From contig NZ_QRBF01000007.1 in NCBI RefSeq assembly GCF_003363265.1, positions 124,001 to 188,000 on the forward strand: a stretch of DNA of 64,000 nt, read 5' to 3'. Positions 1 through 64,000 of the stretch are shown piece after piece. The position numbers were made by a program, and so were the translations under genes. Numbering within the stretch: position 1 is the stretch's first letter; each line of letters starts with the position of its first letter. The notes under the pieces were generated by a model, which was not told the origin of the DNA, ran no database searches, and saw only the letters and a list, made by a program, of their open reading frames with translations. Source of the DNA: Dyella psychrodurans (GTDB lineage Bacteria; Pseudomonadota; Gammaproteobacteria; Xanthomonadales; Rhodanobacteraceae).

Positions 1-2415
1 CGCCAGTTCAACTTCGAACTGCAGGCGGCTGCCACCGAAAACGCCATCGTGTTGTCGCTCTCCACCAGCCACAGTTTTCCGCTGGAAGAAGTGGCGCGCT
101 ATCTGCACAGCAGCAGCGCGGAACACGTGCTGATTCAAGCGCTGCTCGATGCGCCATTGTTCCCGGTGCGCTGGCGCTGGAACGCCGTGACCGCCCTCGC
201 CCTGCCACGCTACGCCGGCGGCAAGAAAGTGCCTGCGCCATTGCAGCGCATGAAGAGCGAAGACCTGCTCGCCACGGTGTTTCCCGACCAGGTCGCCTGC
301 CTGGAAAACATCACTGGCGAACGGCAGATTCCCGACCACCCGCTGGTCAACCAGACGCTGCACGACTGCCTGCGCGAAGCGATGGACGTGGACGGCCTGC
401 TCGATGTCCTGAAAGGACTCGAATCCGGCGCCATCACGGTGGTGGCACGCGATCTCACCGCACCGAGTCCGCTTGCCAGCGAAGTGCTCAACGCCGCGCC
501 CTACGCCTTCCTCGACGACGCGCCGCTGGAAGAACGCCGCACGCGCGCCGTGCAGACGCGCCAGTGGAACGGCATCGAAGACACCGACGATCTGGCCAAG
601 CTCGATCCGGAGGCCATCGCTGCCGTGCGCGCCGAAGCATGGCCGGAGGTACGCAGCGCCGATGAGATGCACGAAGCGTTGAACGTATTGGGCTTCGTTA
701 CCCGCGAAGACGTTGAAACCAATGCAGGCTGGCTCGACTGGTTGCACAAGCTCGCGAAATCACACCGTGCCACGCAACTAACTCCCTCCCCTGCGTGCAG
801 CAGGGGAGGGCTGGGGTGGGGTGAAGCCCCCAACGTTACGGCAAGCCCAGACAACCCCCTCCCAACCTCCCCCTGCAAGCAGGGGGAGGAGCAAGGTGTG
901 CACGGTGTGTGGGTCTGCGCCGAGAAACTCCCTCTTTGGCAAGCCGCATACAGCACGGCATCGATGCAGCCACCCATTGCCGCACCCGCCGAATTTGCCG
1001 CGCAGCCATGGACACGCGAAGACGCGCTAATCGAACTCGTACGCAGCCGACTCACCGGCCTTGGCCCTGTCACCGTCAACGTACTGGCGACGTCCTTGAA
1101 TGTTGAGACTTCCGATATCGAACTGGCGTTGATCCGCCTGCAATCGGAAGGCTACGTGATGCAAGGCCGCTTCACGCCGGATGCCACCGACACGGAATGG
1201 TGCGAACGTCACCTGCTCGCGCGCATCCATCGCTACACCATCGGTCGCCTGCGCCGCGAAATCGAGCCCGTCAGCCGCCGCGACCTGATGCGTTTCCTGC
1301 TCGAATGGCAGCACACCACACCCGGCACGCGACTTAGCGGACCCGACGCACTCGGTGCCGTGCTCGGCCAGCTCGAAGGTTTCGAAGCCGCAGCCGGTGC
1401 GTGGGAAAGCGAACTGCTTCATGCGCGCATCGAAGACTATTCCAGCCGCTGGCTCGACGAACTGTGCCGCGCCGGCCGCATCGGCTGGAATCGTTTGCGC
1501 AACGGAGGCGGCAGCGGCGGTCCCGTGCGCGCCACGCCCATAGTTTTACTACCGCGCCGCCAATTGGCGACGTGGACATCCATGGCCGATCGCAACCAGG
1601 AGCAAGCGCTACTGCAGTCGTCACGCGCACAAGCCGTGCTCGATGCGCTCGCCGCGCAAGGCGCGCTGTTCTTCGACGAACTGCTCGATGCCACGCGTCT
1701 GCTGCGCACGGAACTGGAAGACGCGCTGGGCGAACTCGTTTCCGCCGGTCGCGTCACTGCCGACAGCTTCGCCGGCTTGCGCGCATTGCTCGTTCCCGCC
1801 GCCAAGCGCGAATCGCCGAGACATCGTCGCGTACGTCGTCATGCCCTGAGCGAGATCGAAGACGCAGGGCGCTGGTCGCTGGTGCGAGTGCCCGCTGTGA
1901 ATGCGCCCAGCGAAGGGCAGGCCGATGTGATCGAACACATCGCCCGCGTCCTGCTCCGCCGCTACGGCGTCGTGTTCTGGAAGCTGCTGGAACGCGAAGC
2001 ACCCTGGCTACCCTCCTGGCGCGAACTGCTCCGGGTCTATCATCGACTGGAGGCGCGCGGAGAAATCCGCGGCGGCCGCTTCGTGGAGGGCCTGGTCGGC
2101 GAACAATTCGCACTGCCCGAAGCCATCGGCCAGTTGCGCAGCGTGCGGCAACGCCCGTTCGAACAACAATGCATCTGCCTCAGCGGCAGCGATCCCCTCA
2201 ACCTGGTCGGCACCGTACTCGCCGGCGACCGCCTGCCCGCGCTGGCCGGCACTCGTGTGCTCTACGAAGACGGCATTCCTGTTGCCGCACTCGTTGCCAA
2301 CAAGCCACAATGGTTGGCCGAAAGCGATCTGACGCAACAGCGCCGCTGGTATAACGCCTTGTTACGCCGCCCGGAGCCAGATGGAACCAGTGACGTAAGC
2401 TATGTTCACCGCTGA
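1..2415 (+). CDS. lhr: Lhr-type superfamily II helicase, C-terminal part (5' partial)
   Basis: The frame is open from base 1, so the gene starts upstream and the N-terminal helicase core (Walker A, DExH) is not in the window. What is present matches the DEAD/H-associated and winged-helix C-terminal half of large Lhr helicases: stretches such as RWRWNAVTALALPRYAGGKK, FPDQVACLENITGERQIPDH, and near the end a region with VFWKLLEREAPWLPSWRELL. Lhr proteins are ATP-dependent 3'-5' DNA/RNA translocases linked to nucleic-acid repair. About 40 residues encoded by 782-893 are a palindromic repeat element read in frame; they fall just before GVWVCAEKLPLW, so they probably form a loop between domains. 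The GNAT gene downstream starts inside the last 14 bases. Confidence 0.82.
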   Translation, partial: RQFNFELQAAATENAIVLSLSTSHSFPLEEVARYLHSSSAEHVLIQALLDAPLFPVRWRWNAVTALALPRYAGGKKVPAPLQRMKSEDLLATVFPDQVACLENITGERQIPDHPLVNQTLHDCLREAMDVDGLLDVLKGLESGAITVVARDLTAPSPLASEVLNAAPYAFLDDAPLEERRTRAVQTRQWNGIEDTDDLAKLDPEAIAAVRAEAWPEVRSADEMHEALNVLGFVTREDVETNAGWLDWLHKLAKSHRATQLTPSPACSRGGLGWGEAPNVTASPDNPLPTSPCKQGEEQGVHGVWVCAEKLPLWQAAYSTASMQPPIAAPAEFAAQPWTREDALIELVRSRLTGLGPVTVNVLATSLNVETSDIELALIRLQSEGYVMQGRFTPDATDTEWCERHLLARIHRYTIGRLRREIEPVSRRDLMRFLLEWQHTTPGTRLSGPDALGAVLGQLEGFEAAAGAWESELLHARIEDYSSRWLDELCRAGRIGWNRLRNGGGSGGPVRATPIVLLPRRQLATWTSMADRNQEQALLQSSRAQAVLDALAAQGALFFDELLDATRLLRTELEDALGELVSAGRVTADSFAGLRALLVPAAKRESPRHRRVRRHALSEIEDAGRWSLVRVPAVNAPSEGQADVIEHIARVLLRRYGVVFWKLLEREAPWLPSWRELLRVYHRLEARGEIRGGRFVEGLVGEQFALPEAIGQLRSVRQRPFEQQCICLSGSDPLNLVGTVLAGDRLPALAGTRVLYEDGIPVAALVANKPQWLAESDLTQQRRWYNALLRRPEPDGTSDVSYVHR
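782..893. repeat. Palindromic repeat doublet inserted in frame within lhr
   Basis: Two hairpin units in inverted arrangement. The left unit has arms around 786-810 (CCTCCCCTGC...GCAGGGGAGG) followed by a GGGGTGGGGTGAAG tail. The right unit has CCTCCCCCTGC...GCAGGGGGAGG around 866-889, preceded by a CCCCCTCCCAA segment. The reverse complement of the whole element matches the intergenic doublet at 9136-9249 along most of its length. Here it has no stop codon and is translated as Pro/Gly/Ser-rich sequence. Confidence 0.85.
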
Positions 2416-2914
2416 CCATCACTCTCAAGCCATGACGCCGGCTGACGTCTTACTCAAGCAAGCCGCCTCGCCCGAGCTGATCGCACAAGCGCGCGAGCTT
2501 TTTCTCGAATATGCCGACGCCATCGGCACGAATCTCGAGTATCAGGGATTTTCGGCTGAACTCGACGCACTGCCGAATCCATACATACCGCCCCGTGGCG
2601 CTCTGCTTCTTGCTGATGTCGGTGCCGAACTGGCCGGTTGTGTCGCTCTGCGTCCGTTGAACAAGGACGTAGGTGAGATGAAGCGCCTGTATGTGCGCTC
2701 GAACTATCGAAAGCTGAGGCTTGGCCAGCGGCTGGTTGAAGCGATCATCGAGACTGCCCGTGCCGCCGGATATCGCGAACTGCGGCTGGATACCCTGCCC
2801 ACCATGGTCGCCGCGCAAGCGCTTTACCGCAGGCTGGGTTTCATCGAAATCCCGCCGTACAACGACACGCATTTGCCAGGCACTCGGTTTTACTCACTGA
2901 CGCTGGCGACGTGA
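2402..2914 (+). CDS. GNAT family N-acetyltransferase
   Basis: A 170-residue single-domain acyl-CoA-dependent acetyltransferase. The C-terminal half shows the GNAT core: a beta strand ending MKRLYVRSNYRKLRLG with the acetyl-CoA pyrophosphate loop, a following helix (QRLVEAIIETARAAG), then ELRLDTLPTM and AQALYRRLGFIEI, the usual last motif. The substrate cannot be told. The ATG at 2402 overlaps the lhr end by 14 bases; a second ATG at 2432 (MTPADVLL) is an equally reasonable start. Overlap with lhr suggests co-transcription. Confidence 0.8.
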   Translation: MFTADHHSQAMTPADVLLKQAASPELIAQARELFLEYADAIGTNLEYQGFSAELDALPNPYIPPRGALLLADVGAELAGCVALRPLNKDVGEMKRLYVRSNYRKLRLGQRLVEAIIETARAAGYRELRLDTLPTMVAAQALYRRLGFIEIPPYNDTHLPGTRFYSLTLAT

Positions 2915-2957
2915 GCGATCATCGACATCGCCTTGGACAATCAGGAGCGAGTTAGAG

Positions 2958-3338
2958 GTGGCAACGCTCGATCACGTCATCCTGCGGGTGAACGACCTGG
3001 AAGCAAGCATTGCTTTCTACACGGGCGTGCTGGGTTTTGCGATGCAAGGTCAGGATGGGCCGTTCACCGTCATCCGCGTCGACGATAATTTCGTGCTTCT
3101 GCTTGCGCCGCATGGCGCCTCGGGAATCGAACATTACGCCTTTGCCGTGTCACGGGCCGAGTTTGCGCAGATTTTTGATCGCATCAAAAGCGCGGGCATA
3201 CCGTACGGACCGACGTTCGACGCTGTCGGGTCGAACGAAGGGCCCGGCGAAGAATCGGGTGCGAGAGGACTTGCGCCGACGCTGTATTTTTTCGATCCCA
3301 ACAAGCATCTGCTCGAAATCAGATGCTACGAGCGATAG
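2958..3338 (+). CDS. VOC (glyoxalase/dioxygenase) superfamily protein
   Basis: A 126-residue protein with a two-module VOC fold. LDHVILRVNDLEASIAFYTGVLGF opens the first beta-alpha-beta unit and carries the first potential metal ligand (His in LDHV). IEHYAFAV gives a second His and LLEIRCY at the end gives a Glu, so a metal site of glyoxalase type is conserved. The start is GTG at 2958, preceded by an AGGAG-like site at 2942-2946. The substrate is unknown. It lies in a run of small plus-strand enzyme genes. Confidence 0.8.
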   Translation: MATLDHVILRVNDLEASIAFYTGVLGFAMQGQDGPFTVIRVDDNFVLLLAPHGASGIEHYAFAVSRAEFAQIFDRIKSAGIPYGPTFDAVGSNEGPGEESGARGLAPTLYFFDPNKHLLEIRCYER

Positions 3339-3380
3339 GTCGTTATTTCGCAGGCATCTCCACAGCAGCGGAGGCATGTC

Positions 3381-3908
3381 ATGAAAGCGTCGGTCTTTGT
3401 TGGCGTCAGTGTCGATGGCTTCATGGCCAGGCTCGATGGCGCACTCGACTTTCTTCCACCCGGAGGCGGTGAGCCGCATGGCTACGACGACTTCATGGCC
3501 ACCGTCGATGCGCTGGTGATCGGCCGCAACACCTACGAAGTCGTGCTGGGCTTCGAGGCGTGGCCTTATGCCGACAAACCGGTCTTCGTATTGAGCACGC
3601 ATGCGCTGCCGTCACCACCCGCAGGCGCCGTGTTAGAGCATCTGTCCGGTACGCCGAAAGAGATCGCCTTCCTGCTTGCAGCCCGTGGTTTCCGACACGT
3701 CTACGTGGACGGTGGCATCACCATCCAGGGATTTCTGCGCGAAGGGCTGATCCAGCGCCTCGTCATCACCCGCGTACCGGTGCTGATCGGTACGGGAATC
3801 CCATTGTTTGGTGCCACCCTGCAGGACATCGCGCTCAAACATGTTGCCACTCGCTCATACGCGAGCGGGCTAGTGCAGAGCCAATACGAAGTCGTCAACG
3901 CGGCTTGA
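3381..3908 (+). CDS. Dihydrofolate reductase family protein (RibD C-terminal-like)
   Basis: A 175-residue NADPH-binding protein of the RibD_C/DHFR-like family. The N terminus KASVFVGVSVDGFMAR is the typical first strand and loop; VDALVIGRNTYEVV, PVFVLSTHALP, and HVYVDGGITIQGFLREGLIQRLVIT correspond to successive core strands and the nucleotide-binding loop. Such stand-alone proteins reduce unknown pterin- or flavin-like substrates; a folate role is not implied. AGCGGAGG stands upstream of the ATG at 3381. It is followed by a second VOC gene after 46 bases. Confidence 0.82.
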   Translation: MKASVFVGVSVDGFMARLDGALDFLPPGGGEPHGYDDFMATVDALVIGRNTYEVVLGFEAWPYADKPVFVLSTHALPSPPAGAVLEHLSGTPKEIAFLLAARGFRHVYVDGGITIQGFLREGLIQRLVITRVPVLIGTGIPLFGATLQDIALKHVATRSYASGLVQSQYEVVNAA

Positions 3909-3954
3909 TGACAGTAGCCCGGCACATCGTTGCGGCGCCGTTCGGAGCAATGAC

Positions 3955-4353
3955 ATGACATCAAGCGCCACGCCTTTTCTGATGTTCGGGGGATCGGCCG
4001 AAGAAGCGATGCGCTTCTACACATCGCTTTGTCCCGATTCGGCGATTACCGCGATCGAGCGCTACGGACCGCGTGAGGCCGGTGTCGAGGGTTCGGTGAA
4101 GAAGGCGACCTTCACGGTGTGCGGCCGCTCTTTCATGTGCATAGACAGCGCGGTGAAGCACGACTTCAGCTTCACGCCAGCGCTCTCGATCTTCGTCGAT
4201 CTGGATGACGAAACCGGCATCGAGCATGCGTTCTGCGAGTTGGCGAACGGCGGCAAGGTATTCATGCCGCTCAACAACTATGGGTTCAGCAGAAAGTTCG
4301 CGTGGGTAAGCGATCGATTCGGGGTTTCGTGGCAGCTCAATCTGGCTGCGTAA
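3955..4353 (+). CDS. VOC family protein, PhnB / 3-demethylubiquinone-methyltransferase-like
   Basis: A 132-residue protein resembling the PhnB/3-dmu-9_3-mt branch of the VOC superfamily: TPFLMFGGSAEEAMRFYTSL at the start, then ITAIERYGP, KKATFTVCGRSFMCIDS, and the terminal VSDRFGVSWQLNL, the hallmark ending of this family. These proteins are mostly uncharacterised despite the methyltransferase label; I claim only the family. It is the last plus-strand gene of the small-enzyme run and is convergent with the NTF2-like gene at 4363. Confidence 0.82.
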   Translation: MTSSATPFLMFGGSAEEAMRFYTSLCPDSAITAIERYGPREAGVEGSVKKATFTVCGRSFMCIDSAVKHDFSFTPALSIFVDLDDETGIEHAFCELANGGKVFMPLNNYGFSRKFAWVSDRFGVSWQLNLAA

Positions 4354-4362
4354 ACGGCGCCG

Positions 4363-4734
4363 TCAGTCGCTGTAGTCGGCGATATGGATCAGCAGGCCGT
4401 CACGCTCGCGAAATTCGCTGCGCCCCGGCATGGCAATGCTCTGGCCTGCGCGGATGCCATTGGGCAGATCGATGGCGAAGGTGCCCTCGAACGCGATCTG
4501 CGCATGCGCGACGGCCGCCACCTCGGCGTAGCCGACGATGGTCTGGTGGCGGGCGGAGAACAGATGCCGCGAACTTTCGGCCAGATGACGCAGCTCGTCG
4601 ATGCCGATGGTGCGCACGCTCAGCGTGCCGCCAGCGTAGTTCTCGAAGATGACTTCGCGATGCATCGTCTTCATCATGGCGTCGACGTCCATGCGGTTGT
4701 AGGCGTCGATATAGCGGTCGATCAGGGCGCGCAT
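4363..4734 (-). CDS. Nuclear transport factor 2-like / SnoaL-like protein
   Basis: A 123-residue protein with the NTF2-like cone fold signature: LIDRYIDAYNRMDVDAMMKTMHREVIFENYAGG at the start, a central variable part, then AQIAFEGTFAIDLPNG and a final strand FRERDGLLIHIADYSD. Members are small hydrolases, isomerases or ligand binders; nothing here fixes the activity. No strong ribosome-binding site precedes the ATG at 4734. A degenerate half of the TCCCC-type repeat lies between it and the peptidase gene upstream. Confidence 0.75.
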   Translation of the reverse strand: MRALIDRYIDAYNRMDVDAMMKTMHREVIFENYAGGTLSVRTIGIDELRHLAESSRHLFSARHQTIVGYAEVAAVAHAQIAFEGTFAIDLPNGIRAGQSIAMPGRSEFRERDGLLIHIADYSD

Positions 4735-4770
4735 GCGAGTTCGATAGGGAAAGGGAGGTGCGAAAAGCTT

Positions 4771-4806
4771 ACCCCTCCCAACCTCCCCCGGCCAGCAGGA
4801 GGAGGT
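4771..4806. repeat. Half-unit of the TCCCC-type palindromic repeat
   Basis: CCCCTCCCAACCTCCCCCGG followed by CAGCAGGAGGAGG resembles the right-hand unit in lhr, with a decayed hairpin. It sits in the gap between the S10 peptidase and NTF2-like genes. Confidence 0.6.
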
Positions 4807-4824
4807 GGTGGAGCGCAGGCTTTC

Positions 4825-6408
4825 TTATTGCTTGACGTTGTCCGTCTGCTCGATGAAGCGCGACACGTTGTCGTGCAGCAGTTTCAGCGAGGCTTCGTGC
4901 GCGTAGACCATGTGTCCTGACGGATACCATTCGTAGCTGATGTTGTTCATCAGGGCCGGTTGCACGGGCAGGTGATGCATTTCGTAGTCGGCGGCGAAGA
5001 ACGGTGTGGCGAGATCGTAGTAACCACCGTTGAGCAGGACCTTGAGATCCGGGTTGGTCTTCATCGCCTTCGCCAGGTCGGGCATCACGTTGACCGCGCC
5101 GTCGTGACCGTTGTGCTTGAAATCCCAGTCCGTCGCGTCGGGGGCGAACTCGTGATAAGTCTGGTTCTGCCCGTACTTGAGATCCTTGCGCACGTAGTCG
5201 TTGAAGGCTGCGATGTAGGCGGAACTGATCGCCGAGGATTGCGGGTCGTATTCGGCTTCCTTGCTCAAGGGATCGAGCGACGGGCCCGAGAAACGCGAGT
5301 CCAGACGGCCAGTCGTATCGCCCGAATCGCCGAGCAGTTCGTGCTCGAACATGCCCCCGGTCACGCGCAGATTGGCTTTGAGCAGATAGTCCACCGGCAG
5401 GCCGGTGTACTGGTGCAGTTTCTGCGCGACAGCTTGCTTGCGCGCATCGTCCAGTCGCGAACCGGCCATCAATGCCTCGGCGTAGTCGCCCAGCGCGAAC
5501 TGCTCCACTTCCTGCAGGAAGGGCTCCAGCTCCGCGGGCGTCTGCGGCAGCTTGTGGTGGTAGTACGCCGTGGCCGCGAAAGTGGGAAGCGCCAGCTCGT
5601 AGGGCAGGTCGACGCCGGGATTCTGGTCGGGGCCGTCGATGCTGGTGTCGAAGTTGAGGATCTGCGAGAGCAGGATGACGCCGTTCAAGTCGACGCTGTC
5701 GTCGTTTTCCAGATCGTTGGCAAGCACGGCCGACCGCGTGGTGCCGTAGCTTTCGCCGAACAGGTATTTCGGCGAATTCCAGCGGCCGTAGCGCGACAGG
5801 AACTGGGTGATGAATTGCGCGAAGGCGTGACCGTCGCCGTCGACGCTGTAGATTTCCTTGCGGCGATCCTTCAGTTGCTCGTCGCGCTTGGATGCGTCCG
5901 TGTCGTTGGCGATCAGGCGGCTGAAACCCGCACCCGGCGCGTCGATGAAGACGAGATCGGACGCGTCGAGCAAACTGTAGTCGTTGTTGACCACCTGGTA
6001 CGGCGCGGCGGGCGTGTGACTGTCGTCCCTGGTGACCACGCGGCGCGGACCGAACGCGCCCATGTGCAGCCACACCGTGGCCGAACCCGGGCCGCCGTTG
6101 TAGACGAAGGTGATCGGCCGCTTCGCACTGTCCGCGCCTTTCTTGAAGTAGGCGACGTAGAACATGCTGACGGTCGGATCGTTTTCCTTCTCGTTCTTGC
6201 CGTGCAGCACGATGGTGCCGGCGACCGCCTTGTACGCGATGCGCCTGCCTTCGACCGACACCGATCCTTCGCTGTCCGACGCTTGCGGATGGATCAGTGC
6301 CGCGTCGGGCTTTGTCTCATCCTGGGCTGGCTTGTCTTTCTTGTCGGCAGCGGCGGCGTTGCCGAGCAGAAGCGCAGTGAGGGCGATAACGAGTGGTAGC
6401 TTGCGCAT
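4825..6408 (-). CDS. Secreted serine carboxypeptidase, family S10
   Basis: A 527-residue exported peptidase. A signal peptide (MRKLPLVIALTALLLGNAAAA) is followed by a Lys/Asp-rich linker. The alpha/beta-hydrolase domain has NGGPGSATVWLHMGAFGP, the oxyanion-hole region typical of S10, and the nucleophile motif GESYG with Ser at about residue 220. NGGYYDLATPFFAADYEMHHL supplies the acidic residue, and SGHMVYAHE the histidine of the triad. Length fits bacterial S10 enzymes. It probably removes C-terminal residues from peptides in the periplasm or outside the cell. It is a single gene, with a GC-rich hairpin (6510-6534) between it and eda. Confidence 0.9.
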   Translation of the reverse strand: MRKLPLVIALTALLLGNAAAADKKDKPAQDETKPDAALIHPQASDSEGSVSVEGRRIAYKAVAGTIVLHGKNEKENDPTVSMFYVAYFKKGADSAKRPITFVYNGGPGSATVWLHMGAFGPRRVVTRDDSHTPAAPYQVVNNDYSLLDASDLVFIDAPGAGFSRLIANDTDASKRDEQLKDRRKEIYSVDGDGHAFAQFITQFLSRYGRWNSPKYLFGESYGTTRSAVLANDLENDDSVDLNGVILLSQILNFDTSIDGPDQNPGVDLPYELALPTFAATAYYHHKLPQTPAELEPFLQEVEQFALGDYAEALMAGSRLDDARKQAVAQKLHQYTGLPVDYLLKANLRVTGGMFEHELLGDSGDTTGRLDSRFSGPSLDPLSKEAEYDPQSSAISSAYIAAFNDYVRKDLKYGQNQTYHEFAPDATDWDFKHNGHDGAVNVMPDLAKAMKTNPDLKVLLNGGYYDLATPFFAADYEMHHLPVQPALMNNISYEWYPSGHMVYAHEASLKLLHDNVSRFIEQTDNVKQ

Positions 6409-6509
6409 GGATGACGGTTCCCAAGAAACAGGCGCGACGCGCCGACCGCTCAGCTTAGGCAGGCCTCGGAAGGGTTTCGCGCCCCAGAAGTCACGCAGCG
6501 TGTGCCCGT

Positions 6510-6534
6510 TCCCTCTCCCCCGAGGGGAGAGGGA
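6510..6534. repeat. CCCTCTCCCC hairpin repeat, possible terminator after eda
   Basis: A perfect 11-bp stem (TCCCTCTCCCC at 6510-6520, GGGGAGAGGGA at 6524-6534) with a 3-base loop, 20 bases beyond the eda stop. It belongs to the same hairpin family as 7238-7260, 49111-49131 and 49219-49241. No U-tract follows on the minus strand, so termination is uncertain. Confidence 0.65.
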
Positions 6535-6553
6535 GTCAACAGAGACAACGTGA

Positions 6554-7207
6554 TCAGGCGGCCACGCCGCGCAACAACGCCGCGTCGCGCGCCAGCCGTT
6601 CGATACCAGCCCAGTCGCCGCTGTTGAGTTTGTCGCTCGGCGTCAGCCACGAGCCGCCCACGCACAGAACGTTCGGCAAGCTGAGGAAGTCCGGCGCGCT
6701 GGCGAGTGAAATGCCGCCGGTGGGGCAGAAGCGCAGCTGCGGCAGCGGGCTGGCCCATGCGCCGAGCAGTTTCGCACCGCCGGCGGGTACGGCGGGGAAG
6801 AATTTCAGATGGCGATAACCGCGTTCGAGCAGGTTCATCGCTTCGCTCGCCGTCGCCACGCCGGGCAACAACGGCAGCGCGCTGTCGTCCGCGGCCGCAA
6901 GCAGGTTCGGCGATACGCCGGGCGACACGGCAAAACGCGCACCCGCTTGTTCGGCGGCATGAAAATCCTTGGCGGTGAGCACAGTGCCCACGCCGACCAC
7001 GGCGCTTTCCACTTCCGCAGCGATGGCACGAATCGCATCGAGCGCGGCGGGTGTGCGCAAGGTCACTTCGATCGCCGGCGTGCCGCCGGCCACGAGTGCG
7101 CGCGCCATCGGCACGGCATGCCTGGCGTCGTGGATGATGACCACCGGAATCACGGGCGCCAGACGCATGGTGGTTTCGACGTGCTGCTGCTTGGTTTCGA
7201 TGTTCAT
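6554..7207 (-). CDS. eda: KHG/KDPG aldolase (2-dehydro-3-deoxy-phosphogluconate aldolase)
   Basis: A 217-residue class I aldolase that splits KDPG to pyruvate and glyceraldehyde-3-phosphate, the last Entner-Doudoroff step. Recognisable parts are RLAPVIPVVIIHDARHAVPMARAL, GTPAIEVTLRTPAAL (conserved Glu), VVGVGTVLTAKDF, and LKFFPA with the Schiff-base lysine, followed by LRFCPTGGI. I take the ATG at 7207 (MNIETKQQH); the frame extends upstream to 7480 but that extension overlaps edd and looks non-coding. It is the fourth gene of the zwf-pgl-edd-eda operon, 55 bases after edd. Confidence 0.93.
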   Translation of the reverse strand: MNIETKQQHVETTMRLAPVIPVVIIHDARHAVPMARALVAGGTPAIEVTLRTPAALDAIRAIAAEVESAVVGVGTVLTAKDFHAAEQAGARFAVSPGVSPNLLAAADDSALPLLPGVATASEAMNLLERGYRHLKFFPAVPAGGAKLLGAWASPLPQLRFCPTGGISLASAPDFLSLPNVLCVGGSWLTPSDKLNSGDWAGIERLARDAALLRGVAA

Positions 7208-7237
7208 GGCTTCAAGCCTAATTTTCGATGGGGTTAC

Positions 7238-7260
7238 TCCCCTCCCCAAAGGGGAGAGGA
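7238..7260. repeat. CCCTCCCC hairpin repeat between edd and eda
   Basis: Stem TCCCCTCCCC (7238-7247) with GGGGAGAGGA (7251-7260), one mismatch, loop AAA. It occupies most of the 55-base edd-eda gap. Confidence 0.65.
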
Positions 7261-7262
7261 TG

Positions 7263-9080
7263 TCAGAGCACGCCGGCGCCGAGATCGGCTGCGGCCGCGT
7301 TGCGACGGAACATGCCGAACAGCTCGCGACCCATGCCGTGCTGGTGCCGGGAGAGGTCTTCGATGACGGGCGTGCGCGATGCGAATTCCGCGGCGTCGAC
7401 CAACACCTCGAGCGTGCCGTGCACGGCGTCGAGACGAATGATGTCGCCATCGCGGACTTTCGCGATCGGACCGCCGTCATCGGCTTCCGGCGTTACGTGG
7501 ATGGCCGCCGGCACGCGTCCGCTCGCACCGGACATGCGACCGTCGGTCACCAGCGCGATGCGGTGGCCGCGATCCTGCAGCACGGCCAGCGTCGGCGTGA
7601 GCTTGTGCAATTCCGGCATGCCGATGGCGCGCGGTCCCTGGAAGCGCACGACCGCGATGAAATCGCGGCTCAGCTCGCCGCGATCGAACGCGCGCTTGAT
7701 GTCGTCCTGATCGTGAAACACGATGGCCGGCGCTTCGATCACCAGGCGATCGTCCGGCACCGACGACACCTTGATCACGCCGCGACCGAGATTGCCGTGC
7801 ACCATCCGGAGTCCACCGTCGGGACGGAAGGGTTCGTTCACGCCGCGCAACACGCCGCGATTGCCGCTTTCCTTCAGCACCGGCGTCCACATCAGGTTGC
7901 CGGATTCGTCGAGCGTGGGCACCTTGCCGTACTCGGACATCGTGCAACCCGCGATGGTGCGTGCGTCGCCGTGCAGCAGGCCGGCGCTCAGCAATTGGTC
8001 GATGAGGAACCCCATGCCGCCGGCGTCGTGGAACTGGTTCACGTCCGCGTAGCCGTTGGGATAGACGCGCGCCAGCAGCGGGATGACCGCGGAGAGCGCA
8101 TCGAAGTCTTCCCAGCGCAACGCAATGCCTGCGGCCTGCGCAATCGCGACGAGGTGCAGCAGATGATTGGTGGAACCACCCGTGGCGTGCAGACCGATCA
8201 CGCCGTTGATGATCGCGCGTTCGTCGATGATGTGGCCGATGGCCAAGTTCTCGCCCGCCTTGCCCAACGCTGCGCAGCGACGCACGGCTTCGGCGGTGAG
8301 CGCGTCGCGCAGAGGCGTATCCGGCGCAACGAAACTGGCGCCTGGCAAATGCAGGCCCATGATCTCCATAAGCATCTGGTTGGAGTTGGCGGTGCCGTAG
8401 AACGTGCAGGTACCGGCCGTGTGATAGGACGCCGCTTCCGCTTCCAGCAACTCCGCGCGGCTCGCCTTGCCTTCGGCATAGGCCTGGCGGACCTTCGATT
8501 TCTGTTCGTTGCTGATACCGCTGGGCATCGGGCCGCTGGGCACGAACACGCCGGGCAGATGGCCGAAGCTCAAGGCACCGATCAGCAGGCCCGGCACGAT
8601 CTTGTCGCAGATGCCCAGGTACAGCGCGCCGTCGAACATGTCGTGCGACAACGCGACAGCGGTGGCCATCGCGATGAGGTCACGCGAGAACAACGACAGT
8701 TCCATGCCCGAGCGACCTTGCGTGACGCCATCGCACATCGCCGGCACGCCGCCGGCCACCTGTGCGGTGAAGCCCGATTCGCGCGCGACGTCGCGGATGA
8801 AGGCGGGATAGCGCTCGTACGGCTGATGCGCCGACAGCATGTCGTTATACGCCGTGACGATGCCGATATTCGGCGCATGACCTTCGCGCAACGCGGCTTT
8901 GTCGTGCGTGCCGCACGCGGCAAAACCATGCGCAAGATTGCCACAGGAAAGGCGCGAGCGATGCGTGCCTTCGATGGCGACACCGCCGATGCGATCGAGA
9001 TAAGCAGCACGCGTGTCGCGGCTGCGTTCGCGCAGGCGTTCGGTGACTTCGGCTACGACGGGATGCAAACTCATCTTCAA
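7263..9080 (-). CDS. edd: Phosphogluconate dehydratase
   Basis: A 605-residue iron-sulfur dehydratase of the IlvD/Edd family, converting 6-phosphogluconate to KDPG. Cysteine-bearing segments expected for the Fe-S cluster are visible: [31 protein letters not shown], and [37 protein letters not shown], and a late [16 protein letters not shown] match the substrate-binding part. Full length for the family. It starts 190 bases after pgl; that gap holds a repeat doublet. Third gene of the operon. Confidence 0.95.
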
Positions 9081-9135
9081 CTCCAGCCGGTGTTACGCGG
9101 CGCAAACTTTTCCGGCCGATGGGCGGGAACGTGAA

Positions 9136-9249
9136 TCTCCTCCCCCTGCAAGCAGGGGGAGGCTGGGAGGGGGTCACACACACTTGCCTCAATATGAAGG
9201 GCTTCATCCCACCCCAGTCCTCCCCTGCTGCACGCAGGAGAGGGAGTGG
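9136..9249. repeat. Palindromic repeat doublet between pgl and edd
   Basis: Two hairpin units: TCCTCCCCCTGC...GCAGGGGGAGG near 9138-9162, and CCTCCCCTGCTGCACGCAGG near 9219-9238, separated by a spacer ending GGGCTTCATCCCACCCCAG. It is the reverse complement, with few changes, of the element translated inside lhr at 782-893. Confidence 0.85.
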
Positions 9250-9270
9250 ATGGCGATGTGAAGCGATTCA

Positions 9271-9966
9271 TTACGGGCACCAATAGACGTCCAAATGAGA
9301 TGCTCGGCGCAACACGCTGGCGATGGGCAACTGACTGCCGGATTGTTCGGCATGTTGCAGCACCACGCGTTTGTCGGCACCTTCGATATGCAGATACAGC
9401 GCTCGCGCTTTCAGCAGCACGGGCAGGGTGAAGGTGATGCGCGGCTCGCCCGCGCCCGGTGCGCGCATCGGCAGCACCTGCGCGGCGTTAGCCGGATCGA
9501 GCGCTTCGGCGAGGCGGTCGCCACCGGGGAAAAAGGACGCGGTGTGCCCGTCCGGCCCCATGCCGAGCACGACAACGTCGAACGGCAGCTTCATCGCGGA
9601 AATGCGCGTACGCACTTCGCCGATACCGGCTTCCGGCGTCGCGGCCTCCACGTACAGCGGCACGAATTCCGCGTCCGCGGCGTTGTGGCGCAACAGCAAA
9701 GATTCGATGAGACGCGCGTTGGAACGTTCGTCGGTATCCGGCACCCAGCGTTCATCGACCAGGGTGACGGTGACGCGCGACCAATCCAGCGCCTCGTGCG
9801 ACAACCGCTCGAACAGTCGCTTGGGCGTGCTGCCGCCGGATACCGCCATCCATGCTTCGCCGCGCGCGGCAATCGCCGCGCGCAGATCGTTGGCGATGCG
9901 CGCCGACAGCGCGGCGGCCAGCGCCTGGTTGTCTTCAAACGCATGCACGGTGGGTTGCACTGACAC
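9271..9966 (-). CDS. pgl: 6-phosphogluconolactonase
   Basis: A 231-residue SugarP-isomerase/6PGL-type hydrolase that opens 6-phosphogluconolactone. WMAVSGGSTPKRLFERL is the phosphate-binding loop; VTLVDERWVP, SNARLIESLLL, and VVLGMGPDGHTASFFPG are the usual catalytic-site segments. The start is GTG at 9966, which shares its first base with the last base of the zwf stop (TAGTG), showing translational coupling to zwf. An in-frame upstream extension to 10287 runs through zwf and is rejected. Confidence 0.92.
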   Translation of the reverse strand: MSVQPTVHAFEDNQALAAALSARIANDLRAAIAARGEAWMAVSGGSTPKRLFERLSHEALDWSRVTVTLVDERWVPDTDERSNARLIESLLLRHNAADAEFVPLYVEAATPEAGIGEVRTRISAMKLPFDVVVLGMGPDGHTASFFPGGDRLAEALDPANAAQVLPMRAPGAGEPRITFTLPVLLKARALYLHIEGADKRVVLQHAEQSGSQLPIASVLRRASHLDVYWCP

Positions 9967-11453
9967 TATTCGTTGTCCTCGTCCCAGGTGCGGCCGTCGC
10001 GTTCGATCAGGGCCACTGAAGCGCTGGGCCCCCACGTACCGGACGTGTACGGACGCGGCGCTTCGCCGCTGGCCGCCCACGCCGCCAGAATCGGATCGGC
10101 CCAGCGCCATGCGGCTTCGACTTCGTCGCGACGCATGAACAGCGTGGGATTGCCACGCACCACATCGAGCAGCAGCCGCTCGTACGCATCCGGCTGTTGC
10201 GCGCCGAACGCTTCGGCGAAGCTCATGTCCAGCGGCACATGGCGCAGACGCAGGCCGCCCGGCCCCGGATGCTTGATCGTGAGCCACAGCTTCACGCCTT
10301 CGTCCGGCTGCAGCCTCAGCACCAGGCGATTTTGCGCCAGCGGGCCTGCAGCGGCAGTGAAAATGGAGTGCGGAACGGGTTTGAAGGCCACCACGATTTC
10401 CGACACGCGCTCGGCAAGACGCTTGCCGGTACGCAGATAGAACGGCACGCCGGCCCAGCGCCAGTTGCCGATCTCGGCTTTCAGCGCCACGAAGGTTTCG
10501 GTGTTGGATTTCTCCACCTTCGTCTTGGCGGTGCTGTTGAGGTCTTCGATATAGCCCGGCACGCTGTGCCCTTCGGCCGCGCCGGCACGGTACTGGCCGC
10601 GCACGGTGAGCTGCGACGCATTGCCTTCGTCGATGCGCTTGAGCGAATGCAGCACCTTCAGTTTTTCATCGCGAACCGCATCGGGCGACATCGACGCGGG
10701 CGGCTCCATCGCCACCATGCACAACAGCTGCAGCATGTGGTTCTGCACCATGTCGCGCAGCGCGCCGGCGTGGTCGTAATACGGCCCGCGCTTCTCGACG
10801 CCCAACGTTTCGGCCACGGTGATCTGCACGTGATCGATGTGCCCGGCGTTCCACAGCGGCTCGAACAACGCGTTGCCGAAACGCAACGCCAGCAGGTTCT
10901 GCACCGTTTCCTTGCCGAGATAGTGATCGATGCGGAACGTCTGCGATTCGGCGAAGACGCGGCCGACGTCGTCGTTGATGCGGTTGGCGCTGACCAGATC
11001 GTGGCCGATCGGCTTTTCCAGCACCACGCGCGACTCGCCCTGGTTGAGCCCGTAGTGACCCAGGCGCTGGCAGATGTCGACGAACAATTCCGGCGACGTG
11101 GACAGATAGAACACGCGCACGTTGCCGGGCCGCTCGGCCAGCAGCTTGGCGAAGTCGTCCCAGCCGTCGTCCTTGCGGGCATCGAGCGGGCGGTAGCCGA
11201 CCAGCTTGAGGAACGCCGCGAGCTTGTCGGGCTGCGATTCGGCCGCGCCGTTGAGCGCGGCGCGGATCTGGGCGCGATAGCCGTCGTCGTCCAGTCCTTC
11301 GCGGGCCACGCCGAGGATGCGGCTGCCGGGCTGGATCTGGCCGTCGACGAAGCGGTGGAACAGGGCAGGGAGCAATTTGCGCACGGCCAGGTCGCCAGTG
11401 CCGCCGAAAATCACCAGGTCGAAGGTGTCGACCGGTAGAGCAGGTGCAGTCAC
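9966..11453 (-). CDS. zwf: Glucose-6-phosphate 1-dehydrogenase
   Basis: A 495-residue NADP-linked dehydrogenase, the entry enzyme for oxidative use of glucose-6-phosphate. VIFGGTGDLAVRKLLPAL is the dinucleotide-binding loop; RIDHYLGKETVQNLLALRFGN is the conserved active-site signature with its Lys and His; FYLRTGKRLAERVSEIVVAF and AYERLLLDVVRGN are further family segments. First gene of the zwf-pgl-edd-eda operon. Repeated ACCA half-sites 64-88 bases upstream of its ATG suggest control by the divergent GntR-type regulator. Confidence 0.95.
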   Translation of the reverse strand: MTAPALPVDTFDLVIFGGTGDLAVRKLLPALFHRFVDGQIQPGSRILGVAREGLDDDGYRAQIRAALNGAAESQPDKLAAFLKLVGYRPLDARKDDGWDDFAKLLAERPGNVRVFYLSTSPELFVDICQRLGHYGLNQGESRVVLEKPIGHDLVSANRINDDVGRVFAESQTFRIDHYLGKETVQNLLALRFGNALFEPLWNAGHIDHVQITVAETLGVEKRGPYYDHAGALRDMVQNHMLQLLCMVAMEPPASMSPDAVRDEKLKVLHSLKRIDEGNASQLTVRGQYRAGAAEGHSVPGYIEDLNSTAKTKVEKSNTETFVALKAEIGNWRWAGVPFYLRTGKRLAERVSEIVVAFKPVPHSIFTAAAGPLAQNRLVLRLQPDEGVKLWLTIKHPGPGGLRLRHVPLDMSFAEAFGAQQPDAYERLLLDVVRGNPTLFMRRDEVEAAWRWADPILAAWAASGEAPRPYTSGTWGPSASVALIERDGRTWDEDNE

Positions 11454-11515
11454 AACTCACCTCTTGCTGATACTGGCTGGCCACGGGGGTGCAGCCGCCG
11501 GGGGAAGCTGGATCG

Positions 11516-11541
11516 TACCAATGACATACCAGGTAATACCA
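11516..11541. promoter_or_regulatory. Phased ACCA direct repeats, candidate operator for zwf
   Basis: Three ACCA units, each preceded by T, at 11517, 11528 and 11538, i.e. 11 and 10 bases apart, about one DNA turn each. They lie between the divergent zwf and gntR starts. The regulator binding them is inferred from position only. Confidence 0.55.
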
Positions 11542-11604
11542 GTCCCCCTTGGGGTGCATTCGTATGCAAATTTTTCCTAAGCTCACCGGGCGCTGGCGTA
11601 TGGC

Positions 11605-11633
11605 ACCAGTTGTACCAGTGGTTCGGCATTGGT
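11605..11633. promoter_or_regulatory. ACCA/TGGT half-site cluster upstream of the GntR gene
   Basis: ACCA at 11605 and 11614 and TGGT at 11619 and 11630. ACCA-G-TGGT at 11614-11622 is a perfect palindrome. It ends 11 bases before the ATG at 11645, a position that fits autorepression. Confidence 0.55.
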
Positions 11634-11644
11634 ATTGTGCAGGG

Positions 11645-12397
11645 ATGCAAAACGCCCTGGCCGACGAATACCGGCGCCTCAGCCGCGACACGACCACCCA
11701 CCAGCCGCTGGCCTACCTGCGACTGCGCCGGGCTATTCGTAACGTGATACAGCATCGGGATATTGAACCGGGTCAAACCCTGCCCAGCGAACGGGATCTG
11801 TCCCTGGCCCTGGGGCTTTCCCGGGTCACGGTACGCAAGGCCATTTCCGGCCTGGTCGAGGAAGGCCTGCTGACCCAGCGCCACGGCGCCGGCACCTTCG
11901 TGGCCGAGCGCATCATCAAGCCGATGTCCCGGCTGACCAGCTTCACCGAAGACCTGCGCGCCCGCGGCCTGCATCCGCGTTCCGAATTCTTCGAACGCAG
12001 CGTGGGCGAGGTGACGCCGGAAGAATCCATGGCGCTCAACCTGTCGCCCGGCGTGCTGGTCGCGCGCCTGCACCGCGTGCGCTATGCCGAAGACGAGCCG
12101 TTGGCGATCGAGCGAAGCGTGGTGCCCGCCAGCGTGCTGGCCGATCCGCACGAAGTGCACGATTCGCTCTACGAAGCGCTGGAACACCACAATTGCCGCC
12201 CCGTCCGCGCCTTGCAGCGCCTGCGCGCGGTACTGCTCGGCGCACGCCAGGCCCGCCTGCTGCACGTGACGGCCGGCAGCGCCGGCCTGCATATCGAACG
12301 TCGCGGTTTTCTCGACGACGGCCGCGTGGTGGAGTTCACCACCTCGTGGTATCGCGGCGATATCTACGATTTCGTGGCCGAACTGCAAACTGACTGA
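11645..12397 (+). CDS. GntR family transcriptional regulator with UTRA domain (HutC/FarR type)
   Basis: A 250-residue repressor-type protein. The N-terminal winged helix is clear: LRRAIRNVIQHRDIEPGQTLPSERDLSLALGLSRVTVRKAISGLVEEGLLTQRHGAGTFVAE. The rest is a UTRA small-molecule sensor domain (SFTEDLRARGLHPRSEFFERSVGEV, LHRVRYAEDEPLAIERSVVP, ending VEFTTSWYRGDIYDFVAEL). UTRA regulators usually sense sugar phosphates or similar metabolites. I chose the ATG at 11645; an in-frame extension to 11549 runs through the operator region. Its divergent position to zwf and the shared half-sites suggest it controls the Entner-Doudoroff operon, where an RpiR-type HexR is the better known regulator. Confidence 0.88.
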   Translation: MQNALADEYRRLSRDTTTHQPLAYLRLRRAIRNVIQHRDIEPGQTLPSERDLSLALGLSRVTVRKAISGLVEEGLLTQRHGAGTFVAERIIKPMSRLTSFTEDLRARGLHPRSEFFERSVGEVTPEESMALNLSPGVLVARLHRVRYAEDEPLAIERSVVPASVLADPHEVHDSLYEALEHHNCRPVRALQRLRAVLLGARQARLLHVTAGSAGLHIERRGFLDDGRVVEFTTSWYRGDIYDFVAELQTD

Positions 12398-12399
12398 TG

Positions 12400-12426
12400 G
12401 CCGGGCGCGGCAGGCGCCGGCTTCTT
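12400..12426 (+). terminator. Possible terminator after the GntR gene
   Basis: GCCGG at 12400-12404 pairs with CCGGC at 12417-12421, with partial inner pairing, followed by TTCTTC. A weak candidate. Confidence 0.4.
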
Positions 12427-12613
12427 CACATGGCCTTCTTTTGACTGGCTTACGGTGACTGTCCGCGCGAGGTCGTCCGCGGGCTGCCGATCCTGATGGA
12501 CGAGCCGCGTCAGGCGCCTGCGCCGGAACGCGAACCTACGCTATTGTTCGATCCGAATACACGTCGCGCGCACGGATGCGCCATCGCGTAAGGCGAACGG
12601 GGGCCATGGAACA

Positions 12614-15559
12614 TTGAACGCAGTGGCGAATGACTTGAGGGGCGAATCCTCGCGGATTTTCCGCCGCTGGCATGGGGCATGCGCGGTGGTCGCCTGGCTT
12701 GCCATGCTGGTCATGACGACTGGCGCCCACGGCCAAGCCATCAGCCTGGCGAGTTTCACCCAAGCGCAGGGCCTGGGGAGTCTGGAAGACAACTGCCTGG
12801 TCCAGGATCGCCGCGGCTTTGTATACGTCTGCACCGAGAACGGGCTGTTTCGTTTCGACGGTCACGCTTTCCAGCGCATCGGCGCCGAGAACGGCCTGCT
12901 AGGCAGCTACATCGGCGCCGTGCATCAGGATGCCCCGGGCCGCTTGTGGGTGGGCACGCGGACCGGGCTCTATGTGGGCGATGGTCAGCGCTTCACGCCC
13001 ATCATCACTGCGCAAGGACGTCCGCTACCGATCGACGCGGGCGCCATGCTCGCCGATCTGGAAGGCCGGCTGTATGCGGTGAGTCAACATCGCTTGTGGC
13101 TGATCGAGTCCAGCGGAACGGCATGGCGCGCACGTCCGCGTTTCGACGCAACGGCGCAGCGCACGACGCCAGCGCTATCGGACATCACCAGTGTCTTCGC
13201 CGATGGACACACGCTGTGGTTCGGTTGCGGCAAGTCGCTGTGCCAGCTCGCGGGAGACCAACTGCGCGTTTGGAGCGAGCGCGATGGCATCCCTTCGGAC
13301 ACCTGGACCTCCTACCTTCGCGCTCGCGACGGCACACTCTGGGTCCGCAGTCCTTATCACATTCGCACACTGTCTCCCGGCGACGCGATGTTCGCCGATC
13401 ATGACCTGCCTGGTGCGCGCGTCGTCACGGCGTATCTGGACATGATCGAAGACGACGATGGGCGTCTGCTCACTCGCGCCAACGATGGCCTGGCGCGCTG
13501 GGACGGTCACGGTTGGCGCACCTTCGATGCAAGCAACGGCCTGCCCGATATCGGCATCGATGCATTGTTGTACGACCGCAATCATGTGCTTTGGATCGGC
13601 ACGTACGGTCGCGGTGTCCTGCAATGGCGCGGTTACGATCAAATCCAGAGCTGGCAAACCTTGCAAGGCCTGGACAGCAATCCGAGCTGGGTGATCGCAC
13701 GCGCCAGCAGCGGCGCACTTTGGGTCGGCGATGAGCTGGGCGGCAGCGTGCTCGCACCCGGCGCCTCGCGCCTCACCGCCTGGCCTCTGAAAGCACCGCC
13801 GCTGGCGCAGGAAGCCACGGGACTGTCTGCATTGCCCGAGGGCGACATGCTCGTGGCGTACTACTCCGGCGAGCTGGTGCGTTATCGCGCTCGCCAGGGC
13901 ACCACAGACACACTTGCGCATTCGCCCGCCTACATTCGCGAGATGCTGGTCGACCGCCATGGGCAGGTGTGGCTTTGCACCGAACGTGGGATGTACCTCT
14001 ACGATGGCCATGCGCTGCAACGCGCAGGCGGGGACGTGGTTCCCGACAACGTGTTCTCCGACGCGAAAGAGGATGCGCAGGGCCGGCTATGGTTCAGCGG
14101 CGAACCTGGCCTGTTCCGTCTTGCCCACGGCCGTTGGACACGTATTCGCGTCGAAGGCGCGCCGTCCGATGAGCAATTCACGCATCTGGACGTGGAACCG
14201 AATGGCGACCTCTACCTGGCCAGCAATTTCGGCGGTCTGTGGCACGGTCGCGTCACCGACGACGATGCCCTGACCGTGCGGCACGCGGGTGACGATCTCC
14301 TCGACAGCACGCGCATCTATTTCATCCAGCACGATCGTCGCGGCTGGCTGTGGATCGGCGGCACGGACGGCGTGGAGTTGTTCAACGGACAGCATTGGCG
14401 TCGCCTCACCGAGGACGACGGATTGATCTGGGATGACATCGCCGAGAATGCCTTCTTCGCCGATGACGATGGCTCGGTGTGGATCGGCACCAGCAACGGC
14501 ATCTCCCAGATTCTGCATCCATCGTCGCTGGCGACGTCCGATCCCGCGCAGATCGTCATCACCGGATTGCGCCGTGGCGGCGTCATGCAGGCACCCGCTT
14601 CCGCTTATCGCTTCGACTACGCACCCGACCAGCCCATCACCCTGCGCCTTGCCACGCAGGGCGCGCCCACGCGTAGCACTTTGCAATATCGCTACCGACT
14701 GCGAGGCTTGGAACACAGCTGGGTGAATTCGGATCGGCCGCAGGTCGACTACCCAACGCTGCCACCCGGCGACTTCGTGTTTGAAGCGATGGCTTACGAT
14801 CCGGACAGCCGACAGTTTTCGCCGGTCGTGCAGCTGCCGCTGCACATCGTGCCTCCCTGGTGGCAGCGAACACCTGCCGTGTTGGGCGGATTGTCGTTGC
14901 TCGCCTTGGGCATCGTGCTGGTCTGGCAACTGCGCACGCGGCATCTACGCGCGCGCGCGCATAGGCTCGAACAGTTGGTCGCCCTGCGTACGCGCGAGCT
15001 GGAGGTGGACAAGCAGGCTTTGGAAGATGCTCGCGCCGCACTCTGGCATCAAGCCACGCACGACGCGTTGACGGGCCTGCCCAATCGCTCGCGCGTGCTG
15101 GAGATCCTGGCATCGGCGATCGGCGAAGCGCGGCAAAGTAACCGGTCGCTGGCCGTGGCGCTGATCGACCTCGACCATTTCAAGCGCATCAACGATCACT
15201 ACGGCCACCTCGCCGGCGACGCGGTATTGATCGAAGCTGCCACGCGGCTGTGCCAAATGCTGCCGCCCGGCGCCACCCTGGGCCGCTACGGTGGCGAGGA
15301 GATCCTGGCCGTGGTGCCCGGAGCGTCCCTCGACGATCCCGCCCCTTTTGAAACGCTGCGCCAGTACATCGCCAACAGTCCTTTCGATGGCGATGGCGCA
15401 CACGTGACGGTCACCTGCTCGATCGGCGCAGCTTGGCTGCGGCCAAAAGACCACGATGGCTTCGATCTCATTCGGCGCGCCGATACGGCGCTGTACCTGG
15501 CCAAAACGGCGGGACGAAACCGTGTGGTGCTCGCGGACGACAACTGGGAAGCCGCCTGA
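12614..15559 (+). CDS. Reg_prop / Y_Y_Y sensor diguanylate cyclase (GGDEF)
   Basis: A 981-residue membrane enzyme that probably makes cyclic di-GMP in response to an external signal. After a signal-like segment (VVAWLAMLVMTTGAHGQA) come repeated propeller blades with motifs such as LWVGTRTGLYVGDG, LWIGTYGRGVL, LWIGGTDGVELFNG and VWIGTSNGIS, as in two-component-regulator propellers. A Y_Y_Y domain (YRYRLRGLEHSWV) precedes a transmembrane helix at about residues 751-773, a short coiled coil, and a GGDEF domain (HDALTGLPNRSRVLE, IDLDHFKRINDHYGHLAGD). The active-site motif is GGEEI at 893-897, a functional variant. The RxxD inhibitory site that would sit just before it is absent. The likely start is TTG at 12614, needed to include the signal segment. 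Confidence 0.88.
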   Translation: MNAVANDLRGESSRIFRRWHGACAVVAWLAMLVMTTGAHGQAISLASFTQAQGLGSLEDNCLVQDRRGFVYVCTENGLFRFDGHAFQRIGAENGLLGSYIGAVHQDAPGRLWVGTRTGLYVGDGQRFTPIITAQGRPLPIDAGAMLADLEGRLYAVSQHRLWLIESSGTAWRARPRFDATAQRTTPALSDITSVFADGHTLWFGCGKSLCQLAGDQLRVWSERDGIPSDTWTSYLRARDGTLWVRSPYHIRTLSPGDAMFADHDLPGARVVTAYLDMIEDDDGRLLTRANDGLARWDGHGWRTFDASNGLPDIGIDALLYDRNHVLWIGTYGRGVLQWRGYDQIQSWQTLQGLDSNPSWVIARASSGALWVGDELGGSVLAPGASRLTAWPLKAPPLAQEATGLSALPEGDMLVAYYSGELVRYRARQGTTDTLAHSPAYIREMLVDRHGQVWLCTERGMYLYDGHALQRAGGDVVPDNVFSDAKEDAQGRLWFSGEPGLFRLAHGRWTRIRVEGAPSDEQFTHLDVEPNGDLYLASNFGGLWHGRVTDDDALTVRHAGDDLLDSTRIYFIQHDRRGWLWIGGTDGVELFNGQHWRRLTEDDGLIWDDIAENAFFADDDGSVWIGTSNGISQILHPSSLATSDPAQIVITGLRRGGVMQAPASAYRFDYAPDQPITLRLATQGAPTRSTLQYRYRLRGLEHSWVNSDRPQVDYPTLPPGDFVFEAMAYDPDSRQFSPVVQLPLHIVPPWWQRTPAVLGGLSLLALGIVLVWQLRTRHLRARAHRLEQLVALRTRELEVDKQALEDARAALWHQATHDALTGLPNRSRVLEILASAIGEARQSNRSLAVALIDLDHFKRINDHYGHLAGDAVLIEAATRLCQMLPPGATLGRYGGEEILAVVPGASLDDPAPFETLRQYIANSPFDGDGAHVTVTCSIGAAWLRPKDHDGFDLIRRADTALYLAKTAGRNRVVLADDNWEAA

Positions 15560-15662
15560 CACCCCGCGATGCGAACGTTTCTGCACGTCGAACCGGGCGC
15601 GCGCGGCCTGGGGATTTGCGACAACCTTTTGCGGTGCGAGTATCGTCCTCGCCACTCTTTGC

Positions 15663-17492
15663 TCACTGCATCGGCGACAACTCAACAGATTGCACGGTCA
15701 CCGGAAGCTTGCTGCCCTGTATGAATGGCGCAGACGGCGTCAGCTCCAGCTGCATGGCGTAAGGATGCGTCATGCGATCGCTGTGTACGTTTACGGTCTG
15801 GCTCATGACACCTTGCTTCCCTGAAGTGGTGCCCGCAAGGTCAAGCGGATAGCGCCGGCCGTCGACCCACACATCCATGCGACTGTCAGTAGGCCAGGGC
15901 ATGTAGCTGACCGTGAGCGAGTAATTCGTAGCCTTTGCATCGAGATGCCAGCTCAGCTTGTAGAGCGTGGCGGGCGCTTCGTAGCCTTCGCCGTTGTAAT
16001 TGAGGTAGTGCTCCGCTTGCGTCGGCTGCAAGTGAAAACTTCCATCGGAAGCCGCAGCGATGACGGCGGGACGAACCCGCAGCGCTCCCTTGAAAGGCAG
16101 CACGACGACGGGCATGAACGCATCCACGTTGGCGTTGCCGGCATCGGTCGCCGGCCAGTCGGCAAGGCGATCCAGCGCAATGCTGATGTCGTCGCCCTTG
16201 CGTTGAACATCGACCGTGTCATGCGGCGAACCCAGTCGATACGCACGACCCAGCGCGGTATCGGCCACACCCGGCACGCGAAGCTGATGATCGGCCGGCA
16301 TCTTGGATACGAACAGATAGATCGCGTGGGGCCCGACCGTCGCGTAGCCGAAATCCAATGCCGCGAAGGGCTGTTTGCGCGTGCCGTAAATGGCCTCGCC
16401 GTTGCGCTTCAGCCAGTCGCCGATGCCATGCAGCACCTGTGATTCGAATGGCACGACGGAACCATCGCCTTCCGGGCCGATATTGAGGATGTAGTTGCCG
16501 CCCTGGCTGACCACGCGAACCAGGCGCGTGATGTTCTCGCGAATCTTGCCCGGCAGATCGGTTCGCGCCTGCCACGAGCGATAACCCCAGGTTTCCGGAA
16601 ACATCGACGCCGGCGACTGCCAGGGCAATTCCATTGCCACGTCGGGTTCGCTGTTGTCACCCATCACGGCGAAGTCGCCGTCGTAGTTCCACACGCGGCC
16701 GGAAATCATCGTCTGCGGCTGCAAGGCGTGCACGGTATGCGCGAAATGCGCGCTCTGCGCAGGCGTTGGTTTGCCCATGTCGAACCAGATTTCGGCGATA
16801 GGACCGTAGTGGCTCAGCAGCTCCTTGAGCTGGGCGACATTGAAGGCCTCTTGGGAAGGCGTAATCGGATTGCTGTTGCCTTCGATGTACGTGTTGCCAC
16901 CGGGATGATGCCAATCGATCGTCGAGTAATAAACGCCGAATTTCAGGCCGCCGCGCGCGCAGGCATCGGCCAGTTCCTTGACGATGTCCTTGTGATACGG
17001 CGTGCCATCGACGGCGTTGTATGTCGTTTCCGCGGTCTGGAACAAATTGAAGCCGTCGTGATGCTTGGCGGTGATGACGATGAATTTCATGCCCGCCGCC
17101 TTGGCCAGCGCCACGATCGCATCGGCGTCGAAGTGCTCCGGATCAAAGCGCGATGCCAGGGCCTCATAATCTTTCGGAGGAATCGGCCCGTTGGCAAAAA
17201 TCTGCTCGCTGTAGCCGTTGTCCACGCGCTTTCCGTTCCACATGCCGCCCGCGATGGAATACAGGCCGAAGTGGATGAACATGCCGAACTTGCGGTCCTG
17301 CCAAGCCTTGATGGTTTCCGCGCTCGGGCCCGGGCCGACGGGCGGTTGGGGCTGATCGAGCGGGCGCCGCACGGCGGCAACGGCATCGGTTGTCCCGGTG
17401 GATGGCGGTCCAGCCAGGATGCCCTGCGACCAGCACACCATGCCCATGGCCAACCACAACACGGCACGTTTGCCGGAAACAACCTTCTTCAT
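15663..17492 (-). CDS. Alpha-L-fucosidase, glycoside hydrolase family 29
   Basis: A 609-residue exported enzyme that removes L-fucose from glycans. The chosen ATG at 17492 gives a signal peptide MKKVVSGKRAVLWLAMGMVC and has an AGGTG site 8 bases upstream; in-frame ATGs exist upstream but would spoil it. The GH29 catalytic domain has WQDRKFGMFIHFGLYSIAGG, GMKFIVITAKHHDGFNLF, FGVYYSTIDWHHPGG and IAEIWFDMG, where Asp at about residue 238 is the expected nucleophile; YILNIGPEGDGSV follows. The C-terminal 200 residues look like beta-sandwich accessory domains. Transcribed divergently from the btuB riboswitch region. Confidence 0.9.
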   Translation of the reverse strand: MKKVVSGKRAVLWLAMGMVCWSQGILAGPPSTGTTDAVAAVRRPLDQPQPPVGPGPSAETIKAWQDRKFGMFIHFGLYSIAGGMWNGKRVDNGYSEQIFANGPIPPKDYEALASRFDPEHFDADAIVALAKAAGMKFIVITAKHHDGFNLFQTAETTYNAVDGTPYHKDIVKELADACARGGLKFGVYYSTIDWHHPGGNTYIEGNSNPITPSQEAFNVAQLKELLSHYGPIAEIWFDMGKPTPAQSAHFAHTVHALQPQTMISGRVWNYDGDFAVMGDNSEPDVAMELPWQSPASMFPETWGYRSWQARTDLPGKIRENITRLVRVVSQGGNYILNIGPEGDGSVVPFESQVLHGIGDWLKRNGEAIYGTRKQPFAALDFGYATVGPHAIYLFVSKMPADHQLRVPGVADTALGRAYRLGSPHDTVDVQRKGDDISIALDRLADWPATDAGNANVDAFMPVVVLPFKGALRVRPAVIAAASDGSFHLQPTQAEHYLNYNGEGYEAPATLYKLSWHLDAKATNYSLTVSYMPWPTDSRMDVWVDGRRYPLDLAGTTSGKQGVMSQTVNVHSDRMTHPYAMQLELTPSAPFIQGSKLPVTVQSVELSPMQ

Positions 17493-17619
17493 GCGCTTCG
17501 CACCTGGGTTCATGTCGGACGAACGAGGCGCGGACTGTACAGGTTTGACCGTTTTGCCGTGCCAAGTACAAACGCCCAAAGATTGCTAGGAAAACCCCCA
17601 CCCGCTACAGTTTGCGCGT

Positions 17620-17830
17620 TTCGGGTGTCCCCAAGGTCGATCCAAGGGGATGAAACGGGAAGCCGGTGCGCTGTTCACGCAGCAAGGCCGGCACTGCCCC
17701 CGCAACGGTAAGCGAGCGTTTTTACGAACGATCACGCGCCACTGTGCTGTATCGCATGGGAAGGCATCGTTCGACGGCATGTAGCTCCATCGCATGCCAC
17801 TCGCGAGTCCGGAGACCGGCCTGATTCATT
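17620..17830 (+). ncRNA. Cobalamin (adenosylcobalamin) riboswitch
   Basis: The conserved aptamer segments occur in order: AAACGGGAAGCCGGTG (17653-17668), GCACTGCCCCCGCAACGGTA including the B12 box (17691-17710), CCACTGTGC (17739 on), GGGAAGGCATCG (17758 on) and GAGTCCGGAGACCGGCC (17805-17821). This is the typical arrangement of B12-sensing leaders. About 140 bases separate it from the btuB start, enough for an expression platform. Binding of cobalamin should reduce btuB expression. Exact ends are approximate. Confidence 0.93.
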
Positions 17831-17971
17831 GTTCTGGCAACTCGCGGTGGGCGAGGCTCGGATCGCGTGCTGCGACGTCCATCGCCTGCCCGCTTTTCCG
17901 TTCCTTCTTCGCACGGTTGCCGGCTTATTCACTTATGCCGCGCGGGGACGCGTGGCAGGGGAACCGACATC

Positions 17972-19885
17972 ATGTTGAAGAAAACTTCGCTGACCGTGGC
18001 GCTGATCGGGCTCGGGCTGACAGCTCAAGCCAGCTACGCGCAAACCGCCGCCAGCGATCAAGGCAACACATTGGAAACCGTAGTCGTCACCGCGACGCGT
18101 ACCGCAGTCAGCGAAAACAACGCGCTGTCGTCGGTCACCGTGATCACGCGCGACGATATCGATCGCCTGCAGCCGACCTCCGTCCTGGATCTGCTGACCG
18201 GCCTGCCGGGCGTATCCATCACACAGACCGGCGGCATCGGGCAGCAATCGTCGCTGTATTTGCGCGGCACGAACGCCACGCATGTGCTGGTGCTGATCGA
18301 TGGCGTGCGCATCGGCTCGGTCAGCGCGGGCTTGCCGGCGCTGGAGCAGATTCCGGTGGGAGCGATCGAACGCATTGAACTGGTGCGCGGTCCGCGTGCC
18401 AGCCTGTACGGCTCGGATGCGATTGGTGGCGTGATCCAGATCTTCACGCGCCATGGCCAGCCGAACGGCGGCATTGCACCGTCCGTCAGCGTGACGGGCG
18501 GCAGTCACAACTTTGTCAGCGGCGAGGCCGGCGTTTCGGGCGGCGATTCGCACCTTTGGTACAACGCCAACCTCGGCGGCGAATACACCGCCGGCATTCC
18601 CGCGTGCCGCAACGGTGCGGCGGAGCTGGGCGTGGCATGTTTCGTGGACGATCCGCGCAACGATGCGTATCGCAACTGGAATGGCCTGGCCAATGTCGGC
18701 TATCGCTGGGATAACGGCACCGAGCTGGCGTTCGACTGGTTGCGCAGCAAGAGCGATGTGGAATTCGCCGGCACGCCGTATGGCGGCAACGATGCGATCG
18801 AAGAGCAGCACGTAGCCGGCGCGCGCCTGAGTTTCTCGCCGCTTGCCATCTGGAAGGTCACGCTCAACGCCGGACAAAGCCGCGACGACGACAGCACGTT
18901 CTACCAGGGCTCGTATTTCGGCGCGTACTACCCGCGCATGGCGACGGGTTACTTCGATTCGCGTCGCAACCAGGCCTCGTGGCAGAACGACATCACGCTC
19001 GCCACCAATCAGTTGCTGACAGTCGGCGTGGATTATCAGCAGGAACATATCTACAGCGACACGGATTTCCAGCAGACCACCCGCGGCGACACCGGCACAT
19101 TCGCGCTGTATCAGGGCACGTTCGGCCAGAACGAAGTGCAGCTTTCCGCACGCCACGATCACAACGATCAATTCGGCAACCACAACACCGGCTCCGCCGC
19201 ATGGGGTTATCACTTCGACCAGGGGCCGGTACTGTCGGTGAGTTATGGCACCGCCTTCCACGCGCCGACGTTCGATGACCTCTACTTTCCTGCTTTCGGT
19301 GGCGTGCCAACGGCCAACCCCAACCTGCAACCGGAAACCTCGCGCAGCGCCGAGATCGGACTTTCGCAGCAGCTGAACGGCTGGAACTGGGGCGTGAATG
19401 CCTACCAGACACGCATCGACGATCTGATCGCCTTCAACGAGGCATTCGTTCCCGTGAACATCAGCCGCGCCGTGATCCGCGGCATCGAAAGCCAGCTCGG
19501 TTTCAAGGTGGCCGACTGGCGCGTGCAGAGCTACCTGACGCTGATGCAGCCGAAGAACGATGGCATCGGCCCCGGCGACGGCAACCTGCTGCCCCGCCGC
19601 GCCAGGGACACCGCACGCGTCGACGTGGATCGCAGCTTTGGCAAGTTCGCGGTCGGCGCGACGTTCTTTGCCTCGGGCAAGCGCTACGACGACACGGCGA
19701 ATGTGTACCGCATGGGCGGCTACGCCACCACGGATCTGCGCGCCAGCTACACGTTTGCGCCCGGCTGGCAGGTGGAAGGCAAGCTCGCGAACGCATTCGA
19801 TCACAACTACGAGACGGCCTACTACTACAACCAGCTCGGCCGCACCTGGTATCTCACCTTTCGTTACAGCCCGTCGATTCACTGA
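17972..19885 (+). CDS. btuB: TonB-dependent vitamin B12 outer-membrane receptor
   Basis: A 637-residue outer-membrane receptor. Signal peptide MLKKTSLTVALIGLGLTAQA, a TonB box (ETVVVTATR near residues 31-39), then the plug domain: SVTVITRDDIDRLQPTSVLDLLTGLPGVSI, GTNATHVLVLIDGVRIGS and IERIELVRGPRASLYGSDAIGGVI. The remainder is a 22-strand-type beta-barrel with alternating aromatic residues, ending YLTFRYSPSIH. I took the ATG at 17972, preceded by AGGGGA, not the longer frame from 17867 that enters the riboswitch region. The B12 riboswitch directly upstream supports cobalamin as the substrate. Confidence 0.92.
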   Translation: MLKKTSLTVALIGLGLTAQASYAQTAASDQGNTLETVVVTATRTAVSENNALSSVTVITRDDIDRLQPTSVLDLLTGLPGVSITQTGGIGQQSSLYLRGTNATHVLVLIDGVRIGSVSAGLPALEQIPVGAIERIELVRGPRASLYGSDAIGGVIQIFTRHGQPNGGIAPSVSVTGGSHNFVSGEAGVSGGDSHLWYNANLGGEYTAGIPACRNGAAELGVACFVDDPRNDAYRNWNGLANVGYRWDNGTELAFDWLRSKSDVEFAGTPYGGNDAIEEQHVAGARLSFSPLAIWKVTLNAGQSRDDDSTFYQGSYFGAYYPRMATGYFDSRRNQASWQNDITLATNQLLTVGVDYQQEHIYSDTDFQQTTRGDTGTFALYQGTFGQNEVQLSARHDHNDQFGNHNTGSAAWGYHFDQGPVLSVSYGTAFHAPTFDDLYFPAFGGVPTANPNLQPETSRSAEIGLSQQLNGWNWGVNAYQTRIDDLIAFNEAFVPVNISRAVIRGIESQLGFKVADWRVQSYLTLMQPKNDGIGPGDGNLLPRRARDTARVDVDRSFGKFAVGATFFASGKRYDDTANVYRMGGYATTDLRASYTFAPGWQVEGKLANAFDHNYETAYYYNQLGRTWYLTFRYSPSIH

Positions 19886-19895
19886 CCAATACGCC

Positions 19896-19925
19896 CCCTC
19901 GTCTCGGCACACACCGCGACGAGGG
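19896..19925 (+). terminator. Hairpin after btuB
   Basis: CCCTCGTC (19896-19903) pairs perfectly with GACGAGGG (19918-19925), 10 bases after the btuB stop. There is no long T-run, only ATTGG. A probable terminator. Confidence 0.6.
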
Positions 19926-19972
19926 ATTGGCTGAACGGATAATTGCCTGGGCAGGAAAATCCGCGCCCATGT

Positions 19973-20006
19973 CTTCCGGCAGGGTCGGACTTCAGGCACA
20001 TTCGCA
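19973..20006. repeat. Conserved 34-base upstream motif, copy 1
   Basis: This block matches 23432-23465 at 30 of 34 positions; the core GGACTTCAGGCACATT is identical. Each copy lies upstream of one of the two RND permease genes and is followed after 28-29 bases by an ATG of a short open frame. It may be a shared promoter or operator. Confidence 0.7.
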
Positions 20007-20035
20007 CTGATCGCCCGCCAAGGCATAAGGTGCCC

Positions 20036-20131
20036 ATGAATGTGCCCTTCTCTTTCGATGCGCCGACGCACGCGCCGGATTCGCGCGTGCGCAGCTTGCG
20101 CTTTCCTGACGACGTTCAGGTAGCGCCGTGA
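20036..20131 (+). CDS. Short upstream open frame coupled to the first RND gene
   Basis: 31 codons beginning MNVPFSFDAPTH, with its TGA overlapping the GTG start of the RND permease (GTGA). The second RND gene has a similarly placed 29-codon frame. The peptides are not clearly similar, and a frame this short can arise by chance. If translated, its role would be translational coupling. Confidence 0.3.
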   Translation: MNVPFSFDAPTHAPDSRVRSLRFPDDVQVAP

Positions 20132-23100
20132 ATATCTTTGAACCGATTATTCGAAGACCTATCGGCACGTCGCTACTGGCGATCGGCCTGACCATTGCGG
20201 GCTTCTGCGCTTATCTGCTGCTGGGCGTGGCCGCGCTGCCGTCGCTGGATTTCCCTGGGCTGGTCGTGATCGCCCAATACCCGGGCGCCGATGCGCAAAC
20301 CATGGCGGCCACGGTGGTGGCGCCGCTGGAACGCCAGCTGGGACGCATTCCGGGCATTCAGCAGATGACCTCCGACAGCAATGCCGGCGGTACGCAGATC
20401 CAGATCCTGTTCGACTTCGGCCGCAACGCGGACAAGGCCGCGCGCGACGTGCAGGCCGCGATCAACGCCGCGCAGCCGGACCTGCCGATCGGCATGCTGC
20501 CGCCGCAGTATTTCAAGTTCGATACCGCGTCGATTCCGGTCCTGCTGATCTCGCTGACCTCGACCGGCATGCCGCCGGACAAGCTGTACGACCTCACCGA
20601 TACCTTGCTGAAGCCGGCCGTGTCGCAGATACCGGGAGTGGCACAGGTGCAGGTGTTCGGCGGCACGCCGCACGCGGTGCGCGTCACGCTGAACAACATG
20701 GCGCTCACCGCCAAGGGGATTACGGCGAACGACATCGCCAACACGCTGCGTGCGGCGAACGTGACCTCGCCGCAAGGCATCCTCAGCGACGGCATCCGCC
20801 AGATGACGGTGACCGCCAACGATGCGCTGCAGACACCCCAGGATTTCGCATCGCTGGTGATCGCCAGCCAGAAGACCGTGCCGGTGCGCCTGTCGGATGT
20901 CGCCACCATCACCAGCGGCGAGCAGGACAAATACCAGGCGGCCTGGTTCAACGGCCAGCGCGCGGTATCGATGCAGATCAGCAAGCGGCCCGAGGCGAAC
21001 TCCGTCGCGCTGGTGCAGGAAATTCGCTCGCGCCTGCCGGCACTACGCAACCTTGTGGCGGCGGATGTGACGATCACGCCGATCTTCGACCTCACCCAGG
21101 GCACCAAGTCCGCGCTGCACGAAGTGGAAATCGCGTTGCTGCTCAGTATCGTGATGGTGGCGCTGGTGATGCTGGTGTTCCTGCGGCGCCTGCGTCCCAC
21201 GCTGATCGCGATGATCAGCGTGCCGCTGTCGCTGGCCGGCGCATTCGTGGTGATGTACGCGCTGGGCTTCACGCTCAACACGCTGTCGTTGATCGCCCTG
21301 GTGCTGTGCATCGGCTTCGTGGTGGACGACGCCATCGTGGTGATCGAGAACATCGTGCGCCACATGGAGCATGGCATGGAGGCGCTCGATGCAGCCTTGC
21401 TCGGCGTGCGCGAGATCGGCTTCACGGTGATCTCGATCACCGTATCGCTGGTGGCGGTGTTCGCACCGATGGTGTTCGGCAACAACACGCTGGTGATGCT
21501 GATGCGCGAGTTCTCGGTCACGCTGATCGCGACGATCGTGATTTCCGCCGTGGTATCGCTCACGCTCACACCGGCGCTGTGCGGTCGCTATCTGCTCGAG
21601 GAAAAACCAGGGGAACGCAAACCCGGCAAGCTCGAAGCGACGATCGAGCGTTTCGACCGATGGATGCTCCGCATCTACCAACGCGGCCTGGATTGGGCGA
21701 TGCACCATCGCCGCGTCATGCGCTGGCAACCGCTGATCCTGCTGTTGCTCACCGGCCTGCTCGCGGTGTTTGTCGCCAAGACCGCCGGCGGCGGCATCAT
21801 GCCGAAGGAAGATACCGGCATGCTGATCGCGCAGATGTCCGCCGATGCAAACATCTCGCCCGAATTGATGGCCAAGCGCACCCAGGCGGTGGCGGCCGTG
21901 ATGCAGGCCGATCCTGCCGTGTCCGACGTGACGACGATACTCGGCGGCAACAACAACAACGGCGCGGTCGGCAACAGTTCCACGCTGTTCGTCGACCTCA
22001 AGCCGCTGGGCAAGGGGCCGGGCCAGCGTCATGATCCGCTTGAGAAAGTGATCGAGCGACTGGACAAGCAGTACAAGAAGCTGCCGGACATGACCGTGAC
22101 GATGCGCGGCCTGCAGTTCCTCGGCGGCGGCAACAACAAGGGCGGCGGCGAATACGCCTTCGACCTGGACAGCACCACGGGTGCGCCGCTGCAGCAGGCG
22201 ACGCTGCGTCTCGCGCAGGTGATGCGCAAGATGAAACAGTTCAAGAACGTTACCACCAGCTACGACAGCATCGGCAAGCAACAGCTGCTGGACATCGATC
22301 GCGATGCCGCCTCGCGCCTGCAGATTGGCGTGGGACAGATCGACCAGGCGCTGGTCGACGCCTTCGGCCAGAATCCCGTGTCGGTGATCTATTCGGATAT
22401 CAACCAATACCGTGTCGTGCTGGCCGCCAGCAACGCCGATTCGCTGAGCCCCGACACCTTGCTGAACACCTATGTTCGCAATACTCAGGGGAAGATGATT
22501 CCGCTCTCGGCGTTATCGCATATACGGGCAAACATCGCGCCGGTGGAAGTCCAGCACTTCAATCAGACGGAATCGTCCACGATCAGCTACAACCTGGCCG
22601 ATGGCATCACGCAGGGCGATGGTTTGAAGTTCATCGATCAGGCGATATTCGCCGCACAGCTGCCCGCAGGCATCACCCGGCGTTACACCGGCGACAACCA
22701 GAAGCTGGTCGAAGCGCTGGAAAATGCGCTGATCGTGTTCGCGGCGGTGATCATCGTGATGTACATCGTGCTGGGCATTCTTTACGAAAGCCTGATCCAT
22801 CCGCTGACGATTCTTTCCACGCTGCCGGCCGCGGGCATGGGTGCCTTCCTGGCGATGCTGATCACGCACACGCAGCTCACCATCATGTCGGTGATCGCGG
22901 TGCTGATGCTGATCGGCATCGTGAAGAAGAACGCCATCCTGATGGTGGACTTCGCCCTGGTCGCCGAGCGCGACCACAAGCTGTCGCCGCCTGATGCGAT
23001 TCGCGAAGCGGCGCTGGTGCGCTTCCGCCCGATCACCATGACCACGCTGGTGGCGATGGGCGCGGCGCTGCCGCTGGCGGTCGGCTTCGGCATGGGATCG

Positions 23101-23292
23101 GAGATGCGCCAGCCCTTGGGTATCGCGATTCTGGGCGGATTGTCGGTGTCGCAGCTGCTTACCCTGCTCAGCACGCCGGCGATTTATCTGTGGCAGCACG
23201 ACCGCCGCGTGCGCAAGGCCGCGCGCAAAGCGCGTCGCGAAGAGAAACGGCGCTTGCGGCAGTTGGGCAAGCAGGTGGCGGTGACGGATTGA
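20128..23292 (+). CDS. RND multidrug efflux permease, MdtB/MdtC type (copy 1)
   Basis: A 1054-residue inner-membrane proton antiporter of the HAE1 family. Expected landmarks: the N-terminal helix IFEPIIRRPIGTSLLAIGLTI, porter domain with VAPLERQLGRIPGIQQMTS, and the TM4 proton-relay pair in GFVVDDAIVVIENIVRHME. GIVKKNAILMVDFAL and RFRPITMTTLVAMGAALPLA lie in the C-terminal half, with a basic tail. The start is GTG at 20128. MdtB and MdtC normally form a mixed trimer with an adjacent fusion protein MdtA; no fusion protein or outer-membrane channel gene is next to this pair. It is strongly similar over its full length to the next gene. Confidence 0.9.
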   Translation: MNIFEPIIRRPIGTSLLAIGLTIAGFCAYLLLGVAALPSLDFPGLVVIAQYPGADAQTMAATVVAPLERQLGRIPGIQQMTSDSNAGGTQIQILFDFGRNADKAARDVQAAINAAQPDLPIGMLPPQYFKFDTASIPVLLISLTSTGMPPDKLYDLTDTLLKPAVSQIPGVAQVQVFGGTPHAVRVTLNNMALTAKGITANDIANTLRAANVTSPQGILSDGIRQMTVTANDALQTPQDFASLVIASQKTVPVRLSDVATITSGEQDKYQAAWFNGQRAVSMQISKRPEANSVALVQEIRSRLPALRNLVAADVTITPIFDLTQGTKSALHEVEIALLLSIVMVALVMLVFLRRLRPTLIAMISVPLSLAGAFVVMYALGFTLNTLSLIALVLCIGFVVDDAIVVIENIVRHMEHGMEALDAALLGVREIGFTVISITVSLVAVFAPMVFGNNTLVMLMREFSVTLIATIVISAVVSLTLTPALCGRYLLEEKPGERKPGKLEATIERFDRWMLRIYQRGLDWAMHHRRVMRWQPLILLLLTGLLAVFVAKTAGGGIMPKEDTGMLIAQMSADANISPELMAKRTQAVAAVMQADPAVSDVTTILGGNNNNGAVGNSSTLFVDLKPLGKGPGQRHDPLEKVIERLDKQYKKLPDMTVTMRGLQFLGGGNNKGGGEYAFDLDSTTGAPLQQATLRLAQVMRKMKQFKNVTTSYDSIGKQQLLDIDRDAASRLQIGVGQIDQALVDAFGQNPVSVIYSDINQYRVVLAASNADSLSPDTLLNTYVRNTQGKMIPLSALSHIRANIAPVEVQHFNQTESSTISYNLADGITQGDGLKFIDQAIFAAQLPAGITRRYTGDNQKLVEALENALIVFAAVIIVMYIVLGILYESLIHPLTILSTLPAAGMGAFLAMLITHTQLTIMSVIAVLMLIGIVKKNAILMVDFALVAERDHKLSPPDAIREAALVRFRPITMTTLVAMGAALPLAVGFGMGSEMRQPLGIAILGGLSVSQLLTLLSTPAIYLWQHDRRVRKAARKARREEKRRLRQLGKQVAVTD

Positions 23293-23359
23293 CGTGCTGA
23301 TTACTTCTCTTTAACAGCGAACGCGACTGTAAACTTTCCGAAACACCTGTTTTCCTCAT

Positions 23360-23387
23360 CGTCATTCCGGCTTGCACCGGAATGACG
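23360..23387. repeat. CGTCATTCCGG hairpin repeat
   Basis: CGTCATTCCGG (23360-23370) and its perfect complement CCGGAATGACG (23377-23387) around a 6-base loop. It lies between the two RND genes and may end transcription of the first. It shares its CGTCATTCCGG arm with the doublets at 44034 and 53917. Confidence 0.7.
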
Positions 23388-23431
23388 GGCGCGCAAGGTG
23401 ACGCGGCAGCTTCACGCAAGCTTCCTCATGC

Positions 23432-23465
23432 CTTCTGGCATGGCCGGACTTCAGGCACATTTGCA
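23432..23465. repeat. Conserved 34-base upstream motif, copy 2
   Basis: The second copy of the block at 19973-20006 (30 of 34 identical), upstream of the second RND gene at the same relative distance. Its presence at both genes suggests the duplication included the control region. Confidence 0.7.
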
Positions 23466-23493
23466 TGCATAAGCATCAGCGTATGAGATGCTT

Positions 23494-23583
23494 ATGAATG
23501 GATCTCACGCGCTCAATCTTCGTTCGCCCCGTATGCACCTCGCGGTAAGTCGTCCTGCGTTCGGCTGGCGGAGGGTGGCATGA
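23494..23583 (+). CDS. Short upstream open frame coupled to the second RND gene
   Basis: 29 codons beginning MNGSHALNLRSPR, with TGA overlapping the RND ATG (ATGA at 23580-23583). A GGAGGG ribosome site lies within its end. The same layout as at 20036, but the peptide sequence is not conserved, so coding is doubtful. Confidence 0.3.
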   Translation: MNGSHALNLRSPRMHLAVSRPAFGWRRVA

Positions 23584-26500
23584 ACATCTTCGAGCCCATC
23601 ATCCGGCGCCCCGTCGCCACGTCGTTGCTGGCGATCGGCCTGGTCATTGCGGGTTTCTGCGCCTATCTGGTGCTGGGACTGGCCGCGTTCCCGTCCTTGC
23701 AGTTTCCCGCGATCACCGTGCAGGCGCTGGTACCGGGTGCCGATGCGCAAACGGTGGCGGCGACAGTCACTGCACCGCTGGAACGGCAACTGGGGCGCAT
23801 CCCCGGCATTCAGCAAATGACCTCCGATGCCAATCCGGGCGGCACGCAGATTCAAATTCTCTTCGATTTGTCGCGTAACGCGGATCAAGTGGCGCGGGAT
23901 GTGCAGCAGGCGATCAATGCGGCGCTGCCCGACCTGCCCGCGGTCATGGCGCTGTCCCCGCCGCAGTATTTCAAGGCGGATACGACGCAGATTCCCGTGC
24001 TGCTGCTTACCATGACGTCCACCAGCATGCCGCCGGACAAGCTCTACGATCTGGCCGATACGCTGATGCGTCCGGCGATATCGCAGATCACGGGCGTCGC
24101 GCAGGCACAGCTGATCGGTGGTGCGCCGCACGCGATACGCGTGTCGCTGAACAACGGCGCGCTCACCGCCAAAGGACTCACGGCCAATGATGTGGCCAAC
24201 GCATTGCGCGCCGCCAATGTCATGTCGCCACAGGGCATCCTGAGCGACGGCGTCACGCAGATGACGGTGACCGCCAGCGACGGGCTTGAGACCGCACAAG
24301 ACTTCGCCACGCTGGTGATCGCCAATCAGAAAGGCGTACCAGTGCGGTTGTCCGACGTGGCGACCGTCACCAACGGCCAGCAGGATGCGTATCAGGCGGC
24401 ATGGTTCAACAACCAGCATGCCGCGGTCATGCAGGTGATGAAGCGGCCCGAAGCCAACGCGGTCCAGTTGGTCCAGACCATTCGCGATACCCTTCCAAGA
24501 CTTCAGGCGATGGTGCCCGCCGACGTGAAGATCACCCCGATTTTCGATCTCACCGCGGGCACCAAATCCGCGCTGCACGAAGTGGAAGTGGCGCTGCTGC
24601 TCAGCATTGTGATGGTCGCGGTGGTGATGCTGGTGTTTCTGCGTCGCGTGCGCCCGATGGTGATCGCCATGTTCAGCGTGCCGCTCTCGCTCGCGGGCGC
24701 ATTCGTGCTGATGTACGCGCTGGGTTTCACGCTGAACATGCTGTCGCTGATCGCACTGGTGCTGTGCATCGGCTTCGTGGTGGACGACGCCATCGTGGTG
24801 ATAGAAAACATCTTTCGTCACATGGAGAAAGGGTCCGACCCGCTGAATGCATCCATGATCGGGGTGCGGGAAATCGGCTTTACGGTGATATCGATCACGC
24901 TGTCGCTGGTCGCGGTGTTCGCGCCGATGGTGTTCGGCAAGAACACGATGGTGCTGCTGATGCGCGAGTTCTCCGTCACGCTGATCGCGACGATCGTGAT
25001 ATCGGCCATCGTGTCGTTGACGCTCACGCCTGCGTTGTGCGGCCGATACCTGACAAGGGAAGCGCCCGGTCAGTACAAGCCAGGCAAGTTCGAATCCGCC
25101 ATCGAACGCTTCGATCGCACGTTGCTGCGCATTTACGAGAGTGGACTGAACTGGGCCATGCGCCATCGGCGCATCATGCGCTGGCAACCGCTGATCCTGT
25201 TGTTCCTGACCGTGGCGCTTGCGATGGCTGTCGCCAAGACCGCAGGCGGTTCGTTGATGCCAAGCAGCGATATCGGCCTGGTCGAGGTGGATCTGGTCGC
25301 GGATCCGAACATTTCGCCCGATCTGCTTGCGCAGCGGACCAAGGCCGTTGAAGCCACCATGCTGGCCGATCCTGCCGTGTCCGATGTGACGTCTTTCCTG
25401 GGCGGCAACAACACCAACGGCGCGGTGAGCAACGAAGCGACCTACTTCATCGACCTGAAGCCGCGTGGCACGGGTCCGGGTGAGCGGCCGGAGCCCGCTG
25501 AGAAGGTGGTCGCGCGGCTCAACGAGCGCTACAAGTCGCTGACGGATGTCACCATTGCGATCACCAGCCTCGACTTGTTCAACGGCACCACCAGCACCAA
25601 GGCCAAAGGAAAATACGATTTCGATCTGGCGAGCACCGGCGGCCAACCCTTGCAGGAACCGACGCTTCGGCTGGCGCAGGTGATGCGCAAGATGAAGCCA
25701 TTCCACGATGTGAGCACCAGCTTCGACAGCATCGGCAAACAGCAGTTGCTGGAAGTGGACCGCAATGCCGCCTCGCGCATGCAGGTCGGCATGGGCCAGA
25801 TTGACCAGGCGCTCGCCAACGGCTTCGGGCAGACGCCCGTCTCGGTGATCTATTCGGATATCAATCAATACCAGGTGATATTGAGCGCCGACAACGCCAA
25901 TTCGGTCAGCCCTGAAACGTTATTGAACCTGTATGTGCGCAACAATCAGAACAGGATGGTTCCGCTCTCGGCGATTGCGCATATCAAGCCTTACATCGAA
26001 CCGATCGACATCCAGCACTACAACCAGCTCGAATCAGGCACCATCCACTACAACCTTGCCGACGGCATAACGCAGGCCGATGGCCTGAAGCTGGTCGATC
26101 AGGCCATGTTCGCGGCGCAGCTGCCGCCCGGCGTAATGAAGAAATTCACCGGCGACAACCAGAAGATGGTGGAGGCGGCGACCAATGCGGGGATCATTTT
26201 CATCGCGGTCATCCTTGCCATGTACATCGTCCTTGGCATGCTGTACGAAAGCCTCATCCATCCACTGACGATTCTTTCCACGCTTCCCGCGGCGGGCATG
26301 GGCGCATTCCTGGCGATGCTGATCACGCATACGCAACTGTCGACCATGTCAGTCATCGCGGTGCTGATGCTGATCGGCATCGTGAAGAAGAATGCGATCC
26401 TGATGGTGGATTTCGCGCTGGTCGCCGAGCGCGATGACCATCTCTCGCCACCGGAAGCCATTCGCGAAGCGGCATTGGTGCGCTTCCGCCCCATTACCAT

Positions 26501-26750
26501 GACGACGCTGGTCGCCATGGGCGCCGCGCTGCCCTTGGCCGTTGGCTTCGGCATCGGCGAAGAAATGCGCCAGCCGCTGGGTATCGCCATTCTGGGCGGC
26601 CTGTTCGTGTCGCAATTGCTGACACTGCTCAGCACACCGGCCATTTATCTGTGGCAGCACGACCGGCGTGAACGCAAGGCAGTACGCAAGGCGCGCCGCG
26701 CGGAGAAATTGCGCCTGCGAAAACTGGGTAAAGTGGCCCCTGCAACCTGA
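23580..26750 (+). CDS. RND multidrug efflux permease, MdtB/MdtC type (copy 2)
   Basis: A 1056-residue paralog of the preceding permease. It starts IFEPIIRRPVATSLLAIGLVIAG, keeps the VVDDAIVVIENIFRHMEKG relay motif in TM4, FGKNTMVLLMREFSVTLIAT, and the GIVKKNAILMVDFAL / RFRPITMTTLVAMG block, and ends in a Lys/Arg-rich tail. Most differences lie in the porter loops (for example around KYDFDLASTGGQPLQEPT). Together the pair could form an MdtBC-like hetero-trimer that must borrow a fusion protein from elsewhere. The ATG at 23580 has GGAGG 6 bases upstream. Confidence 0.9.
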   Translation: MNIFEPIIRRPVATSLLAIGLVIAGFCAYLVLGLAAFPSLQFPAITVQALVPGADAQTVAATVTAPLERQLGRIPGIQQMTSDANPGGTQIQILFDLSRNADQVARDVQQAINAALPDLPAVMALSPPQYFKADTTQIPVLLLTMTSTSMPPDKLYDLADTLMRPAISQITGVAQAQLIGGAPHAIRVSLNNGALTAKGLTANDVANALRAANVMSPQGILSDGVTQMTVTASDGLETAQDFATLVIANQKGVPVRLSDVATVTNGQQDAYQAAWFNNQHAAVMQVMKRPEANAVQLVQTIRDTLPRLQAMVPADVKITPIFDLTAGTKSALHEVEVALLLSIVMVAVVMLVFLRRVRPMVIAMFSVPLSLAGAFVLMYALGFTLNMLSLIALVLCIGFVVDDAIVVIENIFRHMEKGSDPLNASMIGVREIGFTVISITLSLVAVFAPMVFGKNTMVLLMREFSVTLIATIVISAIVSLTLTPALCGRYLTREAPGQYKPGKFESAIERFDRTLLRIYESGLNWAMRHRRIMRWQPLILLFLTVALAMAVAKTAGGSLMPSSDIGLVEVDLVADPNISPDLLAQRTKAVEATMLADPAVSDVTSFLGGNNTNGAVSNEATYFIDLKPRGTGPGERPEPAEKVVARLNERYKSLTDVTIAITSLDLFNGTTSTKAKGKYDFDLASTGGQPLQEPTLRLAQVMRKMKPFHDVSTSFDSIGKQQLLEVDRNAASRMQVGMGQIDQALANGFGQTPVSVIYSDINQYQVILSADNANSVSPETLLNLYVRNNQNRMVPLSAIAHIKPYIEPIDIQHYNQLESGTIHYNLADGITQADGLKLVDQAMFAAQLPPGVMKKFTGDNQKMVEAATNAGIIFIAVILAMYIVLGMLYESLIHPLTILSTLPAAGMGAFLAMLITHTQLSTMSVIAVLMLIGIVKKNAILMVDFALVAERDDHLSPPEAIREAALVRFRPITMTTLVAMGAALPLAVGFGIGEEMRQPLGIAILGGLFVSQLLTLLSTPAIYLWQHDRRERKAVRKARRAEKLRLRKLGKVAPAT

Positions 26751-26824
26751 TGCCGATCCTGGCTGTCGCAAGCCATTCCTGAATGTGTGAAACTCGCGCG
26801 GGGTTGGATAACAGGGGCACGGAC

Positions 26825-27118
26825 ATGCAGTTTCTGCAACTGGAAGATTTCGCGGGTCGACTCAACCAAACGTTCGTCGTCGACGTGGATCAGGGGCGCA
26901 CACCCTTCGTGCTGGTGGAAGCCACGCCGTTGCCGTTCCGGCCCATGCACGGCATGGTCCGTGCTCCGTTTTCGCTGGTCTTCCACAACACCTCGCCGGT
27001 GCTGTTTCCGCAGCGCATTTATCAGATGGCCAACCCGGACATGGGCCAGTTCGGCATTTTCCTGGTGCCTATCGGACGCAACCAGGACGGTTTCCTTTAT
27101 CAGGCCGTGTTCAACTGA
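26825..27118 (+). CDS. DUF6916 family protein
   Basis: A 97-residue cytoplasmic protein of all-beta appearance: MQFLQLEDFAGRLNQTFVVD, FVLVEATPLPF, APFSLVFHNTSPVLFPQRIYQM and GQFGIFLVPIGRNQDGFLYQAVFN. This pattern is that of the DUF6916 family, which from memory is often found beside phage-tail-collar (MdpB-like) proteins, as here. Function unknown. The ATG at 26825 follows GGGGCAC. Its last 19 bases overlap the 3' end of the convergent GNAT gene. Confidence 0.75.
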   Translation: MQFLQLEDFAGRLNQTFVVDVDQGRTPFVLVEATPLPFRPMHGMVRAPFSLVFHNTSPVLFPQRIYQMANPDMGQFGIFLVPIGRNQDGFLYQAVFN

Positions 27119-27666
27119 GCCACGTTGTTCCATCGCATGGCGATATAAGGCGCTTCACGCGAGGTTTCGGCGAATCCATGTCGTGCGTAAAGGCGCTGTG
27201 CACCTACGTTGCGCTCGTCCACATGCAAGCCGATAGCCGCTGCGTCATGTTGTCGTACTAGCGATTGAGTCCAATCCAGCAGCAGACTGCCGACGCCACG
27301 ACTGCGCCATGCCGGGTCGAGCGTGATGTCGACGATGTGATAACACGGCGGTTCGCGCAGCAGATAGTATCGGCCGATCGCCTGCTGGTGGCGCTCGATC
27401 ACCCAGAAGTCCGCGTCGGCGTAGCTGTTGACGTAATGCATGTGTTGCAAGGCGAACTGGTCATCCAGAAACGTCTGCTTGAACGCCTCGGGCCAATCTG
27501 CGAGCGACAATTCCTCACTTCTCAACGCACGATAGAGCCCGCGCAGGTAAGGCAGGTCATCCGTCCTTGCTGCTCGCAACTGAATACTCCGGGCCCGCAT
27601 CGGCTCGCTTATACCGATCGCGGGTGACGCCGGAGGAAATCCAGGAAGCCGCTCGGATGCAAGCAT
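27100..27666 (-). CDS. GNAT family N-acetyltransferase of the tail-collar cluster
   Basis: A 188-residue acetyltransferase. After a non-conserved N-terminal stretch come IQLRAARTDDLPYLRGLYRALRSEEL, FWVIERHQQAIGRYYLL, HIVDITLDPAWRSRGVGSLLLDW (the acetyl-CoA loop RxxGVG), and IGLHVDERNVGAQRLYARHGF. I take the ATG at 27666 because it overlaps the stop of the upstream tail-collar gene (TGATG), showing translational coupling; ATG 27600 (MRARSIQ) is an alternative. It may modify one of the tail-collar proteins or a shared substrate, but that is inference. Confidence 0.82.
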   Translation of the reverse strand: MLASERLPGFPPASPAIGISEPMRARSIQLRAARTDDLPYLRGLYRALRSEELSLADWPEAFKQTFLDDQFALQHMHYVNSYADADFWVIERHQQAIGRYYLLREPPCYHIVDITLDPAWRSRGVGSLLLDWTQSLVRQHDAAAIGLHVDERNVGAQRLYARHGFAETSREAPYIAMRWNNVAQLNTA

Positions 27667-28208
27667 CAGCTGAATGTCGGAGGGACTCCGTTCAAGCAAA
27701 TGCAATAGTTGATCGCCAACGCCGGTTGGCGATTTTCGTGCGGTTGTGGCGCCGCTGTTCCGCCTGGACCGGCCATGTTGGGTGAAAACGTCGTATTGGC
27801 TGGTGTGTTGGACGCCGGGAAAGGATGTGCCTGAAACGGTGGCACCATCGCAACGCCATTCTTAGGCGTGTTAGTGCGTTTGGTCGTATCTTCCTGGTTC
27901 CACAACACAAAACCGTGGCTGTGCGACGGTGTCTGGTTGGACAGCAAGGTGACTTGCGCGGCACCGAATACCTGGCCAAGTACACGCGGGGTCAGTCCCA
28001 CGCCTTGACCTTGGCTGCATGCGGCGCGATCCAACAGGTTCGGAAGTTGAAAATTGCTGGTGCCGTTGCCGCCGTACGTTGTGCCGATCAACGAAAAGAG
28101 CCGGGTATTTTGCTGGATGGCCAGCGTTGCGCCGTTGCATTTCGCCCAGTTGATCGGTGCAAAGTCGAACCCGTAGATCTGGATCTCGCCGATGAAAGAA
28201 TCAGTCAT
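27666..28208 (-). CDS. Phage tail-collar domain protein (MdpB-like), third copy
   Basis: A 180-residue protein. The N-terminal tail-collar domain is MTDSFIGEIQIYGFDFAPINW AKCNGATLAIQQNTRLFSLIG followed by TTYGGNGTSNFQLPNLLDRA. A middle THSH-like part (NQTPSHSHGFVLWNQ) follows, and the end ALAINYCICLNGVPP matches the common C-terminal motif of the other two copies. No signal peptide. Its TGA overlaps the GNAT ATG. GGAG lies upstream of the ATG at 28208. Such proteins resemble trimeric phage fibre tips but occur outside prophages. Confidence 0.88.
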   Translation of the reverse strand: MTDSFIGEIQIYGFDFAPINWAKCNGATLAIQQNTRLFSLIGTTYGGNGTSNFQLPNLLDRAACSQGQGVGLTPRVLGQVFGAAQVTLLSNQTPSHSHGFVLWNQEDTTKRTNTPKNGVAMVPPFQAHPFPASNTPANTTFSPNMAGPGGTAAPQPHENRQPALAINYCICLNGVPPTFS

Positions 28209-28261
28209 GGTTTGCTCCGGAATGACATAGTGGTCTGACGCGCGTCTTGTCCCAGCATGGA

Positions 28262-28804
28262 TCAGCTCTGTGACGGATAAATGCCGACGAGGGAAATGCA
28301 GTAGGACACCGTCAAAGTCGGCATGGTGTTGTCGTGCGGGAGGTTGGCGTTTGGTGACGCCGGGGCTGAGGCGACAGTACTGGATTGCAGCGCAAGCTGG
28401 GTCGCGCCAGTCAAATCCGTGGCATACATCGTGTCGGTGTTGGTCAATGCACCGGGCATGACGGTGTTGCCGGGTGTGCCGCTGCTGGCAGCATTGGTGG
28501 TGGCGTACACCGGGTGCGTATGAGCCGGTATCTGCGTAGTGTTTAACGTGACGGTTTCGTCGCCGCCAATTTGACCGATGACGTACAACGGGCGCCCGCC
28601 CCCCCGCCCCTGGTGCATCGGTACCCGGCCACTCAAATTGGGTATCGCAAAGGTGGTGATGCCATCGCCTCCAAAATTGGTGCCCAACAAGTTGTAGAGC
28701 GCGTTGTACTGCGCTATCTGCAGCAACCTGCCATCGCAGAGTGCCCAGTTAACCGGCACCTTGCTGAAACTAAACATCCGGATTTCACCCACGTAAGGAC
28801 TCAT
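28262..28804 (-). CDS. Phage tail-collar domain protein (MdpB-like), second copy
   Basis: A 180-residue paralog: MSPYVGEIRMFSFSKVPVNW, CDGRLLQIAQYNALYNLLGTNFGGDG, FAIPNLSGRVPMHQGRG, then ITLNT-like QIPAHTHPVYATTNAA and the terminal TLTVSYCISLVGIYPSQS. I place the start at 28804 because GGGAG is correctly spaced to it, while the ATG at 28813 abuts the ribosome site. It is separated by 53 bases from the third copy. The HTHP segment and YCI..GIYP ending are shared features of the family. Confidence 0.88.
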   Translation of the reverse strand: MSPYVGEIRMFSFSKVPVNWALCDGRLLQIAQYNALYNLLGTNFGGDGITTFAIPNLSGRVPMHQGRGGGRPLYVIGQIGGDETVTLNTTQIPAHTHPVYATTNAASSGTPGNTVMPGALTNTDTMYATDLTGATQLALQSSTVASAPASPNANLPHDNTMPTLTVSYCISLVGIYPSQS

Positions 28805-28848
28805 GATCACCATCTCCCGATGGAAACGATCTGATGAAGGAATCGCAT

Positions 28849-29355
28849 TTAACTGCGCGAGGGATAGATGCCTGCCGTGCAGATGCAGAACGTCATCACG
28901 CTGAACGGTTGCATGTTCGGATGCGGCTGACTCCCGCCCGCGGGCTGCATCTGCCCGTTGTTGAGCTGGACAGCGCCGCTGCCGGCGTTGGCGTAGATCT
29001 GCCCGCTAGGTGGCGCGCCATAGATGGAGTTGGTTGGATTGCGGCCCGTGCCTTGCGTCGTCGTGGCGTTGATCGCATGCGTGTGCGACGGAAACTGGCT
29101 GGTGTCGATCGTCACCGAATCGACGCCGAAGCCGGTGCCAATGCCATAGCTTTGGCCGTAACCCACTGGCGTGCGCCCACGCAGATCGGGAAGCTGGAAG
29201 TTCGTAGTGCCGTTGCCGCCGTAATACGTGCCCAGCAACGAGAAGAGCGCGGTGCTCTGATTGATCGGCAGGAGCTGCCCGTTGCACATCGCAAAATTTC
29301 GCGGCGCAAAGTTGCCGCTGAAGAGCATGATCTGCCCCATGAATTGTTCAGACAT
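28849..29355 (-). CDS. Phage tail-collar domain protein (MdpB-like), first copy
   Basis: A 168-residue paralog and first gene of the minus-strand set: MSEQFMGQIMLFSGNFAPRN, CNGQLLPINQSTALFSLLGTYYGGNG, FQLPDLRGRTPVGYGQ, SQFPSHTHAINATT and FSVMTFCICTAGIYPSRS at the end. The start is the ATG at 29355, preceded by AGGGGATC; a longer frame to 29403 lacks support. It is divergent from the giant autotransporter gene, sharing a 209-base control region. Confidence 0.88.
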   Translation of the reverse strand: MSEQFMGQIMLFSGNFAPRNFAMCNGQLLPINQSTALFSLLGTYYGGNGTTNFQLPDLRGRTPVGYGQSYGIGTGFGVDSVTIDTSQFPSHTHAINATTTQGTGRNPTNSIYGAPPSGQIYANAGSGAVQLNNGQMQPAGGSQPHPNMQPFSVMTFCICTAGIYPSRS

Positions 29356-29564
29356 CGTCGGATCCCCTGTGGTCGAACCCATGACTGTCACATAGACAAC
29401 CATATAGACGTCTTCACGCGACCTTCACACCGCGCGCCGTTGGGACATCAACGGACGTGATGCGTTAGTGATAGAGTCGCGCCAGCAAACTGAGTTGCAG
29501 TTAACGTTTATCGCGCGACGCGCGGCGAATGTAAAGTGCCGCGGCGAAGTCAGGGGACAAGGGG

Positions 29565-32500
29565 ATGATGATTCGTCTGTGCAAGGCGACGCTTATGCGT
29601 CCGCACGAGGCTGCGCGCCGTCGTGCGTTCTTGTTGCGTAGCTTGTTGATGTTCGTGCTGTTGATTTGCGCGAATCTGATTCCCGCTGTCGCGCGTGCGA
29701 ACGAATGTCCCAACATGTCGATCACCGCGCCATCGAATCAAACGTACACGTTTGCCGTGCCTGCCTGTTCTCCCACCGGCGCTAATGCGCCGGGCACTCC
29801 CGGCATCGCAACACAGCCATCGCACGGCTCGGCTACCGTCAGCGCGAACGACGCGGATATCAGCTACACCAACAATGGCGATGGCGCGACGTCCGACTCT
29901 TTCGCGTGGTACGACGACAAAGGCGAGGCGATCACCGTCGCCGTCACCATCGGCGCGGTAACGCCCGTGACCATCAGCCCCACGACGGCACCCGCCGGTA
30001 CGCTCGGTCAAGCTTACTCACTGCAGTTCACTGCATCGGGCGGCGTCGGCGGGCCGTACACGTATGTCATCAGTTCGGGCGTTCTGCCGGCCGGCGTGAG
30101 CGACAACTCGTCCGGGCTCATTTCAGGTACGCCGACCGAGAGCGGTAGTTTCACCTTCACCGAAACCGCAACCGACTCGGCGAACAATGTCGGTCAACAA
30201 ACCGTCACATTGGTCATCAACGGCGGCACGATCAGTGTTACGCCTTCCAGCTTGCCGAACGCCACGGCATACGCGGCCTACAGCGTGACGCTTGCTGCCA
30301 GCGGCGGCACCGCGCCATACACCTATGCGCAAGTCCCCGGAACCGCACCGCCCAGCGGCATCACGATCGGCTCGAACGGAACGATATCCGGTACCGCCAC
30401 CGTGCTGGGAACCACTACCTTTTCGGTGGAAGTGACCGATTCCGCCAGCATCTCGACGCAGCTCAGTTATTCGCTGCAGGTCGTAGCGCCGACGATCACC
30501 CTATCGTCGCCCACACTGCCAATCGGCGAGCAAAACGCAACGTATCCTTCGCAAACGCTGACCGCCAGCGGCGGAACATCGCCGTATACCTTTGCGATTA
30601 CCTCCGGCTCGTTGCCAGGTGGCATGACGCTATCGAGCAGCGGCGTGCTGAGCGGCACGCCTACCAGCAGCGGCACGTTCTCGTTTAGCGTCACCGCCAC
30701 GGATGCGCACGGTTTTACTTCCAGCGCAGCGAACTACAGCATCACGATCGATCCGCCATTGAGCTGGGCACCAAGCAACCCGCCCGGCGGCACGGTCGGC
30801 CTGTCATACAGCACCACATTGGCAACGGCGAGCGGCGGCGGCACGCCATATACGTATAGCGTCAGCAGCGGTTCGTTGCCGGCGGGCTTGTCGTTGAACA
30901 GTGCGAGCGGCGCGATCACAGGTACGCCCACCGCCGGCGGCACGTTCAGTGTCGCATTCAAGGTGACCGATGCGAATGGTGCGTCGATTACCTCAAGCAC
31001 CTTCTCGATGACAATCGCCGCGCCAACGTTGTCGACATCGCCGGCAACGTTGCCGAATGCCACGCAGAACGCCGCCTATAGTCAAACCATGACCACCAGC
31101 GGCGGCACTGCGCCGTATACCTACGCAGTGTCGAGCGGCGCGCTGCCGACGGGAATGACGCTGTCGTCGAATGGCGTGCTGAGCGGCACGCCCACCGTCT
31201 ATGGCGCGTTCCCCTTTACGGTAACCGTTGTCGACAGCAGTACCGGCACGGGACCTTACACTCGGCAAATCAATTACACGCTCACCGTGATTTCCGCGTC
31301 GCCGGTGATCACTACCGCCACCCTTCCGGCAGGCACGGACGGAACGGCTTACAACCAGACCATCGCCGCCAGCGGAGGAACGCCGCCGTATTCGTTTAGC
31401 TTGAGCGCGGGTAGCTTGCCGCCTGGCATGACGCTCAGCAGCGGTGGTGTGCTGTCGGGTACGCCAACGGCGGGCGGTACGTTGTATGCATTCACCGTCC
31501 TGGTGACGGATGCTGCTACGAAAACCGGTACGCAGGCTTATAACCTCACCATCAACGCCGCAACGGTCACGCTTTCTCCAACATCGCTACCGCCGATGCA
31601 AGATGGCGTGGCCTTCAGCCAGACGTTTAGTGCGTCAGGCGGAAACAGTCCTTACACGTACTCGGTGTCATCCGGCAGTCTGCCGGCCGGCCTCAGCTTG
31701 AATGCAAGCACCGGCACGTTGTCGGGTACGCCCACTTATTCGGGCTCCTACAATTTCACCATCCAGGCGAGAGACAGCAGTACCGGCACCGGACCGTATA
31801 CCGCCACGCAGACGTATTCCGGCACGGTCGCCGCTCCCGTCATCACCGTGTCGCCGTCCGTCACGCCGAATGCTGCTTACGGCCAGGCGTATACGCAGAC
31901 CTTTACGGCGAGCGGCGGCACCGCACCGTATACCTACACCTTGTCGGGCGGCCCGCTGCCCGCCGGATTGAGTTTCAACGCCGCCACGGCAACGCTGTCA
32001 GGCGTGCCGATTCAGTCGGGTACCTTTACCTTCACCATCAACGCGCAGGATCACAGCACGGGCGGCACCTTCACCGGCTCGAAAACGTACACGCTCAACG
32101 TCAGCACGGCGGTGATCACGTTCACGCCCAGCACGTTGCCTTCGGGATCGATCGGAACGGCCTACAACAGTACGACCTTTACCGCCAGCGGCGGCATCGC
32201 GCCTTATCACTATGCGATCAGTTCCGGCAGTTTGCCTGCAGGATTGACGCTGAGTTCGTCCGGCACGCTCAGCGGCACGCCAACCTCGGCGGGCACGTTC
32301 AACTTCTCCGTACAGGCCACCGATGCAAACAATGCAAGTGGCACGCAACCGTACAGCATCTCGGTGGCAGCGCCGACACTCACGCTCAGCCCGTCGACGT
32401 TGCCTTCCACCACGGCAGAAACGGCGTACAGCCAAAGCTTCACCACGACCGGGGGCACGCAACCGTATACGTATACGTTGGCGAGTGGTTCGCTTCCACC

Positions 32501-34865
32501 AGGACTCAGTTTGAGCACGTCCGGCGTGTTGAGCGGCACGCCGACGGCGGCGGGTTCGTACACCTTCGTCGTGCGCAGCACGGACAGCAGTACCGGCACC
32601 GGTGCGCCGTTCTTCACCACCGTGTCGTACACGCTGCAGATCAACGCACCGAGCGTCACCATCAGCCCGACGACGTTGCCGAATCTGCAAGTGTCTGCGG
32701 CGTACAGTCAGCAGCTCACCGCGAGCGGCGGCAATGGCAGTTACAGTTTCAGCATCAGCGCGGGTGCCCTGCCACCCGGCTTGACCTTGAGTACGTCGGG
32801 CTTGCTATCGGGCACGCCCACGACGGCGGGCAATTACAGTTTTAGCGTGTCGGCCAAGGACAGCCTGAACTTCTCGGGCACGCAGGCTTATACGGTCAGC
32901 GCGCAACAGCCCAAGCCCATCGCACGCAACGACACATCGAGCACGCCGGCGAATCAGGCGGTAACGATCAATGTCACCTCGGTGGATACGGGTCCGATCA
33001 CCAGCATCGCGATTTCTTCGTCGCCATCGCACGGCAGTGCGACGGTAAGCGGCATGGCGATCGTCTACACGCCGACGCACGATTTCTACGGCACCGATAC
33101 GTTGACCTATACCGCGACCGGTCCGGGCGGTACGTCCGCGCCGGCGACGGTCACGATCACGGTGACGCCGCTTGCCGTGCCCACGGTCACCGCGCAAAGC
33201 GCGACGGTACTGGCAGGCAACGCGGTGAGCATCAATCCCACGGCGGGTGCTACCGGCGGACCGTTTACGGCCATCGCCATCGTCAAGGCGCCATCGTCCG
33301 GCACGGCTACCGTGGCGGGCAGTGCGATCAACTACAGCGCCGATCCGAGCGGCTCGGGGCAAGTCACGTTCACGTACACGCTGGCCAATGCATTCGGCGT
33401 TTCGCTGCCTGCGACGGCGACGATCACGGTCGATCCGAGGCCTGGCATCGCTTCGCAAAACATTTCATCCATCGCCGGTCGATCGGTGCAAGTCAACCTC
33501 ACCCAGGGTGCGACGGGCGGACCGTTCACGGCGGCAACGCTGGTATCGCTGTCGCCGGCTTCGGCAGGCACGGCGCAGATCGTGCAAAGCGCGGGCGGCT
33601 ACCAGCTCGACTTCACGGCGGCGCCGACATTCAGCGGGGCTGCGGTGGTGACCTTTACGCTGAGCAATGCGTATGCGACGTCGGCGCCCGCGACCATCAC
33701 CATCGCCGTGACCGCGCGGCCCGATCCGTCGAAGGACGCCGAAGTGCTCGGTGTGCTCGGCGCGCAAGCCGACGCGACGAGGGAGTTCGCGCAAGGCCAG
33801 ATCGAGAACTTCCAGCAACGCCTGGAAAACCTGCATGGCGGCGGTGGCGGCAGCAACGGCGGCTTCCAGAACAACCTGACCTTCATGTCCGGCGACAGCA
33901 ACAACGCCGGGCTCGCACCGCAGTGGCCCTACAACAACACGCAGAACATGGCGGGCAATCTCAACCGCCGCTATCTGGTGGATCCGCAGACGCCGGCCAA
34001 CCCGACGACCACATCGTCCTCGCCGTTGCCGGACGGTTTCGTGCTGTGGACCGGTGGCGCGGTGAATTTCGGATCGCGCGATACCACGGCCACGGCCAGC
34101 GGTTTCGACTTCACCACCGCAGGGATCAGCGTGGGCGTCGATCGGCGCATATCCTCGTCGTTTGCGATGGGCGTGGGCGTCGGTTACGGCCATGACGATA
34201 CGGATGTCGGCCACAACGGCAGCCGCAGTACGGCCGACAGCTACAACGTCGCGTGGTACGGCAGCTTCAGCCCGAGCGAATCGACCTTTATCGACGGGCT
34301 TGTCAGCTATCAATGGCTGTCGTTCGATGCACGCCGCTATGTCACCGCCGACGGCAACATGGTGAACGGCAGCCGCGACGGTCACCAGGTATTCGCATCG
34401 CTTGCCGCCGGTTACGAATATCGCAACGAACAATGGCTGATATCGCCGTACGGTCGCATCGACGACGCATCCGCACGGCTGGATCGGTACACCGAACAGG
34501 GCGACGCGATCTACGCATTGAGCTACGGCAACGAAATGGTCAGGACGACGACTGCCAGCCTCGGCGTGCGCATGAATTACCTGATCAAGGAAGATTACGG
34601 CACGGTGATGCCGCAACTGCGCCTGGAGTACGGACACGATTTCCAGGGTTCCAGCCAGGCAACGATGACGTATGCCGATTTGCTGGCAGGCCCCATCTAT
34701 CGCGCGCAGGTCGATCCGCTCACCCAGAACCACTTCACGATCGGCATCGGCGTGAACTGGCAGCTCGTCCATCAATGGCTGCTGCGGCTGGAGTATCAGA
34801 ACCAGATCAACGCGGGCGATCAGAACGATCAGTCGGTCCTGATCAACGTGCAGAAGAAGTTCTAG
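29565..34865 (+). CDS. Giant Ig-like repeat autotransporter (type V secretion adhesin)
   Basis: 1766 residues. A long signal region (RRRAFLLRSLLMFVLLICANLIPAVARA) precedes a Cys-containing first module. About 11 tandem Ig-like (He_PIG-type) repeats of 86-92 residues fill roughly residues 130-1115; each has TLP..Y.QT.TASGG..PYTY, SSGSLP.GL.L, and GVLSGTPT..GTF. Three related modules (FYGTDTLTYTATGPGG type) follow, to about 1390. A Gly-rich linker, then a beta-barrel from about residue 1490 (GFVLWTGGAVNFGSRD) ends in INVQKKF, a terminal Phe for BAM recognition. It is most likely a surface adhesin. The ATG at 29565 has CAGGGG 8 bases upstream. The last 91 bases recur at 37692-37782. Confidence 0.9.
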   Translation: MMIRLCKATLMRPHEAARRRAFLLRSLLMFVLLICANLIPAVARANECPNMSITAPSNQTYTFAVPACSPTGANAPGTPGIATQPSHGSATVSANDADISYTNNGDGATSDSFAWYDDKGEAITVAVTIGAVTPVTISPTTAPAGTLGQAYSLQFTASGGVGGPYTYVISSGVLPAGVSDNSSGLISGTPTESGSFTFTETATDSANNVGQQTVTLVINGGTISVTPSSLPNATAYAAYSVTLAASGGTAPYTYAQVPGTAPPSGITIGSNGTISGTATVLGTTTFSVEVTDSASISTQLSYSLQVVAPTITLSSPTLPIGEQNATYPSQTLTASGGTSPYTFAITSGSLPGGMTLSSSGVLSGTPTSSGTFSFSVTATDAHGFTSSAANYSITIDPPLSWAPSNPPGGTVGLSYSTTLATASGGGTPYTYSVSSGSLPAGLSLNSASGAITGTPTAGGTFSVAFKVTDANGASITSSTFSMTIAAPTLSTSPATLPNATQNAAYSQTMTTSGGTAPYTYAVSSGALPTGMTLSSNGVLSGTPTVYGAFPFTVTVVDSSTGTGPYTRQINYTLTVISASPVITTATLPAGTDGTAYNQTIAASGGTPPYSFSLSAGSLPPGMTLSSGGVLSGTPTAGGTLYAFTVLVTDAATKTGTQAYNLTINAATVTLSPTSLPPMQDGVAFSQTFSASGGNSPYTYSVSSGSLPAGLSLNASTGTLSGTPTYSGSYNFTIQARDSSTGTGPYTATQTYSGTVAAPVITVSPSVTPNAAYGQAYTQTFTASGGTAPYTYTLSGGPLPAGLSFNAATATLSGVPIQSGTFTFTINAQDHSTGGTFTGSKTYTLNVSTAVITFTPSTLPSGSIGTAYNSTTFTASGGIAPYHYAISSGSLPAGLTLSSSGTLSGTPTSAGTFNFSVQATDANNASGTQPYSISVAAPTLTLSPSTLPSTTAETAYSQSFTTTGGTQPYTYTLASGSLPPGLSLSTSGVLSGTPTAAGSYTFVVRSTDSSTGTGAPFFTTVSYTLQINAPSVTISPTTLPNLQVSAAYSQQLTASGGNGSYSFSISAGALPPGLTLSTSGLLSGTPTTAGNYSFSVSAKDSLNFSGTQAYTVSAQQPKPIARNDTSSTPANQAVTINVTSVDTGPITSIAISSSPSHGSATVSGMAIVYTPTHDFYGTDTLTYTATGPGGTSAPATVTITVTPLAVPTVTAQSATVLAGNAVSINPTAGATGGPFTAIAIVKAPSSGTATVAGSAINYSADPSGSGQVTFTYTLANAFGVSLPATATITVDPRPGIASQNISSIAGRSVQVNLTQGATGGPFTAATLVSLSPASAGTAQIVQSAGGYQLDFTAAPTFSGAAVVTFTLSNAYATSAPATITIAVTARPDPSKDAEVLGVLGAQADATREFAQGQIENFQQRLENLHGGGGGSNGGFQNNLTFMSGDSNNAGLAPQWPYNNTQNMAGNLNRRYLVDPQTPANPTTTSSSPLPDGFVLWTGGAVNFGSRDTTATASGFDFTTAGISVGVDRRISSSFAMGVGVGYGHDDTDVGHNGSRSTADSYNVAWYGSFSPSESTFIDGLVSYQWLSFDARRYVTADGNMVNGSRDGHQVFASLAAGYEYRNEQWLISPYGRIDDASARLDRYTEQGDAIYALSYGNEMVRTTTASLGVRMNYLIKEDYGTVMPQLRLEYGHDFQGSSQATMTYADLLAGPIYRAQVDPLTQNHFTIGIGVNWQLVHQWLLRLEYQNQINAGDQNDQSVLINVQKKF

Positions 34866-34910
34866 AACGTTTCGAAGTAGCCCAACATCGGCCGTGCCAT
34901 GAAACAGCAC

Positions 34911-34994
34911 CGTCGCCCCGGCGAAAGCCGGGGCCCAGCGACTTCAGTTTTGCACCACTCAAGACACTGGGCCCCGGCTTTCGCCGGGGCGACG
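34911..34994. repeat. Inverted repeat doublet, GC-stem variant (CGTCGCCCCGGCG type)
   Basis: The left arm at 34911-34940 and right arm at 34965-34994 are reverse complements with one mismatch. Each arm is itself a hairpin (GCCCCGGC-GAAA-GCCGGGGC, a GNRA-type loop). The same architecture as 44034-44137, but with the outer three stem pairs changed from ATT/AAT to GCC/GGC. Confidence 0.8.
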
Positions 34995-35019
34995 GAACAT
35001 ACGGCTACGGAACATACAT

Positions 35020-35165
35020 TCACGCAAGCGCTTTCGCCTTTGAGATAGCTTCCAGCCGCTTCGGATAACCGAACTGCATTTGGCATCGACGGCCTGAAAC
35101 AGAGGCAAAGGATCGAAGCCACCCTTCGCGCCCGCACCCATCATCAGCATTGCCTGATAACACAA
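35020..35165 (-). pseudogene. Possible frameshifted 3' gene remnant
   Basis: Reading on the minus strand, CYQAMLMMGAGAKGGFDPLP LFQAVDAK looks protein-like in one frame, and MQFGYPKRLEAISKAKALA, ending at a stop at 35020, looks protein-like in another. They join near 35062, as expected for a single frameshift in a decayed gene end. I do not recognise the family, and chance is possible. Confidence 0.3.
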
Positions 35166-35290
35166 CGCGCCGTATCCGACTTACTTGCTCAAAACACGCG
35201 CCACCATGCTGGCCCTTCAACATAAAGGCCGGGAAGCTGCGCCGACGGAGGGTGGGCGGCAAGGCTTTCCATCATCATCGTGGGGAGCGT

Positions 35291-36946
35291 ATGAGCGAGG
35301 CGAAGAGTGTTGCAGGTTCGAGTACCAACAAGCGTTGGCTGATGCATGTAGCGGTGGCGTTGGGGTATGCGTTGGCCTATGTGACGGTACGGCCTTTTTC
35401 GGTGACGTATTGGCCGTTTGTTTTCGGTTTGCGCGTGGCTTGCTTGATGCTCACGCCACGCCGCTACTGGCCGGCGCTGGTGGTGGGTGAAGTGATTCCG
35501 TTGGCGTATTTCAATGCCCTATGCCTGGATGACTTTGGGCTGTTGGCCATGGTTTTAAATTCCATGCCACTTATTGCCGTAGGCATGCCAGTCATAAGCT
35601 GGTTCCGCAATCGCGCCGGCCTGTTTCCCACGCCGGGGATGGTCAATCTGACGCGGCTGCTTGGTTGCATGCTGGCGTTGTCGGCGCTGTGGGCATCGAT
35701 CAAATACGCCATTCTTTCAACGGTGCATCTACCCTCGGGGCCATATCACATCCCCGAAGGCGCGGCGTGGAAGTATGCCATTGGCATCTACACAGTCCTA
35801 CTTTTAGTGGTGCCTTGGGTCATCATGATCCGTATTCGCGGGCGTAGGCACCTTTGGCCGCTACTGCCGTTACGTACGCAGATGACGCATCCACTCGTGC
35901 GCGATGCAGGAGTTGCGCTGCTGATCCTCCTGGGACTGATGGGCTGGTATCGCGTCGCCGGCACTGACACGCAATCGACCCCTTTAATGGCCATGTTCCT
36001 GCCTGCAGTGTGGCTGACGCTTAAGCATGGGTGGCGAGCGTCGGTTTTAGGCGGAACGCTATCGCTTGTCTCATTAGCCTGTGCAAGCAACCTGTTAATG
36101 TGGACCTCCGATGCCTACCACCTGCAAGCAGAGACGTTGATGGACATGGCCATCACCAGTTTGTATTTCTTCGGTGCGCGCATTTCCGAGCAGGGGCGCG
36201 CGTATGGTCAGGCCCGTCAGGATGCTCGTGAAGATAAGGATGTGGCGCGCAGTGCACTGGCCTTGGGCGAAGCACGCCTGCAGCGCACGTCCCAGGCGCT
36301 GGATTATCTGGCGACGCTGTTGCGTATGGACTACATGGATGTGCTGACGCGTTACGTACCGCCGGAGGAGTACACATCCTTTCATCAAGAGGCCGAGCAC
36401 TTGCGCAGGCATGTGCGACACCTGGCCGAGAGCCTGTACCCCAGCGCGTGGCGGGAACGTGGGCTGGGCGCGGCGCTGCACGAAACCCTCGGCAAGGTCT
36501 TGCGCGAGGCAGACATCACCTACGACTGCGACACGGTCGGACGCGAGCTGCGCTTTCTCAGTCCGGCCTGTCAGTCTGTGCTTTACCGCGTAGCCTGCGA
36601 TGCGGTGACGGCGCTCAGCACGTCGCCGGCCTGCATCGGCCTACACATGGGGATACGTACCGGGCGCCGTCCCAGCGGACGCTGGGTGGTGTTGCGCATC
36701 CGTAGCATGGAAAACCCCCAGCGCGTGGCAGCGGCCATGGTGCAGGGCCGCTCGCGCGAAGGCATCGCGACCGCCTTGGGCGCGAGCCTTCGCACCGTTG
36801 AGGAAGCCCGCCAACTGGTCCGTCTGTTCGACGGACTGCTGGACTTGCGTACGGTGCCGGACGGCAAACGCATTTCCCTGTTGTTGTACGACCAGGCACC
36901 GAATGCCACCGTGCCCGCGGCGCCGATCCGGTTATGGGTGGAGTGA
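35291..36946 (+). CDS. MASE1-domain membrane protein with degenerate histidine-kinase C terminus
   Basis: 551 residues from the ATG at 35291 (GGGGAG just upstream; an in-frame extension to 35150 is not supported). The first 290 residues have about eight hydrophobic segments in a MASE1-like pattern (GYALAYVTVRPFSVTYWPFVF, MAMFLPAVWLTLKHGWRASVLGG). The C terminus aligns with a DesK/NarX-type kinase: SLYPSAWRERGLGAALHETLG, then SVLYRVACDAVTALS where the ATP-binding N-box should be, and ARQLVRLFDGLLDLRTVPDGKRISLLL at the end of a HATPase domain. No phospho-acceptor His, no N-box Asn and no glycine-rich G-box are visible, so catalysis is unlikely. It may act as a pseudokinase scaffold or sensor. 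Confidence 0.72.
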   Translation: MSEAKSVAGSSTNKRWLMHVAVALGYALAYVTVRPFSVTYWPFVFGLRVACLMLTPRRYWPALVVGEVIPLAYFNALCLDDFGLLAMVLNSMPLIAVGMPVISWFRNRAGLFPTPGMVNLTRLLGCMLALSALWASIKYAILSTVHLPSGPYHIPEGAAWKYAIGIYTVLLLVVPWVIMIRIRGRRHLWPLLPLRTQMTHPLVRDAGVALLILLGLMGWYRVAGTDTQSTPLMAMFLPAVWLTLKHGWRASVLGGTLSLVSLACASNLLMWTSDAYHLQAETLMDMAITSLYFFGARISEQGRAYGQARQDAREDKDVARSALALGEARLQRTSQALDYLATLLRMDYMDVLTRYVPPEEYTSFHQEAEHLRRHVRHLAESLYPSAWRERGLGAALHETLGKVLREADITYDCDTVGRELRFLSPACQSVLYRVACDAVTALSTSPACIGLHMGIRTGRRPSGRWVVLRIRSMENPQRVAAAMVQGRSREGIATALGASLRTVEEARQLVRLFDGLLDLRTVPDGKRISLLLYDQAPNATVPAAPIRLWVE

Positions 36947-36967
36947 GCCGTGCTGGCCAGGCGCGAA

Positions 36968-37435
36968 TTATTGGGCTTGCGCGGCCACGCTACCGCCTAT
37001 GCAGCCCACGGGTTCACATCCCGTCATTTGCACGGTGATCTGGACAGTGCCATTGCTTTGCGGCACCGCCATCACACTGATCGCCTCATCTTGATAAATC
37101 GGCAGTGCCGACGTGCTGGTTTGTTCCGACGACGACATCGTCACGTCGGCGGCGTCCACACCCACCGGCAACGCAAAGACCATGTCGCCCGCACGCCCCA
37201 GCGCGGCATGCACGGTGCCTTGGCGATCGTTGATCTGGATATAGCGCATGCCATCGCGCTCGAACACGTACACATGCCAGTACGGACTGCGACTGTGATC
37301 CTTGGCGTTGGGCCACGCCTGGCCCAGGCCGGTGGCGGGCGCGGCGGTTTGTGCAAGGGTGGCCGTGGTGGAGCCCAAAGCGGCTAAACCCAACACGAGT
37401 GTTTGGCAAAACAAAGTGCGACGAATGCGAGACAT
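36968..37435 (-). CDS. Small exported protein of unknown function
   Basis: 155 residues with a clear signal peptide (LFCQTLVLGLAALGSTTATLAQ) and a periplasmic or secreted mature part of about 125 residues: SPYWHVYVFERDGMRYIQIND, GRAGDMVFALPVGVDAADV and a C terminus with two cysteines in GCEPVGCIGGSV that could form a disulfide. It looks all-beta. I do not recognise a family. It is convergent with the MASE1 gene and lies inside the segment flanked by the duplicated autotransporter end. Confidence 0.65.
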   Translation of the reverse strand: MSRIRRTLFCQTLVLGLAALGSTTATLAQTAAPATGLGQAWPNAKDHSRSPYWHVYVFERDGMRYIQINDRQGTVHAALGRAGDMVFALPVGVDAADVTMSSSEQTSTSALPIYQDEAISVMAVPQSNGTVQITVQMTGCEPVGCIGGSVAAQAQ

Positions 37436-37691
37436 GGTGCGCCCTCAATGGAAGGATGGTTTCCCCTGTTAGGCAAGACCCTAGCAGCGGAAAGGCACAC
37501 TGCAGAGAAGATTCGGCAGTGCTAACGCGTACGTTTTCCCTGTCAGCGATGAGGCGTAACTCAGCACACCTTCGGCCGATGCATCCGATAAGACAAACAA
37601 GACTGCGTCGCTTGCTGGCGGTGCCACTATCAGAAAGAAGCGGAAGCGATCACCGCCATGGAAGGCCCCGTCGCGCGCAATCGCAGCATTG
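37436..37691. other. Intergenic, nothing recognised
   Basis: 256 bases upstream of the small exported protein and before the duplicated autotransporter fragment. It should contain the promoter of the former. I see no repeat or conserved site. Confidence 0.5.
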
Positions 37692-37782
37692 ATGGCTGCT
37701 GCGGCTGGAGTATCAGAACCAGATCAACGCGGGCGATCAGAACGATCAGTCGGTCCTGATCAACGTGCAGAAGAAATTCTAG
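37692..37782 (+). pseudogene. Duplicated 3' end of the autotransporter gene
   Basis: This 91-base stretch is identical to 34775-34865, the last 30 codons and stop of the autotransporter, except for one silent change (AAG to AAA in the penultimate codon). It encodes WLLRLEYQNQINAGDQND and onward to QKKF. No start or upstream homology is present, and similarity ends sharply at 37691. A strong hairpin follows 14 bases after the stop. Confidence 0.92.
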
Positions 37783-37796
37783 GGCTGGATCGGCAC

Positions 37797-37825
37797 CGGA
37801 ACGGATTGCTGGGCAATCCGTTCCG
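37797..37825. terminator. Strong hairpin behind the autotransporter remnant
   Basis: A perfect 13-bp stem: CGGAACGGATTGC (37797-37809) and GCAATCCGTTCCG (37813-37825) with loop TGG. It lacks a U-run, but lies between converging units (the remnant on plus, the mono-haem protein on minus) and could serve both. Confidence 0.7.
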
Positions 37826-37853
37826 ACGCGATGCTGGATCGTCGTGCGACGGC

Positions 37854-39200
37854 TCAGTGAATGTTGTTGAGCGCGGGATCGCGTTCGACCTTGTAGATCT
37901 TGGCCGGCGGCTTCGCCGCTTTCAGCAGCTTGAGCTTGATCTCGCGCTGCTGGCAGGCGTTGCCACCGTTCACAAAGACACCGTCCTGCGTGCACTTCCA
38001 GTCGTAGAAGTTCTGGATGCCGCCGGCAAGTTGCAGGCTGTAGTCGGTGCTGAGCGCGGCGGCGTCGAAGGGCACGCCTGCGGGTTCGTTCTGGAACCAG
38101 CGCATCCATGCCGGCGAACCCACCGGCGGGACTTTGTCCGGAGCCTGGAAGGTGGGATTCATGATGGATAGCTGCGGGCTTTCACCCGTCATGTGGCAAC
38201 TCATGCAGGCGCTGACCGGATTGTCTACCGGGCCGTCCAGACGTCCGTTCCAGCCCAGGTGTGTGGGAGGCAATTCGGAGGTCTTGGCGTTGATGGCCGA
38301 CTCCAGGATCTTCGGATTGATCTTGGTCACCGAGGGCTTGGGATTGGTGTAGTCGTTGCCGGTGTTTTCCGGATCGTTGCCCCACATCACACCGACCGGC
38401 ACCAGGTTGTCCCAGCTGGGCTTGTCGCTCATCGCGCCGTTGTACTGGAAGGTGCCGAAGATCCAGCCGGTTCCGGGAATTCGCGTGTCGCGCACGGCGA
38501 AATCCATCTGGATCAGCGCTACGTTCTTGATTTCGCGGTTGGCCGAATTGAAATCGTCAGTGACGTAGGCCTGCCACAACACCGGATTGGCCAGGAACGG
38601 CACCTGCTTCAGATCCACATCGGCGAAAAGCGGTTTGCACACCACCGTGCCGTCATGAAAGCTGTTGGGCTTTGACGTGACCGAAGGATCGGGATTCTGC
38701 GGATCCTTCCACACCTGGCCGATGGTGTAGCCGCCGATGTCGTTATAGATGCCGACGGCAAAGGTTTGTCCGGTGGTGGTCTGCGTCGGGGCGAGTTGCT
38801 GCGACTGGATCTGCGCTTCCTTGGTGAGGCCGTGAATGCCTTCGCGGCCCAGCGGTCCGTAATGCTGCCACGGCGCGTGGTACCACTTGCGAACTGTGTT
38901 CTTCTGCACGTACCAGTCGCTTTCGACATTGCCTTCCAGGCAGTATTTCTTCACCGCATCCACGTACGGCCGCCACTGTTCGAAATCGTTGGTCAGCTTG
39001 GGTGGAAGCAATCTAAAAAACGCGGGCAGCGGTTCCTTCGGCAAAGTCTTCGGATAATCCTGACTCAACTGGAATATCGGTCCTTTGTAGCTGTCCGGCG
39101 GCTGATAGCCGTAATCCGGAAAAGTGCCTGCATATGCAGCACCGGTCATCATCACGAATGCCGCAAAGGCACTCGTGATCCTGCTTTTTCCAAAAAGCAT
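37854..39200 (-). CDS. Exported mono-haem (CxxCH) protein
   Basis: 448 residues from the ATG at 39200, which follows AGGGGG and gives a signal peptide (SRITSAFAAFVMMTGAAYA). The protein contains a single c-type haem motif CMSCH in NPVSACMSCHMTGESPQLS, in its C-terminal third, and otherwise a long unassigned region (DYGYQPPDSYKGPIFQLSQDYP, WYHAPWQHYGPLGREGIHGL, TGWIFGTFQYNGAMSD). Probably a periplasmic cytochrome-like protein; partner and substrate are unknown. The start choice discards a 32-residue upstream extension lacking a ribosome site. Confidence 0.72.
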   Translation of the reverse strand: MLFGKSRITSAFAAFVMMTGAAYAGTFPDYGYQPPDSYKGPIFQLSQDYPKTLPKEPLPAFFRLLPPKLTNDFEQWRPYVDAVKKYCLEGNVESDWYVQKNTVRKWYHAPWQHYGPLGREGIHGLTKEAQIQSQQLAPTQTTTGQTFAVGIYNDIGGYTIGQVWKDPQNPDPSVTSKPNSFHDGTVVCKPLFADVDLKQVPFLANPVLWQAYVTDDFNSANREIKNVALIQMDFAVRDTRIPGTGWIFGTFQYNGAMSDKPSWDNLVPVGVMWGNDPENTGNDYTNPKPSVTKINPKILESAINAKTSELPPTHLGWNGRLDGPVDNPVSACMSCHMTGESPQLSIMNPTFQAPDKVPPVGSPAWMRWFQNEPAGVPFDAAALSTDYSLQLAGGIQNFYDWKCTQDGVFVNGGNACQQREIKLKLLKAAKPPAKIYKVERDPALNNIH

Positions 39201-39406
39201 GATCGAACCCCCTTTCTGAATACGTAAGTCCGTATCAGGGTGTTGCGCCCTGTACGACCGTGTCCGGTGTGACACTGGCCCGGACTGGCCATTCACGATC
39301 CAGCGCGGCTACGTTGACTTGGGGGGTGTGGGGATGGCGTGAATGAAACGATGGGCGGGCGACAGCGTTTGCTGCGCCGATACGCCAACGAACCCAGTGG
39401 GATGCT

Positions 39407-39874
39407 TCAATCGCTAGGACTGGTGCAGGCGGCGTATCGCTTGCCTTCGACCTGAACTACATCGTGTCCGTCCAGCTTCACCTCGCCGGTGTAGTGCTCG
39501 GGCGAATCCAGCTGGATGCGGCCATGACCCGCCTGCGTCGGCGTGCTGTTGCAACTGACGTTCCACGCCAGCGCTGTGCTGGTGCGGTGTTCACTGCTGC
39601 GCTGGCACTGCTTGTCCGCAACCATCGCATCGACAAACGTCGCCCACGGATCGCCGCCGTCATACAGGCATTTCCAGTGTACGGAATCAGGACCGGGACG
39701 CCCGTCTTTGAGCGTGTGCAAAGTGATCTTCCAAAGGCCCGGCATCGCCTGGAAATCGCCAGGATCGGCATGCGCGCGCGGACTGAAGCTGCCAGATGCG
39801 CCAAGCAGCACCAGCGCGGCAATCGGATTGGACCAGCGGTGCCAGCGAGCGGTGGAATGCGCGAGCGAACTCAT
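39407..39874 (-). CDS. DUF3617-like exported protein
   Basis: 155 residues from the ATG at 39874 (MSSLAHS); ATG 39892 (MGTIKT) is also possible. A signal peptide (IAALVLLGASGSFSPRAHA) is followed by the DUF3617 pattern: FQAMPGLWKITLHTLKDGRP, a pair of cysteines in WKCLYDGGDP and DKQCQR, a third in WNVSCNS, and RIQLDSPEHYTGEVKLDG near the end. These are small periplasmic beta proteins without known function. It is downstream of the phosphoesterase gene, but a strong hairpin between them argues for separate expression. Confidence 0.7.
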   Translation of the reverse strand: MSSLAHSTARWHRWSNPIAALVLLGASGSFSPRAHADPGDFQAMPGLWKITLHTLKDGRPGPDSVHWKCLYDGGDPWATFVDAMVADKQCQRSSEHRTSTALAWNVSCNSTPTQAGHGRIQLDSPEHYTGEVKLDGHDVVQVEGKRYAACTSPSD

Positions 39875-39905
39875 CGTCTTTATCGTTCCCATCAGCAGAA
39901 ACAAG

Positions 39906-39935
39906 ATGCCCCGCCCGCCAGCGCGGGCGGGGCAT
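39906..39935 (-). terminator. Rho-independent terminator of the phosphoesterase gene
   Basis: A perfect 13-bp stem (39906-39918 with 39923-39935) and 4-base loop, 14 bases beyond the phosphoesterase stop. On the minus strand it is followed by CTTGTTTCTG, a T-rich tract. Confidence 0.8.
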
Positions 39936-39948
39936 GTCGGCAGAATAC

Positions 39949-41985
39949 TCAGTTCTGTGTTGCAGCAACGTTGACGTCGCGGTTCCATCCGCGGAAGTTG
40001 AACATATCCATCAAGTCGCCGATCGCAGGTGCGTTGACCGGCACATACGGATTGTTCGGGAACTGGACCGGATTGGGCAGGTTGTCGCGGCTGCGGTGCG
40101 AGATCGTCTCGTCGAGATCCCAGTTGGCTTCGACGAATTTGTCGAAGGACACATGGTCGTAGTACGTGTGCACGACGCGACCGCCCTGGGAGTACTTGGA
40201 CACCACCAGCAGCGGGATGCGCGTGCCGTCGCCGAAGAAGTCGATCGGCTGCACGTAACCGGAGTCGTAGTAACCGCCGCCTTCGTCGAAGGTGATCATG
40301 ACGGCGGTGTTATCCCACAGCTGCGGATTGGCCTGGACCATCTGAATGATCTTCTGCGCATAGCCTTCGAACAGCTCCAGCTTGGACGAAGCCGGATGGC
40401 CGTCCAGCAGTCCGTCCGGCTTGGCGATGGAGACCGCCGGCAGCGTGCCGTTCTGGATGTCGCTGTAGAGGTTGTTGATGTCCTGGTTGTTCGCACGCAG
40501 GGTCGCGTTGGTCATGACCTGCTTGGAATACAGGAACGGATCGCAGATGTTGCAGAAGGTGCCGGCTTCGCCGTCTTCCGTGCCATTGGCCCAGCCTTCG
40601 CCGTAGTACTTCCAGCTCACGTTATGACGCGTCAGCAACAGCGCGAGGTTCTGCTGCGTGGTCGGCGGAATGGTGAACTGCGTGGAGCCCAGCGGAGCGG
40701 GCGTGCCATCGCCGAAGTAGCCAGGGTTGTAGTTGTTGACGAGGTAGTACGCACCCGATTTGCAATCCGTGCCATGGAAGGTGCGATACGGCAGGCTCTT
40801 CAGATAGCCGCGGACCGAAGCGACGCCCGGCTGGGTATCATCCGCGCAGTTCACGTAGGAACCGCCGCTGTAGCCGTCCTGTACCCACCAGTTGTTGGTG
40901 CCGGATTGCGAGTTCGGGTTTTCGATCTGATTGGTCGGCGGCACGGCGGGGTTGCCGTTGGCGTCCGCGTAATAGATCGCATCGCCGAAGCCCAGCATGA
41001 TGTGGTTGGCACCCGTGCCGCCCATCACCGACTGGTGGAAGTTGTCGCTCAACGCATACTGCTGGGCGAGTTGCTTGAAATACGGCGCATCGCCTTGAGC
41101 CATGTTGAGGAACTGCATCGAGGTGGAGCCTTCGCCCGTGCTTTCATCCGTGAAGCCGGCGGGCTGCGTCTTGCCGTTGTTGCCCGCGCCCATGGTCACT
41201 TCCACCCAGGGGAACAGGTCGGCGAGGCAACCGCTCGGGTTTTTCCTCGTTGCGTTGCTCACGTTGCAGTCCAGCTGCTGCCACATCTGGAAGAAGCGGT
41301 GCACCGGGCTGTTGGCGTAATCGTTGTAGCTGATCGACGCATGCATATCGACGGGTGCATTGACCAGCGTCGACGGGAAGCGCGTGTCGACCACATCGTT
41401 CGGCAGACCGGTGCCGCCTTCGGCGAGGTACGGATAGTAAGCGGTCGGCAGTGCCGGTTCGATGGCTTCAGCCTGCGCGACCGAAGCGAGGTACGGCTGT
41501 GTCGGCGCACCGCCGGTATTCATCTGCGGGAGGTTGGCATAGGCGCTGGTGTGCGTCGGCGAGTTCGTGTAGTCGCCCGACTGGTTCGCCTGCCATTGCT
41601 GCGCCTTGGCCATATTCGGACCCGGCGTGCCGTCGGCATTCACGATGCCTTCGGACAGCAGATTGTTCACCTTCTGGCCGGCCGGCGGCGTATAGGTGGC
41701 GAACACATGATCGAAAGTGCGGTTTTCGCCGATCAGCAGGATGACGTGCTTGATGGGCGTGCGTGTGCGATTGCTGTTGTCCCGATTGGAACCGGGGCTG
41801 TAGAGCGTGACGACGCCGCCAGGCTGACCGTTCACGGGTCTGGTCGCCGAGTTCGGTACATTCGTGCGGAAACCGGCGTCATTGGATGGATCAGTGGATT
41901 GCGCGTTGGCCAGTCCGACAAGGCTGGTGATGAGCGCGCCTAGTACAAAGGGTTTCAACCGGGTACGGCCAAACTTCGTGGGCAT
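39949..41985 (-). CDS. Exported phosphoesterase (acid phosphatase / phospholipase C family)
   Basis: 678 residues with a signal peptide (RLKPFVLGALITSLVGLANA). The phosphoesterase-family opening is IKHVILLIGENRTFDHVFATY, where the Glu-Asn-Arg/Thr segment supplies metal and nucleophile residues in related AcpA/PLC enzymes. Later conserved parts include FHQSVMGGTGANHIMLGFG, AVMITFDEGGGYYDSGYVQP (metal-binding Asp/Glu) and DHVSFDKFVEANW. It probably hydrolyses phosphomonoesters or phospholipid head groups outside the cytoplasm. AGGAGAC lies 7 bases before the ATG at 41985. A CGTAATCC/GGATTACG palindrome lies upstream. Confidence 0.85.
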   Translation of the reverse strand: MPTKFGRTRLKPFVLGALITSLVGLANAQSTDPSNDAGFRTNVPNSATRPVNGQPGGVVTLYSPGSNRDNSNRTRTPIKHVILLIGENRTFDHVFATYTPPAGQKVNNLLSEGIVNADGTPGPNMAKAQQWQANQSGDYTNSPTHTSAYANLPQMNTGGAPTQPYLASVAQAEAIEPALPTAYYPYLAEGGTGLPNDVVDTRFPSTLVNAPVDMHASISYNDYANSPVHRFFQMWQQLDCNVSNATRKNPSGCLADLFPWVEVTMGAGNNGKTQPAGFTDESTGEGSTSMQFLNMAQGDAPYFKQLAQQYALSDNFHQSVMGGTGANHIMLGFGDAIYYADANGNPAVPPTNQIENPNSQSGTNNWWVQDGYSGGSYVNCADDTQPGVASVRGYLKSLPYRTFHGTDCKSGAYYLVNNYNPGYFGDGTPAPLGSTQFTIPPTTQQNLALLLTRHNVSWKYYGEGWANGTEDGEAGTFCNICDPFLYSKQVMTNATLRANNQDINNLYSDIQNGTLPAVSIAKPDGLLDGHPASSKLELFEGYAQKIIQMVQANPQLWDNTAVMITFDEGGGYYDSGYVQPIDFFGDGTRIPLLVVSKYSQGGRVVHTYYDHVSFDKFVEANWDLDETISHRSRDNLPNPVQFPNNPYVPVNAPAIGDLMDMFNFRGWNRDVNVAATQN

Positions 41986-42028
41986 GACTGGTGTCTCCTG
42001 CTGGCGATCTTACGAGAGCCTGCAATCG

Positions 42029-42053
42029 CGTAATCCCCCTGATTTGGATTACG
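42029..42053. promoter_or_regulatory. CGTAATCC inverted repeat upstream of the phosphoesterase gene
   Basis: CGTAATCC (42029-42036) and GGATTACG (42046-42053) are a perfect 8-bp inverted repeat with a 9-base spacer, 44 bases upstream of the ATG on the minus strand. A candidate operator; the binding protein is unknown. Confidence 0.45.
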
Positions 42054-42120
42054 GTCCGCGCGCAAGAGCGTGTCGTCGCTGTCCCCGCGGACCGCCCAGA
42101 AGTGTGAGCCTGCTAGATGA

Positions 42121-42141
42121 CGCGGCGTTGGCAGCGCCGCG
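42121..42141 (-). terminator. Possible terminator of the multicopper oxidase gene
   Basis: CGCGGCG (42121-42127) pairs with CGCCGCG (42135-42141). It lies 74 bases beyond the oxidase stop and has no T-run. A weak candidate. Confidence 0.35.
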
Positions 42142-42214
42142 ACATATCGTCACCGTGTGATGACAGTGATGCGACAAACGTGATCGTGCGCACCACTGCG
42201 CATTGACGCCGCAT

Positions 42215-43855
42215 TTACGTTTGCGCGGCCAATACCTCGTAAGGCCGCATCATTTCGTTGTCCTCGTGTTCCAGGAAATGGCAATGCCATACGTAGCGGC
42301 CCGGCTCGCCTTCGAAGCGCATGGCAATGCGCGTCACCATGCCGGGATCGGCGCGCACGGTGTCTTTCCAGCCCGCTTCATGCGATTCGGGCGGTTGTGC
42401 GGGTCCGGTGAACGTGAGCGTGCGGTGCGCATTCCACGCGAAGAGGTCGAAGGGCCGCCGATCCAGAATCTGGAAGCGCACCAGATGCAGATGGATGGGA
42501 TGCGCATCGCCGGTGAGATTGACGAAGCTCCACGTCTCCACGGCGTTCTGGCGCGGATTTTCCGTGATCGGATCGGACCAGCGCTTGCCGTCGAGCAACA
42601 TCGTCAACGCGTTGCCGCTGGCGTCGTCGATTTCGTTCAATGTCAGGATGCGTTCGCGCGTGGCGCTGGCGGGATCGATGCGCGGAACCTTGCGCAACGT
42701 GGTTGGCAATACAGACGTATCGCGACCACCGTGGCCGCGCACCCGAAATTCCACGATGCCTTGCGCCTGGTGACGAAGCTGCACGGATTTCCCGGCGAGC
42801 TTGGAGAAATCGACGATCACATCGGCGCGTTCGGCGGGATACAGCTCCACGCGCGTGCGCTCGAGCGGGGCGGGCAACAGGCCTTGATCGGTGCCGATCT
42901 GCTGAAACGCTTGCTCCTGCGAAAGCGATAGATCGAAGAAGCTGGTGTTGGCTACGTTGATGATGCGGAACCGATAGCGTCGCGGCTCGACGTCGAGATA
43001 CGGGAAGATCTTGCCGTTGCAGAGTGGAAGATTACCGTTGCATTGCATGACCCACGGCGCATCGGGATCGTCCGACACGGGGTAATACAACTGACCATCC
43101 TGCGCGACGAGACGATCGCAGAGGATCAGAGGAATGTCGTAATCGCCCGAGGGTAGGCCAAGCGCCTGCTCTTCTTTATCGCGCACGATGAAGGCACCGA
43201 CCAGTCCGGCATAGATGTTGAGCCGGGTGATGCCCATGGCGTGATCGTGATACCACAGCGTGGCGGCGTCCTGCCCGTTCGGATAGCGATAGAGCGCCGA
43301 GCGGCCCGGTGCGTACCAGTCTTCCGGATAGCCATCGGCATTCGCCGGCACGCGTGCACCGTGCACGTGAGTCACCGCGCGCACTTCGGGCTTGTCGCGT
43401 TCGGCACCGTGGATGTTGTGGTCGATGGGGAGAAAATGCTTCGTCGGCAATGCATTGACCCATTCGATCAACAACGGTTCGTCGCGTTGGGTTTCAAACG
43501 TGGGGCCGGGAAACAGGCCGTCGTAGCCCCACAGCGGCGTGGAAGGAATGTCGCGATGGAGTTTTGCTTTGAACGCGCGCATTTCCATCCGGTAGTACGG
43601 AAGCTCATGACCGTGCTGCGTGGGATCCGGGCGTTTTCCCGCCATGCGTGCGACGGGCAGTATCGGCAGCGGATCGACGAAACGCGCCAGCGACTTGGGA
43701 TTGATCAGCGGAACCTTGGGTGCAGCCAAGGTCGGCGCCGCGGTGCGCATGGGCATCTTCATCTGCGCCCGCGCTGGCCGCCAGATGCCTGCAAACGCGT
43801 ATGCGCCGAGCAAGCCACTCGTGGTGCGCAGGAATCCGCGTCGCGTCAGCGCCAT
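42215..43855 (-). CDS. Tat-exported multicopper oxidase (CotA/bilirubin-oxidase-like)
   Basis: 546 residues from the ATG at 43855 (GGGAG 7 bases upstream). A twin-arginine signal (LTRRGFLRTTSGLLGAYAFA) predicts folded export. Copper sites: THVHGARVPANADG and LWYHDHAMGITRLN provide type 2/3 histidines; HPIHLHLVRFQ and VWHCHFLEHEDNEMM, with the Cys-His pair, provide type 1 and the rest of the trinuclear site. A Met-rich stretch follows the signal (QMKMPMR). It likely oxidises phenols, bilirubin-like compounds or metal ions with reduction of oxygen to water. It is a single gene between the phosphoesterase and glnA. Confidence 0.9.
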   Translation of the reverse strand: MALTRRGFLRTTSGLLGAYAFAGIWRPARAQMKMPMRTAAPTLAAPKVPLINPKSLARFVDPLPILPVARMAGKRPDPTQHGHELPYYRMEMRAFKAKLHRDIPSTPLWGYDGLFPGPTFETQRDEPLLIEWVNALPTKHFLPIDHNIHGAERDKPEVRAVTHVHGARVPANADGYPEDWYAPGRSALYRYPNGQDAATLWYHDHAMGITRLNIYAGLVGAFIVRDKEEQALGLPSGDYDIPLILCDRLVAQDGQLYYPVSDDPDAPWVMQCNGNLPLCNGKIFPYLDVEPRRYRFRIINVANTSFFDLSLSQEQAFQQIGTDQGLLPAPLERTRVELYPAERADVIVDFSKLAGKSVQLRHQAQGIVEFRVRGHGGRDTSVLPTTLRKVPRIDPASATRERILTLNEIDDASGNALTMLLDGKRWSDPITENPRQNAVETWSFVNLTGDAHPIHLHLVRFQILDRRPFDLFAWNAHRTLTFTGPAQPPESHEAGWKDTVRADPGMVTRIAMRFEGEPGRYVWHCHFLEHEDNEMMRPYEVLAAQT

Positions 43856-44182
43856 GACCGGTCTCCCGGACTGCCGCATTTTGCAGCGACAAACGTACGA
43901 CGACAGGCAGCGGACTGCCCGCAAGCGTGGAATGCGTGAGTCATTCCACTCACCCTAAAGTGGCTAGATGACAGAAATGTGGCGGCGAGTTTTTAGCTAC
44001 GGCTTATATACCCTCACCACCCACTCCCTTCACCGTCATTCCGGCGCAGGCCGGAATCCAGTGACGAGAGAACATGTGAAACGCGATCACTCCCCATACG
44101 CTCTCGCTACTGGATTCCGGCCTGCGCCGGAATGACGGGCGAAAAGCGTGGAGCGGAGCGGTACCCTATGCACAAACAACAG
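43856..44182. other. Intergenic region with repeat doublet
   Basis: The stretch between the multicopper oxidase and the glnA terminator holds the promoter side of the oxidase gene and the large inverted repeat at 44034-44137. Nothing else is recognised. Confidence 0.6.
44034..44137. repeat. Inverted repeat doublet, AT-stem variant (CGTCATTCCGGCG type)
   Basis: The left arm at 44034-44062 and right arm at 44109-44137 are perfect reverse complements. Each arm is itself a hairpin (ATTCCGGC-GCAG-GCCGGAAT). The arms are separated by 46 bases of unrelated sequence. The same element, with a decayed right arm, occurs at 53917-54010. Confidence 0.85.
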
Positions 44183-44200
44183 CGGGCGCCGAAGCGCCCG
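44170..44200 (-). terminator. Rho-independent terminator of glnA
   Basis: A 7-bp stem CGGGCGC (44183-44189) / GCGCCCG (44194-44200) whose loop reads TTCG on the minus strand, followed there by CTGTTGTTTGTGC. It begins 31 bases after the glnA stop. Confidence 0.8.
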
Positions 44201-44230
44201 TCGTCTTTCACACCATCGATGCCTCCGCGA

Positions 44231-45640
44231 TCAGATCGCGTAGTACATCTGGAACTCCAGCGGATGCGTGCTGGCACGGTAACGCGTCACTTCCTGCATC
44301 TTCAGTTCGATGTAGGCATCGATGAAGTCGTCGGTGAACACGCCGCCGGCCTTGAGGAAGTCGCGGTCCTTGTCGAGCGCTTCCAGTGCGGCGTCGAGGC
44401 TGGAGCATACCTGCGGGATGTTCTTCTCTTCTTCCGGCGGCAGATCGTAGAGATCCTTGTCGGCCGGCGCACCCGGGTCGATCTTGTTCAGGATGCCGTC
44501 GAGGCCGGCCATCATCAGCGCGGTGAAGGTGAGGTAACCCGACTGCATTGGATCGGGGAAGCGCACTTCGATGCGGCGGCCCTTCGGATTCGACACGAAC
44601 GGAATGCGGCAGCTCGCCGAACGATTGCGTGCGGAGTAAGCCAGCATCACCGGCGCTTCGAAGCCCGGCACCAGGCGCTTGTAGCTGTTGGTGGTGGAGT
44701 TGGCGAACGCGTTGATGGCCTTGGCGTGCTTGAAGATGCCGCCGATGTACCACAGCGCGATCTGCGACAGGCCGCCGTAGAGATCGCCCGAGAACAGGTT
44801 CTTGCCGTCCTTGCTCAGCGATTGGTGCACGTGCATGCCGCTGCCGTTGTCGCCGACGATCGGCTTGGGCATGAAGGTGACGGTCTTGCCGTTCTGGTGC
44901 GCCACGTTCTTGATGACGTACTTCATCGTCATCAGCTCGTCGGCCTTCTGCACCAGCGTGTTGAACTTGGTGCCGATTTCGCACTGGCCGGCATTGGCCA
45001 CTTCGTGGTGATGCACTTCCACCACCTGGCCGAGCGATTCGAGCACTTTGCACATGTCGGCGCGCAGGTCGCCCAACGAGTCGACCGGGCTAACGGGGAA
45101 ATAGCCGCCCTTCACGCCCGGACGATGGCCGCTGTTGCCTTCGTCGTACTTGAAGCGCGAGCTCCACGCGGCTTCCTGCGATTCGATTTCGTAGAACACG
45201 CGGCCCATGTCGTTCTGCCAGCGCACGGAATCGAAGATGAAAAATTCCGGCTCCGGGCCGAAGAAAGCGGTGTCGGCGATGCCGGTCGACTTCAGGAACG
45301 CCTCGCCGCGCTTGGCGATGGAGCGCGGATCGCGGCCATAGGCCTGCATGGTGCTGGGTTCCAGCACGTCGCAATGCAGAACCAGCTGGGTGTGGCCGCT
45401 GAACGGATCGAGGTAAGCCGTGTTCGGATCGGGCAACAGCACCATGTCCGACTCGTTGATGCCCTTCCAGCCCGAGATCGACGAACCGTCGAACATCTTG
45501 CCGTCCTCGAAGGTCGACTCGTCGATGGCGTGGGCGGGGAAGGTCACGTGGTGGTGCTTGCCGAGCATGTCGGCAAAACGCAGGTCGACGAACTCGACGT
45601 CATGTTCTTGGATCAGGTCGAGTACTTTCTTGGCGGACAT
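44231..45640 (-). CDS. glnA: Glutamine synthetase type I
   Basis: 469 residues; makes glutamine from glutamate, ammonia and ATP as a dodecamer. The N-terminal beta-grasp part is followed by [32 protein letters not shown] (metal-binding Glu), [48 protein letters not shown], and [16 protein letters not shown]. Tyr at about residue 398 in [12 protein letters not shown] is the adenylylation site used by GlnE, so covalent control is probably kept. A sigma-54 promoter and NtrC-like sites upstream indicate nitrogen control. No ntrBC genes follow it; a terminator does. Confidence 0.97.
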
Positions 45641-45682
45641 GGATAAACCTCGGGGTCAGGATGTTGATCGCGCGTGCATGAT

Positions 45683-45698
45683 TGCAAGCACTGTACCA
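45683..45698 (-). promoter_or_regulatory. Sigma-54 promoter of glnA
   Basis: On the minus strand TGGTACAGTGCTTGCA matches the consensus TGGYACRNNNNTTGCW at every defined position, with the GG and GC elements exactly 10 bases apart. The transcript would start near 45672, about 30 bases before the glnA ATG. Confidence 0.88.
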
Positions 45699-45761
45699 AG
45701 TCAAAAAGTGCTGATGTATCAATTACTTGATGTTTGATATGTCACGAACGGAGGCTCGTGA

Positions 45762-45778
45762 CGCACCATTTTGTTGCG
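45762..45778. promoter_or_regulatory. Weaker NtrC-like site upstream of glnA
   Basis: CGCACC-N5-GTTGCG, three mismatches from TGCACC-N5-GGTGCA, centred about 98 bases upstream of the predicted start. Confidence 0.5.
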
Positions 45779-45783
45779 AGCTT

Positions 45784-45800
45784 TGCATCGAGATGGTGCA
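45784..45800. promoter_or_regulatory. NtrC-binding site upstream of glnA
   Basis: TGCATC-GAGAT-GGTGCA matches the NtrC consensus TGCACC-N5-GGTGCA with one mismatch. It is centred about 120 bases upstream of the predicted sigma-54 start and 22 bases from the weaker site, i.e. two helical turns, as expected for cooperative enhancer binding. Confidence 0.75.
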
Positions 45801-45922
45801 ATTTTCCGCATCCTCCCGCCCACCCCGAGCCCAGCCGTCTTCCGTTGATCATTCCACCTAAGCTATGCCGTTTCGTGTCCGACTGCACGTGAACTCGCGC
45901 AACCTTCCGGAGCCCTATTCCC

Positions 45923-46720
45923 ATGCCTGACCTGATCCGCGTCATGCTGCTAGGCGTCGTCGAGGGTATTACCGAATTCCTGCCGATCTCCAGTACCGGG
46001 CATCTGCTGATCGCGGAAAAATTCGGGCTGGGCGCGCGCTCGGATTTGTTCAACGTGGGCATCCAGGCGGGTGCGATCCTGGCGATCACGCTGATCTACT
46101 GGCAACGCATCTGGCAATTGCTCACGCAGTGGCGCGAACCCAGCCAGCGCGACTATCTCTTCAAACTTCTTGCCGCGTTCCTGATCACCTGCGTGCTCGG
46201 CGCGATCGTGACGCATTACGGATTCAAATTGCCGGAGACGATCGCGCCCATTGCCTGGGCACTGTTGATCGGCGGCTTTTGGATGCTGGCTGCCGAAGCG
46301 ATCGCCGCGAAACAAGTCGAACGCTCAACCGTGACATGGCGCGTGGCGATCCTGGTCGGCATCGCGCAAATCGTCGCGGGTATTTTTCCCGGCACATCCC
46401 GTTCGGGTGCCACGATCTTCACGGCGATGCTTGCGGGCACCGGCAACCGTCCTGCCGCGACTGAGTTTTCATTTCTCGTCGGCATACCGACGATGTATGC
46501 GGCGACCGCTTATGAATTACTGAAAGTGCTCAAGAGCAGCGGCGCCGCACATGAAGACTGGAACGCACTGATCGTCGGCTTCGTGGTGTCGCTGATCGTG
46601 GCGTTTATCGCGGTGAAATGGTTGCTCGGCTACATCCGCACGCACCGCTTCACCTGGTTTGCGATCTACCGCATCGCGCTGGGTGCAGCCTTGTTGTTGC
46701 TGATTCCAGCCAGCGCCTGA
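45923..46720 (+). CDS. uppP: Undecaprenyl-diphosphatase (BacA/UppP)
   Basis: A 265-residue integral membrane enzyme that removes a phosphate from undecaprenyl pyrophosphate, recycling the lipid carrier for peptidoglycan and other surface polymers; it can confer bacitracin resistance. Signature motifs: VVEGITEFLPISSTGHLLIAE at residues 11-31 and GIFPGTSRSGATIFTAMLAG with the catalytic Ser/Arg segment. About eight membrane helices. Standard length. The 3' end converges on the LysR gene with 6 bases between stops. Confidence 0.95.
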   Translation: MPDLIRVMLLGVVEGITEFLPISSTGHLLIAEKFGLGARSDLFNVGIQAGAILAITLIYWQRIWQLLTQWREPSQRDYLFKLLAAFLITCVLGAIVTHYGFKLPETIAPIAWALLIGGFWMLAAEAIAAKQVERSTVTWRVAILVGIAQIVAGIFPGTSRSGATIFTAMLAGTGNRPAATEFSFLVGIPTMYAATAYELLKVLKSSGAAHEDWNALIVGFVVSLIVAFIAVKWLLGYIRTHRFTWFAIYRIALGAALLLLIPASA

Positions 46721-46726
46721 TGACGG

Positions 46727-47701
46727 CTACTGCGCGCGCGAACTCTGCTTCTCGCGTGAAGATGGCCGGAACCCATCGACAACCGGCGGCACGATATACC
46801 CCATCGATTCGAACGGGCGCTCGAACAACCCGCGCGCCCATTCGATGAATGCCTGCACGCGCGCGGACAGGTGCTTCTTTTGCGGATAGACGATCCACAC
46901 CGATTTGCCGGTGGAGGGGATGTCGGTCATCACGGGCTCAAGCTTGCCGAGGTCGAGCATGCATGCGGCGAGCACGTGCGGTGCCTGGATGATGCCGAGT
47001 CCGGCGACGGCAGCCTGGATCACCGATTCGCCGTCGTTGATCAGCATGTGCGCGTCGATGTCGACTTCGAGACGTCCACCGGGCGTATCGAACTGCCACT
47101 GCCGCGGCCGGCCGTTCGGATACACATAGTTGATGCAGCGGTGGTTCTTGAGATCTTCGATGCTTCCGGGCGCGCCGTGTTTCTGCAGGTACTCGGGCGA
47201 GGCCAGCAGCACGTTGCGGAAATAGCCGATCTTGCGCGCGATGAGGTTGGAGTCTTCCAGCTCGCCCATGCGGATGGCGCAGTCCACCCCTTCCTCGTTG
47301 AGGTCGTAGGGGTAGTCGCACATCATCAGTTCAAGGCGGATGTCGGGGTAGCGGCGCTCGAAGTCGTTGAGCTGGGGGATGATCGCCGCCCGGCCCACGG
47401 ACACCGACATGCCCACCCGCAACTTGCCCTTCGGCTTGCGGTTGGCGTAGCCCAGCGCCTCGGTCGCTTCGGTGAGATCGGCGAGGATCTCCTTGCAACG
47501 TGCGTAGAACGAGGCCCCATCGTCGGTTAACCGCAACGCGCGGGTCGAGCGGAACAGCAGCCGGGCACCCAGCTGCTCTTCCAGGCGGGATACGGCCCGG
47601 CTGACGCCGGACGGAGTCATGCCCAGTTGGGCCGCCGCGCTCGCAAAACTTTTCGCCTCGACGACGCGGACAAAGGCAGATATAGCTGAAAAGTCTTCCA
47701 T
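46727..47701 (-). CDS. LysR family transcriptional regulator
   Basis: 324 residues. The N-terminal winged HTH is MEDFSAISAFVRVVEAKSFASAAAQLGMTPSGVSRAVSRLEEQLG ARLLFRSTR, followed by the linker helix and an effector-binding domain (GKLRVGMSVSVGRAAIIPQL, DCAIRMGELEDSNLIARKIG). The C-terminal 20 residues are Ser/Arg-rich. It is divergent from the MexEF-OprN-type operon, the classic arrangement of a LysR activator with its target. A 19-base palindrome between them is the likely operator. The effector is unknown. Confidence 0.9.
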   Translation of the reverse strand: MEDFSAISAFVRVVEAKSFASAAAQLGMTPSGVSRAVSRLEEQLGARLLFRSTRALRLTDDGASFYARCKEILADLTEATEALGYANRKPKGKLRVGMSVSVGRAAIIPQLNDFERRYPDIRLELMMCDYPYDLNEEGVDCAIRMGELEDSNLIARKIGYFRNVLLASPEYLQKHGAPGSIEDLKNHRCINYVYPNGRPRQWQFDTPGGRLEVDIDAHMLINDGESVIQAAVAGLGIIQAPHVLAACMLDLGKLEPVMTDIPSTGKSVWIVYPQKKHLSARVQAFIEWARGLFERPFESMGYIVPPVVDGFRPSSREKQSSRAQ

Positions 47702-47721
47702 GGGGTCGATTATGCGCCTAT

Positions 47722-47740
47722 TCGTGACTGGCTGTCACGA
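47722..47740. promoter_or_regulatory. LysR-type operator palindrome
   Basis: TCGTGAC-TGGCT-GTCACGA, a perfect 7-bp inverted repeat with 5-base spacer. It contains the T-N11-A pattern of LysR sites (T 47725, A 47737). It is 21 bases from the LysR start and about 105 bases upstream of the efflux operon start. Confidence 0.65.
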
Positions 47741-47844
47741 GTGGCTTGCGCAAGAAACGGATTTTCTAAACTGGACAGTACACCCATTATCCGTTTCCCC
47801 CACCGTGCTGCATTGCGGCACGACCTTCTCCAGGGAGCGAAACG

Positions 47845-49101
47845 ATGTTGAAGAAAACGATCCTTGCCGGCCTCGTCGTTGCAGCCATTGCCGGCAGCTG
47901 GGCCCTTTTAGGCCATCACGGCGGCGCCCAGGCGCAATCCGCCATCGCAGGCAACGGCCTGCCCGAAGTCACCGTCGCCCAGGCCATGCTTCGGCCGATC
48001 AGCGACAGCGCCGATTTCACCGGCCAGCTGCAGGCGGTCGACACCGTCGACGTGCGTCCGCGCGTAGGTGGATATGTGGACGCCGTGCAGTTCAAGGAAG
48101 GGGCCGAGGTGCACCAGGGCGATGTGCTGTTCCGCATCGACCCGCGTCCGTTCCAGGCCGAGGTCGACCGCCTGAGCGCCAATCGCGCCCAGGCCCAGGC
48201 TCAGCTCGGACTGGCGCAGGCCAATGCCGCACGCGCCCGCCGACTGCTCGCGCAGCACGCGATCTCGCAGGAAGATGCCGACAGCTTGAACACAGGCGAG
48301 CAGAGTGCCGCGGCCACGCTGGCTGCCGCTACGGCTGCGTTGGCCAACGCGAAACTCAATCTCGACTGGACGCAGGTGCGCGCGCCGATCGACGGCCGCG
48401 TCAGCAACGCGCGCATCCTGCGCGGCAATCTGGTGAGCAGTTCGGATGTGCTTACCAGCGTGGTGTCGGTGAATCCGATCTACGTGTACTTCGACGTGGA
48501 CGAACAGACCTGGCTGAAGTTGGACCGCCTGCGTCGCGACGCCACCCGCAACGGTCGCACCGCGCGTATCGAGGCGACGATGGGCCTGGCCGACGAGCAA
48601 GGCTATCCGCACATCGGACGCATCGACTTCGTCGACAACCAGGTGCGTGTCGGCTCCGGCACCATGCGCTTGCGCGCGGTGTTCGACGACGAAGACGGTT
48701 TGCTCACGCCAGGCCTGTATGCGCATGTGCGTTTGCAGAGCGGCCAGCCGCATCCGCGTCTGCTGGTCGACGACCGCGCCATCGGCACCGATCTGAGCAA
48801 TCAGTTCGTCTATGTGGTGGATGGGCAACACAAGGTGGAGTACCGCAAGGTCGATACCGGTGCGCTGTTCCACGGCTTGCGCGTGATCGAGAACGGGATC
48901 AGCCCCGGCGAGGTTGTCGTGATCAACGGATTGCAGCACGTGCGGCCCGGCGCCGAGGTGGCACCGACCCAGGTCGCCATGGATGCGCGCCTCGATCCGC
49001 AAGACAAGGCGCTGGTAGACGCCGCAGCCACCAATCCCGATGGCGATGACACGCGTACTGCGCAGGCGAACGCTGCCGCACAGAAACACCCGCAAGGCTA
49101 A
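47845..49101 (+). CDS. RND efflux membrane fusion protein, MexE type
   Basis: A 418-residue periplasmic adaptor. The N-terminal signal/anchor is LKKTILAGLVVAAIAGSWALL. Next come a lipoyl half (FTGQLQAVDTVDVRPRVGGYVDAVQFKEGAEVHQGDVLFRID), an alpha-hairpin rich in Ala/Gln (LSANRAQAQAQLGLAQANAARARRLL), the second lipoyl half (NLDWTQVRAPIDGRVSNARILRGNLV) and beta-barrel and proximal domains. It links the MexF-like pump to the OprN-like channel. GGGAG lies upstream of the ATG. First gene of the operon; the gap to the next gene holds two hairpin repeats. Confidence 0.92.
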   Translation: MLKKTILAGLVVAAIAGSWALLGHHGGAQAQSAIAGNGLPEVTVAQAMLRPISDSADFTGQLQAVDTVDVRPRVGGYVDAVQFKEGAEVHQGDVLFRIDPRPFQAEVDRLSANRAQAQAQLGLAQANAARARRLLAQHAISQEDADSLNTGEQSAAATLAAATAALANAKLNLDWTQVRAPIDGRVSNARILRGNLVSSSDVLTSVVSVNPIYVYFDVDEQTWLKLDRLRRDATRNGRTARIEATMGLADEQGYPHIGRIDFVDNQVRVGSGTMRLRAVFDDEDGLLTPGLYAHVRLQSGQPHPRLLVDDRAIGTDLSNQFVYVVDGQHKVEYRKVDTGALFHGLRVIENGISPGEVVVINGLQHVRPGAEVAPTQVAMDARLDPQDKALVDAAATNPDGDDTRTAQANAAAQKHPQG

Positions 49102-49110
49102 GCCTTTCTT

Positions 49111-49131
49111 CCTCTCCCCTCTGGGGAGAGG
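49111..49131. repeat. CCTCTCCCC hairpin repeat
   Basis: Stem CCTCTCCCC (49111-49119) / GGGGAGAGG (49123-49131), 3-base loop, 9 bases after the fusion-protein stop. It could attenuate transcription into the permease gene. Confidence 0.65.
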
Positions 49132-49218
49132 ACCGAGGTGAGGGGACGCTCTTGCGACCAAGCCACATCAAAGGCATCGCGCATTGAACGTCCACGCTAG
49201 GTTGGCCCCTCACCCCAT

Positions 49219-49241
49219 CCCTCTCCCCGAAGGGGAGAGGG
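49219..49241. repeat. CCCTCTCCCC hairpin repeat
   Basis: Stem CCCTCTCCCC (49219-49228) / GGGGAGAGGG (49232-49241), loop GAA. The second copy in the same intergenic gap, 35 bases before the permease ATG. Confidence 0.65.
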
Positions 49242-49275
49242 CGCCATTACGGCAAGATTGATCGAGATATAAACC

Positions 49276-52200
49276 ATGAAAAACATCGCACAGTTTTTCG
49301 TCGACCGGCCGATCATGGCCGCCGTGCTTTCGCTGATCTTCGTGATCGCGGGCAGCATCGCGGTGTTCAAGCTGCCGATCAGCGAATATCCCGAAGTGGT
49401 ACCGCCCACCGTGGTGGTGCGCGCCAACTATCCGGGCGCCAGCCCCGAGGTGATCGGCGAAACCGTCGCCACGCCGCTGGAGGAACAGATCAACGGCGTC
49501 GAGGGCATGCTGTATTCGTCCTCGCAGGCGACCAGCGACGGCCAGATGACCTTGACCGTCACGTTCGCGCTGGGCACCGATCTCAACAACGCGCAGGTGG
49601 AAGTACAGAACCGCGTGTCGCAAGCGCTGCCGAGGTTGCCGGAAGAAGTGCAGCGTCTGGGCGTGACCACCCAGAAAAGTTCGCCCGACCTGACGATGGT
49701 GGTGCACCTTACGTCGCCCGACAAGCGTTACGACATGCTGTATCTGTCGAACTACGCGCGTCTGCATGTGAAAGACCTTCTCGCCCGCCTCGACGGCGTC
49801 GGCGACGTGCAGATTTTCGGCGCCGGCGAATACAGCATGCGTGTGTGGCTGGAGCCCAACAAGCTGGCCCAGCGCAACATGACGACCAGCGACATCGTGC
49901 ACGCGATCCAGGAGCAGAACGTCGCCGTGGCAGCCGGTGCGCTGAACGCGCCGCCTGTTCCGGGTAATACGGACTTCCAGCTCAATGTGCAGACGCAAGG
50001 GCGCCTGAGCACGGTCGATGAGTTCAACAACATCATCGTGCGCACCGATCCGGACGGCAGCGTGGTGCACTTGCGCGACGTGGCGCGGGTGGAGCTGGGT
50101 TCCGACCAGTACGCGTTGCGCAGCCTGCTCAACAACCAGCCGGCGGTAGCGATTCCGATCTTCGCGCGTCCGGGTTCGAACGCCATCCAGATCTCCAACG
50201 AAGTGCGCGCCACCATGGCGGAGCTGAAGAAGGAGTTCCCGCAGGGCGTTGAATACAGCATCGTCTACGACCCCACCGTGTTCGTGCGCGGTTCGATCGA
50301 AGCAGTGGCGCACACGTTGCTGGAAGCGATCTTCCTGGTCGTGCTGGTAGTGATTCTTTTCCTGCAGACCTGGCGCGCCTCGGTCATTCCGCTGGTGTCG
50401 GTCCCGGTGTCGCTGATCGGCACGTTCGCGGTGATGTACGTCGCGGGCTTCTCGCTCAACGCGCTGTCGCTGTTCGGCCTGGTGCTGGCCATCGGCATCG
50501 TGGTGGACGATGCGATCGTGGTGGTGGAGAACGTCGAGCGCAACATCGAACTTGGCCTGTCGCCACGCGATGCCACGCGCCGCGCGATGAACGAAGTGAC
50601 GGGCCCCATCATCGCCACCGCGCTCGTGTTGTGTGCAGTGTTCATTCCGACCGCCTTCATCAGCGGCCTGACCGGCCAGTTCTATCGCCAGTTCGCGCTG
50701 ACCATCGCGATCTCCACGGTGATCTCGGCCTTCAACTCGCTGACGCTGAGTCCCGCGCTGGCGGCCGTGCTGTTGAAAGGCCATGACGCACCGAAGGATC
50801 GCCTGACGATCCTGATCGACAAGGCCTTCGGCTGGCTGTTCCGCCCGTTCAACAAGCTGTTCCATCGCGGCGCGGAAACGTATGTCGGCGGCGTGCACCG
50901 CATCGTGGGCATGGGTCCGGCTGCGCTGGTGCTGTACGCCGGCCTGATCGGCATGACTTGGTTCGGCTTCTCGCACGTGCCGATGGGTTTCGTACCGGCG
51001 CAGGACAAGCAGTATCTGGTGTCGTTTGCGCAGCTGCCCGATGCGGCTTCGCTCGATCGCACAGAAGACGTCATCCAACGCATGTCGGCGATCGCGCTGA
51101 AGCAGCCGGGTGTGGAAAGTGCGGTGGCGTTCCCGGGCCTGTCGATCAACGGCTTCACCAACAGCACCAACGCAGGCATCGTGTTCGTGACCTTGAAGCC
51201 GTTCGAGGAACGTCGCGATCCGTCCTTGTCGGCGGGTGCGATTGCCGGCGCCTTGAACCAGAAGTTTGCGTCGATCCAGGATGCATACATCGCGATCTTC
51301 CCGCCGCCGCCGGTACAGGGCCTGGGAACGATCGGCGGTTTCCGCATCCAGATCGAAGACCGCGGCCAGCTCGGTTTCGACGAGCTCTACAAGCAGACAC
51401 AGAACCTGATCGCGCAGAGCCAGAAAGTGCCGGCGCTGGCGGGCCTGTTCTCCAGCTATCAGGTGAGCGTGCCGCAGATCAACGCCGACGTGAATCGGGA
51501 AAAGGCGAAAGCCGAAGGCGTGGATCTGGCCGATGTCGACGAAACGATGCAGGCCTATCTCGGCTCGCTCTACGTCAACGACTTCAACCGCTTCGGACGC
51601 ATCTATCAGGTGAACGTCTCGGCCGAACCGGGTTTCCGTCACGAGCCGCAGGACGTCCTGCAACTGAAGACGCGCAACGCGAAGGGCGAAATGGTGCCGC
51701 TGGGTTCGTTCGTCACCGTGCGTCGGACGGCCGGCCTCGAGCGCGTGATGCACTACAACGGTTACGTGACCGCGGAAATCAGCGGCGGCCCGGCACCGGG
51801 TTACAGCTCGGGCCAGGCGCAGGCGGCGATGGAAAAGCTGGCGCAGGACAATCTGCCCAATGGCATGAGCTACGAGTGGACCGAACTCACCTATCAGCAG
51901 ATCCTCGCCGGCAACACCGCGATCCTCGTATTCCCGTTGTGCGTGCTGCTGGTGTTCCTGGTGCTGTCGTCGCTGTACGAGAGCTGGTCGCTGCCGCTGG
52001 CGGTGATCCTGATCGTGCCGATGGTGCTGCTGTCCGCGATTGCCGGCGTATGGCTGTCGGGTGGCGACAACAACATCTTCACGCAGATCGGCTTGATCGT
52101 GCTGGTGGGCCTGGCGTGCAAGAACGCGATTCTGATCGTGGAATTCGCGCGCGAACGTCAGCATGAAGGCATGAGCCGTCACGACGCGGTGCTGGAAGCC

Positions 52201-52461
52201 GCTCGCCTGCGACTGCGTCCGATCTTGATGACGTCGATCGCGTTCATCATGGGCGTGGTGCCGCTGGTGACCTCGCACGGTGCCGGTGCGGAGATGCGTC
52301 ATGCGATGGGCGTGGCGGTGTTCTCCGGCATGCTCGGCGTGACGATCTTCGGCCTGATCTATACCCCGCTGTTCTACGTGCTGATCCGCGCCGTGGTGGA
52401 ACGCCGCGAAGCGCGCAAGAAGCAGCACGCATCGACTTTGCCCGCTCTGGAGGGCCATTGA
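49276..52461 (+). CDS. RND efflux permease, MexF type
   Basis: A 1061-residue HAE1-family proton/drug antiporter. MKNIAQFFVDRPIMAAVLSLI is the typical N-terminal helix. Porter and docking domains follow (TPLEEQINGVEGMLYSSSQA), then the TM4 Asp-Asp pair in GIVVDDAIVVVENVERNI, and the TM10-11 block GLACKNAILIVEFARERQ and RLRPILMTSIAFIMGVVPLV. Full length. It likely exports hydrophobic antibiotics such as quinolones or chloramphenicol if it follows MexF, but substrates cannot be read from sequence. The OprN-like gene starts one base after its stop. Confidence 0.93.
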   Translation: MKNIAQFFVDRPIMAAVLSLIFVIAGSIAVFKLPISEYPEVVPPTVVVRANYPGASPEVIGETVATPLEEQINGVEGMLYSSSQATSDGQMTLTVTFALGTDLNNAQVEVQNRVSQALPRLPEEVQRLGVTTQKSSPDLTMVVHLTSPDKRYDMLYLSNYARLHVKDLLARLDGVGDVQIFGAGEYSMRVWLEPNKLAQRNMTTSDIVHAIQEQNVAVAAGALNAPPVPGNTDFQLNVQTQGRLSTVDEFNNIIVRTDPDGSVVHLRDVARVELGSDQYALRSLLNNQPAVAIPIFARPGSNAIQISNEVRATMAELKKEFPQGVEYSIVYDPTVFVRGSIEAVAHTLLEAIFLVVLVVILFLQTWRASVIPLVSVPVSLIGTFAVMYVAGFSLNALSLFGLVLAIGIVVDDAIVVVENVERNIELGLSPRDATRRAMNEVTGPIIATALVLCAVFIPTAFISGLTGQFYRQFALTIAISTVISAFNSLTLSPALAAVLLKGHDAPKDRLTILIDKAFGWLFRPFNKLFHRGAETYVGGVHRIVGMGPAALVLYAGLIGMTWFGFSHVPMGFVPAQDKQYLVSFAQLPDAASLDRTEDVIQRMSAIALKQPGVESAVAFPGLSINGFTNSTNAGIVFVTLKPFEERRDPSLSAGAIAGALNQKFASIQDAYIAIFPPPPVQGLGTIGGFRIQIEDRGQLGFDELYKQTQNLIAQSQKVPALAGLFSSYQVSVPQINADVNREKAKAEGVDLADVDETMQAYLGSLYVNDFNRFGRIYQVNVSAEPGFRHEPQDVLQLKTRNAKGEMVPLGSFVTVRRTAGLERVMHYNGYVTAEISGGPAPGYSSGQAQAAMEKLAQDNLPNGMSYEWTELTYQQILAGNTAILVFPLCVLLVFLVLSSLYESWSLPLAVILIVPMVLLSAIAGVWLSGGDNNIFTQIGLIVLVGLACKNAILIVEFARERQHEGMSRHDAVLEAARLRLRPILMTSIAFIMGVVPLVTSHGAGAEMRHAMGVAVFSGMLGVTIFGLIYTPLFYVLIRAVVERREARKKQHASTLPALEGH

Positions 52462-52462
52462 G

Positions 52463-53908
52463 ATGACACGTTTTCTTCGTAACACCACCCTGTTCGCCGC
52501 ACTCGCGCTGGCCGGATGCGTCAGCGTGGGGCCGGACTACAAGACACCCGCGAAACCCGCGGCGAATGTGCAAGGCATCGACGCGGCGCGCGAAAGCGCC
52601 GCGCAGTTCCAGGCCACGTGGTGGAAGCAATTCAACGACCCTGTGCTCGATGCGCTGATCCAGCGCTCGGCGAAAGGCAGTCTCGACCTGCGCATCGCGG
52701 TGGCGCGCTTGAACGAATCGCGTGCGCTGCTGGGTACTGCCAAAGCCGACCAGATTCCGACGATCAGCACGGATGTCTCCTATAGCCGTGCGCTCGAACA
52801 GCAGCCCGGCTTCACCACGCAGCGCGTACCGATCACCACCTACCAGGCGGGCTTCGACGCATCGTGGGAAGTGGATATCTTCGGCGGCGTGCGTCGTTCA
52901 GTCGAGGCGGCTCGCGCCGATCTCGGCGCGAGCGAAGCGTCGCTGCAAGATGCGCAGGTCAGCCTGTTCGCCGAAGTAGCGCGCAACTATTTCGAACTGC
53001 GCGGCACGCAGGAACGTTTGGCCATCACCCAGCGCAATATCGCCAATCAGGAAGATACGCTGAAGCTGATTCAGGCGCGTGCGCAGATCGGTACTGCGTC
53101 GGAGCAGGATGTGGCGAGCGCCAGCGCGCAGCTGAGTGCCGCCAAGGCGCAGTTGCCGGTGTTCGACGCACAGGAGCACGCGTACGAGTATCGCCTCGCG
53201 GCGTTGCTTGGCGAGCGTCCCGGCGAGCTGGATGTCGATGTTTCGCCGACAACGTTCAAGCCCATCGCCACCGCGTTGCCGATGGGCGACGCGGGCGACG
53301 CGCTGTCGCGTCGTCCGGATGTGCGTATCGCTGAGCGGCAGTACGCGGCGGCGACGGCGCGTATCGGCGTGGCCAAGGCGGATTTCTTTCCGCACCTTTC
53401 GCTGGGCGGTTTCGTCGGCTTTCTGGCCGGGCGCAGCAACGACTTTGGCGGCCCGGCCTCGCGTGCGTTCTCGTTCGGACCCAGCATCACCTGGAACGGC
53501 CTGAATGTGGAGCGCGTGCGCTCCAACCTGCACGCCAGCGAAGCGCGCGCCGATGCGGCCGAGGCCAACTACCAGCGCACGGTGCTGTCGGCCATCGAGG
53601 ATGTCGACAACGCGGTGGTGGGTTACAACGCCGAACATGCGCGTATCGAACAGTTGATCGCGCAGAGCGAGCAGAGCAAGCGAGCTGCGGATCTTGCACG
53701 CATTCGCTATCAGGAAGGTGCCACCGGGTATCTCGAACTGCTGGATGCGGAACGCGTGCAGCTGGCGGCGGAAGATGATCTGGCGCAGTCGGAAACGGCC
53801 ATCGATACGCGCGCCGTTTCGCTTTACAAAGCGCTCGGTGGCGGTTGGCAGGCATGCAACGACGTCACTTGCACGCAAGTCGCCAATTCCGTCGCCACTA
53901 CACATTAG
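52463..53908 (+). CDS. Outer-membrane efflux lipoprotein, NodT/OprN type
   Basis: A 481-residue TolC-like channel. The signal peptide ends in a lipobox (FAALALAGC), so it should be lipid-anchored. Two repeated OEP halves carry the alpha-barrel heptad regions: LIQRSAKGSLDLRIAVARLNESRALLG, FELRGTQERLAITQRNIANQE and DALSRRPDVRIAERQYAAATARIGVAKADFFP, and finally ARIRYQEGATGYLELLDAERVQLAAEDDLAQS. It completes the tripartite pump with the two preceding genes, one base from the permease stop, so it is translated in tight coupling. Confidence 0.93.
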   Translation: MTRFLRNTTLFAALALAGCVSVGPDYKTPAKPAANVQGIDAARESAAQFQATWWKQFNDPVLDALIQRSAKGSLDLRIAVARLNESRALLGTAKADQIPTISTDVSYSRALEQQPGFTTQRVPITTYQAGFDASWEVDIFGGVRRSVEAARADLGASEASLQDAQVSLFAEVARNYFELRGTQERLAITQRNIANQEDTLKLIQARAQIGTASEQDVASASAQLSAAKAQLPVFDAQEHAYEYRLAALLGERPGELDVDVSPTTFKPIATALPMGDAGDALSRRPDVRIAERQYAAATARIGVAKADFFPHLSLGGFVGFLAGRSNDFGGPASRAFSFGPSITWNGLNVERVRSNLHASEARADAAEANYQRTVLSAIEDVDNAVVGYNAEHARIEQLIAQSEQSKRAADLARIRYQEGATGYLELLDAERVQLAAEDDLAQSETAIDTRAVSLYKALGGGWQACNDVTCTQVANSVATTH

Positions 53909-53916
53909 TCCCTCAT

Positions 53917-54010
53917 CGTCATTCCGGCGCAGGCCGGAATCCAGTAACGACAACGGTTGTATGTATCCTCACGAATCAAGCGAGAGGACACTGGATTCCG
54001 GCCTGCGCCG
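53917..54010. repeat. Inverted repeat doublet, AT-stem variant, right arm decayed
   Basis: The left arm at 53917-53945 is identical in its first 29 bases to that at 44034. The right arm begins at 53990 but breaks off at 54010 (…GCGCC-GAGACG instead of GGAATGACG). It lies between the convergent OprN-like and AI-2E-family genes. Confidence 0.8.
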
Positions 54011-54083
54011 AGACGCTTTACAACGGCGCGGCTGGTCAGTGACAAGCGTGTACGTTGAGGCATGTTGATGGTGGGCACCCGCC

Positions 54084-55268
54084 TCAGCGCTGCACCATCC
54101 GCGCAAACCACTCCCACCCGCGCACGCGTTCGGCGATCAACTTCGCGCTCGTCAACATCGGCACCGCCAGCAGTGCGCCGGGAACACCCCACAACCAACC
54201 CCAGACGAGCAACCAGATCAGGATCGCAATCGGGCTGATGCGCATGCGTCGCCCGAGGATCATCGGCGTGATCAAGTTACCTTCGACCGCGGTAATCGCC
54301 GCAAAGCACAAGGCCGGCAGCAAGGCGTGCGGCAAGTCGTCGAAGTGAATCAAACCCACCAGCAGCAAGGTGGTCGTGGTGACGATGGCTCCGAGGTACG
54401 GAATGAAGTTCGCGAGCATCGCCACGGTGCCCCACAGCAAGGCATCGGGCATATGCAGCAGGAACAGCATGCCCGCCGTGGTCATGCCCAGCGTCACGTT
54501 GATCACCACCGTGGTGAGGATGTAGCGCGACACTTCCGACTGAATGCCGCGCACAATCGACACCGCGTGGCGCTTGTAGCCGAAGTTCGGCGCGATTTCG
54601 ACCAGCCTTCGCAGCAAAAGATCGCCGTAGATCAAGAAGAAAAACACCAGCAGCAGCACGGTAAGAATGGCCGCCAGCACTTTTGGCGCGTTGGCCAGCA
54701 CATCCCAGATGCTGATCGCCACATCGGCCGGATTCTGCCCGGTTTGCGCGCGAACCGGATGCCCGTTGTTGACCAGTGTTTGCGTCGCGCGATTGGCCGC
54801 TTCCAGCGGCTGCGTTATATGTTCGAGTTTTGTGCCGAAGGTGCGAATCACGGATGGCGCGTTATGAAACCAGCCGACCGCCGGCTGGGTGAGCATGCTC
54901 ACCCCGGTTCCCAGCCCGGCGATCAGCGAAATCATCAGCACGCTAGCGCCGAGCCAGCGCGGAATGCGATGCCGTGCACCGGCTGCAACAATCGGATTGA
55001 GGGCCAGGCCGATAAAAGCCGCCAGCACCAACGGTATGAGCAATTCGCGCACGATCGTCACGGTGTAGAGCAGGGCGAGGATCAGCAGCGCGTTGAGCAT
55101 CATGCGGATCGCGCGCAGATGTTTGCGCAATCGGTACACACCTTGCGTCGCCTGCTTGACCTGCTTGGTGACTGCCGCGGATTCGGGCGAGTGCGCCAAC
55201 CCAGTCCCGTGCGCGGCGCCGACCACCGGCACATCGCCAGTCGACACGGTGGGTTGCGTGGTGCTCAT
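54084..55268 (-). CDS. AI-2E family transporter (PerM/YhhT-like)
   Basis: A 394-residue membrane protein. Hydrophobic segments occur at MMLNALLILALLYTVTIV, LLIPLVLAAFIGLALNPIV, LGASVLMISLIAGLGTGVSML, ILTVLLLVFFFLIYGDLLLRRL, and GTVAMLANFIPYLGAIVTTTTLLLVGL, the last being the family signature. Next comes AAITAVEGNLITPMILGRRMRISPIAIL. Despite the name, most members have no shown role in autoinducer-2 export; ion or osmotic functions are known for some. Its ATG overlaps the stop of the upstream gene (ATGA), making it the last gene of a coupled set. Confidence 0.9.
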   Translation of the reverse strand: MSTTQPTVSTGDVPVVGAAHGTGLAHSPESAAVTKQVKQATQGVYRLRKHLRAIRMMLNALLILALLYTVTIVRELLIPLVLAAFIGLALNPIVAAGARHRIPRWLGASVLMISLIAGLGTGVSMLTQPAVGWFHNAPSVIRTFGTKLEHITQPLEAANRATQTLVNNGHPVRAQTGQNPADVAISIWDVLANAPKVLAAILTVLLLVFFFLIYGDLLLRRLVEIAPNFGYKRHAVSIVRGIQSEVSRYILTTVVINVTLGMTTAGMLFLLHMPDALLWGTVAMLANFIPYLGAIVTTTTLLLVGLIHFDDLPHALLPALCFAAITAVEGNLITPMILGRRMRISPIAILIWLLVWGWLWGVPGALLAVPMLTSAKLIAERVRGWEWFARMVQR

Positions 55269-55576
55269 GCGTTGTCGCTGTCGTCGGTATCGTTGCCGCT
55301 ATCGTCCATGCCCAGTTCGGTGATCAGGCGCGTCCCCTGCGCCACGATTTCCGCGATGCCGCCGCTCAGCAGCGATGACAGTCCCGGTACGCGCATCGCG
55401 CCGACACCCAGGCTGCCCAGCACGAAACCCGCACCGGCCGCCGCGCCCATGGTCGTAAGAGGATGCCGATAGCCGCGCAACAACAGCGACGCTGCCGGCA
55501 CGGCCAGTTCATCGCGATGCATGGCCACGCGCTGGCGGGCCTTGTTGACCTTCTCGATCTGCTTGGACAGGCTCAT
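55265..55576 (-). CDS. Small protein of the YqjDE-like set (YqjK-like position)
   Basis: 103 residues. A basic amphipathic start (MSLSKQIEKVNKARQRVAMHRDE) is followed by a glycine-rich, moderately hydrophobic stretch (LTTMGAAAGAGFVLGSLGVGAM) and an acidic tail (GMDDSGNDTDDSDNA). I do not recognise a family with certainty; gene order resembles the enterobacterial yqjD-yqjE-yqjK group. The start at 55576 overlaps the holin-like gene stop (ATGA), and its own stop overlaps the AI-2E gene start (ATGA). An in-frame upstream extension to 55792 lies inside the holin-like gene and is rejected. Confidence 0.7.
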   Translation of the reverse strand: MSLSKQIEKVNKARQRVAMHRDELAVPAASLLLRGYRHPLTTMGAAAGAGFVLGSLGVGAMRVPGLSSLLSGGIAEIVAQGTRLITELGMDDSGNDTDDSDNA

Positions 55577-56058
55577 AGCTGCTTCACCCCTTCTGATCCC
55601 GGCTTTTCGCCGGCATCGATGTCCTGCTCGGCCTTCTGCAGGGTGTCGTGCATGATCGCATGCCATTCCTCCCGCGTGGCGGGCAGGCTCATCCAGTGCA
55701 TGCAGCGGCGGAACAGCATGATCGCGCCGAACAGGAAGAGCGCCTCCAGCACGGCCAGCACGGCGAACGCGAAGATCAAAGAATGCAGCCACTTGGCCAG
55801 CAGCAGCCCGATCAGCGCCAGTACCGTGAGACCGAAACCGACGCCGGTCACGGTGGCGACCAGGCCCGCGGCGAGCAGCCAGGAGATGGCGCTGCGCGCG
55901 AGGCCGAGCTCGGCGGCAAGCAACTGCAACTGCGCGCCGAACAGGCTGCGCACCGCGCGCGCGAGCGCTCCGAGTTCCTCGAGCAGGCCGCTCGGCGGCG
56001 GCGCGCCGGGTGATTCGGAACGCCCAGCCGTTTCGTCATCGCGCACGGAATCGTGCAT
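55573..56058 (-). CDS. Phage-holin-family membrane protein (YqjE-like)
   Basis: 161 residues with two long hydrophobic helices (ISWLLAAGLVATVTGVGFGLTVLALIGLLL and SLIFAFAVLAVLEALFLFGAIMLF) after a Pro/Gly-rich start and an amphipathic helix (LLEELGALARAVRSLFGAQLQLLAAELGLA). This is the DUF1469/YqjE pattern of the so-called phage holin family; no other phage genes are near, so a housekeeping envelope role is more likely. It follows the YqjD-like gene by 29 bases and is translationally coupled to the next gene. Confidence 0.82.
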   Translation of the reverse strand: MHDSVRDDETAGRSESPGAPPPSGLLEELGALARAVRSLFGAQLQLLAAELGLARSAISWLLAAGLVATVTGVGFGLTVLALIGLLLAKWLHSLIFAFAVLAVLEALFLFGAIMLFRRCMHWMSLPATREEWHAIMHDTLQKAEQDIDAGEKPGSEGVKQL

Positions 56059-56087
56059 CGCCCGCCCCCGTGCCTAATTCGTCAGGA

Positions 56088-56450
56088 TCAACGACGAAGA
56101 ATGCGGCCGAGCAGCCAGCCCGCGCCAAGCGCGATGGCGACCGCCTGCACGGGCTTTTCGCGCACGTAGTCGCGGACTTCGTCCAGCCACTCGTCGGCAC
56201 GATCCTTGGCATGGTCGTACGCGACGCGACCGCGCTCCTTGGCCTCGGCCACTTTGTCGGTGGTGCGATTGGCGGCATGGGCCGCCTTGTCGGTCGCGCG
56301 ATGCAGGCTTTCCTCGACATGGTCCGCAGCGCGATCGAATTTTTCCTTGCTGCTGGCCACCGCCTCGGATGTGGCTTGCTTGATGCGTTCGGCGCCCTGG
56401 TCAATGCGCCCCTGAGCACCGTTCTCCTGCGCCTGGACTTCTTTGTTCAT
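56088..56450 (-). CDS. DUF883 / YqjD-ElaB family protein
   Basis: 120 residues. A long helical, charged region (GRIDQGAERIKQATSEAVASSKEKFDRAADHVEESLHRATDKAAHAAN) precedes RADEWLDEVRDYVREKPVQAVAIALGAGWLLGRILRR, the single C-terminal membrane anchor with arginine tail typical of YqjD/ElaB. In E. coli such proteins bind ribosomes at the inner membrane in stationary phase. The ATG at 56450 is chosen for its GGAG site (6 bases). First gene of the coupled set. Confidence 0.85.
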   Translation of the reverse strand: MNKEVQAQENGAQGRIDQGAERIKQATSEAVASSKEKFDRAADHVEESLHRATDKAAHAANRTTDKVAEAKERGRVAYDHAKDRADEWLDEVRDYVREKPVQAVAIALGAGWLLGRILRR

Positions 56451-56522
56451 GACGTTCTCCGATGGCAGAGTGTTCACTCTAGCGTTTTATGGCCCGGTTG
56501 GCTGAACCGTCGCCCCCGTCGT

Positions 56523-56678
56523 TCAGCTAGCACGCCGCAGGAAAGCAACCACGGCCAGGATCAGGAACAGCACGAACAGCACCTTGGCGATCCATGCTGC
56601 GGTACCGGCAATACCGGTAAAACCCAGTAGCGCGGCGATAACGGCGATAACCAGGAAAACCAGGGCGTAATGGAGCAT
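56523..56678 (-). CDS. DUF1328 small membrane protein (YtjA-like)
   Basis: 51 residues: [51 protein letters not shown]. Two hydrophobic helices joined by the conserved GFTGIAG turn, the pattern of DUF1328. The start at 56678 has GAGG 9 bases upstream; an ATG at 56693 is the alternative. These small proteins are often stress-induced; function unknown. It lies upstream of the YqjD-like gene on the same strand. Confidence 0.88.
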
Positions 56679-56774
56679 GGCAGCGATCCTCATGAAACCG
56701 GGGCGACGCCACGCGCGCCCCGCATTCCATGTGCCACATTCCATGCCCTCTGGGCGTGAAGGTGCGCGACGATC

Positions 56775-57398
56775 TCAGGCCGGCACTTTCGGATTGAGGC
56801 TGTACGTGCCGGTGAGCACGGCTTCGGCCAGCACATGCCCCGCCATCGCCGCGCGCAGGTCCGAGAGCGTGAAGCCGGGCTTCAGCGCCAGGCGTTCCGC
56901 GTCGAGCGCGTAAACGTGGAAGTGATAGTGGTGCACGATGCTGTCGTTCCACGGCGGGCACGGGCCGTCGTATCCGAGATACGTACCGCCCATGGCGGGG
57001 TCGCCGGCGAACCAGCCGGTGTAGTCATTCACGCCCTGAACACTGCCGGGCGGACCGAACGGCTGTTGCTTGCCGCGCGGCGTAATGTCGTCGCTGCAGG
57101 AGCCATCGGCCAGTTCGCCGCACTCGGCGGGAATATTGGCCATCAACCAGTGCGCGAACTCCACGCGCGGCAGATCGGCCGGCACGGTGCGCCCTTCCTT
57201 GTTGACGTCGTCCGGTTTGCTGGGCACATCGGTGTCGATGCAGGCGAGCACGAACGAACGGGTGCCCGCGGGCGCACCCTTCCAGGCCAGATGCGGATTG
57301 CGGTTGTCCGACAACGCCATCGGCTGGCCGGCCTTGCCGAACGCGAACTCTGGCGGGATCGGCTTGCCGTGCTGGAAGTTGTCGCTGCGTAGCTGCAT
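56775..57398 (-). CDS. PEBP family protein (YbhB/YbcL type)
   Basis: 207 residues from the ATG at 57398, preceded by AAGGAAA. Phosphatidylethanolamine-binding-protein fold: IPPEFAFGKAG, NPHLAWKGAPAGTRSFVLACIDTDVP, FAHWLMANIPAECGEL, YLGYDGPCPPWNDSIVHHYHFHVYALD, which contains the ligand-site Asp and His residues. It lacks a signal peptide, so it is probably cytoplasmic. Bacterial members are unassigned in function. Confidence 0.9.
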   Translation of the reverse strand: MQLRSDNFQHGKPIPPEFAFGKAGQPMALSDNRNPHLAWKGAPAGTRSFVLACIDTDVPSKPDDVNKEGRTVPADLPRVEFAHWLMANIPAECGELADGSCSDDITPRGKQQPFGPPGSVQGVNDYTGWFAGDPAMGGTYLGYDGPCPPWNDSIVHHYHFHVYALDAERLALKPGFTLSDLRAAMAGHVLAEAVLTGTYSLNPKVPA

Positions 57399-57558
57399 GG
57401 AAATTTCCTTGGGAGTGGTCGGGGGAGTCATCCAACGTGGGGACTCGCGCGAAGGTGCGCAAGCCGGGGCTTGCTGCAGCCTGACGGCGAACCTTACCCC
57501 GGCCGCCATGATCCGGTCGTGACAGCCCTGCTAATGTAGCGGTCTTGCAGGAGGAAGC

Positions 57559-59040
57559 ATGGCCGAGCTGGAAGACCTGAGCACGCTGGTGCGTGCCGCG
57601 ACACCCTTGCTGGTGATCGAGACGGTAGACGAACAACGGGTGATCGACTGCTTTCAGCATGTGATTGCCCAGGCGCTCCACCCGCTTTGGCGGTGGACGT
57701 TTACCGAAGGTCTGCAGCGACTGGATTTCAACGGCCCGCGCACGCTGGAAATTCCGCCGGATGCCACGGCCACGCTGACCGCCATCCGCAACGCCGAGCA
57801 ACGCGGCATCTACCTGCTGTTCGATTTCCAGCCCTGCCTGCAATACCCCATGACGCTGCGGCAAATGCGCGAAATCGTGCAGCGCGATCATTCGGCCGCA
57901 CACACCCTGGTGCTGATTGGCGCCAAGGTAGAGCTGCCGCAGGAACTCGATGCCATGGCCACGCGGGTGCCGCTCTCGCTGCCGGACCTCAAGGAACTGG
58001 CCGGCATCCTGCGCGGCGAAGCCGCAGCCTGGCAACGCGAAAATAATCGCAAGCTCGAAGTGGACAACGACGCTGCGCGCACCATCGTGCGCAACCTGGT
58101 CGGCCTGACCGCGCAGGATGCGCGTCGCATCGTGCGCAAGCTGATCTACAACGACGGCGCGCTCAACGCCAACGACCTGCCCGAACTGATGCAGGCCAAG
58201 TTCGACCTGCTCAATCGCTCGGGCCTGCTGCATTACGAATACGCCACGGCAAGCTTCGCTGACATCGCCGGGGTCAGCCACGTGCGCGACTGGGTGCAGC
58301 GCCGGCGCGCGGTGTTCCTCGATCCCAACCCGCAACCCGCCCTCGATCCGCCCAAGGGCGTGCTGCTGCTGGGCGTGCAGGGTTGCGGCAAGAGTCTCGC
58401 GGCGAAAGCCGTCGCGGGCGGTTTCGGCGTGCCGCTCATTCGATTGGATTTCGGTTCGCTCTACGACAAGTACCAGGGCGAAACGGAAAAGAATTTGCGC
58501 GAAGCGCTCGCCAGTTGCGAAACGCTGGCACCGTGCGTGCTGTGGATCGACGAGATCGAAAAAGGCCTGGCGAGCGGCGGCGGCGACGATGGCGGCGTAT
58601 CGCGGCGCGTGCTGGGCTATTTGCTGACCTGGATGGCCGAGCGCAAATCCAAGGTGTTCGTGGTCGCCACCGCCAACGCGGTGAACGAACTGCCGGCGGA
58701 ACTGCTGCGCAAGGGACGCTTCGACGAAATCTTTTTCGTCGACCTGCCGCGCCTGGAAGTGCGCGCGGCGATCTTCGCCTTGCATCTGAAGCGCCGCAAG
58801 CTCGCGGTCGAATCGTTCGATCTGAATGCGCTGGCGGAAGCCAGCGACGGCTTCTCGGGCGCGGAAATCGAGCAGGCCGTGGTAAGCGCGCTCTACGATG
58901 CCGGTGGCAACGGCGCGGCACTCGACCAGGCGATGCTGATCAATGCCCTGCACTCCACCAGGCCGCTATCCGTGCTGATGCACGAGCAGGTCGCCGCGCT
59001 GCGCGCATGGGCCAACGGACGCTGCGTACCGGCGGATTGA
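57559..59040 (+). CDS. AAA family ATPase (Ycf46-like)
   Basis: 493 residues. The N-terminal 230 residues form a domain without recognised motifs (LVIETVDEQRVIDCFQHVIA). The AAA module has Walker A GVQGCGKS at 272-279, Walker B LWIDEIEK at 328-335, and the second region ANAVNELPAELLRKGRFDEIFFVDLP with sensor and arginine-finger positions, then the C-terminal lid DGFSGAEIEQAVVSALYD. No membrane segment and no protease domain, unlike FtsH. The pattern matches Ycf46-type ATPases of unknown role. GGAGG precedes the ATG; the gene is divergent from the PEBP gene. Confidence 0.87.
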   Translation: MAELEDLSTLVRAATPLLVIETVDEQRVIDCFQHVIAQALHPLWRWTFTEGLQRLDFNGPRTLEIPPDATATLTAIRNAEQRGIYLLFDFQPCLQYPMTLRQMREIVQRDHSAAHTLVLIGAKVELPQELDAMATRVPLSLPDLKELAGILRGEAAAWQRENNRKLEVDNDAARTIVRNLVGLTAQDARRIVRKLIYNDGALNANDLPELMQAKFDLLNRSGLLHYEYATASFADIAGVSHVRDWVQRRRAVFLDPNPQPALDPPKGVLLLGVQGCGKSLAAKAVAGGFGVPLIRLDFGSLYDKYQGETEKNLREALASCETLAPCVLWIDEIEKGLASGGGDDGGVSRRVLGYLLTWMAERKSKVFVVATANAVNELPAELLRKGRFDEIFFVDLPRLEVRAAIFALHLKRRKLAVESFDLNALAEASDGFSGAEIEQAVVSALYDAGGNGAALDQAMLINALHSTRPLSVLMHEQVAALRAWANGRCVPAD

Positions 59041-59057
59041 ACGCCGCCGGCACCGAT

Positions 59058-60632
59058 TCAGCCGGTGGACTTGCTGCCGCCGGCCGGCGCCACCGCCTGA
59101 TCGACCATGCGCTTAACGTCCACCCACGGCGTGGGACCCTGGTGCATCGCATACACCGTTTGGACGTCCAGATGTTCGCGCGCCACCGCTTGCATCACTT
59201 CATGCATCAGATCGGGATCGTAAAGCGTGTTGTCGGCGTTCAACGCAAGCGTGTCGCTGGCATAGAGCAGCTTGTATTGCGGGAAGTAGACCATGTATTG
59301 CCGTTCGGTCGACGCGCCGCGCAGCGGATACAGCACCACGCGATTGGCGCCTGCGCCGATCTCCACGCGATCGCCGACCGTAATCCAGTGCGGCGTCTTG
59401 GGATGCCACTGCAAGTCGTCCGGCTGAAGGCGATGCGGCGCGCCGACCAGCCGATCCAATAGCGGCTTGTTGAGATCGAGTGCGTACACCGGCAAGCCTT
59501 CGGCCACCGCCTGCCGCACGCCGGCCATGTGCGGCCACGAATCGGAGGTGCTGAGCACGCCCTTGATCGGCACGCCCGGATATTCGCTGCGCACCTTGGC
59601 CAGAATGCCTTGCACGTAGCTGCCTGAAATGGGAGCTTCCAATACCAGCACGCCATCGTCCTGCCTGATCAGCGTAGTGTTCCACGATCCCTGGTAGAGC
59701 TCTATACCCGGCGCGAGCTGCACATGCTTCTTGTCGCTGAATAGGCGATTCCATCCTTTCGATTGCGCGCTCTTGGCGGCAACAGCAGCATCCATCGCGA
59801 ACAGCTTGTCATCGATGGCGACGTTGAACGCAGGATCGATCACTTGCGTGGACGCGTACCACAGGCCGTTGCGCTGATCGATGCGATTGGTTGGAAACAC
59901 CACGCCCTGCACTACGTGCCAGTTGTCGAAATAGATGCGTTGGTCGACATCGCCCCATGCGTACCAGAAATCCTTGAAGGTGCGCGTGCGCTCCAGCGCG
60001 TCGGGCAGGTGGTTGTAGGCGTTGAGCAACACTTTCACCGGTACGCCCTGCCAGGTGAATTCAACCACGCTGTGGGGCGTCGCGCGCAGCCATTGCGATG
60101 GTGCGTAGTGCAGGTCGCCCGCTGTGGCAGCATTCAGCAGCAAGCGCTCCGGCCCGAGCGTGAGCGCGTCGTTCGTATCGTCCAGATCCGCCAGCGAGCA
60201 CGGTGAATCGCCCTGCTTGCTGTGATAGACGCCGCCTTGCAACGTGGCGATCAACGTGACGTCGATGTCCGCAGTGTGAGGATCGGATTCGGGCCAGGTG
60301 AGATGCACATCGCGCACGACGCGCTGCTTGTCGAAATCCACCGTCACGTTGTCGCGCTCGTAAGCGGTGATGAATGGTTGCTGCCGGTACGACTGTTCCG
60401 ATAGCACGGTGTGTCCGACGGTTTCGTAGCTCGCGCTATGGATATCGGCGAGCCGTCGCCGCCCGCCCATCGCTTCGATCGCCTGTTCCACGCAGCCCTT
60501 CGCATCGATGCGATCGCAACCTGGATGCGAGGAACCCTTCACGATGTCGCCATCCTGCGGAAGCGTGGCAGCGAAAGCCGGCGCAGTCAGCGCCAACGCG
60601 AATAATGCGGGTATGGCCGTGCGACGTTCCAT
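59058..60632 (-). CDS. Exported metallo-beta-lactamase-fold protein with degenerate metal motif
   Basis: 524 residues from the ATG at 60632 (AGGAGAG upstream), with signal peptide MERRTAIPALFALALTAPAFA. The first half resembles outer-membrane-lipoprotein-like beta domains (ASYETVGHTVLSEQSYRQQP). The second half follows an MBL layout: LAPGIELYQGSWNTTLIRQDDGVLVLEAPISG, then the position of HxHxDH reads STSDSWPH, so key metal ligands are missing; LLYASDTLAL keeps the later Asp. Catalysis by the usual zinc site is doubtful. The ORF end is convergent with the AAA gene, 17 bases apart. Confidence 0.72.
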   Translation of the reverse strand: MERRTAIPALFALALTAPAFAATLPQDGDIVKGSSHPGCDRIDAKGCVEQAIEAMGGRRRLADIHSASYETVGHTVLSEQSYRQQPFITAYERDNVTVDFDKQRVVRDVHLTWPESDPHTADIDVTLIATLQGGVYHSKQGDSPCSLADLDDTNDALTLGPERLLLNAATAGDLHYAPSQWLRATPHSVVEFTWQGVPVKVLLNAYNHLPDALERTRTFKDFWYAWGDVDQRIYFDNWHVVQGVVFPTNRIDQRNGLWYASTQVIDPAFNVAIDDKLFAMDAAVAAKSAQSKGWNRLFSDKKHVQLAPGIELYQGSWNTTLIRQDDGVLVLEAPISGSYVQGILAKVRSEYPGVPIKGVLSTSDSWPHMAGVRQAVAEGLPVYALDLNKPLLDRLVGAPHRLQPDDLQWHPKTPHWITVGDRVEIGAGANRVVLYPLRGASTERQYMVYFPQYKLLYASDTLALNADNTLYDPDLMHEVMQAVAREHLDVQTVYAMHQGPTPWVDVKRMVDQAVAPAGGSKSTG

Positions 60633-60820
60633 TTCGACTCTCCTACAAGGTCCTGGCGTTTCGAAAGTGAGAGCAATGGCGCGGAACTTACGCGCAAGCC
60701 GGGCCGCGTCCACCTGCAGGAAGTCACATCGGGAGGGGTGCCTGTTGGCATGGTTCGCTGAAGAACGCCGGCGCAGCGGCCAGCGCTCGACCCGTCATGC
60801 AACCGAAAAGATCAGCAACT

Positions 60821-62116
60821 TCAGAAGCGTTCGCGCAGTTGCGCTTCGATCAGGTCGGCGGCGACACGTTCACCGTGTTCCGCACGTACGGATTCGGCGC
60901 AACGCCATGCGTGGTGGCCGTAACGGGAGTCTTCGAGTAAATCTTTGAGCAACGGCGTGACCGTTTTGCAGCTGTATTCGCGCGACGCAATGGCATGCGC
61001 CACACCCAGACGCTTGAGGCGCTCTGCGTTGTCGTATTGGTCGAAGCCATGTGGCACCACGAGCATCGGCCGGCCCGCGCGCAGCGCTTCGGTGCTGGTG
61101 CCGATGCCGCCGTGATGAATGATGGCCGCGGCATGCGGGAACACGGCCGCGTGTGGCGCGTACTCGACAGCGTGTGCGAAGGAAGGCAGCGAGGCTGGCA
61201 GCTTCGCGCGCATCTCGGGCGAGCCGGTGAAGAGCACCGCACGACGTCCCAGTCGCTCGCATGCTTTCAAGCTTTCATGCAAGAAGTTCGCCCCGATGTG
61301 TACGGCGCTCGAGCCCAGCGTGAACACCAGTGGCGGCGTTCCATCGTGCAAAAAGGCTTCCAATTTGCCGTCGAGCTTCGCACCCGGTTGTGCGTAGTGG
61401 GCGAAACCGGTGATGCGCACCTGGGACGGCCAATCCGGCTGTCGCGATCCAAGCAGCGGCGAAAACAGGGCAAGCGCGCAATCGGGTGAATGCTGCCCGT
61501 GCTGCAGCGGATTGCCCAGTATCGACTCGGGGCGCAGACCGAGTTCGCGCCGAAAGGCACGGACCGGACCGGTCCAGTTTCGCAGTCTCATCAACGTCAA
61601 ATGCTGCAGCAGTCGCTTGCCTCGCAGCGGACCGCGCGTGAGGGCATCCATCCAGGGTACGCCCACGATGGGCGGTTCGAAGACGGAAAGAAGATTGCAC
61701 GGCGTCAGTACCGCCGATACCCAGCGCAACCGCCCGGCGGCTCCTAGCGTTTCGCCGAGAATCTGGCCCGCGAACGCCAAGGTCGAGGTGACGAGCACAT
61801 CGGCATCCTTGCAGATGACCTGCAAGCGCGCATAACTCTCGCGCACGTCGGCACCGGCGAGGTCGCGTATCAGCAGACGCGGGCCGCGCACCGGATGGAA
61901 AACGCGCTCGGTGAATTCCGCAACGTTGTCCGGTTGCGGCATCGCACTCGCGTTGACGAAGCGCAAACCCGCCTGTTCCACGGCGGCGCGATGCAGGTCG
62001 AGCGTTGCCACCGTGACGTGATGCCCGCGCGCGTGCAGTGCGTGCCCTATCGACAGAAATGGAAACAGATCGCCGAGCGAACCAATCGTGTTGATGACGA
62101 CACGGGCTGAGCGCAT
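60821..62116 (-). CDS. GT1-type glycosyltransferase (UDP-glycosyltransferase / MGT-like)
   Basis: 431 residues with GT-B fold. N-terminal VVINTIGSLGDLFPFLSIGHALHARGHHVTVATLD is the acceptor-domain start; the donor-binding signature is YAPHAAVFPHAAAIIHHGGIGTSTEALRAGRPMLVVPHGFDQYDNAERLKRLG. It probably transfers a sugar from a nucleotide sugar to a lipid or small hydrophobic acceptor, as in rhamnosyl- or sterol-glycosyltransferases. There are no neighbouring biosynthesis genes to define the acceptor. No signal peptide. Confidence 0.87.
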   Translation of the reverse strand: MRSARVVINTIGSLGDLFPFLSIGHALHARGHHVTVATLDLHRAAVEQAGLRFVNASAMPQPDNVAEFTERVFHPVRGPRLLIRDLAGADVRESYARLQVICKDADVLVTSTLAFAGQILGETLGAAGRLRWVSAVLTPCNLLSVFEPPIVGVPWMDALTRGPLRGKRLLQHLTLMRLRNWTGPVRAFRRELGLRPESILGNPLQHGQHSPDCALALFSPLLGSRQPDWPSQVRITGFAHYAQPGAKLDGKLEAFLHDGTPPLVFTLGSSAVHIGANFLHESLKACERLGRRAVLFTGSPEMRAKLPASLPSFAHAVEYAPHAAVFPHAAAIIHHGGIGTSTEALRAGRPMLVVPHGFDQYDNAERLKRLGVAHAIASREYSCKTVTPLLKDLLEDSRYGHHAWRCAESVRAEHGERVAADLIEAQLRERF

Positions 62117-62182
62117 GGGCGGTGTGGGCCGGGGGATGCGCTCAATGATAGCGCGTTGCGCGCACGACCTTCGCTTTCGGCA

Positions 62183-63202
62183 TCATGCGATGGGCGATGA
62201 GCCCCCGGCGAGTGCGTTGAAACGCGCGGCGATGTAGTCATCGCAGAAACTTGTCATGTCCCAACCGCGGATAAAGCCGCAATGGCCGCCGTAGGTGGCG
62301 ATATCCAGCTCCACATGATTCGGCAATTCCAGCTTTTCGAAGGCATCGACAGGAATCACCGGATCGTCGCGCGCGGTGAGGATGGTGGCCGGAATCTGCA
62401 TGTCGGCGAGCGCGCGACCCGCCACCGAATAGCCATCCAGATAGGCCTGCAGCGAACCGAAGTCGGTGTGGCGCAGCACCAGCGCTTCGGTGAGGCCACG
62501 CAGGTTCTGCCTCAACTCCTGCAGCTCGAAATATTCGCGATGCGGGAACGCGGCCTGCTTGGCGCGCAACGAATGCCGCCACTTGTTCATGAAGTACGCC
62601 TGGTAAAACCACGGCGCGGTTTCTTCCAGCGAGAACAGGCCTTCGCCCGGATCGATGATCGGACAGACCGCCAGCGCATAGTTCAGCGGAATGCCCGTGG
62701 CGGGCGCGCGCAGCGCCACGCGCAACGCAAAATTGCCGCCCAGCGAGAAACCCGCCAGCGCCACGCACCGCGACGGCCAACGCCGCGCGATGTCGCCCAC
62801 CGCATGCACGACTTCATCGACGCGGCACGAATGAAACAGCGCTTCGTTGAGCGCATGGCTGTCGCCATGGTCGCGGAAATTGAGGCGGAAGACGTCCCAG
62901 CCATCGTCAAGAAGACGGCTTCCCGTCTGCAGCACGTAGGTGGAATCGACGCTGCCTTCCCAGCCGTGGAACAGCACGGCCAGGCCGCGCGACTCGGCCT
63001 GTGTTTTTTGTGCGGTGTAGGCGCCGGTCAAGCGTACGCCGTCGCCGCCGTCGATCGTCGCCGGCTCCGCACCTTCCAGCACCCGATAAGCGCGACGCGG
63101 CAGCAGCGTGCGACGCACGCCGCTGGAAGAGAGCATCGTCTGGATGTGGCCACTGGTGAGCGGCCAAGGCGGGCGGAAATCCCGCCCTGACGGCAAAGTC
63201 AT
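62183..63202 (-). CDS. YheT-type alpha/beta hydrolase
   Basis: 339 residues. The start at 63202 overlaps the PlsC stop (ATGA). Family features: RPPWPLTSGHIQTMLSS at the N terminus, VLFHGWEGSVDSTYVLQTGSRLLDDGWDVFRLNFRDHGDSH, the nucleophile elbow GFSLGGN, the acid-containing ILTARDDPVIPV, and the terminal TYGGHCGFI with the catalytic His. This is the EF-hand-less YheT/ABHD branch, thought to hydrolyse lipid or ester substrates. Coupling to an acyltransferase gene suggests a lipid-related role. Confidence 0.88.
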   Translation of the reverse strand: MTLPSGRDFRPPWPLTSGHIQTMLSSSGVRRTLLPRRAYRVLEGAEPATIDGGDGVRLTGAYTAQKTQAESRGLAVLFHGWEGSVDSTYVLQTGSRLLDDGWDVFRLNFRDHGDSHALNEALFHSCRVDEVVHAVGDIARRWPSRCVALAGFSLGGNFALRVALRAPATGIPLNYALAVCPIIDPGEGLFSLEETAPWFYQAYFMNKWRHSLRAKQAAFPHREYFELQELRQNLRGLTEALVLRHTDFGSLQAYLDGYSVAGRALADMQIPATILTARDDPVIPVDAFEKLELPNHVELDIATYGGHCGFIRGWDMTSFCDDYIAARFNALAGGSSPIA

Positions 63203-63999
63203 CCGGCGCGGTCCTCCAGCGCTATGGCAATGCGCTCGCGCGCCAGCTCCGCCATGCGGCGCCGGCCGTCCGGATGGGTGGGCACGGGTTCCAGGAAATG
63301 CACTTCGGCATCCATCGCCGGACCGCCCAGCAGGCGCAGGAAGTTCTGCATGAAGTTTTCGTCCTCGCGGAAACCGGCATCGACCTGCCGCTTGCCGTCG
63401 CGGGCGAAACGCAGCGCCACCGGCTGCACCGGCACTTCCGCATCCAGCGCCGCCTGGAAAATGCGTGCGTGGAACACCTTCAGCACACCGTTGTGACCGG
63501 TACCGCCTTCGGGGAACACGGCGACCGAGCGGCCTTCGCGCATGCGGTCCACCATCACCTGCATCACCGACGCCAGCGAGTGATTGCTGCCGCGGCGATG
63601 GAAGATCGTGCCGCCGCTGGCCGCCAGCCAGCCGACCAGCGGCCAGCTGGCGATTTCCGCCTTGGCGACGAAACACGCCGCGCGCTGGCTGTGCAGCAGC
63701 TCGATGTCGATCCAGGACGTGTGGTTGGCCACGAACAGCGCGGCATCGGACAAGGGCTGCCCGACGCGTACGGATCGCAGGCCGAAGATGCGCATCAGTC
63801 CGGTGGACCACGCGCGGATCATGCGATGGGTGAACGGCTCGCGGCCGTTCTTCATCACCCTATGGCGATTCCAGGTAAGGATGAACCCGCACAAAAAAAT
63901 GCCGAGCACGATGTGCAGCAGCAGCAGCGGTATGCGCCACAGGTAACGCAGGGGGCGCAGCAGGTCCCGGTCCGGGGCAGAAACGGCTTCGATACTCAT
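63199..63999 (-). CDS. 1-acyl-sn-glycerol-3-phosphate acyltransferase (PlsC family)
   Basis: 266 residues, start at 63999 on the window edge, so an upstream start cannot be excluded. An N-terminal membrane helix (IPLLLLHIVLGIFLCGFIL) is followed by the acyltransferase motifs: NHTSWID (HX4D catalytic motif), GGTIFHRRGS, and FPEGGT (acceptor phosphate binding), then VPVQPVALRF. It should acylate lysophosphatidic acid or a related lysolipid at the inner membrane. Its stop overlaps the YheT gene start. Confidence 0.88.
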   Translation of the reverse strand: MSIEAVSAPDRDLLRPLRYLWRIPLLLLHIVLGIFLCGFILTWNRHRVMKNGREPFTHRMIRAWSTGLMRIFGLRSVRVGQPLSDAALFVANHTSWIDIELLHSQRAACFVAKAEIASWPLVGWLAASGGTIFHRRGSNHSLASVMQVMVDRMREGRSVAVFPEGGTGHNGVLKVFHARIFQAALDAEVPVQPVALRFARDGKRQVDAGFREDENFMQNFLRLLGGPAMDAEVHFLEPVPTHPDGRRRMAELARERIAIALEDRAG

Positions 64000-64000
64000 C

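Follow-up and report, generated by a model that had tools for sequence, protein, structure and literature searches.

A conserved bacterial module of three tail-collar proteins, a GNAT acetyltransferase and DUF6916, with a candidate role as a fibre tip at the cell surface

Introduction

Bacterial genes annotated as "tail fiber protein" are easily mistaken for phage debris. In Dyella psychrodurans (assembly GCF_003363265.1) a stretch of 64,000 nucleotides (contig NZ_QRBF01000007.1, positions 124,001 to 188,000; hereafter the window) carries three adjacent genes for proteins of the phage tail-collar type. Are these the remains of a virus, or parts that the bacterium has kept? And if kept, what might they do? 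An earlier note, made by reading the window, had taken all three to be bacterial, with an acetyltransferase, a DUF6916 protein and a giant adhesin as companions. They prove to belong to a selected bacterial module.

Results

Organization of the locus

The collar genes lie on the reverse strand: collar1 (28849..29355; 168 aa from the conserved start MSEQFMGQI; 92.6 bits to PF07484), collar2 (28262..28804; 180 aa from the conserved start MSPYVGEI; 88.2 bits) and collar3 (27666..28208; 180 aa; 83.7 bits), the proposed third subunit of a heterotrimer. All exceed the PF07484 gathering score of 24. The open frame of collar1 extends to 29403, and collar2 has a further in-frame start at 28813. On the same strand a GNAT acetyltransferase gene (27100..27666; 188 aa; PF00583, 54 bits) is joined to collar3 by a TGATG junction, in which the collar3 stop occupies 27668-27666 and the GNAT start 27666-27664. 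Facing the collars from the forward strand is a gene for a DUF6916 protein (26825..27118; 97 aa; PF21880, 98 bits), which overlaps the GNAT gene tail-to-tail by 19 bases. The Pfam matches of all five products are above cut-off. A divergent intergenic region (29356..29564, no strand) separates collar1 from a forward-strand gene (29565..34865) for a giant protein of 1766 aa with Ig repeats (He_PIG and Big_9, with 11 He_PIG stretches at 435.6 bits) and an autotransporter beta-domain (PF03797, 173.9 bits; TIGR01414, 65.8 bits); by its domain content the product is a predicted autotransporter adhesin with Ig repeats. A simple scan found no sigma-70-like promoters across 26700-29800, including the gap between collar1 and the adhesin.

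This layout agrees with the earlier note as to the frames, strands, lengths and motifs of the three paralogues, the coupled GNAT, the convergent DUF6916 gene and the divergent adhesin. One detail needs amendment: the YCI..GIYP-type ending holds as an overall motif, but the third collar ends in GVPP, not GIYP.

The locus is not a prophage remnant

The collars could be fibres left behind by, or surplus to, a prophage, a tailocin or a contractile injection system. Their fold and PHROG matches are those of tail fibres, and a phage neck protein heads the Foldseek list for the DUF6916 model, though weakly (E 0.098). However, a profile search of the whole genome (16 contigs, 99.95% complete), which found no collar matches beyond these three and a single match to DUF6916, detected neither contractile sheath (PF04984) nor phage portal (PF04860). 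All 254 phage relatives of collar1 fall under 60% identity (the best among the matches listed is 36.6%), and DUF6916 has no match in 50,697 phage records. When five neighbouring ORFs were compared with PHROGs an AcrB-type pump alone matched, to a family of unknown function. The neighbours are, moreover, constant and non-viral. On the basis of the missing portal and sheath, the phage identities, the lack of DUF6916 in the phage records and the PHROG scan we rejected a prophage or tailocin part, as the earlier note had done; descent from any of these viral systems is already close to refuted and, in our judgement, extremely improbable. The Bizionia C24 protein (6ov6), considered as a bacterial relative, was set aside: the available part of its source describes a temperate phage protein.

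Collars, GNAT and DUF6916 are constant neighbours

Of 117 genomes from the window's family (thresholds E 1e-3 for DUF6916 and E 1e-20 for collars), 57 carry DUF6916 and collars, 1 DUF6916 only (a partial match below cut-off), 1 collars only and 58 neither; the module occurs in half of the genomes sampled. At 20 collar loci of this family (drawn from 19 of the 58 genomes with collars, mostly of different genera) GNAT is present in 20/20, DUF6916 in 19/20 and an adjacent giant Ig adhesin in 16/20. Loci centred on DUF6916 (n = 37) include collars in 34, GNAT in 32 and an adhesin in 13 within the stretch read; the DUF6916 genes with no collar in reach are those of L082, L084 and L108, the last at a contig end. 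Where collars lack an adjoining DUF6916 match (20 loci), GNAT is found at only 6 and an adhesin at 11.

For comparison, 20 arbitrary 18-kb stretches from 15 sampled genomes, placed at round coordinates and not random draws, held GNAT once and no collar, adhesin or DUF6916. Across genomes, collar matches reaching 100 bits occur in 33/36 with DUF6916 versus 14/263 without (47 genomes; if all 67 genomes with a collar match are counted, the four cells become 35, 1, 32 and 231). The control stretches and this co-occurrence led us to reject a chance neighbourhood. Genes were called from ORF scans with HMMs built from the 44 loci of set A, whose counts are therefore not independent; in set B the DUF6916 HMM recovers 31/37 of Pfam's DUF6916 finds, and the sets may have some species in common. 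The module shows purifying selection, with dN/dS of about 0.07-0.4 over 18 comparisons.

Together these data show that collars, GNAT and DUF6916 form a conserved, selected bacterial module; the earlier note had named a lack of constant association as the finding that would count against it, and the association holds. Its link to the adhesin fared less evenly, holding in the window's family but in only the 13/37 DUF6916-centred loci given above; elsewhere the module is found beside giant adhesins of other kinds, or beside a lasso-like peptide cluster.

DUF6916, the near-constant neighbour of the collars, is predicted to be a small six-stranded beta barrel (AF2 model, pLDDT 93.2, pTM 0.84). A PDB sequence search returned nothing at E up to 10, and Foldseek with the model nothing below 0.001. 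The model aligns with MrkH (5kec), a YcgR-N type barrel (Z 8.2, rmsd 2.1, 80 aligned), and many other barrels follow.

Collars occur in threes

Clusters of 1, 2, 3, 6 and 9 collar genes number 29, 6, 59, 1 and 1, respectively; 61 of the 67 multi-collar clusters thus have 3, 6 or 9 genes, and none has 4 or 5. (The count sets aside L057, L079 and edge clusters in L060, L085 and L131; fused collar pairs occur in L113 and L132.) Exactly three collar matches are present in 52/58 collar-carrying genomes of the window's family, and triplets were seen in Pseudomonadota, Acidobacteriota, Bacteroidota and Deinococcota. For the 29 single-collar clusters a homotrimer would suffice.

If triplets were products of recent tandem duplication, then the collars of one cassette should group together. 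They do not: in adhesin-type cassettes the first, second and third positions each form a clade (support 96/94, 100/96 and 99/99), which rules out such duplication for these cassettes. The three collars are old, separate lineages, although position labels on the tree need 19 changes, not 2. The tree and the residue counts below cover 49 of 56 triplets, leaving aside L057 (identical to L037), L079 (which shares a contig with L041), L085 (truncated), L064, L073 and L076 (signal arrays) and L040 (start misread).

Fold, invariant residues and export of the collars

Residues 1-162 of a single-chain model of collar1 align to residues 336-527 of T4 gp12 (1ocy; Z 9.8, rmsd 4.2, 108 aligned; Foldseek E 2.5e-4). 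The model is of middling confidence (pLDDT 81, pTM 0.54; residues 61-80 weaker, at 59-64), and it predicts for the single chain a gp12-like collar plus head, in line with the fibre-tip fold that had been proposed. The two histidines of an HxH motif are invariant (147/147 collars). In 144/147 the start codon precedes the C-x-G motif by 20 or 21 residues, a count partly built in, since only an M or V 19-23 residues ahead of that motif was taken as the start. The second residue is S, A, T or G in 119/145 collars and D or E in 23 (2 of the 147 rows have no called start).

No signal peptide was seen in the window collars, and a simple Sec heuristic flagged none in 88/96 loci, so that it is possible to imagine collars that leave the cell only by lysis, acting inside it or as tips from dead cells. 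For collars that lack a signal no route of export is apparent. However, versions with Sec-like signals exist at 7 loci (8 were flagged, L055 being judged false by eye; L057 and L079 were set aside), none with GNAT or DUF6916 and 2 still adjoining a giant adhesin. Given these versions, and the frequent pairing with giant adhesins that are secreted, we regard an intracellular role or release by lysis alone as very unlikely.

The acetyltransferase and its possible target

Lysine acetylation of the collars is unlikely because no lysine is conserved (the best column reaches 22/49, and collar1 of the window contains none). The only amine common to collars is the N-terminus, and putative N-terminal acetylation fits the sequences better. 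The best NCBIfam match of the GNAT is rimI, at 46.3 bits below the cut-off of 86.4; the enzyme may still work like RimI. There may also be an exchange between GNAT and a formyltransferase.

A heterotrimeric surface tip could, alternatively, be retained while the GNAT acts on something else, such as a sugar, the adhesin or a small molecule, its coupling being metabolic. The lack of a conserved lysine fits this alternative, as do weaker matches to aminoglycoside and amino-sugar N-acetyltransferases and the PMT_2 glycosyltransferase and sulfotransferases near Pseudomonas loci. Against it are the TGATG coupling of GNAT to collar3 in the window, the absence of GNAT where collars bear Sec-like signals and the fact that the best curated match, though below cut-off, is named for a protein N-terminal enzyme. 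We consider another target possible but somewhat doubtful.

Peptide-modification genes beside the triplets

Elsewhere, genes for AsnS, PqqD, an HprK-like protein, a sulfotransferase and an Asp/Asn hydroxylase adjoin collar triplets. Short WxxPx[VILM] peptides lie within 700 bases of asnS in 12/15 asnS loci, at a density of 13 per 22 kb versus 10 per 232 kb elsewhere in the loci. Both observations would suit a peptide-modification pathway that uses the collars as carriers or targets: transferases of acyl, sulfo and hydroxyl groups would decorate either the collars or a peptide made alongside them, with the tip delivering the product and the adhesin variant as one branch. Yet clustering revealed no such enzyme cluster across 15001-45000 of the window, and only 1/20 family loci has an enzyme of this type, a hydroxylase. 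This pathway we judge unlikely to account for the module.

Discussion

What, then, is the module for? The findings point to a bacterial device that is widespread and so far undescribed, with the cell surface as its probable place of action. The reading we favour, and hold tentatively, is a non-viral fibre tip. The three collars would assemble 1:1:1 into a short heterotrimer in the style of the T4 gp12 collar and receptor-binding head, with no shaft. The histidines of gp12 hold metal; a metal may likewise close the heterotrimer, each chain contributing one HxH. GNAT would acylate the free N-terminal amine that all the collars have in common, during their synthesis, and DUF6916 may aid assembly or docking. 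Once exported, the tip would act at the surface with the co-encoded giant Ig autotransporter, which it might contact, as an adhesive or recognition head. A broader version is more speculative and rather unlikely: a general bacterial device in which an obligate heterotrimeric tip is matured by dedicated N-acyl, hydroxyl and sulfo transferases and mounted on an interchangeable partner, a giant Ig adhesin or a lasso-like peptide product, as one surface or released machine.

The module is a candidate for a fibre tip that is heterotrimeric by nature. It gives DUF6916 a context, and it links tip proteins to adhesins and peptide-modifying enzymes. Among the matches listed from open-licence PMC papers (no preprints) none describes the module, and nothing was found on DUF6916. 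The one match that joins collar and autotransporter is an E. coli genome paper; "tail collar" terms occur in the Solibacter genome paper (PMC3174227). Among genes of halotolerant strains, the passages available of one study (PMC10040529) name a set of lasso-type enzymes and, apart from it, a tail fibre protein, drawing no link.

In Azospirillum (NZ_CP054615) an annotated lasso-type cluster with PqqD, AsnB, B2 and tailoring genes adjoins three collars, GNAT and a DUF6916-like gene; such clusters were not seen near the window cassette, and their link to collars is one of neighbourhood alone. The sole PDB sequence relative up to E 0.1, the cyanophage A-1(L) tail fibre (8kec; 29 bits, Z 8.8), is part of a 379-residue phage fibre. 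T4 gp12 (1ocy) shares the collar and head fold and the HxH pair, whereas the window collars have no shaft or baseplate part, are three different chains and are bacterial, with no phage genes. The mosaic adhesive trimer (MAT) fibres of Bdellovibrio (PMC10769870) are trimeric, bacterium-borne and phage-fibre-like, and recognise surfaces. In the available text of that paper, MATs begin with a signal peptide, which is followed by a conserved domain, and have beta-helices and tips that vary; the signal peptide, N-terminal domain and beta-helices are not found in the window collars, which are instead three free-standing tips of 168-180 residues, beginning at the collar without a signal and encoded with GNAT and DUF6916.

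Organization and conservation of the gene set

In the window the three phage-tail-collar proteins (PF07484; 168, 180 and 180 residues) are encoded on the minus strand by collar1 (28849-29355), collar2 (28262-28804) and collar3 (27666-28208), followed on the same strand by a GNAT acetyltransferase gene (27100-27666), the start of which lies within the collar3 stop codon (TGATG). A DUF6916 gene (PF21880; 26825-27118) faces them from the opposite strand, with a 19-base overlap at the GNAT tail, and a gene for a 1,766-residue Ig-repeat autotransporter (29565-34865, opposite strand) diverges from collar1. An AcrB-type pump gene flanks the set on one side and a MASE1 protein on the other. The gene set reported in the earlier note – collars, coupled GNAT, facing DUF6916 and divergent adhesin – therefore stands.

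Scanning species genomes with collar1 yielded 44 loci. On our own ORF and HMM maps 23 of these (Xanthomonadales, Rhizobiales, Sphingomonadales, Burkholderiales and others) have the gene order collar triplet, GNAT, convergent DUF6916; one giant-adhesin cluster is common to the window and 19 of the 44. Against the circularity of a collar1-seeded set, a second search was seeded with DUF6916, which is present at 40 places in 36 of 299 genomes from the phylum. All DUF6916 places except the window's own make up 37 DUF6916-centred loci; collars are present in 34 and GNAT in 32, compared to no collar and one GNAT in 20 control stretches of 18 kb, chosen arbitrarily in 15 of the sampled genomes. The constant association on which the idea of a system depended is thus upheld. 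At the level of genomes, a collar match of at least 100 bits was found in 33 of the 36 with DUF6916 and in 14 of the 263 without (Fisher p about 2e-29, a guide only, the genomes being related). Within the Rhodanobacteraceae 58 of 117 genomes have DUF6916, 58 have collars and 57 have both, so in this family the module has a patchy distribution but occurs as one unit. A limited literature search found no description of it.

Two DUF6916 copies (loci L082 and L084) have no collar gene in reach: the genome of L084 (G071) lacks any collar match at E 1e-8, and in that of L082 (G051) the collars lie about 46 kb away. Collars also occur on plasmids and megaplasmids (63 of 72,556 plasmid records); of the 25 plasmid records among the matches listed, 24 have three collar places.

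GNAT and DUF6916 adjoin in 48 loci and are convergent in 37, of which 18 overlap, 12 by exactly 8 bases. The exact overlap, seen in L034, L035, L038, L039, L042, L043, L044, L050, L051, L061, L081 and L083, probably arises where the FN-stop ending frequent in DUF6916 also provides, on the opposite strand, the stop of GNAT.

Phage ancestry and selection

Relatives of collar1 occur in phages (254 of 50,697 records); identity is below 60% throughout, and 36.6% at best among the matches listed. DUF6916 has no match in the same records. The sheath (PF04984) and portal (PF04860) families, which match three and four of 14 control genomes, respectively, have no match in the genome of the window (16 contigs, 99.95% complete). 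On these grounds we reject a phage remnant, as the earlier note had done. The PHROG tail families matched by the collars are 303-1024 positions long, whereas the window collars are the collar domain alone, beginning at the first residue.

The worry that the genes are dead is answered in part: dN is lower than dS in 18 collar comparisons between close species (for example 0.046 versus 0.521; at the weakest 0.060 versus 0.152), which argues that the collar genes are kept by selection.

Adhesins and lasso-like peptide clusters as partners

A giant Ig protein adjoins the cassette in 16 of 20 family loci, and giant adhesins are found in 13 of the 37 DUF6916-centred loci. These are of two types: He_PIG proteins, often with an autotransporter domain, and DUF4347 proteins with Ig or Fn3 repeats. 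A further 20 collar loci lack an adjacent DUF6916 match (17 from DUF6916-free genomes, three from genomes with DUF6916 elsewhere); of these, 11 have a giant adhesin and six a GNAT. The 20 arbitrary stretches contain no giant adhesin. Plasmid-borne neighbours of the collar set include a giant 'putative Ig domain' protein in Phyllobacterium and, in divergent orientation, a giant 'choice-of-anchor D' protein in Ruegeria.

A second group of lineages has the triplet next to genes for AsnS, PqqD, an HprK-like protein, a sulfotransferase and, in many cases, an Asp/Asn hydroxylase; Azospirillum additionally has an annotated lasso B2 gene. In 12 of 15 asnS loci, short WxxPx[VILM] peptides, which we take to resemble lasso leaders, are encoded no more than 700 bases from asnS. 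Their density is 13 per 22 kb near asnS, compared to 10 per 232 kb elsewhere in the loci and 22 per 360 kb in controls; three of them, run against NCBIfam models, gave no match. Peptides near asnS share a locus with collars in L043, L044, L051, L053, L065, L068, L081, L083, L086, L095, L113 and L132, and a further such case is L157:8333-8509. Since GNAT and DUF6916 are also found in some of the lasso-like loci, the module core can pair with either product, adhesin or lasso-like peptide. Three single-collar loci (L070:11716-13478, L105 and L106) have Asp/Asn beta-hydroxylase and sulfotransferase genes alongside, together with giant DUF4347-type proteins and HlyD/M50 genes.

What the acetyltransferase may modify

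The favoured reading, drawn from sequence, is that the GNAT would acylate the N-termini of collars made without a signal. No lysine is conserved: 37 of 147 collars, window collar1 included, are lysine-free, and the best-conserved lysine column reaches 22 of 49. The N-terminus looks fixed, the start codon lying 20 or 21 residues before a C-x-G motif in 144 of 147 collars (117 and 27), a spacing partly built in because the choice of start was confined to 19-23 residues from the motif. The second residue is small (S, A, T or G) in 119 of 145, acidic (D or E) in 23 and P in three; small second residues are common among bacteria generally. The enzyme keeps [QRK]xxGx[GA], presumably the GNAT motif, in 72 of 74 cases, and its best curated match, under cut-off, is RimI. 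Finally, collars with Sec-like signals (judged by heuristic and eye), in clusters of up to nine, occur in seven loci (L064, L073, L074, L119, L121, L127 and L128), and neither GNAT nor DUF6916 is present in any of these; the raw table, which includes an eighth flagged locus judged false, reads 1 of 8 Sec-like against 73 of 88 others. The seven are not independent, as three come from sphingomonads.

A formyltransferase-like gene lies beside the collars in four loci where no GNAT was found (L053:11162-12031, L065:11160-12050, L122:7413 and L125:8026), calls that rest on a profile from one protein, with Pfam run on L065 only and housekeeping Fmt a possible confounder. Formyl transfer may possibly have replaced acetyl transfer there.

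Three chains and the T4 short tail fibre

Collar genes stand alone in 29 clusters, as pairs in six and as triplets in 59; no cluster has four or five, one has six and one has nine (three clusters at edges were left out). Two of the pairs include a fused gene with two full collar domains (L113:1995-3674 and L132:8017-9297) and a third collar gene beside it, so that the domains again total three. Exactly three collar matches are found in 52 of the 58 family genomes with collars; four others have one, one has four (a draft of 770 contigs) and one has six. A tree built from the 147 collars of 49 triplets separates the three positions of adhesin-type cassettes into a clade each (19, 20 and 20 rows; support 96/94, 100/96 and 99/99). 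Over the whole tree position requires 19 changes, compared to 70 in shuffles, which implies that some lineages have altered the order or identity of their collars. In Mesorhizobium a second trio of larger collars (about 623, 278 and 630 aa) adjoins the cassette (L056:13931-18532 and L059:13947-18544).

The module is thus widespread and follows a clear three-chain logic, which goes beyond the cell-borne, acetylated fibre tips first envisaged. The simplest reading of the triplet is an obligate heterotrimer; phage members of the collar fold are trimers. The mechanism beyond the three-chain logic, the heterotrimer included, is a reasoned proposal, to which we give somewhat less than an even chance.

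A six-stranded barrel is predicted for DUF6916, with high confidence. Foldseek gave it no firm match (the best is a phage neck protein, E 0.098), and its best structural alignment, with the barrel at the N-terminus of MrkH (Z 8.2), is indecisive. The single-chain model of collar1 (pLDDT 81, pTM 0.54) matches the receptor-binding part of the T4 short tail fibre gp12 (1ocy; Foldseek E 2.5e-4), with 108 aligned residues spread over positions 1-162 of the 168-residue model (Z 9.8). Invariant collar positions include C24, G46-G47, P56, H91, H93 and N147 (52 rows), and HxH is present in all 147 collars; the corresponding histidines of T4 gp12 hold a metal.
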